Source: Betaproteobacteria bacterium
GTDB taxonomy: Bacteria; Pseudomonadota; Gammaproteobacteria; Burkholderiales; Burkholderiaceae
Assembly: GCA_009927445.1 (NCBI GenBank)
Contig: RFMZ01000212.1
Location: forward strand, 1 to 64,000
Length of the DNA stretch: 64,000 nt
Reading direction: 5' to 3'
The notes beneath the pieces were generated by a model, which worked only from the letters and a program-made list of their open reading frames with translations, was not told where the DNA came from and made no database searches. This document shows positions 1-64,000 of this stretch, one piece after another (the stretch's first letter is position 1; each line of letters opens with the position of its first letter). A program made the position numbers and the translations under genes.

Positions 1-2
1 AC

Positions 3-31
3 TTGCAAAGTCATCAAAGACAATATATACT
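3..31 (+). promoter_or_regulatory. sigma70-type promoter of groES-groEL
   Basis: TTGCAA at 3-8 and TATACT at 26-31 are separated by 17 bases, a good housekeeping promoter. Transcription would begin near base 38, inside the CIRCE element, which fits repression by HrcA. No CCCCAT-like sigma32 -10 box is seen here. The match is by eye and no start site has been mapped. Confidence 0.6.
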
Positions 32-35
32 TCTG

Positions 36-62
36 TTAGCAATCATTGCAGTAGAGTGCTAA
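36..62 (+). promoter_or_regulatory. CIRCE operator (HrcA binding site)
   Basis: TTAGCAATC, nine bases, then GAGTGCTAA. The consensus CIRCE element is TTAGCACTC-N9-GAGTGCTAA, so only one position in the left half differs. It overlaps the predicted transcription start of groES-groEL. The repressor HrcA is encoded in this same window (40236-41273). In this family HrcA with GroEL help binds CIRCE and represses until heat stress titrates GroEL. Confidence 0.93.
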
Positions 63-151
63 CAAGCTTTAATGTAATGATTCAGCAGGCCAATTAGTAA
101 TTTCAAGTATTTGATTTTATTGGTTTTTATTTAATTTTTTAAGGAGATTGC

Positions 152-442
152 ATGAAGCTACGTCCCTTGCATGATCGCGTGATCATCAAACGTTTGGATA
201 GTGAAACAAAAACTGCATCTGGAATTTTTATTCCGGATAATGCTGCAGAAAAGCCTGATCAAGGTGAAATTCTCGCAGTTGGTCCTGGTAAGCGTGACGA
301 CAATGGCAAAAACATTGTTTTAGACGTCAAGGTTGGCGATCGCGTCTTATTTGGTAAGTATTCTGGTCAAACTGTCAAAGTTGACAGTGAAGAATTGCTT
401 GTGATGCGTGAAGAAGACATCATGGCTGTTGTTCAAAAATAA
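152..442 (+). CDS. groES: co-chaperonin GroES (Hsp10)
   Basis: 96-residue co-chaperonin that forms a heptameric lid on the GroEL ring in the cytoplasm and closes the folding chamber in an ATP-dependent cycle. The start [10 protein letters not shown] and the mobile-loop region near residues 17-32 ([11 protein letters not shown]) are typical of the family, and the length is standard. AAGGAG lies five bases before the ATG. It is the first gene of a two-gene operon, 28 bases ahead of groEL, under the CIRCE element and promoter just upstream. Nothing unusual is visible. Confidence 0.98.
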
Positions 443-458
443 GCTCAATCATCTGTAG

Positions 459-2123
<1,665 letters not shown>

Positions 2124-2143
2124 TTAGCGCTTCGCTAAGCTTA

Positions 2144-2168
2144 AAAGGCACCTTCGGGTGCCTTTTTT
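2144..2168 (+). terminator. intrinsic terminator of groES-groEL
   Basis: GGCACC-TTCG-GGTGCC is followed by six T. Three A before the stem extend the pairing into the T-run. A smaller perfect hairpin, TTAGCG-CTT-CGCTAA (2124-2138), lies just upstream, giving two hairpins in tandem. The UUCG tetraloop makes this a stable terminator. Confidence 0.93.
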
Positions 2169-2379
2169 AATAGTAAATTTCTAGGTAATTTTTATCAATA
2201 ACCGAGGGTGTCGGGGGTATCAGATATTTTGTGTAGGTGCCACGGCCAATGCCTGACTCAATACTTCTTGACCATTTTTCCGCATCCTGTTTGGTATGAA
2301 ATGATTTAGTGATGGTCGGTATAACTTTACGGTTAATACGAGCCTGCCAAACTCCACGTCTGTTACGAATCGATGCCAT
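2167..2379 (-). pseudogene. N-terminal remnant of a tyrosine-recombinase (phage-type) integrase
   Basis: A 70-codon ORF that begins MASIRNRRGVWQARI and continues with TKSFHTKQDAEKWSRSIE. This is the usual arm-type DNA-binding N-terminus of phage and integrative-element integrases, which are normally about 300-400 residues. The core-binding and catalytic domains (R-H-R-Y) are absent. The reading frame stops inside the T-run of the groEL terminator, so the rest was lost at that boundary. I see no tRNA, excisionase or other mobile gene nearby. Probably a dead relic; expression as a small DNA-binding protein cannot be ruled out. Confidence 0.7.
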
Positions 2380-2385
2380 ATTCAG

Positions 2386-2403
2386 TTGGACAGGAATTGG
2401 ACA
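2386..2403. repeat. TTGGACA direct repeat upstream of integrase remnant
   Basis: TTGGACA occurs at 2386-2392 and 2397-2403, an 11-base period, just before the start codon of the integrase remnant (read on the minus strand as TGTCCAA). The spacing of about one helical turn would suit a protein-binding site such as an arm-type integrase site. This is inference from position only. Confidence 0.35.
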
Positions 2404-2410
2404 CAGATGC

Positions 2411-2445
2411 TTACAAAAATCTAGAAAGCCTTATGAATTAGGGCT
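2411..2445 (-). terminator. possible terminator after pntB
   Basis: On the minus strand, AGCCCTA-ATTCA-TAAGGCT (one G-U pair) is followed by TTCTAGATTTTT, starting ten bases past the pntB stop codon. The stem is modest and the U-run is interrupted, so this is a weak candidate. Confidence 0.4.
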
Positions 2446-2454
2446 GTATGAGAA

Positions 2455-3888
2455 TCACTCCACTGCCTTGACCATATCCTCAATCACTTTCTTTGCATCA
2501 CCAAAGACCATCATTGTTTTATCCATATAGAAGAGGTCATTATCAAGGCCAGCATAACCAGAAGCCATGGAACGTTTATTGACAATCACTGTTTTAGCTT
2601 TATATGCTTCCAAAATAGGCATACCAAAAATTGGGCTGCCAGGTGTTCTTGCTGCAGGGTTTACCACGTCATTAGCACCCAAAATTAAGACCACATCAGC
2701 TTGAGCAAACTCACCGTTAATATCTTCCATTTCAAAAACCTGATCATAAGGAACTTCGGCCTCTGCTAGGAGAACGTTCATATGGCCTGGCATTCTTCCC
2801 GCGACTGGATGAATCGCATATTTCACAATGACACCTTTATGAATCAGTTTTTCAGTTAATTCTTTTAAAGCGTGTTGGGCTCTAGCGACTGCTAAGCCGT
2901 AGCCAGGAATAATAATCAGTGTTTCGGCATTCCCCATTAAAAAGGCTGCGTCATCAGATGAGCCACTCTTGACTGGTCGTTGCGCTTGGGATCCTGTTCC
3001 CTGATCAGTTACCGCGTCACCCCCAAAGCCACCGAGAATGACATTAAAAAATGAGCGGTTCATCGCCTTACACATGATGTAAGAAAGGATCGCTCCGGAA
3101 GATCCAACGAGTGAGCCGGCTACGATCAACATCGAGTTATTCAGTGAGAACCCAATACCAGCAGCCGCCCAGCCCGAATAGGAGTTGAGCATAGAAACAA
3201 CTACCGGCATATCTGCACCACCGATTGGAATGATGATGAGAACACCAAGAACAAAGGCAATGGCCAACATGATTAAAAAGGGTGTCCAAGCGGCGCTTGC
3301 TCCAGAGTCAAAGGCAAATATAATTCCACAGCCAATCATGACCAGAGCCAAAATCAAATTCAGGGGATGTTGACCAGAAAATGTGACTGGTGCTCCTTGG
3401 AAAAGCCGGAATTTATACTTACCCGAGAGCTTACCAAAGGCAATGACAGAACCTGAGAAGGTAATTGCACCAATAAATGTGCCAATGAATAACTCAATAC
3501 GATTCCCAATCGGCAGTGGAACTGGAATATTGAATGCTTCTGGTTCAGAGACGGCGGCAATTGCAATACATACTGCAGCAAGGCCGATCATGCTGTGCAT
3601 AAATGCTACTAGCTCAGGCATCTTCGTCATTTCTACACGCTTAGCCATTACTGCGCCGATACCGCCACCTACAACTAGTCCACCCAAAACATACATTAAG
3701 CCACTAGTTAGAGAGGTGTTCGCTAGTTTACTGATGAGTCCGACCGTAGTTAAAACTGCAATAGCCATACCGATCATCCCAAATAAATTACCGCGAATCG
3801 AGGTAGTCGGATGCGATAAGCCTTTAAGTGCCTGAATAAAACAAATCGAGGCGACTAGATATAAAAGAGTAATCAAGTCCATACTCAT
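2455..3888 (-). CDS. pntB: NAD(P) transhydrogenase subunit beta PntB
   Basis: 477-residue membrane subunit of the proton-translocating transhydrogenase, which uses the proton gradient to pass hydride from NADH to NADP+ and so supplies NADPH. The first part is a series of hydrophobic helices (proton channel, domain II). The C-terminal part is the NADP-binding domain III, with [16 protein letters not shown] and DVVNPAART. Length is normal for PntB. Its start overlaps the end of pntAB by four bases, indicating translational coupling in the pntAA-pntAB-pntB operon. Confidence 0.97.
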
Positions 3889-4199
3889 GCTGATTCTCCC
3901 TTAGTTACTTTTTTTTCTTTTTTCTTAAACATTTCGAGCATACGTTTTGTTACTAAGAAGCCACCAAATATATTTACTGCTGCCAAAGCCACAGCCAGAG
4001 TGCCCATTACTTTGCCAACTGGGCCGACTGTTAAAGCTGCTGCAAGCATCGCGCCCACCACAATAATTGCAGAGATTGCATTAGTAACCGCCATTAATGG
4101 CGTATGCAGTGCTGGGGTGACTGTCCAAACAACGTGATAGCCTACATAGATGGCTAGGACAAAGATAATGAGGTTATAAACTCCGGAGCTAATTTCCAT
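3885..4199 (-). CDS. pntAB: NAD(P) transhydrogenase subunit alpha part 2 (PntAB)
   Basis: 104-residue hydrophobic protein matching the C-terminal membrane part of the transhydrogenase alpha subunit. In many bacteria, including Burkholderiales, alpha is split into a soluble NAD-binding part and this short membrane part. Three or four hydrophobic segments are visible, with a lysine-rich cytoplasmic tail ([12 protein letters not shown]). It lies 11 bases downstream of pntAA and overlaps pntB by four bases. The split is normal for the family and not a frameshift. Confidence 0.95.
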
Positions 4200-4210
4200 A
4201 ATGATCCTAA

Positions 4211-5344
4211 TTAATTGTTAATTCGAATGACTTGGCCGTTTTGGCACATTAAGCATGCTGTGACAATATCATCATCACTTGGGATGGCTAAGGTGGCCTC
4301 TTTTGTTACTATTAATTTCAAGAAATCCAGAACATTTCTAGCGTATAGTGCAGACGCGTCGGCAGCAACTTCTGCAGGCAGATTACTCAGACCAATTAGA
4401 GTAACGCCATGTTTAATGACAATTTGATCAGCTTCAGTTAAAGGGCAGTTTCCAGAACCATTTTCACCTTTACCAGCTGCTAGGTCGACAATGACTGAAC
4501 CTGGTTTCATGGCCTGCACCGTTTCTGCGGCTAAAAGCATGGGAGCTTTTCTGCCGGGGATAAGGGCAGTTGTAATAACGATATCTGCTTGTTTTGCCCG
4601 TTCAGCCACCAAAATCGCTTGTCTTTGCATCCAGGACGCTGGCATGGGGCGGGCATAACCACCAACACCTTTTGCAATTTCTTTTTCCTCTTCTGTTTCA
4701 AAAGGCACATCCACAAACTTGGCCCCAAGCGATTCAATTTGTTCTTTTGCGGCGGGCCTCACATCAGAGGCTTCAATTACAGCCCCTAGGCGCTTCGCTG
4801 TAGCAATCGCTTGTAACCCAGCAACACCAGCACCTAAAATTAAAACCCGAGCTGCTTTTACAGTACCGGCAGCGGTCATGAGCATAGGCATAAATCGCTG
4901 ATAGGTATTAGCAGCGAGCATAACGGCTTTATAACCAGCGATATTAGCTTGTGAGGAGAGCACATCCATGCTCTGAGCCCGCGTTGTTCGAGGCGCTGCT
5001 TCAAGTGCAAAGGCGGTAATTTGTTTTCCTGCCATAGCGTTAATGGTTGCTGAATCGAATGGATCAAGCATACCGATGAGGACTGTTCCTGGTCGCATTT
5101 GGTTTAATTCATCATCTGACGGAGCGCGAACCTTCAAGACGATGTCACAGTTAAATACCTCAGTAGCAGAGCCAATAGTGGCTCCAGCGGCAGTAAATGC
5201 CTCATCAATAATGCTGGCCTTAACCCCCGCATGGCTTTGGATGATCAAGCTATGACCGGCCGTGATGAGCTTTTTGACAGTCTCAGGAGTCGCTGCGACA
5301 CGAGACTCTCCTGATTTGGTTTCGAGTGGAATACCAATACGCAT
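4211..5344 (-). CDS. pntAA: NAD(P) transhydrogenase subunit alpha part 1 (PntAA)
   Basis: Soluble NAD(H)-binding domain I of the proton-translocating transhydrogenase, similar to alanine dehydrogenase. The Rossmann motif [13 protein letters not shown] is near residue 170, and the N-terminal half carries [18 protein letters not shown] place the start at the ATG at 5344 (377 residues), because GGGGAAAAG lies just before it and MRIGIP is the conserved start; the track's GTG at 5356 adds four residues. First gene of the pnt operon. Just upstream, TTACCC and GGGTAA form a 6-bp inverted repeat (5368-5389) of unknown meaning. Confidence 0.96.
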
Positions 5345-5443
5345 GCTTTTCCCCACATTAAATGTAATTACCCTATATTTTATGGGTAAATTGATTTTAG
5401 TAATAAAAATGCCATGTTAAACGTTCAATCATACAATATTAGA

Positions 5444-6598
5444 ATGTTAAAAGATATCGCAAGTGCCCTATGTCTTAATGAGCATCAGTTGGTAAAGCCT
5501 CCACAAAGAGTTGTAATAGGGATGTCTGGCGGGGTTGACTCCTCTGTTGCCGCTTGGATCTTAAAAGAGCAAGGCTTTGAGGTAGTTGGTCTTTTTATGA
5601 AAAACTGGGAAGATGATGACGATTCCGAGTATTGCTCCACTAGGCAGGATTGGATTGATGTAGTTGCGGTAGCAGATATTTTAGGTATTGAGGTAGAGAT
5701 AGTCAATTTCGCTAAAGAATATAAAGATCGTGTGTTTGAAGATTTTTTAAGAGAGTACTCTGCTGGGCGCACACCCAACCCAGATGTTCTTTGTAATGCT
5801 GAGATTAAGTTTAAGGCTTTTTTAGATCATGCAATGCGTTTGGGTGCGAGTGCAATTGCAACTGGGCACTATGCACGCGTTCAACATGGGGTCAGTGGCT
5901 ACGAGTTATTAAAGGCGACTGATTTAACCAAAGATCAAAGTTATTTTTTGCATCGTTTAAATCAACAGCAATTAAGTCGGGTTCTTTTTCCTTTAGGTAA
6001 TTTGCCCAAAACCAAAGTCCGGGAGATTGCCGAAAATTTACATTTACCGAATGCTAAAAAGAAGGATTCAACGGGTATTTGTTTTATTGGTGAGAGACCT
6101 TTTAGGGAGTTTTTGCAAAAATATTTACCGAGCCAACCAGGTCCGATTAAGACCGCAAATGGTCAGGTGCTTGGACAGCATATTGGTTTAGCGTTTTACA
6201 CGTTGGGGCAGCGTAAGGGAATCGGGATTGGGGGGAGACAGACCGGTTCTGGAGATCCTTGGTTTGTTGCCGCTAAAGATTTAGTTGCCAATAGTTTATT
6301 GGTAGTGCAGGGTCATGAGCATCCTTTTTTAGAGTCGGCAACTTTGCATGCACAGGATGCTAGTTGGGTTTCAGGAAAGCCACCAGTAGTGAGTGACCAC
6401 TATTGCGCTAAGACCCGCTACCGTCAGGGTGACGCATTATGCTCTCTAAAATTTCTAGAAGACCCGTCAAATCAAAACAGTTTTGACCTGGTTTTTTCAA
6501 AGAAGCAGTGGGCGGTAACGCCTGGTCAGTCTGCTGTCTTATACGATGGGGATATCTGTTTGGGGGGCGGGATTATTTATTCGAGTGCGCACACTTAG
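5444..6598 (+). CDS. mnmA: tRNA-specific 2-thiouridylase MnmA
   Basis: Makes the 2-thio group of U34 in tRNA(Lys, Glu, Gln), taking sulfur from a persulfide relay. The pyrophosphatase loop GMSGGVDSS is present, as are the two catalytic cysteines in NPDVLCNAE and TGICFIG, 96 residues apart (about 97 in E. coli). The start is uncertain. ATGs occur at 5414 and 5444, but both give 18-28 residues more than usual before the loop. A TTG at 5489 would give the normal N-terminus [15 protein letters not shown]. None has a strong ribosome site. Confidence 0.95.
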
Positions 6599-6601
6599 TG
6601 G

Positions 6602-6645
6602 TTTTCCGGTGGGTTTTGAGGATGCAACCTAGACCCACTGGAAAG
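6602..6645. repeat. long inverted repeat between convergent mnmA and GST genes
   Basis: TTTTCCGGTGGGT (6602-6614) pairs with ACCCACTGGAAAG (6633-6645): 13 pairs, two of them G-U, around an 18-base loop. It sits between two convergent genes where a shared terminator is expected. However, the T and A tracts form part of the stem and no free U-run follows on either strand. It may be a 3'-end stabiliser rather than an intrinsic terminator. Confidence 0.6.
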
Positions 6646-6649
6646 TTGA

Positions 6650-7264
6650 TTAAGCTGGAAATGCGGTCTCGATAAAAGAAGACCTTGTTTGGAGTTTATT
6701 CACCAAATCAGCTAAGTTCGGATAGTCTTGGCCCCATGTGATTTCTGGGAATCGAAACCTGAGGTATTCTAAAGCTGTACCGACGGCGATATCTGACAGG
6801 CCGAAGTGATTATCAAAGCACCATGGATTTTTACCAAGGCCATCGGACATGGCTTGCAAGCCTGCAGCGACTTTTTGCATTTGTCGATCTACCCAAGCTT
6901 GACAAAGTTGCCCGTCACGGGGTCCCCAAGTTTTTTCAAGGCGCACCAAGATTGCTGCGTCCAAAACTCCATCTGCAAGGGCCTCCCAAGTCTTGACAGC
7001 GGCTTTTTCTTTACCAGTAGAGGGAATTAATCGACCTACTGGACTCAGGGTATCGGCATATTCCACGATAACGCGCGAATCAAACATAGCTCCGCCATCT
7101 TCCATAATCAATGCTGGTACTTTACCGAGTGGGTTAACACCGGGTAATTGGCTATCAGCAGACCACACGGGATCAATAATTAGCTCAACATCAATTTTCT
7201 TTTCTAAAAAAGCAATCCGAGCTTTGCGCACATAGGGGCTAGTAAGGGAACCAATTAATTTCAT
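6650..7264 (-). CDS. glutathione S-transferase family protein
   Basis: 204-residue cytosolic GST-type protein. The N-terminal thioredoxin-like domain starts MKLIGSLTSPYVRKARIA. NPLGKVPALI carries the conserved cis-proline, and FDSRVIVEY the glutathione-contacting segment, near residues 45-70. The C-terminal part is helical (WVDRQMQKVAAGL). The Ser/Pro-Tyr-Val-Arg start resembles the beta-like bacterial YibF/YncG group, but the substrate cannot be read from sequence. Convergent with mnmA and divergent from purB. No sign of transfer. Confidence 0.88.
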   Translation of the reverse strand: MKLIGSLTSPYVRKARIAFLEKKIDVELIIDPVWSADSQLPGVNPLGKVPALIMEDGGAMFDSRVIVEYADTLSPVGRLIPSTGKEKAAVKTWEALADGVLDAAILVRLEKTWGPRDGQLCQAWVDRQMQKVAAGLQAMSDGLGKNPWCFDNHFGLSDIAVGTALEYLRFRFPEITWGQDYPNLADLVNKLQTRSSFIETAFPA

Positions 7265-7342
7265 GAAGCAATCCTTGAATAAATAATGTGTTTGTATCGA
7301 TTACGAATAAAATAGCAGAATCTAAAACAATAAATTAAAACT

Positions 7343-8733
<1,391 letters not shown>

Positions 8734-8766
8734 TCGGCCATATTGATTACTTGGCAAACGTAAATA

Positions 8767-10086
8767 ATGCCATACATGCAATCTTTACCACGGAAGTTGA
8801 TGATGATTATTTATCAGTGCGCGTGGCATCTGATTGCGCCTTTCGCCTTAATTCGATTATGGTTAAAGGGTAGAAAAGAGCCAAACTACCGCCAAAATAT
8901 CTCTGAGCGTTTTGGTTTTTATCCTAAAGTCATTGCATTCCAAGACCCTATTTGGTTGCACGCCGTATCTGTTGGAGAGACGCGCGCTGCGACTCCTTTT
9001 ATTCTGAAGTTATTAGAACAAGGTCAGAGAGTTTTATTGACGCATATGACACCGACTGGTCGAAAACTCGGGAGTGAAATCTTTCAAGACGCAATTGCCG
9101 CAAAGCAACTCATGCAGGTTTATTTACCTTATGATTTTTGTTGGCCGGTTGGTCGATTCTATCGATATTTTAGGCCGCGAATTGGTTTATTGATGGAAAC
9201 AGAAGTTTGGCCCTATTTAATTTTATTCGCTAAACAACAAAAAATACCAATTTATTTAATCAACGGACGACTCTCCGAGCGAAGTGCGCGTCGATTTGCG
9301 CACTTCGAAGGATTCAGTCGAGACGTATTTCAATCTTTTACTGAAATCTTGGCACAAACCCCAGGGGATGCGAAAAGATATCAAGCCTTTACAAAAAAAC
9401 CAGTTCGAATTACTGGTAACTTGAAGTTTGATGTGCATTTGGACAGGAATTTAGTGCAATTAGGTGCTGTCTGGAAAAAGAGCCACTGGCCAAACCGCGT
9501 AACTATTTGTGCTGCTAGCACGAGAGATGGTGAGGAAAGCCTGATTTTAAAAGCTTGGCAACAAGTAGATAAAACTCAAAATCCCTTATTAATGATTGTT
9601 CCAAGGCATATGCAACGACTTGATGAGGTTGTTGCAAGTTTGCAATCTCAGCAGTTGCGCTATGAACTACGCTCACAGCTTCACCGGGCTAGAATCATCG
9701 ATGTGGATGTGCTCATTGGTGACACAATGGGCGAGATGGCTGCTTATTTAGAATCTAGTGATGTGGTTGTTATGGGCGGAACGCTGCAAGGTACTGGAGG
9801 ACAAAACTTAATAGAGCCATGCTCCTTAGGTAAGCCAGTAATACTAGGACCATCCACATACAATTTTGCCCAAGTAAGTCATGACGCTTTGCAACTTGGC
9901 GCTGCGCTTAGTTTAGGATTAGATCCAGATGTACCTGAAAATATATTGACAGATCAATTAGCGCAATATTTAAATCAACTCATTGCAGAGCCTGAAAAAA
10001 GGTTGAGTATGTCTATTCAAGGGCTTCAATTTTCCAAAGATCATCAAGGTGCGACTCGGCAAACTTTAGAAATTTTAGGTCTCTAA
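8767..10086 (+). CDS. waaA: 3-deoxy-D-manno-octulosonic acid (Kdo) transferase WaaA
   Basis: 439-residue GT30 glycosyltransferase that adds Kdo residues from CMP-Kdo to lipid IVA at the inner membrane, the first sugar step of lipopolysaccharide. The N-terminus has a single hydrophobic anchor (AWHLIAPFALIRLWL). The family segments ISERFGFYP, LHAVSVGETRAATP, LMETEVWP and GGTLQGTGGQNLIEP are all present. It ends in a four-base tail-to-tail overlap with the next gene (CTAA supplies both stop codons). Follows purB by about 33 bases on the same strand. Confidence 0.96.
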   Translation: MPYMQSLPRKLMMIIYQCAWHLIAPFALIRLWLKGRKEPNYRQNISERFGFYPKVIAFQDPIWLHAVSVGETRAATPFILKLLEQGQRVLLTHMTPTGRKLGSEIFQDAIAAKQLMQVYLPYDFCWPVGRFYRYFRPRIGLLMETEVWPYLILFAKQQKIPIYLINGRLSERSARRFAHFEGFSRDVFQSFTEILAQTPGDAKRYQAFTKKPVRITGNLKFDVHLDRNLVQLGAVWKKSHWPNRVTICAASTRDGEESLILKAWQQVDKTQNPLLMIVPRHMQRLDEVVASLQSQQLRYELRSQLHRARIIDVDVLIGDTMGEMAAYLESSDVVVMGGTLQGTGGQNLIEPCSLGKPVILGPSTYNFAQVSHDALQLGAALSLGLDPDVPENILTDQLAQYLNQLIAEPEKRLSMSIQGLQFSKDHQGATRQTLEILGL

Positions 10087-10955
10087 AAAAAAGTGCGTAT
10101 TTCATTTGCCAGGATATCTGGAATTTCCTCGGGGATATAGTGTCCTGAGGGGAGGTGGTGACCGGTAACCTCTTGAAAAACTTCCTGCCAGTCACTAATT
10201 GGGTTAAAGCAGCGATGTACGACACCCTTTTCTCCCCAAAGAGCGCAAATTGGCATCGCTAATTTTTTGCCTAGGTCTCGAAACTCTTGATCATGGACCA
10301 AATCAATCGTGCTAGCTGCTCTGTAATCCTCGCACATAGCATGCAAGCATGCTGGGTCTTTCATCCAGTAGACATATTCTTTAAAAGCTTCTGGACTAAA
10401 GGGATTTTGAATACCCGCTTTTGCCCCCATCATTTTGGGCAATAAAAAGTCGACCTGATTGCCAATTAATGTCTCTGGTATGGGTGTTGGTTGTATTAAA
10501 AAAAACCAGTGCCAATAGGCCGTGGCAAACTGCTGGGTTGTGTTTGCATACATTTTCCAGGTAGGGGAGATATCTAGCACCATTAATTTTCGAATGGCAC
10601 TGGGATAATCGGTAGCGAGGCGGTGAGCGACTCTACCGCCTCGGTCGTGGCCTACTAGATCGAAAGTGCGATGACCTAGCGAGTGCATTAATTCAAGCAT
10701 ATCGCGCGCCATTTCGCGTTTGGAGTAATTCGCATGATCGGGCAGGCCTTTTGGTTTGGAAGAGAAGCCATAACCGCGTAAATCGGGGGTAATACAGGTA
10801 AATTGACTTTTAAGTAATTGCACAGTTGGCTCCCAGATTTTTTTGGTTTGGGGAAAGCCATGTAAGAGTAGCAGTGGGGGTCCAACGCCTTCTTGAAGAT
10901 AGGCTATTTCAATTGGTCCATGAGTTGCATGATATTTAAAAATGGCATAGCGCAT
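10083..10955 (-). CDS. alpha/beta hydrolase, haloacetate (fluoroacetate-type) dehalogenase-like
   Basis: Alpha/beta-hydrolase of 290 residues when started at the ATG at 10955 (MRYAIFKYHATHG); the track's start adds 16 residues of doubtful value. Counting from that start, the catalytic set of fluoroacetate dehalogenases is in register: nucleophile Asp104 in GHDRGGR, Arg105 and Arg108 for the carboxylate, Asp128, the halide pocket His149-Trp150 in AYWHWFF, Tyr211, and general base His272. The oxyanion segment LHGFPQ is near residue 32. This suggests hydrolysis of short 2-haloacids. Epoxide hydrolases share the fold but use a different acid/Tyr set, so the specificity is inferred. No signal peptide. 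Confidence 0.85.
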   Translation of the reverse strand: MRYAIFKYHATHGPIEIAYLQEGVGPPLLLLHGFPQTKKIWEPTVQLLKSQFTCITPDLRGYGFSSKPKGLPDHANYSKREMARDMLELMHSLGHRTFDLVGHDRGGRVAHRLATDYPSAIRKLMVLDISPTWKMYANTTQQFATAYWHWFFLIQPTPIPETLIGNQVDFLLPKMMGAKAGIQNPFSPEAFKEYVYWMKDPACLHAMCEDYRAASTIDLVHDQEFRDLGKKLAMPICALWGEKGVVHRCFNPISDWQEVFQEVTGHHLPSGHYIPEEIPDILANEIRTFF

Positions 10956-11031
10956 GGTGGGGTTACTTTCAGTAAAATGGATTATCCAATTGTTTTTAAA
11001 CAAATGTTCTCGAAAAAATAGGTACTGCTTG

Positions 11032-11313
11032 ATGCCAGATAACTTGATTCACGAAATTGCGCTTTTATCCCCAAGTGATTTATCACGCATCATTGAAATG
11101 GCTTGGGAGGATCGTACGCCATTTGAAGCCATTTCTCAACAGTATGGATTATCTGAGGCAAATGTCATTGCGTTGATGCGAAAAAATCTGCAAGAGAGCT
11201 CATTCAAGATGTGGCGTAAACGAGTGACTGGTCGAGTTACAAAACACCGTCAATTAAGAGATCCAACAATTGATCGTGCTTACTGTTCTAGTCAATACAA
11301 ATTCAAGTCTTAA
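11032..11313 (+). CDS. DUF2805 / TIGR03643 family protein
   Basis: 93-residue basic protein when started at the ATG at 11032 (MPDNLIHEIALLSPSDLSRI); the longer track start overlaps the neighbouring hydrolase. The segment DRTPFEAISQQYGLSEANVIALMRKNL looks like a helix-turn-helix, and SSFKMWRKRVTGRVTKH is typical of the small conserved family I recognise as DUF2805. Members are widespread in Proteobacteria and Bacteroidetes with no established role. It lies between divergent and convergent neighbours, and its stop codon shares TTAA with that of secF. A nucleic-acid-binding role is only a guess. Confidence 0.8.
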   Translation: MPDNLIHEIALLSPSDLSRIIEMAWEDRTPFEAISQQYGLSEANVIALMRKNLQESSFKMWRKRVTGRVTKHRQLRDPTIDRAYCSSQYKFKS

Positions 11314-12287
11314 ACTTTAGCTCCAAAATTAGGATCTGCATCACGGGATAAAGCATCTTCTTTTTTCGGCTCTACTTTAATTAAATCCTCTCGTTTGACC
11401 CCAAGCCACATTGCTATAGCAGCAGCCACGAAAACGGAAGAGTAAATTCCAAACAAAATACCAATAGTCAGGGCAATGGCGAAATAATGGAGTGAAGCGC
11501 CACCAAAGATGAGCATCGCAAGGACCATCATTTCGGTACTACCGTGCGTAATAATTGTTCGGCTGATCGTACCGGTAATAGCACTATCAATAATATCAGG
11601 GGTATCTAATTTTCTATACCTACGAAAGTTCTCTCGGATTCGATCAAAAATAACGACCGACTCGTTGACCGAGTAGCCTAAGACGGCTAGAACTGCAGCT
11701 AGAACTGAGAGAGAGAACTCCCATTCAAAAAAGGCAAAAAACCCCAGAATAATAATGACGTCATGTAAATTAGCAATAATCCCTGCGAGCGCAAATTTCC
11801 ATTCAAACCGAATGGAAAGATAGACCATAATCCCAATAATTACAAAAATGAGTGCTTTAATGCCGCCATAAAGCAGTTCTTCACCGACTTGGGGCCCCAC
11901 AAATTCAACGCGCTGCAAGCTTGCACTGGGGTCAAGTTTAGACAATTCTTGCATGAGTGACTGGCTCTGCTGTGCCGAACTCATCAAGGAGCCATCGGGA
12001 TTTTTAATCAGTGGTAGTCGAACCATGACATCTTTTGAACTGCCAAAATTTTGCACATTGACATCGGTATAGCCTAGTTTAGAAATGGCACTCCGAATTG
12101 GTTCTAATTCAGTTGTTTGGGAATATTTCACTTCGAGGACCGTGCCGCCAGTAAATTCAATAGAAAGATGTAGTCCCTTATAAGCAAGAAAAAAGACTGC
12201 CGCTAAAAAGGTAATTAGCGAAATCGCATTCAATACGAGTGCATAACGCATGAAGGGAATATCTTGACGAATTCGGAAAAATTCCAT
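11310..12287 (-). CDS. secF: protein translocase subunit SecF
   Basis: 325-residue inner-membrane protein that with SecD uses the proton gradient to pull proteins through SecYEG from the periplasmic side. It has one N-terminal membrane helix, a periplasmic domain starting at LSIEFTGGTVLEV, and a five-helix C-terminal bundle with GYSVNESVVIFDRIREN, the conserved loop of the RND-like fold. Last gene of the queA-tgt-yajC-secD-secF cluster, three bases after secD. Its stop codon overlaps the convergent DUF2805 gene. Confidence 0.97.
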   Translation of the reverse strand: MEFFRIRQDIPFMRYALVLNAISLITFLAAVFFLAYKGLHLSIEFTGGTVLEVKYSQTTELEPIRSAISKLGYTDVNVQNFGSSKDVMVRLPLIKNPDGSLMSSAQQSQSLMQELSKLDPSASLQRVEFVGPQVGEELLYGGIKALIFVIIGIMVYLSIRFEWKFALAGIIANLHDVIIILGFFAFFEWEFSLSVLAAVLAVLGYSVNESVVIFDRIRENFRRYRKLDTPDIIDSAITGTISRTIITHGSTEMMVLAMLIFGGASLHYFAIALTIGILFGIYSSVFVAAAIAMWLGVKREDLIKVEPKKEDALSRDADPNFGAKV

Positions 12288-12290
12288 GTT

Positions 12291-14123
12291 CTAACCTATA
12301 GAAATTGATTGCAATTTTTTCTGACGGCCGTACCACAAATTGACTAGGCCGCGAGAGAAGAAGACTGCTGAGAACATGGAGGTCAGGATACCCAGACAAT
12401 GCACGATTGCAAAGCCTTTGATTGGGCCTGAGCCAAAAGCAAGTAGAGCTAGTCCAGCAATCAAGGTCGTGACATTAGAGTCTAAAATGGTTGCCCAAGC
12501 CTTATCAAAGCCGATTGAAATTGCCGTTTGCGGTGACGCCCCAGCACGCAATTCCTCCCGGATACGTTCATTGATTAAGACATTGGAGTCAATCGCCATT
12601 CCTAAAGCAAGGGCCATCGCTGCAATACCGGGAAGGCTAAGCGTTGCTTGTAGCATTGAAAGAACAGAAATCAGAAGAAGAAGATTGACGGCTAGTGCAA
12701 CGACCGAGAATAAGCCAAAAATCATGTAGTACACCAACATAAAGATGGCAATACCAAGAAAGCCATAAACAAGGGATTTAAAACCTTTTTCGATATTTTC
12801 AGCCCCAAGGCTTGGTCCAATGGTTCTTTCCTCGATAATCTCCATGGGAGCGGCTAGGGAGCCAGCACGCAGTAAAAGTGCGAGATCATTAGCACTTTGC
12901 GTTGTTGGTTGTCCGGTAATCTGGAATTTTGTGCCAAACTCCCCTTGGATTGTTGCAATAGTTAATACCTCACCACGACCTTTTTCAAAGAGGATCATCC
13001 CCATGGGTTTTTGAAGATTTTCTCTGGTCATTTCTTGCATTGCTCGGCCGCCTGCTGCATCTAAAGTTAGGTTGACAGAGGGGCGCTGATTTTGATCAAA
13101 GCCTGCGCTGGCATCGATAATACGGTCACCAGTAATAATGACGGATTTTTTAAAAACGCCCTGGCGATCGCCAAAGCGAAAGGCATCCATACCTAGAGGA
13201 GGGGTTTCATTCAGTCCAATACTAGATTGCACTGGGTTGGCTAAGCGGGCCTCAAGAGTTGCAGTTCTACCTATAATATCTTTTGCTCGCGCTGTATCTT
13301 GGACGCCGGGTAATTGAACAACGATTCGGTCATTACCCTGTTTTTGGATGACTGGTTCTTTCACAGCTAATTCATTGACTCGCTTGTTCAGAGTCAGGAT
13401 GTTTTGCTTCAGGGCGTTATCTTGAATGGCTTTACTTGCTTCAGGTTTTAATGTGCCGGTAATTAAAAAGTGATCTAATTTTTTCTCGGATTTGAGATTC
13501 ATTTCACTCAAAGCATCTTTCAACGATTCGATTGCTTTATCAACATTGGTATCAGTACTCACCTTGATATTGAGTGTTTCGTTTAAACGTTCGATACTTT
13601 GATAACGAATGGATTTCTCTCGCAGTTTTGATCTGGCATCTGAAGCTAGGGCAGTAACTTTTTTCTCAACCGCACCTTTCATATCAACTTTGAGTAAGAA
13701 ATAAACCCCACCACGAAGATCCAGACCTAAAGGCATGGACAAGGCATTGATACTGAGCAGCCAGTTGGGGGTATTTGTTAATAAATTGAGAGCAATGATG
13801 TAATCTGGATTACTGAAGTCTGCATTAAGTTCTTTTTCCAGGAGGTCTTTAGCTTTTAATTGCGTATCGGTATCTTTAAATCGAATCTTGATAGTTCCGC
13901 TAGAACCTTGCGCCTCATAGAAACTTCCATTGCTGCTGATTTTGGCATTGGCTAGTGCGAGATCAGCCTTTTCTTGGGTATTTAAATCAATTTTTGAACT
14001 TGTTTTCGATCCAGCTATTTGAATGGCTGGAACTTCACCAAATAGATTTGGAATAGAGTAAACAACTCCAATTAAGAGAGCTACAGCAATAACGAGATAT
14101 TTCCAGAGAGGGTAGCGGTTCAT
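12291..14123 (-). CDS. secD: protein translocase subunit SecD
   Basis: 610-residue partner of SecF in the export motor. The N-terminal membrane helix is followed by a large periplasmic region, including the conserved LDLRGGVYFLLKVD near residue 135. The C-terminal five-helix bundle carries LALGMAIDSNVLINERIREEL, equivalent to the SecF motif. Length is standard for Betaproteobacteria. It lies eight bases downstream of yajC and directly upstream of secF, so the three are surely one transcript. Confidence 0.97.
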   Translation of the reverse strand: MNRYPLWKYLVIAVALLIGVVYSIPNLFGEVPAIQIAGSKTSSKIDLNTQEKADLALANAKISSNGSFYEAQGSSGTIKIRFKDTDTQLKAKDLLEKELNADFSNPDYIIALNLLTNTPNWLLSINALSMPLGLDLRGGVYFLLKVDMKGAVEKKVTALASDARSKLREKSIRYQSIERLNETLNIKVSTDTNVDKAIESLKDALSEMNLKSEKKLDHFLITGTLKPEASKAIQDNALKQNILTLNKRVNELAVKEPVIQKQGNDRIVVQLPGVQDTARAKDIIGRTATLEARLANPVQSSIGLNETPPLGMDAFRFGDRQGVFKKSVIITGDRIIDASAGFDQNQRPSVNLTLDAAGGRAMQEMTRENLQKPMGMILFEKGRGEVLTIATIQGEFGTKFQITGQPTTQSANDLALLLRAGSLAAPMEIIEERTIGPSLGAENIEKGFKSLVYGFLGIAIFMLVYYMIFGLFSVVALAVNLLLLISVLSMLQATLSLPGIAAMALALGMAIDSNVLINERIREELRAGASPQTAISIGFDKAWATILDSNVTTLIAGLALLAFGSGPIKGFAIVHCLGILTSMFSAVFFSRGLVNLWYGRQKKLQSISIG

Positions 14124-14131
14124 GCAAACTC

Positions 14132-14455
14132 TTAAATAGATTTCAAGGTGTCTTTAGGAAGAACAGCTGCAATCGCAGATTTTTGCATTTTGACTTGGAG
14201 GTTTGGAGCTAATTCAAGAGTTACATACTGGTCTTTTAACTCGACAACGCGACCAAGCATGCCGCTGACAGTTGAAACCTCATCGCCTTTCGCGACTGAC
14301 TCAAGCATTGCTTTCAGTTCTTTTTGACGTTTCATTTGTGGGCGAATCATGACGAACCATAAGACACCAAACATACCAACCATCATGATGATTGAAGATA
14401 GTCCACTATCTGCGCCACCACCACCAAATTGTGCGTAAGCATTATTAATCCACAT
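14132..14455 (-). CDS. yajC: preprotein translocase subunit YajC
   Basis: 107-residue single-span inner-membrane protein associated with the SecDF complex. The N-terminal helix is rich in Gly and Met (SSIIMMVGMFGVLWFVMI), followed by the family motif RPQMKRQKELKAML and a soluble SH3-like part (GDEVSTVSGMLGRV). Its position just before secD is universal in Proteobacteria. A 108-base gap separates it from tgt; it holds no obvious terminator, so the cluster may be one operon or have an internal promoter there. Confidence 0.96.
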   Translation of the reverse strand: MWINNAYAQFGGGGADSGLSSIIMMVGMFGVLWFVMIRPQMKRQKELKAMLESVAKGDEVSTVSGMLGRVVELKDQYVTLELAPNLQVKMQKSAIAAVLPKDTLKSI

Positions 14456-14563
14456 ATTTTTCCTCTATTCAATGAAGTTAATCGATAACCGACTATTTTG
14501 ATGCAAATTACAAATTCTGTTGATTTTAACGGACTTATGCAAACTTACCTAAGAACTCTGTCT

Positions 14564-16791
<2,228 letters not shown>

Positions 16792-16831
16792 TTTTAAACG
16801 TAAATAACCCTATTTTAAACCTGTCTAACAC

Positions 16832-18919
16832 ATGGTAAAGCCCACTTCAACAGCGCAAATTAAAGCAGTACAGACCCCATTATCGCGCCTGGGCTTAGAT
16901 ACACCTGCTGCTTTAGCATTACATTTGCCAATGCGTTATGAAGATGAAACAACGATTGTAAATATTGCCCAAGCAATTGTAGCTTTAGAAACCTCAGCAG
17001 TACAGACTCAAGGACACGTGATTCGTTGTGAAGTACAGTTTCGACCAAGAAGACAATTAGTCGTTCTAATCGCTGACGAGACGGATGAGTTGACCTTACG
17101 CTTTTTAAATTTTTATCCTAGTCAACAAAAACAAATGGCAGTAGGCATGCACTTACGCGTTCGTGGTGATTTACGGCAGGGGTATTTTGGACCAGAGATG
17201 GTTCATCCTACTGTAAAAGTTTGTTTACCGGATGCACCTTTATCAAAAGAACTAACGCCAATTTATTCCACGATTGCAGGATTGGGGCAGGCAACTCTTA
17301 GAAAAGCGATCGAAAAAGGTTTAAAGGAGCCCGAATTAAAGAATTTTTTAGAGGAAATATTTACGCCCGGAGTTATTTGTCAGAATAAATATCCATTTTT
17401 TAGCGAGTTACCTAGTTTAGAGGAAGCGATTCGTCTTTTGCACCATCCGGACTCTCATATAAACTCAGCTAGTCTATTAGAAAGGACGCATCCAGCTTGG
17501 CGACGGGTTCAGTTCGAAGAATTATTAGCCCAGCAAATTTCATTACAGCAGGCGCATATGGAGAGGAAGAAAAGGCAAGCGCCTGCTTTTTGTTCGCAGA
17601 AAAACTCCCGTAAGGATGCGTTTCTCCAAATCCTACCCTTTCAACTCACTCAGGCTCAGCTTAGGGTGTGGGGTGAGATTACTTCAGATTTAGAGCAGGC
17701 TTATCCGATGAATCGGTTATTGCAAGGCGATGTTGGTAGTGGTAAGACCGCGATAGCAGCCTTAGCAGCTTGCTACGCGATAGAAAATGGTTATCAAGTT
17801 GCCTTAATGGCACCGACAGAAATTTTGGCAGAGCAGCATTATCAAAAATTTTTACCATGGTTCACTAGCTTAGGAATTTCAATTGTCTGGCTCACGGGAA
17901 GCCTAAAAGTAAAGGAGAAAAGATTAGCCCAAGAACAAATTATGCGTGGCGATGCTCAATTAGCGATCGGCACACATGCCCTGATTCAAGAAGGCATTAC
18001 CTTTGCCAATCTAGGCTTAGCAATCATTGACGAGCAACATCGTTTTGGAGTGCGTCAACGATTACAACTCCACGCCAAAAAGGGTACAGAGCCGGTTTAT
18101 GCGCATCAATTAATGATGTCTGCCACACCCATTCCAAGGACCTTGGCGATGACGTATTACGCAGACTTAGAAGTATCGGTGATCGATGAATTACCGCCAG
18201 GACGAAAACCTGTTGTGACTAAATTAATTAAGGAAAATAGAAGGCCTGAAGTAGTTGTTGGTGTGCAGCAAGAATTAGCCAAGGGGCGACAGTGTTATTG
18301 GGTTTGTCCTTTAATAGAAGAGTCTGAAGTGCTGCAGTTAAAGACAGCACTGGAAACTTTCGAGACCTTATCGAACACTCTTTCGGAATATTCTGTCGGA
18401 TTGATTCATGGAAAATTAAAAGCTGAAGAAAAGTCTAGCATTATGGCGCGCTTTAAAGATGGCCAAATTCAGTTACTCGTTAGTACAACTGTCATTGAAG
18501 TTGGCGTAGACGTCCCCAATGCAACTTTAATGGTCATAGAACATGCGCAACGATTTGGATATGCTCAGATTCATCAATTACGAGGACGGGTTGGTCGGGG
18601 AGCTGAGCAGTCCGTTTGTATTTTACTATACAGTGATACCTTATCGTCTGCTGCTAAGGAGAGGCTTCAAACTCTGCGCAAGTCTAGTGACGGGTTTGAG
18701 ATTGCAGAAAAAGATTTAGCCTTGCGTGGGCCAGGAGAGTTATTAGGTGCGAGACAATCAGGGGATACGATGTTACGGTTCGTTGACTTACAACGCGATG
18801 CTTGGTTAATTGAAGCAGTCAAAGATCTGGCTCATGATTTATTACAAAATGAACCGCAGTTAGCCAGGAAGCATTTAGTGAGATGGCTAGGATCAAGATC
18901 GGAGTTATTAAAAGCTTGA
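16832..18919 (+). CDS. recG: ATP-dependent DNA helicase RecG
   Basis: 695-residue superfamily-2 helicase that regresses stalled forks and migrates branched DNA. Order of parts: N-terminal wedge/OB domain (residues about 1-230), helicase domain with Walker A GDVGSGKTAIAAL and Walker B IDEQHRFGVRQR, then the second RecA-like domain with VSTTVIEVGVDVPNATLMVIE and QLRGRVGRG. Length is typical. First gene of a plus-strand recG-oxyR-ubiA run, with ten bases between recG and oxyR, an order common in Burkholderiales. Confidence 0.97.
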   Translation: MVKPTSTAQIKAVQTPLSRLGLDTPAALALHLPMRYEDETTIVNIAQAIVALETSAVQTQGHVIRCEVQFRPRRQLVVLIADETDELTLRFLNFYPSQQKQMAVGMHLRVRGDLRQGYFGPEMVHPTVKVCLPDAPLSKELTPIYSTIAGLGQATLRKAIEKGLKEPELKNFLEEIFTPGVICQNKYPFFSELPSLEEAIRLLHHPDSHINSASLLERTHPAWRRVQFEELLAQQISLQQAHMERKKRQAPAFCSQKNSRKDAFLQILPFQLTQAQLRVWGEITSDLEQAYPMNRLLQGDVGSGKTAIAALAACYAIENGYQVALMAPTEILAEQHYQKFLPWFTSLGISIVWLTGSLKVKEKRLAQEQIMRGDAQLAIGTHALIQEGITFANLGLAIIDEQHRFGVRQRLQLHAKKGTEPVYAHQLMMSATPIPRTLAMTYYADLEVSVIDELPPGRKPVVTKLIKENRRPEVVVGVQQELAKGRQCYWVCPLIEESEVLQLKTALETFETLSNTLSEYSVGLIHGKLKAEEKSSIMARFKDGQIQLLVSTTVIEVGVDVPNATLMVIEHAQRFGYAQIHQLRGRVGRGAEQSVCILLYSDTLSSAAKERLQTLRKSSDGFEIAEKDLALRGPGELLGARQSGDTMLRFVDLQRDAWLIEAVKDLAHDLLQNEPQLARKHLVRWLGSRSELLKA

Positions 18920-18929
18920 TAATCAAATT

Positions 18930-19868
18930 ATGACGCTCACCGAATTAAAATACATTATTGCTTTAGCCAAAGAAAAGCACTTTGGAAGGGCGGCTATTGC
19001 TTGCCACGTTTCTCAACCAACCTTATCTGTTGCAGTCAAAAAGTTAGAGGATGAGTTAGGCGTTCAAATTTTTCAGCGCCATACTGCAGATGTCAGCTTA
19101 ACGCCTACCGGAAATTTATTAATCGAGCAAGCACAACTCGTTATTCAAGAAGTGAAGCGATTTACAGAGATGGCCAAAATTGGTATTGATCCCATGCGTG
19201 GACCTTTACGATTAGGAACGATTTATACCATTGCACCCTATCTTCTGCCTAGGGTGATTCGTCGTGCTCGGGAGTCTTTACCTGAAATGCCTTTATTTTT
19301 ACATGAGACCTTTACAACGGTTTTATTAGAGATGCTCAAGCACGGAGATTTAGATTGCGCTGTTTTAGCAACGCCTTTTAATCCGCAGGGACTTGAATCA
19401 ATTGCATTATATGAAGAGCCCTATCTAGTAACAGTGCCAAAGAATCACGAGTGGGCAGATCGTCAGGCAATACAGCCGCATGAATTAAGTACTCAAAACA
19501 TGTTACTGCTTGGCGCAGGACATTGTTTTCGGGATCATGTTTTAGAAGTTTGTCCTGAATTAAATCGTTCGAAAGTGCATTTTGAAGATGGGCCTCAAAA
19601 TTTTGAAGGATCGTCCTTAGAAACCATTCGGCAGATGGTTGCTGGCGGTATTGGAATTTCTGTCTTACCCAGAACGGCGGTTACTGATTTGAGTGTTCAG
19701 GATGGGTTAGTGCGCTATATTCCATTTACGGAACCTGAGCCTAGTAGAAGTATCGTATTAGTTTATCGAAAAGGCATTAGTCGGGTACAGGCTGTAGAGG
19801 CTTTAGGTCGAGTCATTCGAAGTTGTGATATCCCAGCAGTTAAGTGGGCCAGCATGGTGGACAAATAA
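18930..19868 (+). CDS. oxyR: hydrogen peroxide-sensing LysR regulator OxyR
   Basis: 312-residue LysR-type activator with an N-terminal winged helix-turn-helix ([24 protein letters not shown]) and a periplasmic-binding-like sensor domain. Counting from the ATG, Cys199 (in GAGHCFRDH) and Cys208 (in EVCPEL) fall exactly where the redox-active pair of E. coli OxyR lies, so peroxide sensing by disulfide formation is very likely. Targets are usually katG/ahpC-type genes, none of which is here. It overlaps ubiA by 25 bases, implying co-transcription with recG and ubiA. Confidence 0.95.
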
Positions 19869-20731
19869 AATTGATTCTACGTAAAGAGCACTTGCGACAA
19901 TATGTCTATTTGATTAGGTTACACAAACCGATTGGAACTTTACTGCTGCTGTGGCCAACTCTTTGGGCCTTATGGTTTGCGAGCAATGGCCGACCTGACT
20001 GGTCACATATATTGATATTTTGCATTGGCACTCTTTTGATGCGCAGTGCCGGTTGTGCAGTGAATGATTATGCTGATCGGAATTTTGATCGGCATGTAAA
20101 AAGAACGCAGTATCGGCCATTAACAGCGGGTGAGATTGAGCCAAAAGAGGCCTTAGCTGTTGCTGCAGTATTAGCTGTGATGGCATTTGGGTGTGTACTA
20201 TTTCTCAATCAGTTGACTATATTTTTATCTTTTATGGCATTAGCCATCGCGGTATTTTATCCATTTACTAAACGATTTTTTTCTATTCCACAGGCGATTT
20301 TAGGGATTGCATTTGGTTTTGGGATACCGATGGCATATGCTGCAGAACTTGGACAGGTACCACTACAGGCGTACATTTTATTAAGTGCAAATATTTTTTG
20401 GGCAATTGCATATGATACGGCTTATGCGATGGTTGATCGAGAAGACGATTTACGGATTGGGATTCGAACCTCTGCCATCACCTTTGGCTCATATGATGTA
20501 TTGATTATTTTTTTATGCTACGTTGCTTTTTTAAGTTTACTAGGTTACCTAGCGGTTGCTGCACAACTCAATCATTGGTTTTGGGTGGGTTGGTTGTGTG
20601 CTTCGGGTTGTGCTGCTTATCATTTTTTACTAGTTAGAACTAGAAATCCTGAGCAATGTTTTCAGGCGTTTAACCATAATAATTACTTAGGCGCTTGTAT
20701 TTTTGCGGGTATTTTTTTCGCTTATTGGTGA
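19844..20731 (+). CDS. ubiA: 4-hydroxybenzoate octaprenyltransferase UbiA
   Basis: 295-residue integral membrane prenyltransferase that attaches the polyprenyl tail to 4-hydroxybenzoate in ubiquinone synthesis. The first aspartate-rich motif, [14 protein letters not shown], is present near residue 75. The second, [12 protein letters not shown], is near residue 197. About eight hydrophobic helices are visible. The start overlaps oxyR by 25 bases. An alternative later start is possible, but MGQHGG... keeps the usual N-terminal length. Confidence 0.96.
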
Positions 20732-20786
20732 GTTACCACCGGTTTTACGATATTTGTTGGATATTCATGCTGGAGAAAACGCCAGT

Positions 20787-21662
20787 TTATTTTTCACTAA
20801 ACTCTTGACCCATAGCAACGCTTCTAGCATGGGCAGTGTGCACTGCCTCTTGCAAAATCTCACCCCAATGCTTTTCCTTTAGGACCTCTAGGGCGGCAAA
20901 AGTTGTGCCACCTTTAGAGGTAACTTTTTCCCGAAGCGTTGCTGGGGTTTCGGGTGATGCATTCGCTAGGAGTCCAGCACCAATAACAGTTTGGATGGCA
21001 AGTTGATTCGCTTGATCAGGACTTAAACCAAGTTTTTGCCCGGCAAGTTGTAAGTGTTCTATGAAAGAAAAAACGTACGCGGGCCCGCTACCTGAGAGGG
21101 CTGTCACACTATCGAGTAGATGTTCTTGGGAAACCCAAATAGACTGCCCAATTGAATCACATACCCAGGTAATTAATGCCTGATCGTTTTGGGAAATCTC
21201 AGGAGATGCGTATAGTCCAGTCACTCCTTTGCCGATAAGGGCTGGTGTATTTGGCATGGCACGGACAAGTTGGGACTGATTGAGGTGGATTGTAATATCT
21301 GCTAGTTGGACGCCTGCCACAATACTTAAAAACAAATGAGTGCACTGCAAAGTTTTTGGCGACTCGAGAGTCTGTCGTAATTGCGCCAATGCCTCCCGTA
21401 ATTGCTGGGGTTTAACTGCCAAAATGATGAGGCAGTTCTTACTAAAAAAATCCTCGCCTTGGCTAATATCGCTCGCCACGTTGATTTCGAAAGATTTGAT
21501 TAAGTTATCGCGTGCCAATTGCAGGGGGTCGATTGCCAGCATATTCGATGCTTGGACGTTTTTATTTAAAAGACCCCCAATCATTGCATTAGCCATATTT
21601 CCGCCACCAATAAAGGCAATACGAAGATTTTGAGGAACATGTGGGTTGGAAGTTTGCATCAT
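20787..21662 (-). CDS. proC: pyrroline-5-carboxylate reductase ProC
   Basis: 291-residue NAD(P)H-dependent enzyme making proline from pyrroline-5-carboxylate in the cytoplasm. The N-terminal Rossmann motif is IAFIGGGNMANAMIGGL. The C-terminal dimer domain holds LSGSGPAYVFSFIEHL and the family signature REKVTSKGGTTFAALEVL. Its start codon overlaps the stop of the upstream YggS-type gene, a pairing very common in Proteobacteria. Convergent with ubiA. Confidence 0.97.
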   Translation of the reverse strand: MMQTSNPHVPQNLRIAFIGGGNMANAMIGGLLNKNVQASNMLAIDPLQLARDNLIKSFEINVASDISQGEDFFSKNCLIILAVKPQQLREALAQLRQTLESPKTLQCTHLFLSIVAGVQLADITIHLNQSQLVRAMPNTPALIGKGVTGLYASPEISQNDQALITWVCDSIGQSIWVSQEHLLDSVTALSGSGPAYVFSFIEHLQLAGQKLGLSPDQANQLAIQTVIGAGLLANASPETPATLREKVTSKGGTTFAALEVLKEKHWGEILQEAVHTAHARSVAMGQEFSEK

Positions 21663-22372
21663 TCTAATTTTACTGCCTTAGCAGTTCTTGAACCAAAGAT
21701 GGCAGTGCCAACGCGCACCATTGAGCTACCTGCTGCAATAGCTTGCTCTAAATCCTCGGACATGCCCATGGAAATCGTGTCAAACTGCAGCGCATCATCT
21801 TGTGGGAGAAGACTTTGAATCGATTTGAATAGCTCGCGGAGTTTTTGATGAGCTAGTGCTACGTTTCCTGCCTCTGGAATCGACATGAGTCCACGCAGTT
21901 TGAGATGGGGTAGTTTCGTAATAGCCTTACATAGAGCTTCTGCTTCAGAAGGATGAGTACCACTTTTACTATTTTCGCCACTCATATTGACTTGAACTAG
22001 CACTTGTAAATCTGGCAAATGACTAGGGCGTTGCTGCGAAAGACGTTGGGCAATTTTGAGTCGATCAACACTTTGGACCCAGTCGAAACTTTCTGCAACT
22101 ACAGGGGTTTTATTGCTTTGTAGGGGACCTATAAAGTGCCACTTAATGAGTGATTTGATCTCTTGAAGTGCAATAATTTTTTCAATAGCCTCTTGTACAT
22201 AATTTTCACCAAAGTGTCGCTGACCTGCTTCAAAAGCAAGTTTGACATACGTTGCTGGCTGAGTTTTTGAGACCGCTATTAACTCCACGGAGTTGGGAGT
22301 TCTTTGGGAAACTTGGCAGGCTTGTGCAATACGATCTTTTACTAGTTGGAGTTGCGTAGAAATACTATTCAT
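21659..22372 (-). CDS. YggS/PROSC-family pyridoxal phosphate homeostasis protein
   Basis: 237 residues from the ATG at 22372 (MNSISTQLQLVKDRI); the track's start at 22402 would overlap the glcF end. Single-domain PLP-binding protein of the alanine-racemase fold. The PLP lysine is in LIAVSKTQPA, and the phosphate-binding end is FDTISMGMSEDLEQAI with SSMVRVGTAIFG. In E. coli the homologue YggS buffers free PLP; it is not a racemase. Coupled with proC (start/stop overlap). Confidence 0.95.
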   Translation of the reverse strand: MNSISTQLQLVKDRIAQACQVSQRTPNSVELIAVSKTQPATYVKLAFEAGQRHFGENYVQEAIEKIIALQEIKSLIKWHFIGPLQSNKTPVVAESFDWVQSVDRLKIAQRLSQQRPSHLPDLQVLVQVNMSGENSKSGTHPSEAEALCKAITKLPHLKLRGLMSIPEAGNVALAHQKLRELFKSIQSLLPQDDALQFDTISMGMSEDLEQAIAAGSSMVRVGTAIFGSRTAKAVKLE

Positions 22373-22379
22373 CAAAAAA

Positions 22380-23630
22380 TCACGCTGGCAGAAGATCATC
22401 AATTATTTCAATCCAGTGACGCACTGGGAGAGAATCATTTTGGAGATGGCTAATACAGCCAACATTACCAGAAACGATTTCTGTTGCTTGATAGGTAGAA
22501 CCTGCCTGCACTAATTGAGACACTTTCTGATCTCGCAGTTGATTTGATAGGTTAGCCTGAAGAATAGAATATGTTCCTGCTGACCCACAACACATGTGGC
22601 TATCTGCGCACAAGTTGACTTGAATACCAATCTTGCTGAGAAGTTCTTCGACATTGCCTCGAATTTTCTGGCCATGTTGCAGCGTGCAGGGGGGGTGATA
22701 AATTACACTTGCAGACTTTTTTGGAGTAATTTGTGTGGTTAATTGCTCGGCGTATTTGGGGAGTATTTCGCTGATATCTTTTGTCATGGCGCTAATTACT
22801 TGCGCTTTTTTGGCATACGCTAAATCATTTTGTAATAAATGCCCATAGTCTTTAACTGTTACTCCGCAGCCTGCAGCGTTCATCACAATCGTTTGGATTT
22901 GTTCTTGTTGGATCAGTGGCCACCAAGCATCAATGTTTCGCCGCATATCTTGCAGAGCGCCAGGCTCATCGCTCAGGTGTAAACGGATTGCTCCGCAACA
23001 ACCTGCAGCAGGCGGAGCAATTAATTGAATATGTAGTTTTGCAAAAACGCGTTGAGTAGCATGGTTAATATTTGGCAGCATACCAGGCTGCACACAACCC
23101 TCCAAAAAAAGCATGGTTTCTTGAAACGACGATGAGTTAGGGATTTTTTTTGAGGAGGATGAATTACTCAGAGGAATTTTTTTCTGAAGTACTGCTGGTA
23201 AAAAGGGTCTAAAGATTCTGCCAATTTGCATTGCGGGATTAAAGATATAGGATCTTGTCAGGCCTTCTTTTAGTGCCCAGCGAAGTACTCTTTGCGCCAG
23301 GGGTCTTGCAGGATTTTGGATTTGTACCCACTGTCGACCAATTTCTAGGAGGCGACCATATTGCACTCCACTTGGGCAGGTAGTTTCACAGTTTTTACAG
23401 GTCAGGCAACGATCCAAGTGAGCGCGTGTTTTAGCGGTAGCTTGTTGGCCCTCTGCCATTTGTTTAATCAAATAAATTCGGCCTCGCGGGCCATCTAACT
23501 CATCCCCTAACAGTTGATAGGTTGGACATGTAGCATTACAAAATCCACAATGAACGCAATTAGACAGTAGTTGTTGAGCAAGCAGTCCAACAGGCTGAGC
23601 GGCTAGTTCTGGTGATAAGTTGGTTTGCAT
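22380..23630 (-). CDS. glcF: glycolate oxidase iron-sulfur subunit GlcF
   Basis: 416-residue subunit of glycolate dehydrogenase that passes electrons from the flavin subunits to the quinone pool. Two 4Fe-4S ferredoxin motifs, CVHCGFCNATCP (Cys25-35) and CLTCKNCETTCP (Cys75-85), are followed by two cysteine-rich CCG domains (CCGAIRLHL and CCGSAGTYS). Third gene of glcD-glcE-glcF, five bases after glcE. Intact, while glcE just upstream is frameshifted. Confidence 0.96.
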   Translation of the reverse strand: MQTNLSPELAAQPVGLLAQQLLSNCVHCGFCNATCPTYQLLGDELDGPRGRIYLIKQMAEGQQATAKTRAHLDRCLTCKNCETTCPSGVQYGRLLEIGRQWVQIQNPARPLAQRVLRWALKEGLTRSYIFNPAMQIGRIFRPFLPAVLQKKIPLSNSSSSKKIPNSSSFQETMLFLEGCVQPGMLPNINHATQRVFAKLHIQLIAPPAAGCCGAIRLHLSDEPGALQDMRRNIDAWWPLIQQEQIQTIVMNAAGCGVTVKDYGHLLQNDLAYAKKAQVISAMTKDISEILPKYAEQLTTQITPKKSASVIYHPPCTLQHGQKIRGNVEELLSKIGIQVNLCADSHMCCGSAGTYSILQANLSNQLRDQKVSQLVQAGSTYQATEIVSGNVGCISHLQNDSLPVRHWIEIIDDLLPA

Positions 23631-23635
23631 AATTG

Positions 23636-24750
23636 TTAGGGCATTCTACCTGTTTGAAAGACGCTATCTGGGTCAAAAGTACTTCTTAGTCGTTGCACAA
23701 TTGGCGCAAGAGGAGCCGTTAGAGCTTGATCCTGCAGTTGCGTAAAAACGCCCGTATTGGGCTTATTTAAACTCTTAAATAGAGTGGCATGTCCGCCATG
23801 AGCGAGCGCCATTTGCTTGGCTTGCTCGGCCCCTAGTTGGCCTAAAAACCAGCGTTGCCCCCCCAGCCATTCTATACATTGATTACCCGGGAGTGGTAAA
23901 GGTGGGGATAGTGGATTGACAGCAAATCGCCAAAGATCTGTTTGCTTATGATTGATAAAAAAATCTTGCGTTTGTTCACGCATCATTAGCCAAAACTGAT
24001 TTGCCATTTCAGGGTCGAGGATCTTGGCATCTGGGGTAAGTAGTAATTTTGCTTGTGCAGAGCGAACGGCTGCTTGGGCACCTGATAAACGAATTGTTAG
24101 AGTGCCAGATGTCTCGTCACCTTGCCAAGTACTAGCAGATAAGGGCAGTGGTTGACTAGCCCAGGTATTCATTAGGGTAATGGCTTTTGCTTGGTTCATT
24201 GGAACGTGGATGGTTGCGCTTGCGACCGGTTTAGGAAGGACTTTGAGGGAACTTCTAGTAAGAGTGCAAGGGTACCAAGAGAACTTGGGAGAAGCCTAGA
24301 GACATCATAGCCGGCAACATTTTTCATGACTTTACCACCAAAGGAAAGAATGTCTCCTCGACCATCCATAATTTTACAACCCAAGACAAAGTCTCGTATG
24401 CCGCCATAGTGACCTCGACCTGGACCCGCAAGACCGGCAGCAATCATACCGCCAATCGTTGTGAGAGAGCCAAAATGTGGGGGCTCAAAAGCAAGCATTT
24501 GGTGATGATGATTCAGGGCTAATTCTACTTCTTCTAGAGGGGTGCCAGCACAAACGGTAATGACTAATTCTTCTGGCTCATAATCTAAAATACCTTGGTA
24601 GGATTTTGTCAATAAAGGTGAGCCTTGCAAGTTATTTCCATACCAATTTTTAGTTTGACCTCCAGCAATTCGGAGGATTGTTTGCTGTTGCTTTGCCTGC
24701 AGGATTTGCTCTTTAAAATCAGCGAGTGCGGCTTGACTTGCGGTTGACAT
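23636..24750 (-). pseudogene. glcE: glycolate oxidase FAD-binding subunit GlcE, split by a frameshift
   Basis: GlcE is a shorter FAD_binding_4 protein that forms the glycolate oxidase complex with GlcD and GlcF. The first frame (24750-24196) has GGQTKNWYG, PPHFGSLTTIGGMIAAGLAGPG and FGGKVMKNVAGYD. The second (24199-23636) holds the C-terminal part ending FDPDSVFQTGRMP. Restoring one base in the GGG at 24247-24249 (CCC in the coding sense) gives ...LLEVPLKVLPKPVAS..., the normal family sequence, and a 371-residue protein. The 187-codon downstream ORF of the track is therefore not a separate gene. Real inactivation or a sequencing deletion are both possible. Confidence 0.93.
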
Positions 24751-26237
24751 TAAAAACGCTCTAGCTCTGGATGAGGTAGGATGCCCCGACTGATGCGCAT
24801 TCTGCCATATTCAGCGCAGCGGTTGAGTGTCGGGATTAACTTATTAGGATTTAGTAATTTCGGTGGATCGAATGATTCTTTAACGCCGAAAAAAATAGCC
24901 CGCTCCAGATCGGTAAATTGTACGCACATAGAATTAATTTTTTCCATACCCACACCATGTTCACCAGTGATTGTTCCACCGAGTTCAACACAAGTTTCAA
25001 GGATATCTGAGCCGAACTCTTCGGCCCTTAGCCATTCGGCATGATTGGCCCCATTAAATAAAATAAGGGGATGCATATTACCATCACCAGCATGAAAAAC
25101 ATTCATACAGCCGAGTTGATATTTTATTTCCATCGCTTTAATACGTTTGAGGAGTTCGGCAATTTGTCGCCGGGGTATGGTGCCGTCCATACAATAATAG
25201 TCGGCAGACAACCTACCAGCAGCCGGAAAGGCATTTTTACGACCACTCCAAAAGCGCAGACGCTCGGCTTCATTGGAAGAGATTTGCAGTCGGGTTGCGC
25301 CACTAGCTGTTAATACCCGGCTCATTTTTTCAATTTCTTCATCCACTTCTTCAATGGTTCCGTCGGACTCGCACAATAAGATCGTTACTGCATCCAGGTC
25401 GTATCCAGCATGCACAAATTCTTCGACAGCCTTTGTCGCTGGTTGATCCATCATTTCAAGGCCTGCTGGAATAATGCCAGCAGCGATCACAGCCGCGACT
25501 GCATTACCGCCTTTCTCTATATCATCAAAACTAGCCATAATGACTTTGGCGATTTGTGGTTTTGGAATCAGCCGCACGGTCACTTCTGTAATCAGGGCGA
25601 GCATGCCCTCGCTCCCAATAAAGACAGATAACAGATCTAGGCTAGGACAGTCAGGGGCAAGGCTACCAAATTCAACCACCTCTCCAGTAATCAGAACCGC
25701 CCGAACACGCAAAACATTATGTAGAGTAAGACCATATTTTAAGCAATGAACACCACCCGAGTTTTCGCTAACATTGCCGCCAATAGAGCAGGCAATTTGG
25801 GATGAAGGGTCTGGTGCATAGTAAAGGCCAAGGTGCGCCACCGCTTCAGAAATAGCCAAATTACGAACTCCTGGTTGCACGGTTGCAATCCGTGCTGTGG
25901 GATCAATATGAACAATCTTTTTTAGTTTTGCCAAGGAAAGAACTAGGCTATTTTCTAGTGGCATTGCACCACCTGACAGTCCAGTACCAGCCCCCCGAGG
26001 CACTACAGGTATTTGAAGTTCGTAGCAGACTTTGAGAATACCCACCACCTGGTCTTCGTTTTGGGGCAGAGCAACAGCTAGGGGCATTTGTTTAAATGCG
26101 GCTAAACCATCACACTCATAAGGAATCGTATCTTCCGGATCCCACAGAAGTGCCTCTTCTGGTAAGACGGCTAAAAGACGGTCGACAAGTCGCTGTTGCA
26201 GCGCGAGTAGGGGGGGTGGAGTAATCATGTTCATCAT
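24750..26237 (-). CDS. glcD: glycolate oxidase FAD subunit GlcD
   Basis: 495-residue FAD-linked oxidase, the catalytic subunit that converts glycolate (and often D-lactate) to glyoxylate. The FAD-binding segment VVPRGAGTGLSGGAMPL and the ADP-contacting CSIGGNVSENSGGVHCL are present. The C-terminal region ends with GTITGEHGVGMEKI, typical of the GlcD/D-lactate dehydrogenase family. Its stop codon overlaps the glcE start by one base (TAATG). Divergent from the cobalamin adenosyltransferase gene, with about 25 bases between. Confidence 0.96.
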   Translation of the reverse strand: MMNMITPPPLLALQQRLVDRLLAVLPEEALLWDPEDTIPYECDGLAAFKQMPLAVALPQNEDQVVGILKVCYELQIPVVPRGAGTGLSGGAMPLENSLVLSLAKLKKIVHIDPTARIATVQPGVRNLAISEAVAHLGLYYAPDPSSQIACSIGGNVSENSGGVHCLKYGLTLHNVLRVRAVLITGEVVEFGSLAPDCPSLDLLSVFIGSEGMLALITEVTVRLIPKPQIAKVIMASFDDIEKGGNAVAAVIAAGIIPAGLEMMDQPATKAVEEFVHAGYDLDAVTILLCESDGTIEEVDEEIEKMSRVLTASGATRLQISSNEAERLRFWSGRKNAFPAAGRLSADYYCMDGTIPRRQIAELLKRIKAMEIKYQLGCMNVFHAGDGNMHPLILFNGANHAEWLRAEEFGSDILETCVELGGTITGEHGVGMEKINSMCVQFTDLERAIFFGVKESFDPPKLLNPNKLIPTLNRCAEYGRMRISRGILPHPELERF

Positions 26238-26262
26238 TTATTATCCCTTTATAATACATTTT

Positions 26263-26832
26263 ATGGGAAATCGTTTAACACAAATTGCTACTCGAACTGG
26301 AGATGCCGGAACAACTGGTCTAGGGGATGGTTCACGGGTCATTAAGGATCATGCCAGAATCTCTGCCATGGGAGACGTTGATGAGCTGAATTCGCAGATT
26401 GGAGTCTTGTTGACTGAGGAGTTTCCAGCCCACATTGCCCATGAATTAAGACAATTATTAAGCCAAATACAACATGATTTGTTTGATTTGGGAGGGGAAT
26501 TATGTATTCCCAATTACACCCTTTTAAAAGAAGAGCAAGTTCTTCGATTAGACGAAATGTTACAAAAGTATAACGAGCAACTGCCTAAACTTGCAGAATT
26601 TATTCTTCCGGGTGGGACTCGCGCTGCTGCTCAGATGCATATTTGTCGGACTATTTGTCGAAGAGCCGAGCGATCAATCGTGAGTTTAGGTATTTTAGAG
26701 GCAATCAATGATGCGCCTAGGCAATATGTTAATCGACTATCGGATTTGTTTTTTGTTTTAGCAAGGTATTTAAATTTACAGGCTGGCGGAAGTGACATAC
26801 TGTGGAATCATATTAAATCACCAGCCAAATAA
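26263..26832 (+). CDS. PduO-type cob(I)alamin adenosyltransferase
   Basis: Makes adenosylcobalamin from ATP and reduced cobalamin. Started at the ATG at 26263 (MGNRLTQIATRTGDAGTTGLGDG) it has 189 residues; the track start 36 bases earlier would run into glcD. The N-terminal ATP loop TRTGDAGTTGLGDGSR, the GDVDELNSQIG segment and the C-terminal CRRAERSIVSL...YVNRLSDLFFVLAR are diagnostic of the PduO/MMAB group. No B12-dependent enzyme lies nearby. Directly downstream is an 11-bp tandem repeat array. Confidence 0.95.
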   Translation: MGNRLTQIATRTGDAGTTGLGDGSRVIKDHARISAMGDVDELNSQIGVLLTEEFPAHIAHELRQLLSQIQHDLFDLGGELCIPNYTLLKEEQVLRLDEMLQKYNEQLPKLAEFILPGGTRAAAQMHICRTICRRAERSIVSLGILEAINDAPRQYVNRLSDLFFVLARYLNLQAGGSDILWNHIKSPAK

Positions 26833-26847
26833 ACACGAATTCAATTT

Positions 26848-26923
26848 GAACTAAACAAGAACTGAACAAGAGCTTAACAGAACTTAACGAGAACTTAACG
26901 AGAACTTAGCGAGAACTTCGTTT
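26848..26923. repeat. seven-unit degenerate 11-bp tandem repeat
   Basis: Units read GAACTAAACAA, GAACTGAACAA, GAGCTTAACA, GAACTTAACGA twice, GAACTTAGCGA and GAACTTCGTTT: consensus GAACTTAACGA, one unit a base short. The array starts 15 bases after the adenosyltransferase stop and lies between convergent genes. The period is close to one helical turn, so every unit would face the same side of DNA. No ORF uses it. Confidence 0.85.
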
Positions 26924-26932
26924 GGCTATTGC

Positions 26933-26966
26933 CATTGATTCATCCCGCTCATAAGATGAATCAATG
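26933..26966. repeat. 12-bp perfect inverted repeat between convergent genes
   Basis: CATTGATTCATC (26933-26944) and GATGAATCAATG (26955-26966) form a 12-bp perfect hairpin with a ten-base loop, 34 bases before the 3' end of the DAHP synthase gene. It could end transcription from either side, but neither flank has a clear U-run, so a protein-binding palindrome is equally possible. Confidence 0.6.
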
Positions 26967-26999
26967 AATCGCAATTTGTTTAGCTCTCATGACGCAGTT

Positions 27000-28118
27000 C
27001 TAGGATCGTCGTTTTCTCACGCCAGTTGCCAGAATGTCTAGAGTCTTTAACGAGTCAGACCAACCAAGACATGCATCCGTAATACTCTGACCAAAGAGTA
27101 ATTTCTTCGGATCATCTTTACCTGGTGTAAATTTCTGAGCCCCACCTTCTAGGTGACTTTCGATCATGACACCAAAGATAGATTGGGAGTGATTTGCCAG
27201 CTGGGCTGCCACATCTTTGGCTACTTCGATTTGAAGTTCATGTTGCTTACTTGAATTTGCATGTGAAAAGTCTATCATAATAGACGGATGTAGCTTGGAG
27301 GCTTGTAGAGCATGACAGGCCTGAGCAACACTTTTTGCATCATAGTTTGGTGTTTTACCACCGCGCAAAATGACATGGCAATCTTTATTACCGCTTGTTT
27401 CTACAATGGCAACTTGACCATTTTTGTGGACTGACAAAAAATGGTGCCCACGCGCTGCCGCTTGAATTGCATCTGTAGCAATTTTGATATTGCCATCGGT
27501 TCCATTTTTAAAACCAATCGGTGCGGATAATCCTGAGGCCAATTCGCGATGAATTTGACTTTCTGTCGTTCTTGCACCAATGGCCCCCCAAGATATTAAA
27601 TCCCCAATATATTGTGGGGAGATTACATCGAGAAATTCACTGCCAGCAGGCATTCCTAAGCGGTTAATTTCCATCAGGAGTTGCCGAGCAATGCGAAGAC
27701 CTTCATCAATCTTGCAACTCTCATCTAAGTAGGGATCGTTGATTAATCCTTTCCAGCCAACAGTAGTCCTAGGTTTTTCAAAATAAACACGCATGACGAT
27801 CTCAAGATCTTTTTTATGATGCTCACGCTGCTCTAAAAGTAACTTCGCATATTCGATTGCCGCACTCGGATCATGAATTGAGCAGGGTCCCATAATTACG
27901 AGGAGTCGATCATCACCACCTTGAAGGATGGCGCAAATTCTTTTACGAGTCTGGCTGATGAGTTTTTCCATTGGCGTGTTTGCAATTGGAAAAAACCGAA
28001 TGAGATGTTCAGGAGGTGGGAGTATGTTGATACTTTGAATCCGCCTATCATCTGTGGCAGACGTTTTATCAATACTTGCATACCAATTTTCTTGGTTATT
28101 GGGGGTTTTATCGTTCAT
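27000..28118 (-). CDS. aroG: 3-deoxy-7-phosphoheptulonate (DAHP) synthase, class I AroG type
   Basis: 372-residue enzyme condensing phosphoenolpyruvate and erythrose 4-phosphate, the entry step to aromatic amino acids. LVIMGPCSIHDP near residue 95 and RVYFEKPRTTVGWKGLINDP near residue 130 bind substrate; IMIDFSHANSSKQ and ESHLEGGAQ hold metal ligands. The N-terminal extension of about 50 residues is typical of the feedback-regulated E. coli-like isozymes, but which amino acid inhibits it cannot be told from sequence. A leader ORF rich in Trp, Phe and Tyr and a terminator/antiterminator pair lie directly upstream, so its transcription is probably attenuated when aromatic aminoacyl-tRNAs are plentiful. 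Confidence 0.96.
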   Translation of the reverse strand: MNDKTPNNQENWYASIDKTSATDDRRIQSINILPPPEHLIRFFPIANTPMEKLISQTRKRICAILQGGDDRLLVIMGPCSIHDPSAAIEYAKLLLEQREHHKKDLEIVMRVYFEKPRTTVGWKGLINDPYLDESCKIDEGLRIARQLLMEINRLGMPAGSEFLDVISPQYIGDLISWGAIGARTTESQIHRELASGLSAPIGFKNGTDGNIKIATDAIQAAARGHHFLSVHKNGQVAIVETSGNKDCHVILRGGKTPNYDAKSVAQACHALQASKLHPSIMIDFSHANSSKQHELQIEVAKDVAAQLANHSQSIFGVMIESHLEGGAQKFTPGKDDPKKLLFGQSITDACLGWSDSLKTLDILATGVRKRRS

Positions 28119-28149
28119 CTTTGTCCTTGATAGATGATAAAAATTGCAT

Positions 28150-28178
28150 AAAAAAAACCGCCATCTATTTTGGCGGTT
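28150..28178 (-). terminator. attenuator terminator in the aroG leader
   Basis: On the minus strand, AACCGCCA-N7-TGGCGGTT (8-bp perfect stem) is followed by seven T (the last two stem bases are T as well), 31 bases before the aroG start codon. An intrinsic terminator between a promoter region and its gene is the mark of attenuation. A competing helix of ten pairs can form between TTGGTGGTTA (28219-28210) and TAACCGCCAA (28179-28170), using the same 5' arm and so dissolving the terminator. Confidence 0.85.
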
Positions 28179-28201
28179 ATTGCGAGGAAATAGTTAGAAC
28201 C

Positions 28202-28261
28202 TTACCCCTTAACCACCAAGTGGGGGATCGAAAAGTAAAAGTGAATAAATTTCCAGTTCAT
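28202..28261 (-). CDS. putative aroG leader peptide (attenuator)
   Basis: A 19-codon ORF, MNWKFIHFYFSIPHLVVKG, too short for the track. Five of residues 3-10 are aromatic: Trp3, Phe5, Phe8, Tyr9, Phe10. It ends 24 bases before the terminator stem. Codons 15-18 (TTG GTG GTT A) contain the antiterminator arm. A ribosome stalled at Phe8-Phe10 would leave that arm free, and one that reaches the stop would cover it. A small alternative hairpin, CCAC-TTG-GTGG, can also sequester it. No strong Shine-Dalgarno is visible before the ATG, which is the main weakness. The role is inferred from layout; I know of no experimental report. Confidence 0.75.
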   Translation of the reverse strand: MNWKFIHFYFSIPHLVVKG

Positions 28262-28305
28262 ATTCAATAATTTAACACAAGTTATCACGACAACGCTGTT
28301 AATCG

Positions 28306-29760
28306 TTAAACGCTACCTCCGACCACCATACTGTCCAGGCGAAGCGTCGGTTGGCCAACGCCAACAGGAACACTTTGGCCTTCTTTACCACAGACACCAA
28401 CGCCCTCGTCGAGCATGAGATCGTTGCCAATCATGCTGATTTGCTTGAGAGACTCAGGACCGTTACCGATGATCGTAGCACCTTTAACAGGATATTGAAT
28501 TTTGCCATTCTCAACCCAATAGGCTTCTGTAGCGGCAAAAACAAACTTTCCACTGGTAATATCGACTTGCCCTCCACCAAAATTAAGAGCATAAAGACCT
28601 TTTTTTAAGCTGGCTAAGATTTCAGATGGGTCGCAATGGCCACCTAACATATATGTGTTAGTCATTCTTGGTAAGGGTAAGGACGCATAACTTTCTCTTC
28701 GACCGTTTCCAGTTAGGGGCATTTTCATGAGACGTGCATTGAGTGAATCTTGCATAAATCCCGTCAGAATTCCGTCTTCTATTAAGGTGTTGCACTGTGT
28801 TGGGTTGCCTTCATCATCCATATTGAGAGAGCCTCTGCGACCGTTTAAAGTGCCATCATCTACTATAGTGACTCCCTTCGAAGCTACTTTTTGTCCGAGC
28901 TTACCTGCAAATGCTGAGGACCCTTTACGATTAAAGTCTCCTTCGAGGCCATGTCCAATTGCTTCATGCAGCAGGACGCCAGGCCATCCAGGCCCCATTA
29001 CGACTGTCATTGGGCCGGCTGGGGCAGGTTTAGATTCTAAATTAATTAATGCTGAATGAACGGCTTTATCAACCCAACTTTGTAGCAGATGACTAGTAAA
29101 AAGGCTATAGTCTGTTCTACCACCACCACCTGCGCTGCCCATTTCCCGGCGACCAGCTTGCTCCGCGATGACTGTAATGGAAACGCGTACTAATGGTCGG
29201 ATGTCTGCAGCAATATGACCATTTGCTTTGGCAATATAGACGACATCAAATTCACCGGTAAGACTTGCCATGACTTGAACAACCCGAGGATCTTTGGCAC
29301 GAGCTAATTGCTCAATTTTCTCCAATAAGGCTATTTTCTGCTCAGTTGGAAGACTATGAATCGGATCTTTAGCATGGTAGAGGATTGGTCTTGGATTTTG
29401 GGGGCCAGGATTTAAAGTAATCTTTTTTTTCCCACCTTGCAGACCAATTACTCGGGTTGATTTAGCAGCCTCCATGAGCGTATCGACATTGATTTCATCG
29501 GCATATGCAAAGGCAGTTTTTTCACCAGAAATCGCCCGTACACCAACGCCTTGATCAATACTAAAGTTACCAGATTTAACAATGCCTTCTTCCAAACTCC
29601 ATGACTCATGTCGCGTATGTTGGAAATATAAATCAGCATCATCTAAACGATACTGATACATCGTATTGAGCGCTCGTTGTAAGTCTGTTGTGTCTATACC
29701 CCCAGGCTCTAATAATAAATTTTGGGCGGTAAGAATAGCTTCAGACTGGGTATTAGACAT
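28306..29760 (-). CDS. tldD: metalloprotease TldD
   Basis: 484-residue member of the TldD/PmbA zinc protease family, which in E. coli works with TldE (PmbA) to process microcin B17 and degrade the CcdA antitoxin. The metal-binding HExxxH is seen in LLHEAIGHGLEGDF near residue 262, and GGHCDPSEILASL and GEGVGVCGK-like segments follow. The N-terminal half is the usual alpha/beta domain. The partner pmbA is not in the window. Forms a run with the downstream-oriented aroG and the upstream nitrilase gene. Confidence 0.96.
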   Translation of the reverse strand: MSNTQSEAILTAQNLLLEPGGIDTTDLQRALNTMYQYRLDDADLYFQHTRHESWSLEEGIVKSGNFSIDQGVGVRAISGEKTAFAYADEINVDTLMEAAKSTRVIGLQGGKKKITLNPGPQNPRPILYHAKDPIHSLPTEQKIALLEKIEQLARAKDPRVVQVMASLTGEFDVVYIAKANGHIAADIRPLVRVSITVIAEQAGRREMGSAGGGGRTDYSLFTSHLLQSWVDKAVHSALINLESKPAPAGPMTVVMGPGWPGVLLHEAIGHGLEGDFNRKGSSAFAGKLGQKVASKGVTIVDDGTLNGRRGSLNMDDEGNPTQCNTLIEDGILTGFMQDSLNARLMKMPLTGNGRRESYASLPLPRMTNTYMLGGHCDPSEILASLKKGLYALNFGGGQVDITSGKFVFAATEAYWVENGKIQYPVKGATIIGNGPESLKQISMIGNDLMLDEGVGVCGKEGQSVPVGVGQPTLRLDSMVVGGSV

Positions 29761-29780
29761 AGATTACTTAAATAAGAAAC

Positions 29781-30581
29781 TTAACGATGAAGAAGAGCAG
29801 GTAGTTTAGTACGGATATCAATAATTTGTTTTTTCTGCAGCTCACTATAGATCACACCCTCGCCCTGAGCTAATTCGCTGATGATTTTTCCCCAGGGATC
29901 GATGACCATCGAATGTCCCCAAGTTTTTCGACCATTTTCATGCGTGCCTCCTTGTGCCGAGGCTACAACATAGGATTGGTTTTCAATTGCCCGAGCTCTG
30001 AGTAATATCTCCCAATGATCCTGACCCGTAGTGTATGTAAAAGCGGCTGGTATGATGTGACAATCGATTGTGCCCATGGATCGATATTGCTCCGGAAAGC
30101 GAATGTCATAGCAAATACTTAAGCCAAACTTCCAAGAGTCATTCCCATGTTGTATATCCCAAGTTGTACAAGTGCTTCCCTTTTGCAGAGTGATCGATTC
30201 ATCATAACTCTCAGCCCCCGCAGAAAATGAGAAGAGATGAATCTTATCGTAGCGAGCAATGACTTGACCTTGCGGGGAAAAAACCAAAGTTGCATTCCAA
30301 ACCCGATTCGGGTTATCTGAGGCTAGTGGGACCGTCCCGGCTACGAGAAATACGTGATTTTGGAGAGCTAGCTTAGACAAATGATCTTGAATAGGCCCAG
30401 AACCAAAACTTTCTTGGATCTTTAGTTTATCTTCATCGGCTTTACCCAAAAGACAGAAGTATTCAGGCAATACGACTAAGACGCTTCCAGCTTGAGCTGC
30501 TTCTTGGACAAATTTGGTAGCTACTGCCAAATTTTGCTCCAAAGAGCAACTAGATACCATTTGAATACTAGCAATTTTCAT
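29781..30581 (-). CDS. carbon-nitrogen hydrolase (nitrilase superfamily, Nit-type amidase)
   Basis: 266-residue cytosolic amidase. The catalytic triad is visible: Glu40 in VLPEYFCL, Lys113 in RYDKIHLFSF and Cys157 in LSICYDIRFPE. The pattern is closest to the Nit1/Nit2 group, which removes deaminated glutathione or omega-amides such as 2-oxoglutaramate. It sits 20 bases upstream of tldD and downstream of yhdP on the same strand, an arrangement found across Betaproteobacteria. The exact substrate is inferred. Confidence 0.93.
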   Translation of the reverse strand: MKIASIQMVSSCSLEQNLAVATKFVQEAAQAGSVLVVLPEYFCLLGKADEDKLKIQESFGSGPIQDHLSKLALQNHVFLVAGTVPLASDNPNRVWNATLVFSPQGQVIARYDKIHLFSFSAGAESYDESITLQKGSTCTTWDIQHGNDSWKFGLSICYDIRFPEQYRSMGTIDCHIIPAAFTYTTGQDHWEILLRARAIENQSYVVASAQGGTHENGRKTWGHSMVIDPWGKIISELAQGEGVIYSELQKKQIIDIRTKLPALLHR

Positions 30582-30648
30582 AGTGATAAGCTTAGCATCT
30601 TTTTTGTTGCTGCGACAATTAGTTAGGCGAAGGGCTTGCTTTGGGAGG

Positions 30649-33600
30649 CTACTTTTTTTCTGGCGAATTGATTAACGCCTTAGAACGAATCGTTTTAATA
30701 ATTTCCGGATCAATTGGCTGACCTTTTTGATCAAGAGGGATTACTTCTGGATCAGTCCAATTACCTTGGATTAAATAATCTGCTTCCAGAGCTCGGTTCA
30801 GACCACTGGTAAAAAGATATTGACCGACTAACACGCTAAAGCCAATGACTGGTGTCATCAAAAAATAGGCTGCAACTGATGTAGATGCCATATTCAGTCT
30901 GGGGTAGAGGGTTACTCTTAAATCCTGAGTTCCTCAAGCAGGTTGATTTGACCTCGCATAGCGATGCGGGCGAGAGTACTTAATAATTCAAAATCATCTG
31001 TTAAGAGTAGGCCATTCTTAAGTTGTCCTTTGGCAGAGATCAGGTCAAAGGGAGTACCTGGTGTGACTAACTCACCGATGCTGCCTTTGAGATTAAGGGT
31101 GGCAAATTTAAATAAGCTTTGAAAACTCAGAATGCCTAATAATTTTGCTACTCCGGGATCAACTTGTAAGATTTCCCCTTTTTTCATTTCAAAATTGAGG
31201 TTACCGCTCAGAGTTTTTTTATTAAAGTCCTGGGGTGGCCCTTGCCACAGGAGATTTCCTTTGAGGGAGCCCTCCCCATTTGACATGACCTTAGCATAGC
31301 CAAGTTCTTTGAGTAAAGCACCCCCATCTGGGGTGGTTATTTCAACTTGTAAGCTGGTTTGACCACTACCAATGGAAGTTTTCTGCCATTGTCCGGAGCC
31401 ATTTAAGTTCGCAAAACGGTTTTTAATCGTAAACGATTCGATATTCCAATTTTGGGGTTTGCCAAGGGCTTTTAACTTCAACTCACCGAGTTTTGTATTA
31501 CCGATAATGAGTTGATCAATTTTTAGATCTAGACTTGGCAGGGGGGATGCGGTGGAATTATTACCAATTGCAGTCACTTGAGCGCCCGATTTTACGACAG
31601 GCATTTCTGGATTAGGTATTTGTAATTTGATGAAGTTTGCTTCTATGGCACCTGTGGGCGCATCCGCGTTTTTGTCTTGAAAACGAACAGTACCCTCCAC
31701 AGATGGGGATATAAGATTCGCAAGCCATTGTCCATTAATCCGCTCGGCTTTTAGGCCAATATTTTCAAATTTATGGTTAGCAAGTAATAATGTTTTGACT
31801 TGGCCTTCAATTTTTCCTGTTGCCTCATCTGTTGCAACTGCGGTGATTTCGGAAGATTTTTGAGTGGTTTTTATTAACTCTGACCAAGCATCTAAATTAA
31901 TACTTGGCGTATCAAATTGAATCGAAAGCCCCTTGCTAGGTAAAACAGGAGTCAGATTGCCAATAGTTAAGCCATGTTTTTCAACTCGACGATCTTTATA
32001 AGTGCCAATTGAGTGGATTAAATCGCCGAGTTTAATTTGCCAATCGATACCTGTTGAAGTGGTAGTTAGATTGGGGGAGCTTGACGAGCTTGGAATATTT
32101 ACTTGGATAAAACCAAGACTTAAATTACCACTTTTTTTATAAATTGGATCTGGTAGATCCACGCTTAGTTGTTTAAGATCCACATTAAAATTAACCAAGG
32201 TTCGGTTCACATTTTTATTAATACTACCCTGATAATTAACCGGCCCTTGCCACTTCTTCCGGAGGGAATCTGGGGTTAAGAGGCCATCCTTGGGGAGCAG
32301 TTCTATGAGCCGACTTGATTCGATCTCACCAAAAATATCTAGGACTCCTTTGGTGGAGAGGTTATTTTTAATATTGATAGGACCGCCCAGCCAATTCCCC
32401 TGCAAGTCAATTGTTCTATAACTCGTCTCATCAATGATTAGTCGACCTTTGTTGACTAATCCAGAAGGAATTTCTTTCCATGTAATTAAATTATTTGTGA
32501 GGTTGAGATCAGCAACAACTTTCGTAGGGGTTTTAGAAGCAAAAGATTCAGTGATATCAACTTGTAAGCTCGCATCCCCACCAAAAGTAAAAGTTTGGAG
32601 TTCGTCTTTAAAGCCAGTGGCGACAGGCGATATTGCAAGATAGTTAGCCATATCATTAAGTTTGCCTTGCGCGATGCCAGAAACGTTTAAAACCGATGGA
32701 GATTGAGATAAATTCATGGTGGCTATAAAGTCCTTAGCAAGAATACTTTTGAATAAGCCGTTTGGGACTGTGACTTTGAGTGCGTCGTTACGAATCGAGA
32801 CAAGAGCATTTACTTGCGTAAAGGGCAACCACTCACCGTTGACTTTATTGCTTAGTGGTACTGGCGTAAAGGTAATATTTGAAAGATTAGCATCTAGCTC
32901 AAAAGTGCCAGGATGCTTTTTTGAAAATGGCAAATAATTTGGATCGCCTTGGATAGTGAGTTTGCCATTTTTGAGGGTTCCGGAGTTGATACTTTTGCTC
33001 AGATAGTCAAGCGTATTTGCTGGAATAACTTTTGGTAAATAGGACACAAAACTAATTGCATCCGCTTCTTTAATTTGCAAGTCTAAATTTAATTTGGGAG
33101 GAATTGATTTGGTCGCAGTGGTTAGCTGAAAGTTGGTCTGTAAATCGATATTTGCATTATTTGCAGTTAATTTTTCACTCTGAATTTCCCAAACATCATT
33201 TTTCTTAAGCCAAGATATTTTTCCTAGAATGCTATTGAGGGTAAGATTTTTTTCAGAAATAAACTGGCCAGCTTGTAGTTTGACATTCGAACTATTCAAA
33301 TCCAAAGAGCCTGTTGTGTCATTAGCCAGAAGATCTCCCGAAATTCCCTGAACTCCCGGAAAACTTTTAGAGGCTTCTTGCCAACCGATATTCGACACTT
33401 TGGCGCTAACTTCATAATGCGCTTGTGGCTTACTAATTGGATTAAATTGGGAAAATTGTGTTTTTTGTTTTTCCCACCGAACTTGAAGGTTATCAATTGC
33501 GCCACTAGGCTCAAATTTTTGAAATGTTTTTAGCCAGGCAAAGTTTAATGGCAAGCTTTGGGCAATTCTAGAAATTTGGCTTAAGGGGATATGCGGCGCA

Positions 33601-34670
33601 CTAGCAATAATCTGCTCTATTTCGTGAGTATCTTTTTGAAGTCCTAAGGTCACTTGTAGATCTTTTAATGAGTTTGGCGGCAGATTTGCCTGGCCAAAAA
33701 ATTGCCAGTCAAATTGTTTGGCGGTGATTGTTTCTTGTTTTCCTTGGGATTGGATAAGTAATTCAGTATTGAGTAGGCTGAGTTCAAGGGGGTTACTTTT
33801 TTTATCCCAATCGATTTGCAGATTCTTAGCATGAAGCGTTGCTTGGCCGTTAATTAAGCCACCTTCACCGATATCGATCGAACCAAAGCCGTTGATAAAA
33901 CCATCACCACGATGATTCGGATTTTTTGCAAGGTAGAGTAATCGGCGCACGCTCACCTGATCTAGTTGCCAATCAAATCGCCCAATCCAATTACGCCAAT
34001 TACTTTGCTTACTTGAAAATTGATGGGTGAACTGACCATTTAATTGAATCGCGTTTTGGGATTGACCGGAGTCCGCAATTAGGCGTATTTGGTGGTGGAG
34101 ATCTGTATTAGCGATGAATAAATCACGAATAAAAAAATCTAGATTAGTTGTTGACTCGAACTCATCTAAAACATGTATTTGAATATTTTGCGCTTGCAGG
34201 AGATTCTCACTCATAAACCACGGTAGAGTGGATGAGTCAGAGGATTGATTGATTGGTATTCCAGCGACACTCCAATCACCCTGAGGGTTACGATGCGTGT
34301 GAATCTTGATACCATGGGTACTTAACTCATAAAATCGTGGTGCGCCAGACCAAAGAGTATCCCAGCGAAAAATAGCAGAAAGATGCGGGACTAAAAGAAG
34401 GTCTTGTTCTAAGGTAAATTGCTCTGACGGGCTTTTTTTAAATCGAAGTTGGCGTATTTCTAGGCTTGGCCGCCAATTTTTCCAACCAGTTTGGATTTGT
34501 TCTAGCTCGATATCAACACCCAATTTATTGCCCATATATTGAGCAATTGTGGCTTGCTGAGAAGCCAACTGAGGCCAGATAAGGTATCGAAACACCACTT
34601 GGGTTAGAAGTAAATAAAGAAGGGCTGAGCCAAGATGAAATAACCAATTCGACGCAATAAAACGACCCAT
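30649..34670 (-). pseudogene. yhdP: YhdP-family AsmA-like envelope protein, split by a frameshift
   Basis: Very large envelope protein (TIGR02099/YhdP, AsmA superfamily). It has one N-terminal membrane helix (LFHLGSALLYLLLTQVVF) and a long periplasmic beta-rich body, thought in E. coli to move phospholipids to the outer membrane. The main frame (34670-30918) stops after GQINLLEELRI. The next 80-codon ORF (30649-30891) is its missing C-terminus. Adding one T to the TT at 30930-30931 (AA to AAA in the coding sense) gives LLEETQDLRVTLYPRLNMASTS and a 1340-residue protein. Only the last hundred residues are affected. Sequencing error or true truncation cannot be separated here. Confidence 0.9.
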
Positions 34671-34817
34671 TTAAAGGTTAAAGTATTGTCATGAGTTGGT
34701 GTGTTCACGTGTAAATTTTGGGGTTTCTATTGTTCAAATTATGGAACTATTATCCATTAATCAGATGAAAGACAGAAAGTTTTTGAGGATGTGTATAAAA
34801 GTTGTCACAATAGAGTA

Positions 34818-37589
34818 ATGGTAAGTAATATCAATCAAGCGAAGCAGTATTCAGAATTTCTGAGTCGTTGGCTAATAGCTAATCCAGAATGGGAAAATTG
34901 GCTTCTTCATAGAATCGCTCAGCCGATCGACCGGGAAGTTTTAAAAGGTATTTTTCAAGAGAATCTGGATGCTTTGCCGACTAGTCAACTGGCGGAGGAA
35001 AACTTTTGTTCGGCTTTACGGATTGCTCGTCAAAAAACGATGATGTATCTGGGTGTGCGAGATTTGACCGACCAGGCCAGTCTTTACGAGGTGATGCAAG
35101 GCATGTCGGATATGGCTGAGATAGCATTAGCTTACGCTAGTGATTATGCCAAACAGCAGATGCAAAATGATTATGGCTTGCCGTATTATCCGGATGGTAG
35201 CGAGATGAATATTTGGATCATCGGTATGGGTAAGTTAGGAGCTTGCGAGTTAAATGTGAGTTCCGATATCGATTTAATTTTTATTTATGATTCTGACGGC
35301 CAGACCACTGGCGGTGAAAAATCCCTGTCGCATCATGAGTGGTTTAGTCGCTTAGGGAAGCGAATCATTAAATATTTAAGTGAAATTACTGCCCAGGGCT
35401 TTGTTTTTCGGGTGGATATGCGTTTACGGCCGAATGGTGACTCTGGGCCTTTGGTGTGTAGTTTAGACATGTTGGAGGAATATTTTTTAGTACAGGGGCG
35501 GGAATGGGAGCGTTATGCCTGGATTAAAGCCCGTTTAGTTTATCCCTTAGGTATGAATCAGCAAAACAGCTTCCCACCGAGTTTAAATAGTTTGGTACGA
35601 TCTTTTATCTATCGTCGTTATTTAGATTACGGAATTATTAATTCGATTCGAAAATTACATAGCCAGATAAGACATGAGGCTAATTTAAGGTCACATCAGT
35701 TTCCTGATCGATCGGCGGATGTTAAATTAGGCAAGGGTGGAATTCGGGAGATTGAATTTTTAGCGCAAATGTTTCAGTTAATTCGCGGTGGGCAGGAGCC
35801 TATTTTACGATCCAGGTCTACCCTAGAAGTATTAAACAATTTAGGTAAATTAAAATTGATGGATGATGCTAGCGTATTAGCTCTTCAACAAGCCTATTAT
35901 TTTTTTAGAAAATTAGAGCATCGCTTGCAGTGGCGAAGTGACGCTCAAATTCACTATCTACCAACGGATCCTGCAGCGATCTTAAAGGTTTCGAATAGCA
36001 TGGGATTTGAACATGCCAGCGAATTTCACCACCAGTTATTGGCGCATCAGGAATTTGTGGCGAACGCCTTTGCACAGGCTTTTGTTTTGGATGGGCAAAG
36101 CCATGGATCGAGTTTGCAGGCAGAACTTGGGCATTTATCAATGTATCCCGAATTTTCCAAGCGCTTGGAGGGGATGCTGCAGACCAAGCGTTATGTTTTG
36201 GCAACTGAGGTAACGAAGGAAAATATTGAATGTATTCTTTTATATATTTTAGATCGGCAACCGCCGGTTGCGGAAAAAACCTTACTCAAAGTGATCAATT
36301 TTTTAGAAAGTATTTTCCGCAGAAGCTCATATATCTCTTTATTAAAAGAATACCCCATGGCATTGGATCGGGTTATACATCTTCTCGATTCTTCTGCTTG
36401 GGGGGCTGATTATGTCATTGCCCATCCACACTTACTGGATGAATTGATCCAAACACAAACAGAGTCCACGCCAGAGCAAGATCCTAATCAATATTGGTCG
36501 GAATGGGCGAAGCATTTACGCTTAAAACTAGATGAAGTATCTCAAGAAGATGGCGGTCAAGAGTTGATGTGGAATTTGTTACGAGATATGCATCATGCCG
36601 AAATCTTTAGAACTTTATTAGCGGATTTGGGGATCGGCGCTCAAGGGCGCTTGGCGGTGGAGTTAATTAGTGATCGTTTATCGTGTATGGCAGACATTAT
36701 TATGCAAGAAACCCTAACCCGTATTTGGCAATCGATGATGCAGTCTAAGCATTTAGAGATAGACTTTACGCAATCGGGTTTTGGTGTTATTGCCTATGGG
36801 AAGTTGGGTGGTAAAGAGCTTGGTTATGGTTCTGATTTAGATTTGGTGTTTATTTTTGATGACACCCAAGTTCAAAAACCATCGCATGAGATGGTGGAGT
36901 TATACATGAACTTAGCGCGGCGTCTCATTTCTTGGTTAACGACTGCAACCAGCTCAGGTGTGCTATTTGACATTGATACGCGGTTGCGTCCCAATGGTGT
37001 TGCTGGCCTGATGGTGAGTAGTTTATCTGCCTACGAAGCCTATCAGCGACGCGAAGGTGTTAACACTGCATGGGTATGGGAACATCAGGCTTTGACTCGG
37101 GCTCGGTTTTGTGCGGGGGATCACCGAATCGGAAAGCGTTTTGAAGAAATACGAAGTGAGGTGTTATCTTTATACAGAGATCCAAAGAGCTTGCGTCAGG
37201 AGATCTTGGCCATGCGGGAAAAATTACATGCTGGGCATCCTAATCGATCGGACCATTTTGATTTGAAGCATGACTCTGGAGGGATGGTTGATATTGAATT
37301 TATGACGCAATATTTAGTTCTAGCTTGGGCTTATCGTTATCCCAGTTTAGTCGCTAATGTGGGGAATATTGCGCTCTTAGGGATAGCCGCTCGGGTTGGC
37401 TTAATTGATGCGTCGTTATCTGACCGAGTAGCGCAGGCCTATCGTGACTTACGTAAAAGGCAACACGAGTTACGCTTAGAGGGTAAGCAAATTGCGCGCG
37501 TGGAGCCTAACGAAATAACTGAGCCAATTCTGTTAGCCAGGGATGCTGTCAGAGAATTGTGGCAAGAAGTCATGCAGCCTGCACTTTAA
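34818..37589 (+). CDS. glnE: glutamine synthetase adenylyltransferase/deadenylase GlnE
   Basis: Bifunctional regulator of glutamine synthetase, which it adenylylates or deadenylylates in response to PII and glutamine. Two nucleotidyltransferase domains are seen: GMGKLGACELNVSSDIDLIFIYD in the N-terminal half and AYGKLGGKELGYGSDLDLVFIFD in the C-terminal half, each followed by a helical domain. The ATG at 34818 gives 923 residues; a GTG at 34791 adds nine, and ribosome sites are weak at both. Tail-to-tail overlap with recN by four bases (TTAA gives both stops). Confidence 0.97.
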   Translation: MVSNINQAKQYSEFLSRWLIANPEWENWLLHRIAQPIDREVLKGIFQENLDALPTSQLAEENFCSALRIARQKTMMYLGVRDLTDQASLYEVMQGMSDMAEIALAYASDYAKQQMQNDYGLPYYPDGSEMNIWIIGMGKLGACELNVSSDIDLIFIYDSDGQTTGGEKSLSHHEWFSRLGKRIIKYLSEITAQGFVFRVDMRLRPNGDSGPLVCSLDMLEEYFLVQGREWERYAWIKARLVYPLGMNQQNSFPPSLNSLVRSFIYRRYLDYGIINSIRKLHSQIRHEANLRSHQFPDRSADVKLGKGGIREIEFLAQMFQLIRGGQEPILRSRSTLEVLNNLGKLKLMDDASVLALQQAYYFFRKLEHRLQWRSDAQIHYLPTDPAAILKVSNSMGFEHASEFHHQLLAHQEFVANAFAQAFVLDGQSHGSSLQAELGHLSMYPEFSKRLEGMLQTKRYVLATEVTKENIECILLYILDRQPPVAEKTLLKVINFLESIFRRSSYISLLKEYPMALDRVIHLLDSSAWGADYVIAHPHLLDELIQTQTESTPEQDPNQYWSEWAKHLRLKLDEVSQEDGGQELMWNLLRDMHHAEIFRTLLADLGIGAQGRLAVELISDRLSCMADIIMQETLTRIWQSMMQSKHLEIDFTQSGFGVIAYGKLGGKELGYGSDLDLVFIFDDTQVQKPSHEMVELYMNLARRLISWLTTATSSGVLFDIDTRLRPNGVAGLMVSSLSAYEAYQRREGVNTAWVWEHQALTRARFCAGDHRIGKRFEEIRSEVLSLYRDPKSLRQEILAMREKLHAGHPNRSDHFDLKHDSGGMVDIEFMTQYLVLAWAYRYPSLVANVGNIALLGIAARVGLIDASLSDRVAQAYRDLRKRQHELRLEGKQIARVEPNEITEPILLARDAVRELWQEVMQPAL

Positions 37590-39247
37590 CCAAGTAACTC
37601 ACGCGCATGTCTTCGGGTCGTTGGTGTGATTGCAGCGCCGCCCAGCATACGGGCGATTTCTTCAACACGTTCTGGTCGGCTTAAGACTTCAATTTCACTG
37701 TGCGTTTGGTGTTCTGTTGAGACCTTTTTAACACGCCATTGGTTATCGCCCTGTGAGGCGACTTGGGGTAAATGGGTTACACACAGTACTTGACGCGTTT
37801 GCCCTAGTTTTTTGAGTAAGCCACCTACTGTTTGGGCCACTACCCCGCCGATACCAGCATCAACTTCGTCAAAAATGAGCGTTGGAACCGAGCTGGCTGA
37901 ACTTGCAATGACTGCAATGGCTAGGCTAATTCTGGCAAGTTCACCTCCGGAGGCGACCTTCGCAATGGCTTTGGGTTGAACCCCAGGGTGTCCGGCTACT
38001 AAAAATTCCACCTGTTCTAGCCCGAATGCATTGCCTGCGCTTGGGGTAAGTGCCACTTCAAATTGACCGCCAGACATGGCCAGATCTTGCATTGCAGCGG
38101 TTACTGAATGGGCCAATTCTTGAGCAGCTTTTTGGCGTTTTTTGGACAAGTCTTGAGCGTACTTATTAAAGAGTTCTTGCGCTATTTGAGACTCTTGCTC
38201 TAGCGCTGAAATATTTTGGGAAGCTTCGAGGACTAGCAGTTTTTCTTGTAAGTCTTGCCAAATAGTTGGAAGGTCTTGGGCTGAACAATGAAATTTTTTA
38301 GAAAGGCGATAGTAAGATTGCAACCGCTCCTCGACTTCGGCTAGCCGATCGGGATCAAGATCTAATTTTTGTAAATAGCGATTAATACTATGAACTGCAT
38401 CACTGATTTGGATTGCTGCAGGCTCTAGAGCTTCTTTAGCATCTTGTAAAGAGGTATCCATATCAACCAAATCATCTAAAATATTTTGCGCTTTGGCTAA
38501 TTGGTCTAGTAATGCCTGGTCACCATCACTAAGAAGGTTGATTAGTGCTTGCGTACCATCAATTAAAGCAGCTGCATTAGCAAGTCGGCTATGCTCTTTT
38601 TGAATCTCATCCCATTCGCCTGGCAAGGGTTTTAATGTTTGGAGTTCTTCTAATTGCCACCGCAATCTTTCTTGCTCTTGGAGTAATTGCGTGCCCGCCT
38701 CTTTGGCACGCAGTAACTTTTTTTCGATCGAGTGCCAATGTTGATAGGATTTGGAGACTAGAAGAGTTAACTCAGATAATTGGGCATGGCGATCTAAAAG
38801 ATCACGTTGTGCGCCGGGTTTTAAGAGGAGTTGATGTTGGTGTTGTCCGTGGATATCGACTAATTGTTCTGCGATTTCGCGCATTTGGGTAAGTGTTGCA
38901 CTACTACCATTGATATAGGCTTTAGTCCGCCCATGTGTTTCGATGATCCTTTTTAGCTGTAGGCTTTTTCCATCTTCCTCGATGGGAAATCCAGCTTCTG
39001 TAAGCCACAGTGTGATGGGGGATAAAATGGCACTAGCAATATAAAAAGTGGCACAAATTTCTGAGCGATCACAACCCTCTCGAATTTGGCTAACATCAGC
39101 CCGCTCACCCATCGTCAGGGAAAGAGCATCTAGTAAGATTGACTTACCCGCACCTGTTTCACCGGTAAGTACAGTAAAGCCAGGGCCCATCTCTAATTCT
39201 AGTTGATGGACAATAACAAAATCACGAATATCAAGACGTTGCAACAT
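37586..39247 (-). CDS. recN: DNA repair protein RecN
   Basis: 553-residue SMC-like ATPase active in double-strand break repair. The N-terminal half has Walker A TGETGAGKSILLDALSL, the middle is a long coiled coil, and the C-terminal half has ASGGELARISLAIAV (signature) and LIFDEVDAGIGG (Walker B). Follows nadK on the same strand by three bases, the standard nadK-recN order of Betaproteobacteria. SOS control is usual for recN elsewhere, but I see no clear LexA box. Confidence 0.97.
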   Translation of the reverse strand: MLQRLDIRDFVIVHQLELEMGPGFTVLTGETGAGKSILLDALSLTMGERADVSQIREGCDRSEICATFYIASAILSPITLWLTEAGFPIEEDGKSLQLKRIIETHGRTKAYINGSSATLTQMREIAEQLVDIHGQHQHQLLLKPGAQRDLLDRHAQLSELTLLVSKSYQHWHSIEKKLLRAKEAGTQLLQEQERLRWQLEELQTLKPLPGEWDEIQKEHSRLANAAALIDGTQALINLLSDGDQALLDQLAKAQNILDDLVDMDTSLQDAKEALEPAAIQISDAVHSINRYLQKLDLDPDRLAEVEERLQSYYRLSKKFHCSAQDLPTIWQDLQEKLLVLEASQNISALEQESQIAQELFNKYAQDLSKKRQKAAQELAHSVTAAMQDLAMSGGQFEVALTPSAGNAFGLEQVEFLVAGHPGVQPKAIAKVASGGELARISLAIAVIASSASSVPTLIFDEVDAGIGGVVAQTVGGLLKKLGQTRQVLCVTHLPQVASQGDNQWRVKKVSTEHQTHSEIEVLSRPERVEEIARMLGGAAITPTTRRHARELLG

Positions 39248-39250
39248 GAT

Positions 39251-40150
39251 CTAAAAAGACGAAGGATATTCGTTCCAATGTAATTTTTCTCGCAGGGTGC
39301 GATAGTCACTATGGCCTTGTGGGTGCAAGATAGTGATTGTTTTGGAGGATTTATTGACCACTACCATGTCGCCAGTTTGGAGGACTGCCATGGATTGCAT
39401 ATCAAAATGAACACTGGCATCTTTGCCACTAATAATCGTTATTCCGATCAGAGCGTCGCCGGGCAGAACAATTGGCCGATTGGATAGCGCATGAGGAGCA
39501 ACTGGCGCTAAAACAATACCAAATACCCGTGGATGCAGGATTGGTCCACCGGCAGATAGGCTATAAGCCGTAGAGCCAGTTGGAGTTGAAACAATGAGAC
39601 CATCAGAACGTTGGTTATACATAAAACTATGATTCACATCAACTGCTAGCTCAACCATCCCTGAAATGCTAGATCGGCTGATGACCACATCATTGAGGGC
39701 TAGACCTTGATGACTAATAACACCATTACGAATGACAGATGCCTCGAGCAAAAAACGCTCATCTGATTCAAAATTTCCCTGAATAATGCCAGGCAGGATC
39801 GTTGACATTTCATTTAATGGGATATCTGTCATATACCCAAGCCGTCCCATATTAATTCCGACTAGGGGGATATTCTTCCCGGCAATTTGTCGCCCTACTC
39901 CGATGAGAGTACCATCACCACCAATGGAGATGACCATATCGATCTTGTCTGAGAAATCAGTAATCGCAAGAGCCGGAAGATTACTCTGCCCAAGATGAAG
40001 AGCTGTTTCTTGTTCTAGACTAACATGGCAACCTAGATCCTCGAGCACTTCGGTAATTTCTTTTAGGATTCGACCAATGGCATCGCCCTGTAATTTACCG
40101 ACTAGGGCAATGCGTTCAAACCGATTAGGAAGATTATTTTCTTTTGACAT
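39251..40150 (-). CDS. nadK: NAD kinase NadK
   Basis: Phosphorylates NAD+ to NADP+ with ATP. The catalytic GGDGTLIGVGR and the NMGRLGYMTD segment are present, as is the C-terminal STPTGSTAYSLSAGGP. I start it at the ATG at 40150 (MSKENNLPNRFERIALVG, 299 residues), the usual family length; the track start adds 41 residues that overlap the divergent hrcA. Supplies NADP(H), as do the pnt genes of this window. Head-to-head with hrcA. Confidence 0.96.
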   Translation of the reverse strand: MSKENNLPNRFERIALVGKLQGDAIGRILKEITEVLEDLGCHVSLEQETALHLGQSNLPALAITDFSDKIDMVISIGGDGTLIGVGRQIAGKNIPLVGINMGRLGYMTDIPLNEMSTILPGIIQGNFESDERFLLEASVIRNGVISHQGLALNDVVISRSSISGMVELAVDVNHSFMYNQRSDGLIVSTPTGSTAYSLSAGGPILHPRVFGIVLAPVAPHALSNRPIVLPGDALIGITIISGKDASVHFDMQSMAVLQTGDMVVVNKSSKTITILHPQGHSDYRTLREKLHWNEYPSSF

Positions 40151-40168
40151 ATACTGATTAAACCATAG

Positions 40169-40197
40169 CAAAGGTGCTCTTTCAAATGATACCTTTG
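40169..40197. promoter_or_regulatory. inverted repeat between nadK and hrcA
   Basis: CAAAGGT (40169-40175) and ACCTTTG (40191-40197) are perfect inverted repeats with 15 bases between, in the short divergent region of nadK and hrcA. A possible hrcA promoter, TTGACC (40195-40200) with TAAAAT 19 bases on, starts within the right arm. The element could be an operator or chance; no CIRCE is present here. Confidence 0.3.
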
Positions 40198-40235
40198 ACC
40201 GTGTTGTAGGGGGAATGGTTAAAATCTTATATATT

Positions 40236-41273
40236 ATGGACAAAAGAGCCCACGAACTTCTTAAAACACTCATTGAAAGATATATATCTGAGGGTCATCC
40301 TGTTGGCTCTAGGACTCTTTCAAGGCATTCTGGGCTGGATTTATCTGCTGCAACCATACGCAATGTGATGGCGGATCTTGAGGAGATGGGCTTTGTAACA
40401 AGTCCGCATACTTCAGCTGGACGAATTCCTACCCCTCGGGGATATCGGCTTTTTGTCGATACGATGCTGACTATTCGGCCATTAGAGGACATTGCTGCGC
40501 GCGAGGCCTCTGATGAGATTCAGCCAGATTCACCAAAGCGGGTTATTGCGGCGGCGGCTCATGTTTTATCGAATCTTTCCACTTTTGCTGGGGTAGTGAT
40601 GAGTCCGAAGAGGACTCAAATATTTAAACAAATTGAATTTTTACGCTTATCTGAAAAGCGTATTCTATTAATATTAGTATCCCCACAGGGCGACGTTCAA
40701 AATCGGATATTACTCACTTCCCAAGATTACACCCCCTCCCAACTGATAGAGGCTAGTAACTATATTAATTCCCATTATGCTGGGCTTGACTTTGAGTCGG
40801 TTCGAATGCGTTTACGTCATGAGTTGGATGGTTTAAGAGCGGACATTAGTGCTTTAATGAGTCAAGCGGTCCAAGCTAGCTCTAGTACTTTACAAGAGCC
40901 TCAAGATGGCATGGTTATTTCTGGCGAGAAAAAACTCCTGGAAGTTGGTGAATTAGTTTCTGATATGGACAAGATCAAGCGTTTATTTCAAGTATTTGAG
41001 CAACGGACGAGTTTGATGCAGTTATTAGATATTTCTAGCCGAGCGGATGGCGTTCAGATTTTTATTGGGGGCGAAAGCGCCTTAGTGCCTTTAGATGACA
41101 TGGCTGTAATTACTGCACCTTACAGTGTAGACGGCGTTGTGGTTGGGACCTTGGGGGTCATTGGACCCACCCGGATGGCGTATGAACGTGTGATTCCAAT
41201 CGTTGATATTACGGCCAAATTATTATCCAGCGCACTGAGTCAGCAAGACTATTCCAAGGTTACACATGAATAA
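40236..41273 (+). CDS. hrcA: heat-inducible transcription repressor HrcA
   Basis: 345-residue repressor of class I heat-shock genes that binds CIRCE elements. The N-terminal winged helix domain reads [27 protein letters not shown], with [20 protein letters not shown] as recognition helix region. The C-terminal GAF-like domain contains [18 protein letters not shown]. The start MDKRAHELL is conserved, so I prefer 40236 over 40215, although neither has a well-placed ribosome site. The only CIRCE in this window is before groES. Overlaps hemH by eight bases. Confidence 0.96.
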
Positions 41274-42393
41274 CCGCCTAATTGATCCGAATTTGGCGCA
41301 TGCCAAAGCCTCTAAAGTTGGCATTTTATTAGTCAATTTAGGCACACCTGCTGCCCCAACAGCGCAAGCAGTTCGGCCATATTTAAAGGAGTTCTTGTCA
41401 GACCCGCGCGTGGTTGAGGTCCCTAAACTGATCTGGTGGATTATCTTGAATGGAATTATTTTACCGATTCGTTCTGGAGCTTCTGCAAAAAAATATGCCA
41501 GTGTTTGGATAGATGGGCCAAATGGCGGCTCACCTTTGATGGTACATACCAGAAATCAAGCTAAGGCTTTGCAAGCGGCTTTTCGAAAAGACGCAAAAAC
41601 AGCTGATATGGAAGTTGCTATGGCGATGCGCTATGGCCAACCTTCGATAGCTCAGGTCATGGCTGAAATGGACCAGCAAGGGGTCGATCGGTTGCTAATT
41701 TTACCTTTATATCCGCAGTATTCTGCAACCACAACCGCTTCTAGTTTTGACGAAGTTTTTAGAGTTCATCAGACCATGCGTAATCCACCAGCGCTCCGAA
41801 CCATTAAGCATTATCACGATCATCCCTCGTATATTCATTCTTTAAAGGTACAGGTTGAGAATTACTGGTCTAAGCATGGCAAGCCAAATTTTGCAAAGGG
41901 GGATCGTTTACTACTATCCTTTCATGGCGTACCCAAGCGAACTCTTGACTTTGGGGACCCGTATCATTGCGAATGTCATAAAACAGGGCGTTTATTACGA
42001 GAGGCTTTAGGTTTAAATGACCAAGAAGCCATTTTGAGTTTTCAGTCTCGCTTTGGGAAAGCGGAATGGTTAAAACCTTACACAGCGCCATTATTAGAAA
42101 GCTTAGGTAATGCAAAAACTGCTCGCTTAGATATTTTTTGCCCTGGATTTCCTGCAGATTGTTTAGAAACCTTAGAGGAAATCGCCATGGAAGGTAAAGA
42201 AATCTTCCAGCATGCTGGCGGGGGCGCCTACCATGCCATCCCTTGCCTCAATGACGAGGTGGTTTGGCTAAACGCGTTGCACCAAATTGCGACAGAGAAT
42301 ATTGCGGGTTGGGGTTTAGTGCCAAGTTTAGATACAGAAATACAAAATCGACTAGAACTAGCTAAAAAGGCGTTAGCGCGTTTAACGTCGTAG
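41266..42393 (+). CDS. hemH: ferrochelatase HemH
   Basis: 375-residue enzyme that inserts Fe2+ into protoporphyrin IX, the last step of haem synthesis. [16 protein letters not shown] starts the domain; [23 protein letters not shown] contains the catalytic His, and [16 protein letters not shown] the conserved Glu motif. Starts inside the hrcA end (eight-base overlap), so the two are coupled. The hrcA-hemH-grpE-dnaK-dnaJ order is typical of Burkholderiales. Confidence 0.97.
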
Positions 42394-42407
42394 TTTGAGT
42401 CTCTTGC

Positions 42408-42433
42408 CAAGTAATTTTTTTCCAAATTACTTG
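42408..42433. repeat. 10-bp perfect hairpin after hemH
   Basis: CAAGTAATTT (42408-42417) and AAATTACTTG (42424-42433) form a perfect AT-rich hairpin with a six-base loop, 14 bases after the hemH stop. No U-run follows, so it is not a standard terminator. It overlaps the -35 of the candidate sigma32 promoter of grpE (CTTGAAA, 42430-42436). Confidence 0.5.
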
Positions 42434-42455
42434 AAATATGTCAGATTGCCTATAT
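42430..42455 (+). promoter_or_regulatory. candidate sigma32 (RpoH) promoter of grpE
   Basis: CTTGAAA at 42430-42436 and GCCTATAT at 42448-42455, 11 bases apart, resemble the heat-shock consensus CTTGAAA-N11-16-CCCCATNT with two mismatches in the -10. Placement 54 bases before the grpE start codon fits. Weak to moderate match, judged by eye. Confidence 0.4.
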
Positions 42456-42508
42456 TTACTGTTTGACAACAGATTTTTATGTTGGAAACTTTAACTTAAA
42501 CAATTGAA

Positions 42509-43054
42509 ATGACAGAAGAAAATAAGAATTTAGATCCTGTACAAGCGGCTGAAGCTGAGCAAACTCCGCCGTCCACAGAGCCGGACCCAGTCGAGCCGAG
42601 CTTAGAGCAGCAAATTGAGCAGTTAAAGGCAGAGTTATCGGAAAGTAAGGATGCTTTTCTCCGGGCTAAAGCCGACACAGAAAATGCCCGTCGCAGGGGT
42701 ATGGATGACGTGGTTAAAGCGCATAAATTTGCGATTGAGAGTTTTGCAGAGCACTTGTTGCCCGTCATGGACAGTATGCATGCCGCTTTGGCTCACTCGG
42801 GTGACGATGCTCAACAGCTCAAAGAGGGCTTAGATTTAACCCTCAAGCAACTCACTAGTGCCTTAGAAAAGGGGAAGGTCGTTGAAATTAACCCAGAGGC
42901 CACCACAAAATTTGACCCGCATTTACATCAGGCAATCTCGATGGTGCCTTCAGAGCAAGAGGCGAACACGGTTGTGACTGTATTACAGCGCGGCTATTTA
43001 ATCGCGGATCGTGTTTTGAGGCCGGCTTTAGTTACGGTGAGTCAGCCCAAATAA
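42509..43054 (+). CDS. grpE: nucleotide exchange factor GrpE
   Basis: 181-residue thermosensor and ADP/ATP exchange factor for DnaK. An acidic disordered N-terminus ([20 protein letters not shown]) is followed by a long coiled coil ([32 protein letters not shown]). The C-terminal beta domain has [14 protein letters not shown] and [20 protein letters not shown]. About 105 bases upstream of dnaK, which has its own candidate promoter. Confidence 0.97.
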
Positions 43055-43095
43055 GTGATTAATTGGTTTTTGCTTTAGAAATTTTTTATAAAACA

Positions 43096-43123
43096 CTTGA
43101 ATTTGATGAGTTCAACCTTATCT
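43096..43123 (+). promoter_or_regulatory. candidate sigma32 (RpoH) promoter of dnaK
   Basis: CTTGAAT at 43096-43102, then 13 bases, then CCTTATCT at 43116-43123: close to CTTGAAA-N13-CCCCATNT. It lies 36 bases before the dnaK start codon. This is the best heat-shock promoter match in the window. There is no CIRCE in this gap. Confidence 0.55.
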
Positions 43124-43159
43124 ATTCATTATCTATTTAATAAGTAAGGATGAGCTACC

Positions 43160-45079
43160 ATGGCAAAAATTATTGGCATTGACTTAGGAACGACCAATTC
43201 GTGTGTATCCGTAATGGAGGGTAATACTCCGAAGGTAATTGAAAATGCGGAAGGCACGAGAACGACCCCATCGATTATTGCTTATATGGAGGATGGTGAA
43301 ATATTAGTTGGCGCACCTGCTAAACGTCAATCGGTGACTAATCCAAGAAATACTTTGTATGCAGTAAAACGTTTGATTGGAAGAAAGTTTGCTGAAAAAG
43401 AGGTACAAAAAGATATTGATTTAATGCCCTACACTATTGCCAAGGCTGATAATGGCGATGCTTGGGTTGAAGTTCGGGGAAATAAATTAGCCCCGCCTCA
43501 AATTTCAGCTGAAGTATTACGCAAGATGAAAAAAACAGCGGAGGATTACTTAGGTGAGGAAGTAACCGAAGCGGTAATTACCGTGCCGGCCTACTTTAAT
43601 GATAGTCAACGACAAGCGACTAAGGACGCAGGTCGAATTGCGGGTTTAGATGTCAAAAGAATTATTAACGAGCCTACAGCTGCCGCTTTAGCCTTTGGTT
43701 TGGATAAACAAACTAAAGGGGATCGCAAGATTGCGGTTTATGACTTGGGAGGCGGAACATTTGACGTCTCCATTATTGAAATCGCTGATGTGGATGGCGA
43801 AAAGCAATTTGAAGTATTGTCAACCAATGGCGATACATTTTTAGGCGGTGAAGATTTTGATCAGCGCATCATCGACTATATTATTGCTGAGTTCAAGAAG
43901 GAGCAAGGAGTTGATTTAGGTAAAGATGTTTTAGCATTGCAGCGTCTCAAAGAGGCGGCCGAGAAGGCGAAGATCGAATTATCTTCAAGTCAGCAGACAG
44001 AATTGAATTTGCCATATATTACGGCCGACGCATCTGGTCCAAAGCATTTAACTTTAAAGATGACTAGGTCAAAATTAGAGTCCTTAGTAGAAGATTTAAT
44101 CAACCGCACCATTGAACCATGTAAGGTTGCGATGAAAGACGCTGGCATTGCTTTGACTGACATCCAAGATGTGATTTTGGTGGGTGGTATGACGCGTATG
44201 CCAAAAGTGCAGGAGAAGGTCAAAGAATTTTTTGGACAAGAGCCTCGAAAGGATGTCAATCCAGATGAAGCGGTAGCAGTTGGCGCTGCTATTCAGGGAT
44301 CAGTATTATCTGGCGATCGGACAGACGTTTTATTGCTAGACGTAACCCCGCTATCCCTCGGTATTGAGACCCTGGGTGGGGTAATGACTAAAATGATTAC
44401 CAAGAACACGACGATCCCAACGAAGCATTCTCAAGTATTTTCTACTGCTGAGGATAACCAGCCAGCTGTGACGATTAAGGTCTTCCAGGGCGAGAGAGAA
44501 ATGGCCACGGCCAATAAGGGTCTTGGGGAATTTAATTTAGAGGGAATTCCGCCGTCAAGTCGTGGTACCCCCCAAATTGAAGTGACTTTTGATATTGATG
44601 CCAATGGTATTTTGCATGTGGGAGCCAAAGATAAAGCGACTGGTAAAGAGAATAAAATTACTATTAAGGCGAACTCTGGATTGTCGGAAGATGAAATCCA
44701 AGCAATGGTTAAAGATGCAGAAGAAAACGCAGAAGAAGACAAGAAGTTGCGAGATTTAGTTGATGCCCGCAATACGGCTGAGGCTTTAGTGCATTCAACC
44801 AAGAAGTCTCTTGAGGAGCATGGCGCCTCATTAGAGGCTAGTGAAAAAGAAAGTATTGAAGCTGCTATGAAGTCTTTAGAAGAGTCTTCGAAGGCTGGAG
44901 ATAAAGCAGATATAGAAGCCAAAACAGAAGAACTTGGAAAAGTCAGTCAAAAATTAGGTGAAAAAGCATATGCCGCGATGGCGGAAAAAGCCAAGGCTGA
45001 ATCAGGCGCTGAGGCTTCCAAGCCAAAAGCAGACGATAATGTAGTTGACGCCGACTTCAAGGAAGTCAATAAAAAGTAA
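43160..45079 (+). CDS. dnaK: molecular chaperone DnaK (Hsp70)
   Basis: 639-residue Hsp70. The ATPase domain starts [15 protein letters not shown], and [15 protein letters not shown] and [13 protein letters not shown] are the other Hsp70 signatures. The substrate-binding domain with [20 protein letters not shown] follows, then a helical lid and a tail ending [15 protein letters not shown], the usual EEVKD-like proteobacterial end. AAGGAT lies before the ATG. Thirteen bases separate it from the dnaJ ORF. Confidence 0.99.
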
Positions 45080-45107
45080 TTTGAATGTGTGATTGAAGGA
45101 AATTGTT

Positions 45108-46229
45108 TTGGCTAAAAAGCGTGACTTTTATGAAGTACTAGGGGTAGCAAAAAACGCCAGCGATGATGAGTTAAAAAAGGCTTATCGTAAGCTGGCGATG
45201 AAGTACCATCCTGATCGTAATCCTGATAATAAAGAATCGGAAGAAAAGTTTAAAGAGGCCAAAGAGGCCTATGAAATGCTTTCTGATCCGCAAAAGAAAG
45301 CTGCTTACGATCAGTATGGTCATGCTGGTGTTGACCCCAATATGGCTGGTGGTCAGGCTGGCGGCTTTGCAGATGCCTTCGGTGATATTTTTGGAGACAT
45401 CTTTGGCGCAGGTGCGAGGGGCGGTGGCCGCCCTGGTCAGCAAGTATACCGAGGCGGTGACTTGCGTTATAGCATGGACATATCCCTTGAGGAGGCTGCC
45501 CATGGCCATGAAACTCAAATTCGTATACCGGGGTGGAATGAGTGTGATGTGTGCTCTGGAAAGGGCGCAGAACCTGGTTCCAAAGTAGAGAGTTGTTCAA
45601 CTTGCGGTGGTCAAGGTCAGGTGCGGATGTCGCAGGGCTTTTTTTCTATGCAGCAGACTTGCCCGAAATGTAGGGGCAATGGGCAATTTATACCCAAGCC
45701 TTGTAAAAAATGTCATGGCGAGGGCAAGACCAAGCAGCAAAAAACCCTAGAAGTCAAAATTCCTGCGGGGATTGAAGACGGTATGCGGATTCGATTAACT
45801 GGACATGGTGAGCCTGGAATTAACCAAGGCCCTCCGGGTGATTTGTATGTGGAAATTCATATTCGACCGCATTCTGTATTTGAGCGAGAAGGTGATGACT
45901 TACATTTCCAAATGCCAATCTCATTTAAGACTGCTTGTCTTGGTGGTGAGGTTGAGGTGCCAACTTTAGCCGGTAAGGCGTCTTTTTCGGTGGCTGAGGG
46001 AACTCAAACAGGTCGCACTTTTAGACTTCGTGGTAAAGGCATTAAGGGAGTCCGGTCGAGTGTTGTTGGCGATTTATATGTCCACGTGCAAGTTGAGACC
46101 CCGGTTAAGCTCAATGAGCAACAGCGACAATTATTGCGTGATTTTGATGCCAGCATCCAGTCTGATAGCAGTAAGCATAACCCGCAAGAGAAGGGGTGGT
46201 TTGATCGGGTAAAAAGCTTTTTTAATTAA
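45108..46229 (+). CDS. dnaJ: co-chaperone DnaJ (Hsp40), TTG start
   Basis: 373-residue J-protein that stimulates DnaK ATP hydrolysis and hands it substrates. The J-domain contains YHPDRNPD; a Gly/Phe-rich linker ([18 protein letters not shown]) follows. Four zinc repeats are [24 protein letters not shown] and CKKCHGEG. The start is almost surely the TTG at 45108 ([12 protein letters not shown]), seven bases after GAAGGA. The track's start at 45093 is another TTG lying across that ribosome site. Rare start codons can lower DnaJ relative to DnaK. Confidence 0.97.
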
Positions 46230-46312
46230 TTAGCCTAAAAGATCCGAGCACACGTCTACTTCTACTAGGGACTAATTCAAGACTAAGCCTCTTCCTGAAT
46301 CAAAAAAAAGCA

Positions 46313-47137
46313 TCAATCCGAAAAGCAATGCTCGGGTGCAGGGAAGACGCCAGATTTAACTTCTTCAATATACAGTTTTATCGCTTTTTCAATAGTTCCC
46401 GTACATTCCAAGAAATTTTTAACAAATTTAGGCTGACGTCCAGGGAATGCACCGATAGCGTCGTGCATGACTAGAACTTGACCAGAGCAATCGGGCCCGG
46501 CGCCAATACCCACAGTTGGTATGGTTAAGCTCTCGGTGATTGATTTTCCAAGACTCGAAGGAATAGCCTCTAAAACTAGTAACTGAGCTCCTGCTGCTTC
46601 AAGTGCTAAGGCATCCTCGCGCATTATTTGAGCGGCCGTAGGCGTTTTACCTTGCACCTTAAAACCGCCCAAAGTATTGACTGATTGCGGTGTAAGACCT
46701 AGATGGGCGCATACTGGTATGCCTTGTTTGACGAGGTGCTCAATAATTTCAACAAGCCATTTACCACCCTCTAATTTGACCATTTGCGCACCGGCTCGCA
46801 TTAAAAGAGTAGCATTTTTTAGAGCCATCTCGGCATTACCATATGAAGCAAAGGGAAGGTCAGCGACTAAAAAGGATCTGGAACTTGCTCGCGCAACACA
46901 GGCAGTATGGTAAACAACGTCAGCCACTTGCACTGGAATTGTTGTACTGTGACCCTGAATGACGTTGCCTAGGGAATCACCAATCAAAATAACATCAATC
47001 CCATGCTGGTCAAAGAGTGCAGCAAAGCTTGCATCATAGGCTGTTAAGGAGGTGATCTTATTACCATCCTCTTTCATTTTAAAAAGAGTAGTGACGGAGA
47101 CTGGTAGGATATTTTTTTGTGGATCGATATAACTCAT
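46313..47137 (-). CDS. panB: 3-methyl-2-oxobutanoate hydroxymethyltransferase PanB
   Basis: 274-residue TIM-barrel enzyme that makes ketopantoate from 2-oxoisovalerate and methylene-tetrahydrofolate, the first step to pantothenate. LTAYDASFAALFDQHGIDVILIGDSLGNVIQG binds metal and substrate; VKLEGG and IPVCAHLGLTPQSV carry conserved residues. Convergent with dnaJ. folK, a folate gene supplying the cofactor pathway, lies just upstream on the same strand (50 bases). panC is not in the window. Confidence 0.97.
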   Translation of the reverse strand: MSYIDPQKNILPVSVTTLFKMKEDGNKITSLTAYDASFAALFDQHGIDVILIGDSLGNVIQGHSTTIPVQVADVVYHTACVARASSRSFLVADLPFASYGNAEMALKNATLLMRAGAQMVKLEGGKWLVEIIEHLVKQGIPVCAHLGLTPQSVNTLGGFKVQGKTPTAAQIMREDALALEAAGAQLLVLEAIPSSLGKSITESLTIPTVGIGAGPDCSGQVLVMHDAIGAFPGRQPKFVKNFLECTGTIEKAIKLYIEEVKSGVFPAPEHCFSD

Positions 47138-47187
47138 ATTGAGTCGATAGGTTCTTTAGATTTTTTAGAAAAGTTTTTGAGCAAAAT

Positions 47188-47706
47188 CTACGAAGGTTTT
47201 GATTCGCAGGGTCCGTTGCATAAGGAGCTATTATGCAACCGCTCTATTTTTTGCCAAGATAGATTTGCGATTTGATCTTTCAATTTTCCAATTTTAGGCA
47301 AGGATATTTCGGAATCAATCTCTAATAACGGCAAAAGAACAAACATTCTTTCGGCCATTCTGGGGTGGGGCAAGATCAATTCTGGAGAATTGTACGTTAC
47401 ATCATCATACATCAGTAGGTCGATATCGAGCGTTCTAGGGGCATTTTCGTAAGGCCGTTCTCGACCAAACTTTTGCTCGACAGATTGGCAGGCGTGTAAG
47501 AGGGGGATTGGTTCGAGACGGGTTGAGACTGCGATGACATTATTGACGTAATCATTGCCAGGAGCATTCACGGGCGTACTGATATAAAAACAACTCCGCG
47601 CGTTAATTTGAATTGCAGGAATCTGGGCTAGACAAATGACTGCATCGGTTAAGATTTGTCGAGAGTCTCCAATATTACCGCCGAGTCCTATGTAGGCTGT
47701 TGACAT
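47188..47706 (-). CDS. folK: 2-amino-4-hydroxy-6-hydroxymethyldihydropteridine diphosphokinase FolK
   Basis: 172-residue pyrophosphokinase of folate synthesis, activating the pterin alcohol with ATP. The start AYIGLGGNIGDSRQIL and the signature RPYENAPRTLDIDLLMYDD (catalytic Asp pair) are diagnostic. HPRMAERMFVLLPLLEI is the third family segment. Part of the minus-strand run hda-HAD-pcnB-folK-panB. Confidence 0.96.
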   Translation of the reverse strand: MSTAYIGLGGNIGDSRQILTDAVICLAQIPAIQINARSCFYISTPVNAPGNDYVNNVIAVSTRLEPIPLLHACQSVEQKFGRERPYENAPRTLDIDLLMYDDVTYNSPELILPHPRMAERMFVLLPLLEIDSEISLPKIGKLKDQIANLSWQKIERLHNSSLCNGPCESKPS

Positions 47707-47757
47707 GTATTAGTTACCTTTAGTCTTGGTATTTATTTCCTCTACTTTAATGAAATT

Positions 47758-49182
47758 TCAAGGGGACTGCTCGACGTCTAGTAATTTTTCATCAGAGGCT
47801 TGATGTTTAGGGGCTCGGCGCCTTCGCCTTCGAGACTTATTTGCATTACTTGACAAATTTACAGGGGATTCATTTTTAACTTGTAATAGGAGTTCTGCCC
47901 GTTCATCTGGAGTGGTAATTTGGAACTTTTCCCACCACTGAGCCAATTCCATTGGTAATTGTTTTGCCTCACATCGAAGACATAGAAAATCAAAGCCTGC
48001 CCTAAACCTGGGCGCCTCAATTAATCGATAGGGCATTTTCCCAATGCGTTTTTCAAAACGGGGTTGCAAACTCCAAATTTCATGCATATCCGTTTCAAAT
48101 CTTCGTTGGATTGCAAACACTTCTCGTTGGTTAGCTAAGACTAGATCGATTGCCTGATGCAGTGCTAACACGGTAGTTTTACCAGTTTGCATGAGTAATT
48201 GCCATTCGGTATAGACCTGCTCCCAAAGCAAGGCTGCAAATAAAAAACCAGGAGAGATCGTTTTACCTTCTTGAACGCGCTGATCGGTTCTATCCAGGGC
48301 TAATTTGGCAAAGCTCGTTTGACCATCTTTTTCCAAAATTGCATCTAACATGGGTAAAAGACCTTGGTCGAGTCCGACATCGCGAAGTGTGCAAAGTGAG
48401 GACCAAGCGTGGCCTGAAACAAGGAGTTTGAGCATTTCATCAAAAAGCCTAGCGCTAGGGACATCATGAATTAAGTGCGCTAAGGATGCGATTGGCTCTA
48501 AGGACTTGGGTTCAATCTCGAATTGCGTTTTAGCCGCGAAACGAACGACTCGGAGCATACGAACTGGATCTTCACGATAGCGTTGCGTTGGATCACCGAT
48601 CATTCGTAGTAATTTGTTTTTGATGTCGGCCATCCCGTGGTGGTAATCCAAGACGCGTTCGCTCGCCGGATCATAGTACATGGCATTAATTGTGAAATCT
48701 CTTCTGGCGGCGTCTTCAGCTTGATTTCCCCAGACGTTATCGCGAAGTATTCTGCCACTTTGTGCGATATGCTCTCCGGACTCTTCTAAAAGAGCGCGAA
48801 AGGTTGAGACCTCGATAATTTCTTGGCGTTGAGTTGTAGAACTGGAGCCATAAAATGTGACATGAACAATTTGGAACCGCTTGCCAATAATTCGTGAGCG
48901 TTTAAATAACTGATGAACTTGGTCTGGGGTAGCATTTGTTGCAACATCAAAATCTTTGGGGGTTATGCCTAGGAGTAAGTCGCGAACTGCTCCTCCAACA
49001 ATATAAGCGAGATAGCCCGCATCTTGGAGGGTTTTAGTGACTTTGATCGCATTTTTAGAAATGAGTTGCGGGTCAATGTGATGCTTCGTCTTTTCAACGG
49101 GTGTTGGTTGTTTTTTTTTGTGTACTGGTTGAGAAAGGCGATCTTTTTTTCCAAACAAGCGACGAATCATTTGTTGAATCAT
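47758..49182 (-). CDS. pcnB: poly(A) polymerase PcnB
   Basis: Adds 3' poly(A) tails that mark RNAs for decay; relative of the CCA-adding enzymes. The nucleotidyltransferase motif is IVGGAVRDLLLGITPKDFDVATNA, followed by RRDFTINAMYYDP and EDPVRMLRVVRFAAK. A basic C-terminal tail RRRRRRAP is typical of PcnB rather than Cca. I place the start at 49182, where ATGA overlaps the stop of the HAD gene (MIQQMIRRLFGKKD, 474 residues); the track start adds eight. It could serve CCA repair only if no cca gene exists elsewhere. Confidence 0.95.
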   Translation of the reverse strand: MIQQMIRRLFGKKDRLSQPVHKKKQPTPVEKTKHHIDPQLISKNAIKVTKTLQDAGYLAYIVGGAVRDLLLGITPKDFDVATNATPDQVHQLFKRSRIIGKRFQIVHVTFYGSSSTTQRQEIIEVSTFRALLEESGEHIAQSGRILRDNVWGNQAEDAARRDFTINAMYYDPASERVLDYHHGMADIKNKLLRMIGDPTQRYREDPVRMLRVVRFAAKTQFEIEPKSLEPIASLAHLIHDVPSARLFDEMLKLLVSGHAWSSLCTLRDVGLDQGLLPMLDAILEKDGQTSFAKLALDRTDQRVQEGKTISPGFLFAALLWEQVYTEWQLLMQTGKTTVLALHQAIDLVLANQREVFAIQRRFETDMHEIWSLQPRFEKRIGKMPYRLIEAPRFRAGFDFLCLRCEAKQLPMELAQWWEKFQITTPDERAELLLQVKNESPVNLSSNANKSRRRRRRAPKHQASDEKLLDVEQSP

Positions 49183-49871
49183 GCAAACAAATCCAAAATT
49201 TGCCATTGATTTGAAGTGGCGTATGCTCGCAAACGTTCATCAGGATTAGTTGCTACAGGAGTTTTAACTTGCTGTAATAAGGGGAGGTCATTCATCGAGT
49301 CGGAGTAAAAAATACTTTCTTGAAGCGATTGCCAATCATAGCCAAGCTTTCTTAACCAATTTTGCACGTGGACTACTTTGCCTTCCTTAAAGTTAGGGGT
49401 TCCATGCACTCTACCAGTAAATTGGATTTTGTCCTGTAAAAGCATAGTTTCTGGCTCGGTTGCAATCAGTTGGTCGATACCAAAACGTTTTGCAATAGGT
49501 CTAGTAACAAAGCTATTGGTAGCTGTCACAATACAACAGATATCGCCTTTAACCAGATGATGGTTAACCAGGCCGATTGCCTCTTTACGAATTTGCGGCT
49601 CGATCACTTCAGTCATAAACTGCTCGTGCCATTGATCTAAGGTCGATTTTGGGTGATCTTTGAGGGGCTTTAAAGCGAATTGCAAAAACGCTTGAATATC
49701 CAGCGTACCTTCTTTGTAAGCCCGATAAAACCGTTCATTCTCTTGTTGGTAATATAAGGGATCGACAACTCCGAGTCGAGCTAGAAAGCGCCCCCATTCA
49801 TGGTCACTATCGATTGGAAGAAGGGTATGGTCTAGGTCGAATAGAGCGATACAAGGTAGCTTTGGGTTCAT
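49179..49871 (-). CDS. HAD-superfamily (IB) phosphatase
   Basis: 230-residue HAD hydrolase with the nucleophile motif ALFDLDHTLLPIDSD, a SerB-like cap (FLQFALKPLKDHPKS), ICCIVTATNSFVTRPIA for motif II, and SIFYSDSMNDLPLL for motif IV. Such HAD-IB proteins next to hda and pcnB in Betaproteobacteria are often annotated as phosphoserine-phosphatase-like, including histidinol-phosphatase candidates. The substrate is not readable from sequence. Stop overlaps the pcnB start by four bases; hda lies seven bases upstream. Confidence 0.9.
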   Translation of the reverse strand: MNPKLPCIALFDLDHTLLPIDSDHEWGRFLARLGVVDPLYYQQENERFYRAYKEGTLDIQAFLQFALKPLKDHPKSTLDQWHEQFMTEVIEPQIRKEAIGLVNHHLVKGDICCIVTATNSFVTRPIAKRFGIDQLIATEPETMLLQDKIQFTGRVHGTPNFKEGKVVHVQNWLRKLGYDWQSLQESIFYSDSMNDLPLLQQVKTPVATNPDERLRAYATSNQWQILDLFA

Positions 49872-49878
49872 TGCGTAA

Positions 49879-50607
49879 TTAGTTTGGATTAAATAAATCT
49901 CTTAATAAAGAAAGATTGATTGGACGTTTTGTTTGTAAGGAATATTGATCTAGGACCTCTAGTATATTGATTAAACTAGGTAAGTCGCGCGGGCAATTTT
50001 TGAGTAGCCACGGAGCAATATCATCAGAAAGATGAAGGCCTCTAGCCAGAGAAGCTTCTTGGATAGCGCATATTTTTTCTGTATCAGACAGAATCTGTAA
50101 CGAAAAGTTGATTCCAGAAGCCAGTCTTGAAGAAACATCCTCTCTGATATGAAGTCCTTTGATGGAATGTGCCCCAGAAATACACAAGAAAATTTCTGGC
50201 GACGACTTGGTATCGATCATGAGTTTGAATAGCTGACTTAACTCAGTCGAATTCAACACATGGATATCGTCAATCAAATAAGCAAGTTTTTGTGGGGAAG
50301 TTTGGAGAGTGCTCCAAAGTGGGCTAGATGGGGTCAGAAATAAGGTCGGTAAATTAGCGCCCTTTGCTTCCTCAAATAAGGCCTTTAGTAAGTGTGACTT
50401 ACCTGAGCCGTTTGCTCCCCAGAGGTAAATCAAGTTTAACTCTGGCGGTATCGTCTTACCGGCATGCCAGTGCGAGCTAATCTTTTCTAGAATAGTACGA
50501 ACGCAAACGGATTCTAGTTGAGGCACATTCGACAAAACAAAATTGGCAAGGCTTGGAATCGGCGACTTTAATATGTCTAGGGTAAATTGTTGCTGATTTA
50601 ATTTCAT
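49879..50607 (-). CDS. hda: DnaA regulatory inactivator Hda
   Basis: AAA+ protein that with the DNA-loaded beta clamp stimulates DnaA-ATP hydrolysis and so prevents over-initiation. Started at the ATG at 50607 (MKLNQQQFTLDIL, 242 residues), it opens with a QxxL-like clamp-binding stretch; the track start overlaps the permease gene. Walker A is WGANGSGKSHLL, Walker B YLIDDIHVL, and sensor regions follow. Lacks the DNA-binding domain of DnaA, as expected. Confidence 0.93.
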   Translation of the reverse strand: MKLNQQQFTLDILKSPIPSLANFVLSNVPQLESVCVRTILEKISSHWHAGKTIPPELNLIYLWGANGSGKSHLLKALFEEAKGANLPTLFLTPSSPLWSTLQTSPQKLAYLIDDIHVLNSTELSQLFKLMIDTKSSPEIFLCISGAHSIKGLHIREDVSSRLASGINFSLQILSDTEKICAIQEASLARGLHLSDDIAPWLLKNCPRDLPSLINILEVLDQYSLQTKRPINLSLLRDLFNPN

Positions 50608-50617
50608 GAACAAAAGA

Positions 50618-51622
50618 TTATTTTTCCTTAAACCAAGCACTATCTAGATAGCGTGCTTTTGAGTAGCGAATTGCCACCAGGCTAATTGCTGCCATGGGTA
50701 GGGCTAGAAGGATACCAAAAAACCCAAACAATTGACCAAACACCATCAGGGCAAATAAAACAGCAACGGGGTGCAGACCGATTCGTTCCCCAACTAGTCG
50801 AGGGGTCAGAAAAAAGCCTTCAAGCAATTGTCCCGCGCCGTAAAGAGCGAGGACTAGTAATAGGGCATTACTAGGGCCAAATTGTAATAGTGCGCCTAGG
50901 GTAGACAATGAAAAACTAATTAAAAAGCCGACATAGGGAATAAATGCGACTAGGCCAGTAAAAGCACCCAAGGCAATAGCGCTTTGCACACCGATCAGGT
51001 ATAGACCTGTGCTGTAGTAAATAGCCAGTATGAGCATCACCAAGAACTGCCCGCGCAAATATTGGGAAAGTAGCTCATCGACTTCTTGAACGATAGGAAT
51101 TAGTATAGGGCGTAATTTTTGCGGGATGAGTTGCCCTAGAAGCTTAAAAAATCCTTTCCAGTCCAGCAATAAATAAAACAAAATAAATAGTATGAGAACC
51201 AAATTTGCTATAAAAAGAAAAAAAGACCCTGATGAAGCTAGAACTGTGGAAAGAGTTTTGGTTACTAGGCTGTTAGCATTATCTGCGACTTGTGAACTAA
51301 TTTGAATAGTGAGCTGTTCTCGGATATGGCTCCAATCTAATTCGATATTTAAATTAGTTAATTTGGGGGTAGCCCATAACTGGATTGATGCAAGCCAGCT
51401 AGGGAACTGCTTCTTAATAAGTGGAATTTCATGTTGTAGTAGGTTCAGGAGTAACAGAACAATAGTTAAACAGATAAATACGCCTAAAATTAAGGTAAAA
51501 AGAGCGGCCAAGCTACGGGGAATTTTCAGAGCCTCCAGGCGCAAAGTCACCGGCTCTAGAATATAGGCCAAGATAAATGCGGCTAAAAAAGGCGTCAAAA
51601 TTTCAGACATTGCGTCCACCAT
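50618..51622 (-). CDS. AI-2E family transporter (PerM/YhhT-like permease)
   Basis: 334-residue membrane protein with about seven hydrophobic segments and the family core GQLLEGFFLTPRLVGERIGLHP near residue 265. Substrates of this family are mostly unknown; some move autoinducer-2 or Na+/H+. The N-terminus starts at MVDAMSEILTPFLAAFILAYIL, about 25-30 residues shorter than usual, so the first membrane helix is missing. An in-frame stop lies just upstream and no other frame encodes a helix there. Overlaps the long form of hda; 41 bases from divergent purM, an order common in Burkholderiales. Confidence 0.88.
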   Translation of the reverse strand: MVDAMSEILTPFLAAFILAYILEPVTLRLEALKIPRSLAALFTLILGVFICLTIVLLLLNLLQHEIPLIKKQFPSWLASIQLWATPKLTNLNIELDWSHIREQLTIQISSQVADNANSLVTKTLSTVLASSGSFFLFIANLVLILFILFYLLLDWKGFFKLLGQLIPQKLRPILIPIVQEVDELLSQYLRGQFLVMLILAIYYSTGLYLIGVQSAIALGAFTGLVAFIPYVGFLISFSLSTLGALLQFGPSNALLLVLALYGAGQLLEGFFLTPRLVGERIGLHPVAVLFALMVFGQLFGFFGILLALPMAAISLVAIRYSKARYLDSAWFKEK

Positions 51623-51663
51623 GAATTAGAATCTTCTCATTCTACCGAGTACAAGAGAACAAT

Positions 51664-52740
51664 ATGTCAAATTCAAACAAAAATGATACATCCAAGCCAT
51701 TGATCGCATCTTCCCATGGTCTATCTTATAAGGATGCTGGCGTTGATATGGCTGCTGGTGATGAGCTAGTCGAGCGAATCAAGCCCTTAGCAAAGAAAAC
51801 GATGCGGGAGGGCGTATTAGCGGGTATTGGAGGCTTTGGGGCTCTTTTTGAGGTCCCCAAGAGATATCAGGAACCGGTCTTGGTATCTGGCACTGACGGG
51901 GTGGGAACTAAGTTAAAGCTAGCTTTTGAGTGGCAGATTCATGACACAGTTGGGCAGGATCTGGTGGCAATGAGTGTGAATGATATTCTTGTTCAAGGCG
52001 CAGAATCGCTCTTTTTCCTAGACTATTTTGCTTGTGGAAAGTTGTCGGTAGAAGTTGCTGCGACAGTTATTGGAGGTGTTGCTAAGGGATGTGAAATTGC
52101 TGGTTGCGCCCTGATTGGCGGCGAGACCGCTGAAATGCCAGGTATGTATCCTGCAGGTGAGTATGATTTAGCAGGATTTGCGGTTGGCGTAGTCGAAAAG
52201 TGTAAAATTATTACTGGTAAACAAATCCAACCTGGCGATCAGTTAATCGGAGTTGCATCAAGCGGAGCGCATTCGAACGGTTTTTCCTTAATTCGAAAAA
52301 TACTTGAGCGAGCAGGCGCTCAACCGCTAGATGATTTTGCTGGAAGACCACTACAGGAGGTAGTGATGGCGCCTACCCAAATCTATGTTAAACCGATCTT
52401 AAATCTACTGAACATCGTAAGTGTTAAGGGGATGGCACATATTACCGGTGGTGGCTTAGTTGAGAACATCCCTCGGGTCTTACCTGAAAACCTACAAGCG
52501 GTTTTGCACCGGGATGCATGGCAAATGCCTAGCTTATTTCAATGGTTACAAGAAAAGGGTCAAGTAGCCGATTTAGAAATGCATCGCGTATTTAATTGTG
52601 GCATAGGTTTAGTAGTTGTAGTACCTAGCCACGCCGTTTCTCAAGCGATTGAGGCATTAAAGGCGGAACAATTAACTGCTTGGCAAATCGGCGAGGTCGT
52701 CGAACGTCCCGTGAACGCACCGCAAACGATCGTACTTTAA
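51664..52740 (+). CDS. purM: phosphoribosylformylglycinamidine cyclo-ligase PurM
   Basis: 358-residue AIR synthetase, fifth step of purine synthesis. [22 protein letters not shown] opens the domain; [15 protein letters not shown] and [25 protein letters not shown] bind [27 protein letters not shown] and [16 protein letters not shown] follow. Intact, unlike the purB reading frame of this window. Convergent with miaA, nine bases apart, with no terminator visible between. Confidence 0.97.
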
Positions 52741-52749
52741 AAGAAATAT

Positions 52750-53745
52750 TTAGCGCAGGCAATGCTGTTCAATATAACTAACGCATTTAGCGGCAGTTTG
52801 AGGAATGACTTGAGGTAAGCTTGGATCAACGACAATACGACTTGGCATAGCCCGCAACCAAGTCAACTGTCTTTTGCCCAATTGCCTTGTAGCGGCAAGA
52901 CTTGTACTGACCAAATCGGGGTAGTTTATTTCTTCACGAAGATATTGCCAGGCTTGGCGATAACCTACCGCTCGCATAGCTGGCAGATCGGGCGTAATTT
53001 GGGGATTTAAAATTAAGCTGGCCACTTCCTCTAAAAAACCAAGCTGCAGCATTTTTAAAAAGCGCTCTGCCATTCGAGCGTGAAGCCATTGACGATCATT
53101 TGGCTCCAAAGATATTAAATGATGTTTGATGATGGAGCCATCTCGCGATGGCGCATAGGGTGCTTTGGCTATCCAAGACGACATTGGTTGTCCTGAGCCT
53201 AGGTAGACTTCAAGAGCCCTAGAAATACGCTGCGTGTCGCCAGGAGGTAATTTTGAGGCAGTAATTGGGTCCATTACTTGTAAGCGATCGTACATGGCTG
53301 GCCAGCCGATGACCTCTGCTTCTTTGGCGATTTGTAGTCGAATTTCTGGCTGGCTTTGCGGTAAGTTGGTTAGACCTTGACTCAATGCTCGCCAATACAG
53401 CATTGTTCCGCCGACGATAACTGGCACACTTCCTTTAGCGCGAATCTCGGTAGCCCAACGCGCTGCATCTTTGGCAAATTGGGCGGCTGAGTAAGTTTCC
53501 CAAGGATCTCTGATATCAATGCCATGGTGAGGCACTTGCAACTGCTCAGCCATACTCGGCTTTGCTGTGCCAATATTTAACCCCCTGTAGACTAAAGCTG
53601 AATCCATACTAATTAATTCAATCTGGATATTTTTTTGTAGTGCTTGACTAGTCACTTCCAACGATAATTGACTTTTTCCACTGGCAGTTGGCCCAACGAT
53701 GACTAGTATCTGGTTAAGTGCCGAATCATTTTCAAATGGAGTCAT
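52750..53745 (-). CDS. miaA: tRNA dimethylallyltransferase MiaA
   Basis: 331-residue enzyme that adds a dimethylallyl group to A37 of tRNAs reading UNN codons. The P-loop GPTASGKSQLS, the SMDSALVYRGLNIGTAKPS substrate segment, VIVGGTMLYWRAL and GDTQRISRALEVYLGSGQPMS are diagnostic. Its start overlaps the stop of mutL by one base, the classical mutL-miaA pair, so expression is coupled. Confidence 0.97.
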   Translation of the reverse strand: MTPFENDSALNQILVIVGPTASGKSQLSLEVTSQALQKNIQIELISMDSALVYRGLNIGTAKPSMAEQLQVPHHGIDIRDPWETYSAAQFAKDAARWATEIRAKGSVPVIVGGTMLYWRALSQGLTNLPQSQPEIRLQIAKEAEVIGWPAMYDRLQVMDPITASKLPPGDTQRISRALEVYLGSGQPMSSWIAKAPYAPSRDGSIIKHHLISLEPNDRQWLHARMAERFLKMLQLGFLEEVASLILNPQITPDLPAMRAVGYRQAWQYLREEINYPDLVSTSLAATRQLGKRQLTWLRAMPSRIVVDPSLPQVIPQTAAKCVSYIEQHCLR

Positions 53746-55553
53746 TAACGACCCCGCATAAATAACTTATCCAAGTCTGCTACCGATAATTGAATCCATG
53801 TCGGCCTGCCATGATTACATTGGTCGGCTCGATCGGTTTGTTCCATTTGACGCAATAAGGCATTCATTTCAGGAATCGTTAATAGTCGATGGGCGCGAAC
53901 TGCTGCGTGGCAGGCTTTTGAAGCCAGCTTTTCATGTTGTGCCGCGTTGATGGTAGCACTAGATCCGAGTTGCTCTAAATCGAGGAGTAATTGTCGAATC
54001 AATTGAGCTGGATCTGATTTACTCATTAATGCGGGTAATGATCGAATGACTAATTGTTCAGGCCCAAGCTCAGATATATCAAAGCCCAGTTGAATGAGGC
54101 TGGAGTGATATTCATTCAATGTACTGATTTCAATTCGACTCGCATTGAGTACTACAGGAACAAGAAGTTGTTGGGTGACGACAGCGGTATTTAAATCCGA
54201 TTTATATTTTTCATAAAGAACGCGTTCATGTGCGGCGTGCATATCAACAAGTACGATGCCTTGTTGATTTTGCGCCAAGATATAAATTCCAGCTAACTGC
54301 GCAATTGCCTGCCCTAGAGGCTGGTCGTTTTCTTGAGGGACCTCTGAATAACTACTTTGGACAGAGTTTAGAGTGGTGTTCGGTGTGCTAAAAAGTTGCT
54401 GCATCGAGTCTTTTACTGAGCCACTCATCGGCAGCGATAGCCGTTGATTTTTTGAATAAAACGGGGTGTAGCTTTGGGATTGAGGCGCAACCAATTTTTC
54501 TAATTGCTTAAATTGGGTAGTTGGGAGCGCCAAGTTTTCTAACGTGGGTAAGCTCGCCTCTCCCTGGCCAGCCCCATGAGCTAAGCGGTCTTGAATGGTG
54601 TGGAAGACAAATTGGTGGACTGCCCTACTATCCCGAAAACGAACCTCAATTTTGGCGGGATGCACATTCACATCAACCAACTCAGGATTAATAGTTAAGC
54701 ACAGAAGGAGAATGGGTTGTCGATCGCCATGCAGCACATCTTGATAGGCGCTACGGATAGCGTGATTAATCAGCTTATCTTTGACGAATCGTTGATTAAT
54801 AAAGATATATTGCTGATCAGCCCTTGCTCGGCTAGCTGTTGGTGAGCCGATAAAGCCTGCTAGTTGAATTAACGCATTACCACTTTGTACGGCAAGTTTT
54901 GCTGCTTCAAATTCAGGTCCGAGAATATCAGTTGCGCGGCGATTTAAATCAGCAGCTATCCATCGGTGAAGGGCTTTACCGTTATGCCAAATTGCAAAGC
55001 TAGTTTGAGGATTTGCCAGGGCCACCCGTTTAATCGCTTCGATACAGTGACCCAATTCGGTGGCGTGCGACTTGAGAAATTTTCGTCTAGCTGGAGTATT
55101 AAAAAAAAGATCGGCTACATCCACTCGGGAGCCAATATCTCCAGCAGCCGGCTGAACCTTTTGATGAGCGCTATCAATTTCCCAAGCGTGTTCATCATGG
55201 AGTGTACGGGAGGTAAAAATTGTTCTTGAAACAGATGCAATAGAGGCGAGGGCCTCTCCCCTAAAGCCCATCGTGCGGACGGACTCCAGATCTTCTAGAG
55301 ATCTAATTTTACTCGTAGCATGTCTTGTTAAAGCTAACCGGAGTTCGGCTGCGGGTATCCCGACGCCATCATCACTAATCACAATACGCGAAGTGCCACC
55401 ATCTTCAAGGCGAATCTGAATCTGAGAGGCATTGGCATCGACAGCATTTTCTAACAATTCTTTGACAACTGCTGCTGGTCGTTCAATCACCTCCCCAGCT
55501 GCAATTTGACTAATTAACTGATTTGGTAGTTCTAGAATAGGTTGTCGTGACAT
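53745..55553 (-). CDS. mutL: DNA mismatch repair protein MutL
   Basis: 602-residue GHKL ATPase linking MutS to strand removal. ENAVDANASQIQI, ISDDGVGI and TMGFRGEALASI are the ATPase motifs. The C-terminal dimer domain has LVDMHAAHERVLYEK, matching the endonuclease motif DQHAxxExxxxE with Met for Gln, plus ACHAAVRAHRLL and CNHGRPTWI near the end. This suggests a nicking MutL, as expected where MutH and Dam are absent. The Met substitution is a small oddity. Confidence 0.96.
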   Translation of the reverse strand: MSRQPILELPNQLISQIAAGEVIERPAAVVKELLENAVDANASQIQIRLEDGGTSRIVISDDGVGIPAAELRLALTRHATSKIRSLEDLESVRTMGFRGEALASIASVSRTIFTSRTLHDEHAWEIDSAHQKVQPAAGDIGSRVDVADLFFNTPARRKFLKSHATELGHCIEAIKRVALANPQTSFAIWHNGKALHRWIAADLNRRATDILGPEFEAAKLAVQSGNALIQLAGFIGSPTASRARADQQYIFINQRFVKDKLINHAIRSAYQDVLHGDRQPILLLCLTINPELVDVNVHPAKIEVRFRDSRAVHQFVFHTIQDRLAHGAGQGEASLPTLENLALPTTQFKQLEKLVAPQSQSYTPFYSKNQRLSLPMSGSVKDSMQQLFSTPNTTLNSVQSSYSEVPQENDQPLGQAIAQLAGIYILAQNQQGIVLVDMHAAHERVLYEKYKSDLNTAVVTQQLLVPVVLNASRIEISTLNEYHSSLIQLGFDISELGPEQLVIRSLPALMSKSDPAQLIRQLLLDLEQLGSSATINAAQHEKLASKACHAAVRAHRLLTIPEMNALLRQMEQTDRADQCNHGRPTWIQLSVADLDKLFMRGR

Positions 55554-55601
55554 GGTGCTATTTTCTCATGAAGACTTCAGTGTTCATTTGAAACTGGTAA
55601 T

Positions 55602-56276
55602 ATGCTTACCGTGGAACAATTAATTATATTCTTGCAGTTTTTAATGCACATAGGCGATCACCTTGGTGAATATGGCGCCTGGTCATACGGCATTTTAAGC
55701 GCTATTATTTTTGCTGAAACAGGTCTCGTCGTATTTCCATTCTTGCCAGGGGATACCCTACTATTCACAGCTGGGGCATTTTGTGCCACCGGTCAGCTTA
55801 ATTTATTTTTGTTGAATTTTTTAATCATTACTGCCGCCATACTCGGTAATACAGTGAATTATTGGATTGGGAAGTATTTAGTTACGCGGATGGAGATAAG
55901 CTCGATTACTTGGATTGATCAGGGCGCTTTAAAAAAAACCCACATTTTTTTTGAAAAACACGGCGGTAAGACAATCATATTAGCGCGCTTTGTGCCGATT
56001 GTAAGGACTTTCGCACCCTTTGTTGCAGGGGTATCGGGGATGAATTTCTCAAAATTTCAGCTATTTAATATTGCTGGGGCGGTATTTTGGAGTGGCTCTT
56101 TAACTGTTGCGGGTTATTTTTTTGGAAACCTTCCTGTGATTAAGGACAACCTGAATACGATCGTATTAATTGGCGTTGGTGCGGCTGTGATACCGGTTCT
56201 TTTGACGGCCTTTGTGCGACTCATCCAGTTGATCCTTTCGAAAAAAAAGACTAATACATCAGAAATTTCTAGATAA
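55602..56276 (+). CDS. DedA/VTT family membrane protein
   Basis: 224-residue inner-membrane protein. The segments ETGLVVFPFLPGDTLLFTAGAF, GNTVNYWIGKYL, FFEKHGGKTIILARFVPIVRTFAPFVAGV and MNFSKFQLFNIAGAVFWS are diagnostic of DedA (YqjA/YghB-type). Family members act as phospholipid or undecaprenyl-phosphate flippases or keep the proton gradient, with the F/YxRFxPxxR region needed for function. Divergent from mutL; convergent with the SirB1-like gene. Confidence 0.94.
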   Translation: MLTVEQLIIFLQFLMHIGDHLGEYGAWSYGILSAIIFAETGLVVFPFLPGDTLLFTAGAFCATGQLNLFLLNFLIITAAILGNTVNYWIGKYLVTRMEISSITWIDQGALKKTHIFFEKHGGKTIILARFVPIVRTFAPFVAGVSGMNFSKFQLFNIAGAVFWSGSLTVAGYFFGNLPVIKDNLNTIVLIGVGAAVIPVLLTAFVRLIQLILSKKKTNTSEISR

Positions 56277-56312
56277 GCCCCTGACGCAATTGTGGATAGG
56301 CTGAGCAAAATA

Positions 56313-56380
56313 GCCCAATCAATTAGCTCGGATATATTGTATTGACTGAGGGGGGATTCTAGTACTTAGAACGATTGGGC
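56313..56380. repeat. 8-bp inverted repeat between dedA and the SirB1-like gene
   Basis: GCCCAATC (56313-56320) and GATTGGGC (56373-56380) are perfect inverted repeats 52 bases apart in the 114-base gap between convergent genes. No U-run or tight hairpin is seen, so it may be chance or an end-of-transcript structure. Confidence 0.35.
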
Positions 56381-56390
56381 ACTTTGGCCG

Positions 56391-57233
56391 CTAATGGGGC
56401 TTCAACGTTCTTTCAAGATCCTGCAGATGTTCTCTAATTTCATCGGCATCCTCTGCTAGCGGCATATGGCTCAAGTAAGTTGCCATGTCCTCGATGGCAG
56501 GGCGAGTGTAGTCTAACTGTGCAAGGGCTAGACCACGGTCACGAATTTCTTCTATTTCGCCAGGCAGTAAGATAACTAGTCTTTCCTGAATACCTAGAAG
56601 TCGCTCCCACCGATCTTGATGGCTATAGACAGCTTTCAAATTCCTCAATAAGCGCGACAAGATTTCTCGCGCCCCAGAGCTTTTTAAGAACACACTCAAG
56701 GGGAGAGCCATTTCTCCGCGATAACCCTGGGCGTCTAGGTATGGATCTAGCATTGCTTGTAATTCGGTTTTTGATAGGGAGGCGCCAGTTGTAGGGTCCA
56801 GCACAACTTCACCTTGAGGCAATGAAACCCGAACTAAGAAGTGGTTCGGAAAAGAGATCCCTCGAATATTCAAACCAATTTGCCCTCCCATTTCAAGCAT
56901 AATTAAAGACAGGGATATGGGAATTCCACGACGAGTTTGCAGCACACTGTGCAGATAAGAGTTCTCCGGGTCATAGTAATCATTGGTATTGAGTTCAAAA
57001 TGCAACTCTGAAAAAAAATAGTGTTTGAGATGCTGCAATTTTTGTAAATCTGTCGTCTCTGGAGTAAATCGAGCGTTGAGTTTTTTTACCAGTGCGTCGA
57101 TATGATCTAAAACTGCTTGAACATCCAGATCTGGATAGGCATGTTGAGCAACCGCAATTGCAGCCTCAGTCAGGGGTAAATTTTGATCTTCAGCAACCAA
57201 AGAGGCAAAGTAGTCAAGATGTTTAGTAGGCAT
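56391..57233 (-). CDS. SirB1/transglutaminase-like TPR protein (UPF0162)
   Basis: 280-residue protein of the SirB1/YchA family. The N-terminal part is a transglutaminase-like fold: NTNDYYDPENSYLHSVLQTRRGIPISLSLIML, then ISFPNHFLVRV and LDPTTGASLSK. The usual catalytic Cys is absent, as in the family. The C-terminal half is helical with tetratricopeptide-like repeats. No biochemical role is established. Lies five bases after murJ on the same strand. Confidence 0.9.
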   Translation of the reverse strand: MPTKHLDYFASLVAEDQNLPLTEAAIAVAQHAYPDLDVQAVLDHIDALVKKLNARFTPETTDLQKLQHLKHYFFSELHFELNTNDYYDPENSYLHSVLQTRRGIPISLSLIMLEMGGQIGLNIRGISFPNHFLVRVSLPQGEVVLDPTTGASLSKTELQAMLDPYLDAQGYRGEMALPLSVFLKSSGAREILSRLLRNLKAVYSHQDRWERLLGIQERLVILLPGEIEEIRDRGLALAQLDYTRPAIEDMATYLSHMPLAEDADEIREHLQDLERTLKPH

Positions 57234-57238
57234 GTAAA

Positions 57239-58798
57239 TTAACTCGCGTGTCTTAAAAATTCTTTAAAACGAATTCCACAAATCCAAAGGGTCATGAAGT
57301 AGCCTAGCATTGCCAATGCCCCCCAAGCAAGCATTAGAAATATTCGACTCATTGGATTAGCGCTCATAGCAATCCAATCATGATAGTTTGCCCCAAAACC
57401 TAAAATGACTCCAAAAATCACAAGCCCCACGCCTAGTTGCACAAAAAACTTCCACCAGGCTTGCTTTCCAAAGGACACTCCTCCACGTCGGGCAAGCCCA
57501 ATCCATAGCAAGGCTGCATTCAGGCAGGCTCCGACACCAATGGAAAGGGCTAAGCCGGCATGGGCAAATAGAGGAACAAACACTAAGTTTAGAAGTTGCG
57601 TACAAATGAGAACAATTAAGGCTATTTTGACAGGTGTTTTGATATTTTGGCGCGAATAAAATCCGGGAGCAAGGATTTTAACTAAAATTAAGCCAATCAA
57701 ACCGACCCCATAGGCTTGCAATGCAAGACGGGTCATTTCGACATCGTGGGATGTGAACTTGCCGTAGTGGTACAAAGCTGCCGCGAGAGGCTCACCGAAG
57801 ATAAAAAGGGCCAGGGCAGCGGGGGTGGCTAGGAGAAAAGTTAAACGAATCCCCCAAGTAATCAATTGACTAGCTAACTCCGTATGCCCTTGCGCATTCG
57901 CCTTACTCAAGCTTGGAAGTAGAACGGTACCGACTGCAACACCAAGTAAAGCGGTTGGAAATTCCATTAAGCGATCAGCATAAGATAGCCAAGAAACGCT
58001 ACCTGCAGTCAGATGAGAGGCAATATTAGTATTAATTAGTAGGGAGATTTGCGCGACCGAAACGGCAAAAATAGCTGGCCCCATCAACTTCAGCACCCTT
58101 TTAGCATCTGGGTCGCTAGCCGCTTGGCGAAGACGTTGATACCCCAGTCCAATACGCGGCAGCAGCCCTATTTTTATAAGAACTGGCACCTGAAGTATGA
58201 GTTGGCAGAGCCCACCCACGAGAACCCCGATTGCTAGAGCATAGATAGGGGTAGTTAATTGTGGCGCAAGAAATAATGCTGCAAGGATAATACCTACATT
58301 TAAAAGGGTGGGAGTCAGGGCCGGGATTACAAACCGTTGATGCGTATTGAGAATGCCGGCGGCTAATGAGACTAGTGAAATGAGCCCAATATAAGGAAAC
58401 ATGATTTGCGTGAGCACTACCGTAATTTCGAAAGTTTGTTTATCCTGAAAGCCAGTAGCGATTGCCAAAATAAGAAGTGGTGCAAAAACAACGCCAAAGA
58501 TAACAGTCACTAATAGACTCCAAAATAGCAGGGTTGAAACTACATTAATTAATTTTTTAGCCTGATCTGGTCCTTGGGTACTGTTAATCTCAGATAAGAT
58601 TGGAACAAATGCTTGCGAAAATGCACCTTCGGCAAATAACCGGCGCAGTAAGTTCGGTATTCGAAATGCGACATTGAATGCATCGGTCATTTCGGATGCC
58701 CCAAAAGCACGAGCGATGAGAGTTTCCCGAATGAGACCAGTTACTCTGGAGAGCATCGTAATAGTACTAACTTTGGCTGCTGCAGAGAGAAGATTCAC
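57239..58798 (-). CDS. murJ: lipid II flippase MurJ
   Basis: 519-residue MOP-family protein with about 14 membrane helices that moves lipid II across the inner membrane for peptidoglycan growth. The start LLSAAAKVSTITMLSRVTGLIRETLIARAFG is typical, with conserved Arg residues, and RIPNLLRRLFAEGAFSQAFVP follows. Length is normal. Divergent from rpsT across a 286-base region, as in most Burkholderiales. Confidence 0.96.
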   Translation of the reverse strand: MNLLSAAAKVSTITMLSRVTGLIRETLIARAFGASEMTDAFNVAFRIPNLLRRLFAEGAFSQAFVPILSEINSTQGPDQAKKLINVVSTLLFWSLLVTVIFGVVFAPLLILAIATGFQDKQTFEITVVLTQIMFPYIGLISLVSLAAGILNTHQRFVIPALTPTLLNVGIILAALFLAPQLTTPIYALAIGVLVGGLCQLILQVPVLIKIGLLPRIGLGYQRLRQAASDPDAKRVLKLMGPAIFAVSVAQISLLINTNIASHLTAGSVSWLSYADRLMEFPTALLGVAVGTVLLPSLSKANAQGHTELASQLITWGIRLTFLLATPAALALFIFGEPLAAALYHYGKFTSHDVEMTRLALQAYGVGLIGLILVKILAPGFYSRQNIKTPVKIALIVLICTQLLNLVFVPLFAHAGLALSIGVGACLNAALLWIGLARRGGVSFGKQAWWKFFVQLGVGLVIFGVILGFGANYHDWIAMSANPMSRIFLMLAWGALAMLGYFMTLWICGIRFKEFLRHAS

Positions 58799-58847
58799 GA
58801 ACTAAGTCACTTATTGTGTTGGGGTAGTAAAAAGTATCTGTCTAGGT

Positions 58848-58853
58848 TATAAT
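58848..58853 (+). promoter_or_regulatory. possible -10 box (TATAAT) in the murJ-rpsT region
   Basis: A perfect TATAAT stands at 58848-58853, 231 bases before rpsT. No good -35 is seen at 16-18 bases upstream. If used, it would give rpsT a long 5' leader containing the 16-bp repeats. Confidence 0.3.
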
Positions 58854-58962
58854 AGAGGATTAATGGTTTTCCAATAGAAAATCTTATTTTAATGATAGTA
58901 CCTTGTGAGTATGTCGATGCTTCGAATCTTTATCAGGTATTTTATCAATGAGAGTGGAGATT

Positions 58963-59010
58963 GAAGTGCAATAGAAAAGAAGTGCAATAGAAAAGAAGTG
59001 CAATAGAAAA
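58963..59010. repeat. three perfect 16-bp tandem repeats upstream of rpsT
   Basis: GAAGTGCAATAGAAAA occurs three times without a mismatch at 58963, 58979 and 58995. A fourth partial copy, CAATAGAAAA, lies at 58872-58881. Closer to rpsT, GAAACTGA is also repeated (two copies ten bases apart around 59058-59075). Nothing here is coding. Perfect identity implies recent expansion by slippage. Confidence 0.9.
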
Positions 59011-59084
59011 CCACCAACCGAATATGTAACAAATGAGTAGTTCAAAAAAATTTATTAGAAACTGAAAGAAACTGAGTAAAACAT

Positions 59085-59351
59085 ATGGCAAATACAGCAC
59101 AAGCTCGCAAACGCGCCCGTCAAGCAGTCAAGTTAAACGCGCACAATTCTAGTTTGAGATCTCGCTTGAGAACGGCAATTAAATCTGTTCGCAAGGCAGT
59201 TGACACTGGTGATAAAGCAGCTGCAGCAAAAGTTTTTTTAGCTGCGCAATCCACGATTGATCAGATTGCTGATAAGAAAATTATTCATAAAAATACTGCT
59301 TCACGTCAAAAATCCAGGTTGTCAGCAGCGATCAAAGCAATGGCTGCTTAA
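59085..59351 (+). CDS. rpsT: 30S ribosomal protein S20
   Basis: 88-residue small-subunit protein that binds 16S rRNA early in assembly. [21 protein letters not shown] and the basic helical bundle ([20 protein letters not shown]...[20 protein letters not shown]) are standard. The ribosome site is weak (GAG eight bases upstream). S20 represses its own translation in E. coli; whether the repeat-bearing leader here takes part is unknown. A palindromic terminator lies 100 bases downstream. Confidence 0.98.
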
Positions 59352-59450
59352 TCGGATTTTGCTGATTTTATTTTGTTGATTTCATTTTGCTATCGAATTT
59401 GGAGATTTCCCCTTTTAGAATAGTTTAGTTTGTAGCAGTAAATGTCTGAC

Positions 59451-59479
59451 AAGTCCGCAATTGCGGACTTTATAGTTTT
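59451..59479 (+). terminator. terminator after rpsT, 20-bp palindrome
   Basis: AAGTCCGC-AATT-GCGGACTT is a perfect 20-base palindrome followed by TATAGTTTT. It ends plus-strand transcription from rpsT and may also stop the convergent DUF3579 gene, whose 3' side lacks a good U-run. Confidence 0.8.
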
Positions 59480-59499
59480 AAGTTGTTTGAACAAAAATT

Positions 59500-59793
59500 T
59501 TAGGAAGACGTCTCATTGAGCTCGATTAGGACAAGGTGATTGTCTTTCGCAAAATTGAGTACAAAATCGAGCGCTCGAACGTCAATATCTGCTAATTGTG
59601 TATCAACGATTACGCATTTAACATCCTCAATTGTTTCAGGCGTAACATAGGGTGAAAACGTAAATCTTGGATCCCCATCATCATCTGGGGGTCTAAATGA
59701 AGACATGACGCCACACAAACGGTCGGCCCAATCACTCGGCCTGAATACTTTACCGTTTGGGGTGATACCTTTGATGCAGTATTGTTTGGACAT
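59500..59793 (-). CDS. DUF3579 family protein
   Basis: 97-residue acidic protein from the ATG at 59793 (MSKQYCIKGITPNGKVFRPSDWADRLCGVMS); the track start adds 14 residues. It matches the small family DUF3579, conserved in Betaproteobacteria and some Gammaproteobacteria, of unknown function. No signal peptide or membrane segment. It stands alone between rpsT and argF, convergent with rpsT, a position seen in other Burkholderiales. Confidence 0.85.
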   Translation of the reverse strand: MSKQYCIKGITPNGKVFRPSDWADRLCGVMSSFRPPDDDGDPRFTFSPYVTPETIEDVKCVIVDTQLADIDVRALDFVLNFAKDNHLVLIELNETSS

Positions 59794-60067
59794 GAATGAC
59801 GAATGAATTGATTGGTGTAAGGTAAGCGCTGTCAAACGTTAGTAATGAATCATATAGACTTGGATGACTATAGCGCATTTGCGTGGCAATCTTAAAAAAC
59901 CGTCATGACAAATTGATCTGATCTGATGCAATATGCATCCGTGTACAGAAAACAAGAAAGGATAGTTGAAGCATCATAGGAGGGTAATTAAGGAATGTTG
60001 GTCGTTAAATAATAACCCTTGTAAGAAGTGGGTTGCATACAATAACTTTTTAGCTTAAAAAATAAAT

Positions 60068-61009
60068 ATGGAAAATAAAAACCACCCATTGAGGCATTAC
60101 CTGCAGTTTTCAGACTTTAACGAAAGCGAATACGATTACATTTTGGAGCGAGCCAAGATCTTAAAACGCAAATTTAAAGCGTATGAGACCTGGCACCCCT
60201 TACACGATCGAACATTAGCGATGATCTTTGAGAAGCACTCCACTAGAACGCGTTTATCTTTTGAGGCTGGCATGCACCAATTAGGCGGCCACGCCGTGTA
60301 TTTAAATACACAGGACACCCAACTAGGCCGTGGCGAACCCGTTGAGGACGCTGCACAAGTGATTTCTAGGATGACGGACATCATTATGATCCGAACTTAT
60401 GGCCAGGATATTCTAGAGCGATTTGCAGCTAATTCGCGGGTGCCTGTGGTGAACGGCTTAACGAATGAATATCATCCGTGTCAGGTATTGGCAGATATCT
60501 TTACTTATCACGAAGAGCGTGGCTCGATTCGTGGCAAAAAAGTTGCTTGGATTGGCGATGCCAATAATATGGCCTATACCTGGCTTCAAGCGGCCCCAAT
60601 TTTAGGCTTTGAGTTACATTTTTCAGGCCCCGTTGGTTACACCTTAGATCATCACAGAATTACCCAGGCCGAACAAGCCTGCTTAAAGAATTTTTCTGAT
60701 CCTAAACAAGCCTGTGTTGGCGTTGATTTAGTAACAACTGACGTCTGGACGAGTATGGGATATGAAAAGGAAAATACCGATCGCCTAGCGGCTTTTAGAA
60801 ATTGGATTGTCGATAATGACAAAATGGCGATGGCTAAATCAGACGCCTTGTTTATGCACTGTTTACCAGCACATCGCGGGGAAGAAGTTGCCTCGGAAGT
60901 GATTGATGGAGCGCAAAGTATTGTTTGGCAGGAAGCCGAAAATCGTTTACATGTCCAAAAGGCTTTAATGGAGTTTTTATTGTGTGGCAAATTGAATGAA
61001 TTGGTTTGA
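60068..61009 (+). CDS. argF: ornithine carbamoyltransferase ArgF
   Basis: 313-residue enzyme joining carbamoyl phosphate and ornithine to citrulline. The carbamoyl-phosphate motif is KHSTRTRLSFEAG; NGLTNEYHPCQVLADI and MHCLPAHRGEEV are the HPCQ and HCLP signatures. No recognisable ribosome site precedes the ATG, and the 230-base upstream gap holds no clear operator. Three bases separate it from argG, so citrulline is made and used by one transcript. Confidence 0.97.
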   Translation: MENKNHPLRHYLQFSDFNESEYDYILERAKILKRKFKAYETWHPLHDRTLAMIFEKHSTRTRLSFEAGMHQLGGHAVYLNTQDTQLGRGEPVEDAAQVISRMTDIIMIRTYGQDILERFAANSRVPVVNGLTNEYHPCQVLADIFTYHEERGSIRGKKVAWIGDANNMAYTWLQAAPILGFELHFSGPVGYTLDHHRITQAEQACLKNFSDPKQACVGVDLVTTDVWTSMGYEKENTDRLAAFRNWIVDNDKMAMAKSDALFMHCLPAHRGEEVASEVIDGAQSIVWQEAENRLHVQKALMEFLLCGKLNELV

Positions 61010-61012
61010 AAT

Positions 61013-62239
61013 ATGACAGATATCAAAAAAGTTGTTTTAGCGTATTCGGGTGGTCTTGATACAAGCGTTATCTTAAAGTGGCTCCAGGATACTTATCATT
61101 GTGAAATTGTGACATTTACCGCTGATTTGGGTCAGGGTGAGGAGCTTGAGCCAGCCAGAGCGAAGGCGATTCAATTCGGTATTAAGCCAGAGAATATTTT
61201 TATTGATGACTTACGTGAGGAATTTGTCCGAGACTTTGTCTTCCCGATGTTTCGTTGTAATACAGTCTATGAGGGCGAGTACTTATTAGGGACTTCAATT
61301 GCTCGACCATTAATTGCTAAGCGCCAGATTGAGATTGCGCGCCTGACACAGGCTGACTCGGTATCGCATGGTGCAACTGGGAAGGGCAATGATCAAGTAC
61401 GGTTTGAGTTGGGTTACTACGCTCTAGAGCCCGGTATCAAAGTAATTGCGCCTTGGCGAGAGTGGGATTTATTATCGCGTGAAAAATTACTCGCTTATGC
61501 CGAAAAACATGGTATCCCGGTAGATATGAAGCATAAGCAAGGGGGTGCACCCTATTCGATGGACGCCAATTTATTACATATTAGTTTTGAGGGGCGTCAT
61601 TTGGAAAATCCGAATGCGCAGGCTGAAGAAGCGATGTGGCGCTGGACGGTATCACCTGAAGAAGCGCCGAATGAAGCGCAGTATATTGATATCGAATTTC
61701 AAGGGGGAGACGCAATTGCTATTGATGGGCACCTGATGCTGCCCCATGTATTATTGGCTATGTTAAATGAGCTTGGCGGCAAGCACGGTATTGGCCGATT
61801 GGATTTAGTAGAAAACCGCTTTGTTGGCATGAAAAGTCGAGGCTGTTATGAAACGCCCGGCGGGAGTATTTTATTAAAGGCCCATCGCGGTATTGAGAGT
61901 ATTACTTTAGACCGGGAAGTGGCGCACTTAAAGGACGATTTGATGCCGCGATACGCTGCGCTCATTTATAACGGTTTTTGGTGGTCTCCAGAGCGTAAAG
62001 CGCTACAGATATTAATTGACCATACGCAATTACGAGTTAATGGTGTAGTGAAATTAAAGCTCTATAAAGGCTCTGTGACAGTTGTTTCACGAGACTCAAA
62101 GGACACTCTATTTGATCAAAATATTGCCACCTTTGATGATGATGGGGGCGCTTATAACCAGGCAGATGCTGGAGGCTTTATTAAATTAAATGCGCTGCGA
62201 TTACGGATTGCCGAAATTGCTAAGCGTCATCGACAATAA
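61013..62239 (+). CDS. argG: argininosuccinate synthase ArgG
   Basis: 408-residue ATP-dependent ligase joining citrulline and aspartate. The P-loop-like [51 protein letters not shown] and [10 protein letters not shown] are diagnostic. Second gene of argF-argG; argH is not nearby. Confidence 0.98.
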
Positions 62240-62262
62240 CTGAAAGATCATCGGAGAATTTC

Positions 62263-62568
62263 ATGCAATTTAACCAAGTAACTGTAGATAAGAAAGCGAA
62301 TATTTTTTTTGATGGTAAATGTATTTCGCATACTGTAACATTGCCGGATCAAACCAGAAAATCTGTTGGCGTCATATTGCCAAGCACCTTACGCTTTGAT
62401 TTAACCACTAAAGAAGTTATGGAAGTTGTCGATGGTACTGCGTTTGTAAGTGTTAACGGCGGCCAAGAGCAAGCTTACTTAGCCGGTCAATCTTGGGAAG
62501 TTGGTGCGGGCGGTTACTTTGTGATTCGTGCGGAAGCGCCAATACATTATGTCTGCCATTTTGACTAA
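62263..62568 (+). CDS. ppnP: pyrimidine/purine nucleoside phosphorylase PpnP
   Basis: 101-residue cupin-like protein of the former DUF1255/UPF0345 (YaiE) family. GVILPSTLRFDLTTKEVMEVVDGTAFV and QSWEVGAGGYFVIRAEAPIHYVCHF are family segments. The E. coli protein phosphorolyses several nucleosides. A good ribosome site (GGAGAA) precedes the ATG, 23 bases after argG, so it may be read with the arg genes. Confidence 0.93.
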   Translation: MQFNQVTVDKKANIFFDGKCISHTVTLPDQTRKSVGVILPSTLRFDLTTKEVMEVVDGTAFVSVNGGQEQAYLAGQSWEVGAGGYFVIRAEAPIHYVCHFD

Positions 62569-62626
62569 CTAAGCGCTCATTGGATAGTGGCTAGGTTTTA
62601 AACTCTGTGGCCCCAATAGAGACAAT

Positions 62627-63076
62627 TTAAGGTCTAGGTAAACCTTCGACGAAACTACCTGGACCGAGTTTTCTTTTTGTAAACCATCCTCGGTTCATCT
62701 CTAATGCATAGGGGTTTGCTCTGAATGGGCAATGGCTCGACTCGCTAAGAGCTTCCATTTCAGCGATATTAATAATTTTTCCACTAGCATCTATAAATGC
62801 GATAGCCAGGGGTATTTCTGTATTTTTCATCCAAAAGCAATGGCTTAGCTTGTCATTAAACACAAATAACATTCCTTGATTTTCTGGCAGTTCTTTGCGG
62901 TACATTAAGCCCATTTGTTGGCTAGCGGGCGTACTGGCAACTTCAGCCTTAATGATTTCTTGATTTATTTTTAAGGTAATTGATGGAAGAGGCGCGCCAT
63001 AGCACGTTGCTGCAATTATTGATAACGAAATCAGTTGCGCAAGTAAGAGGCTACATTTGATTAAATTATTTAGCAT
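62627..63076 (-). CDS. DUF192 family secreted protein
   Basis: 149 residues with a clear N-terminal signal peptide (hydrophobic LLLAQLISLSIIAATCYG, cleavage after about residue 28). The DUF192 domain follows: ASTPASQQMGLMYRKELPENQGMLFVF, then FWMKNTEIPLAIAFIDASGKI. Members are small periplasmic or extracellular beta-barrel-like proteins of unknown role. Stands alone; divergent from the next gene. Confidence 0.9.
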   Translation of the reverse strand: MLNNLIKCSLLLAQLISLSIIAATCYGAPLPSITLKINQEIIKAEVASTPASQQMGLMYRKELPENQGMLFVFNDKLSHCFWMKNTEIPLAIAFIDASGKIINIAEMEALSESSHCPFRANPYALEMNRGWFTKRKLGPGSFVEGLPRP

Positions 63077-63312
63077 AGTGGCGGTTATTCATTGTGTTGC
63101 AAAGATTATTGGTCATCAGTTATTTGAACGGTTTAGTTTCAGTAAGCGATATTGAGCGAAGGTCATATCACCAAAAGTCAACCCGCACCAGTTGAATGAT
63201 TTATTATAGTAACAACTTTGCAGGACTGATAGCTTTATGCTCATTCAAAGCGAAGTAATCAGGACGTGCGATAGTAGCTTTTTTAATCACTCTTATTAAA
63301 GGTCTTTCAGTT

Positions 63313-64000
63313 ATGTCAACACCACTGGATTTGTTACAAATTGCCAAAGAAGAACAAAACGGCGATTTATTTAAATTACTCGATAGTATTTACAAGCGAT
63401 CAACTCTAAAGCCCGTTGGCTTTAATGATGCAATTATTTGGGAAGGCGGGAATTTTGTCGGTGATGTGAAGCCAGTAGCGCATGCTTTTACCGATATGTT
63501 TGCCTTGAACGGGACATTGATGGCCTTGGATGTTTTAGGACTGCCTTTCTTGGGAGTGCCGATGATGGCCCAATTTCGGCATGACACGAATCTTGCCTCA
63601 CTCGAGTGGTTTGGAAAGTTAGACTATATAGCTCTGAAGTGGTCTACCGCTGGAGATTTCCTAGTCAACGATGGTGGCAAGAAAGTAGTTGTAGCGGGTA
63701 AGTCGGCTAACGCACCTTTGCGAACTGCCGCAGGAGTTTATTGTAATGTTCGCCCCTATGGCGGAATTACGAGTATTCGTTTTATGCCAGGTTTACCTTA
63801 TTCTCAAGATAAGAAAAAGTTTAAAATTGATCCAGAGACTGGCAATATTCATTCAGAAATGAATACCCCGGGTATTCGTATGGCATACGCTGCGCGATTA
63901 TTCCTTAAGATGGTGCATGACACGGGGATGATTGGTCGAGTAGCCACCAAGCCTACTCAGGCCCAGGAAGATGCTATCAACGCCGGCATTATTCGTTGGC
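63313..64000 (+). CDS. unrecognised protein, 5' part only (runs off the window)
   Basis: An open frame of 229 codons from the ATG at 63313 to the window end, missed by the track because it is not closed. It starts MSTPLDLLQIAKEEQNGDLF and has no signal peptide. Notable parts: GFNDAIIWEGGNFVGDV, a hydrophobic stretch MALDVLGLPFLGVPMMAQF near residue 75, and GVYCNVRPYGGITSIRFMPGLPYS near residue 155. Composition and codon use match the neighbours, so it is surely coding. I do not recognise the family and assign no function. Confidence 0.75.
   Translation, partial: MSTPLDLLQIAKEEQNGDLFKLLDSIYKRSTLKPVGFNDAIIWEGGNFVGDVKPVAHAFTDMFALNGTLMALDVLGLPFLGVPMMAQFRHDTNLASLEWFGKLDYIALKWSTAGDFLVNDGGKKVVVAGKSANAPLRTAAGVYCNVRPYGGITSIRFMPGLPYSQDKKKFKIDPETGNIHSEMNTPGIRMAYAARLFLKMVHDTGMIGRVATKPTQAQEDAINAGIIRW

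Follow-up and report, generated by a model that had tools for sequence, protein, structure and literature searches.

In E. coli, the DAHP synthase genes aroF, aroG and aroH are controlled by the repressor proteins TyrR and TrpR at their promoters, and several isoenzymes are present. An RNA-based control is known for the enterobacterial pheA and pheST genes, whose attenuators (Rfam family RF01859, Phe_leader) comprise a Phe-rich leader ORF and a terminator/antiterminator switch. For aroF of Acholeplasma, a short ORF with Phe and a terminator downstream of it were proposed to act as an attenuator (uORFC-13-1; PMC8632094), and attenuation of the E. coli aroF is given as a hypothesis in the same study. 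uORFC-13-1 was found in Acholeplasma and environmental sequences only; it includes a ribosome-binding site and one or more Phe codons. The trpL leader of Sinorhizobium meliloti was described as leaderless and translated (PMC7298713, PMC10117765). In that species, the ORF begins with the first base of the transcript, which is terminated to a small RNA (rnTrpL/peTrpL), and the Trp leader is located upstream of trpE(G).

The locus analyzed here was found in a DNA stretch of 64,000 nucleotides (the window). The regulated gene aroG encodes a class I DAHP synthase (27000 to 28118, minus strand; TIGR00034 with 512 bits, PF00793 with 306 bits). It is separated from the upstream gene tldD (28306 to 29760, minus strand; NF008006 with 652 bits) by a gap of 187 nt, which contains the leader. 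In the genome of the window (95.6% complete), aroG is the sole DAHP synthase gene detected, with one match to PF00793 and no match to the class II family PF01474. AroG rows identical to that of the window genome group with Polynucleobacter in the AroG tree, and by this placement the genome is of the Polynucleobacter type. The sequence analysis indicates that aroG is very probably under ribosome-mediated transcription attenuation, working like the trp and phe attenuators.

The element would act on the same enzymatic step as the feedback control of DAHP synthase in E. coli, with one gene and an RNA switch in the window versus several isoenzymes and repressors. The model RF01859 aligns end to end with the window at 18.5 bits (E-value 0.99), and the curated cut-off of 55 bits is not reached; no Rfam family was identified at the gathering score in the 64-kb window. 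The element differs from RF01859 in its target, which is DAHP synthase and not pheA/pheST, in the mixed Phe/Tyr/Trp run and in the lack of a Shine-Dalgarno sequence. Compared by description, it resembles uORFC-13-1 in the DAHP synthase gene, the short Phe-containing ORF and the terminator (PMC8632094). With rnTrpL/peTrpL it would share the leaderless ORF and the terminated small RNA, whereas a mixed aromatic run precedes aroG in place of a Trp leader before trpE(G).

The preliminary description of the locus knew of no earlier account. This holds for the aroG element in the literature searched, in which none of six leader peptide strings was present; the survey of proteobacterial attenuators by Vitreschak et al. 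(2004) lay outside that search. It does not hold for attenuation of DAHP synthase genes in general, which was proposed elsewhere (PMC8632094). The aroG element represents a family absent from Rfam; the mechanism is classical and the idea of DAHP synthase attenuation is not new.

Leader ORF and promoter-like element upstream of aroG

The leader ORF MNWKFIHFYFSIPHLVVKG comprises 19 codons plus stop and is located at 28202 to 28261 on the minus strand (ATGAACTGGAAATTTATTCACTTTTACTTTTCGATCCCCCACTTGGTGGTTAAGGGGTAA). Its aromatic residues are W3, F5, F8, Y9 and F10, of which F8-Y9-F10 represent the control codons. This confirms the ORF rich in Phe, Tyr and Trp that had been reported at this position (28261-28202).

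An extended −10 element, TG-T-TAAATT (TGTTAAATT; 28269 to 28277, minus strand), was identified 7 nt upstream of the leader ATG, which would place the transcription start at or near this codon. No −35 element was found in the window by a consensus scan. Among the relatives, an extended −10 motif TGnTAnAnT ends 6–8 nt upstream of the leader ATG in 90 out of 98 sequences. A Shine-Dalgarno-like sequence could be found in none of the 98 leaders, compared to 71 of the 98 aroG starts. In Bradyrhizobium, leaderless mRNAs were reported to be preceded by an extended −10 motif TGnTA (PMC4842269). Due to the −10 spacing of 6–8 nt, the conserved absence of a Shine-Dalgarno sequence and the precedents in Bradyrhizobium and S. 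meliloti, the aroG leader transcript is probably leaderless, as is peTrpL of Sinorhizobium. The preliminary description had considered the missing Shine-Dalgarno sequence a weak point. The absence itself was found throughout, and it turned out to be a conserved feature rather than a weakness, accompanied by the extended −10 element at a distance of 6–8 nt.

For the comparison of relatives, 110 aroG loci were analyzed, 80 of them taken from GTDB species genomes and 30 from whole genomes belonging to the genus of the window, including the window's own locus. A short ORF with an aromatic-rich run and a terminator was found upstream of aroG in 98 of these, one of which (L071) is doubtful. The 12 loci without a leader are nine of a Polynucleobacter clade that lacks the element, two of Cupriavidus and one in which the contig is cut off. 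Typical leader peptides of the relatives are MSANKFYFFYFWFSAHGGREAEIQA, MRSAVFFFGYFWFSHRTGGGEASLQPR and MQVRSAFYFYFWFSVPGG, and MHLDSFYFFYFSISDLAVER is the typical peptide nearest to the clade of the window.

Aromatic codons account for 84% of the best 7-codon window of each leader, which was picked for its aromatic content. The codons used in these best windows are mixed, with TTT and TTC as well as TAT and TAC. The synonymous fraction was 0.31 in the coding frame versus 0.07 and 0.21 for the two alternative frames. Trp lies inside the aromatic run in most relatives and is lost there in the clade of the window. By codon content, it is mixed aromatics that the leader would sense.

Alternative RNA helices and their conservation

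All helices described in the following are located on the minus strand. The intrinsic terminator (28150 to 28178) consists of a hairpin formed by strands 3 and 4 and a U run. Its 8-bp stem AACCGCCA/TGGCGGTT (28178-28156) starts 23 nt past the leader stop codon and runs into eight consecutive T (28157-28150); of these, two are paired. The distance between the terminator and the aroG ATG at 28118 is 31 nt. The terminator scan of the window yielded one terminator compared to 0.2–0.4 in shuffled sequences. The earlier claim of an 8-bp terminator with a U run between leader and aroG was thereby verified, with distances correct to within about a base.

The antiterminator is formed by TTGGTGGTTA (28219-28210, codons 15–18) and TAACCGCCAA (28179-28170) and excludes the terminator stem. 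This pairing between strand 2 (UUGGUGGUUAAGGGG; 28205 to 28219) and strand 3 (UAACCGCCAA; 28170 to 28179), the latter common to antiterminator and terminator by pairing and covariation, comprises nine Watson-Crick pairs and one G-U pair and was equalled in 0 of 200 shuffles. It corresponds to the mutually exclusive 10-bp helix with one G-U pair, joining codons 15–18 to the 5′ arm of the terminator, that the preliminary description had pointed out. Two further helices were not included there. Strand 1 (UCCCCCA; 28221 to 28227) is the 5′ arm of a protector (anti-antiterminator) hairpin, for which covariation was found in relatives, and strand 2 provides its 3′ arm; in the window, this hairpin is formed in a register shifted by two bases, CCCC with GGGG. 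The second is an additional antiterminator segment, in which CCUC (28184 to 28187) pairs with GGGG of strand 2 in the fold of a transcript ending at strand 3. CCUC or UCUC directly upstream of strand 3 recurs in many relatives. The fold of the leader by itself is modest (z −1.85); the decisive evidence against a chance arrangement is the conservation among relatives.

The helices were analyzed in an alignment of 69 dereplicated leaders. Pairing of the terminator stem is kept in 95.8% of the cells; its covariation is thin, since the cores of strands 3 and 4 are nearly invariant in the relatives. For the protector helix, 37 cells with two-sided changes were found compared to 18 in shuffles, and the covariation score of 0.193 (0.115 in shuffled alignments) was reached in 0 of 500 shuffles and is well above the slid controls, shared ancestry of the leaders being ignored in these shuffles. 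The antiterminator analyzed by fixed columns does not beat the shuffles, in part since some rows are off by a base. RNAalifold recovered the terminator as the single helix in this alignment, which is expected because the alternative helices exclude each other.

Strands 2, 3 and 4 were also tallied as triples in 141 distinct leaders, with the GGYGG and CCGCC cores as anchors. At the position neighbouring these cores, the bases of strands 2-3-4 are C-G-C in 51 and U-A-U in 24 leaders, with Fisher values of 6e-11 (strand 2 versus 3) and 5e-32 (strand 3 versus 4), which disregard the relatedness of the leaders. By this tally, a single strand 3 base is accompanied by matching changes in strands 2 and 4, its predicted alternative partners. 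The case for the 2:3 helix rests on this position and on the geometry of the leader.

As to the geometry, the distance between the last aromatic codon and GGYGG is 11–18 nt in 84 of 86 leaders. The distance from GGYGG to the stop codon ranges between 6 and 31 nt, and the frame phase differs (61 versus 25). A spacing of 11–18 nt is about what would be needed for a stalled ribosome to mask strand 1 but not strand 2. In the strand 2 region, the block GGCGGUCGAGAGG is conserved in the relatives and encodes GGRE or LAVER, depending on the lineage. Since two reading frames are used, it is the RNA and not the peptide that is conserved at this block.

Folding with a masked ribosome agrees qualitatively with attenuation. 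With a stalled ribosome and strand 3 emerging, the predicted probability of the antiterminator is 0.91. In the full leader, the antiterminator competes when codons 8 and 9 are in the A-site (0.41 and 0.63), and the terminator is favoured at codon 10 (0.75). With the ribosome at the stop codon or absent, the terminator reaches 0.96. The antiterminator also forms without a ribosome if the transcript ends at strand 3 (0.86). This result and the fold at codon 10 suggest that kinetics and coupling matter. The preliminary proposal that stalling at Phe8-Phe10 would just free the antiterminator arm is in line with the spacing in 84 of 86 leaders and with the folding under a masked ribosome, except for the full-length fold at codon 10.

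Proposed attenuation of aroG and alternative explanations

The sequence and the comparison with relatives show the leader ORF, selection on its codons, the fixed distance from codons to strands, three covarying alternative helices and the position of the promoter-like element. In the following scheme, we infer the point at which transcription starts, the translation of the leader, the stalling of the ribosome, the premature termination and the physiological signal. RNA polymerase would start no more than one or two nucleotides away from the leader ATG, and a ribosome would initiate at the 5′ end of this leaderless transcript. As long as charged tRNA-Phe and tRNA-Tyr are plentiful (in most relatives, tRNA-Trp as well), the ribosome would reach the stop codon, where it would cover strand 2 or leave it in the 1:2 protector. 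Strand 3 would then pair with strand 4 and transcription would end near 28150. If aromatic aminoacyl-tRNA is scarce, the ribosome would stall on F8-Y9-F10 and occupy strand 1, freeing strand 2. The 2:3 helix would form, the terminator would be blocked and aroG would be transcribed. Most likely, the enzyme is made only when aromatic amino acids are short. The attenuator that had been proposed on the basis of the window is supported by the alignment of the aroG upstream regions, in which the relatives keep the ORF, the aromatic codon run and the terminator, and in which the helices covary.

Since the hairpin lies in the tldD-aroG gap, where it would also stop read-through from tldD, it might be regarded as the tldD terminator and the leader ORF as a chance reading frame. 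This is very improbable: different genera share the leader, its codon run and the spacing, the leader is also present in several loci where tldD was not found upstream, and the strand able to pair with the terminator arm is part of the leader ORF and covaries. There is likewise a very small chance that the leader acts at the level of translation, by coupling or reinitiation, instead of transcription termination. Short ORFs before genes can act in this way, but in the window the leader stop codon lies 83 nt before aroG, with a terminator and its U run in between. Moreover, 71 of 98 relatives have a separate Shine-Dalgarno-like sequence for aroG, and the terminator is the best conserved part of the element. 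A tRNA- or metabolite-binding RNA (T-box or riboswitch) could also provide a terminator/antiterminator switch before a biosynthetic gene. Its probability is close to nil, given that no Rfam family reached its threshold in the window, with Phe_leader (18.5 bits) as the most relevant weak match, and that selection acts on the leader codons and on their spacing.

It is unlikely that attenuation is only part of the role and that the terminated leader RNA or the peptide also acts in trans, as described for rnTrpL/peTrpL. The leaderless small-mRNA architecture as in peTrpL (PMC7298713, PMC10117765) and the nearly invariant core of strands 2, 3 and 4 would fit such a function. However, the invariance of the core is explained by the need of strand 3 for two pairing partners, and a function of the peptide is improbable, since the residues past the aromatic run vary and are read in two frames. 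The more comprehensive assumption that the element is ancient in the Burkholderiales, occurs in other classes of the Pseudomonadota and releases a terminated RNA of about 110 nt that also acts in trans on aromatic genes, like rnTrpL, is tentative and rather unlikely.

Attenuation of aroG would represent a widely conserved mechanism, by which many Burkholderiales and some bacteria of other classes may tune the shikimate flux without the TyrR/TrpR scheme. The element could serve as a model for leaderless attenuators, and its covariance model can be used for the annotation of a family that is absent from Rfam.

Distribution and loss of the element and similar leaders

In the order, 399 genomes from 158 genera were searched with the covariance model, and 114 genomes from 65 genera gave a match; the strict model and filters may miss weak members, and the weakest of the 114 are not members. 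The site in the window was found in its own genome with an E-value of 7e-10, a rough figure as the window is among the 69 training sequences. Matches upstream of aroG were obtained in 30 of the 31 rows L111-L141 (the exception has an E-value of 0.08) and in 62 of the 64 rows L142-L205. Outside the order, the element was detected in a few genomes of the class, including one of Solimonas (L049). In another class of the phylum, genomes of 3–9 Mb carry it upstream of aroG with leaders such as MITVATNYFWYFSYDSSLAAGGSRSI.

Weak matches recover Phe-rich leaders, MKTLSFFFAFFFTFP and one more, upstream of pheA- or pheS-like genes, which represents a useful internal control. Matches above an E-value of about 1e-6 without aroG (L205, L217-L231) were other attenuators of pheA/pheS-like and leuA-like genes as well as noise and were not counted. 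A second match in the genome of the window (contig C232, E-value 0.08) is a terminator alone between SURF1-like and cox3-like genes and was rejected.

Of the 151 genomes of the genus, 27 have retained the element. The Polynucleobacter rows without it (L017, L024, L029, L030, L074, L107-L110 and L232-L251) form one clade of 29 rows in the AroG tree with a support of 100/99, which is consistent with a single loss. In this clade, the tldD-aroG gap is 16–57 nt, compared to about 176–217 nt where the element is kept. A −10-like sequence, TTAAAATA or TTAGAATA, is located a few bases upstream of the aroG ATG, which suggests that the aroG mRNA itself became leaderless. Kept in one part of Polynucleobacter and lost in another, the element offers an evolutionary contrast, or natural experiment.

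Further leaders resembling attenuators were observed. A leucine attenuator of the same design precedes leuA in the genome of the window (L207, contig C124; MIFDKHLFLILSLLALDHLTGARDRVC) and in a genome of the same genus (L146; MNTNFSLLLLLELGQNLGSVHA), each leader followed by a terminator of the type ACCCCAG...CTGGGGTTTT. Leu-rich short ORFs (MFSIRQSVLLLLANDPTGPALEHVC and MELFIAALLSLLLLSRLKDRAGSRARVKATQR) upstream of one and the same kind of protein in two genomes of the order (L224 and L225) are possible leucine attenuators. In a genome of family f49 (L226), a leuA-like gene is preceded by a short ORF with a Leu run, MKQISLALLLSPHGRRR, and an aromatic leader-like ORF, MADMVTFSVVYNVYFYWYRSSGGAKGC, was found before a protein other than AroG (L227).
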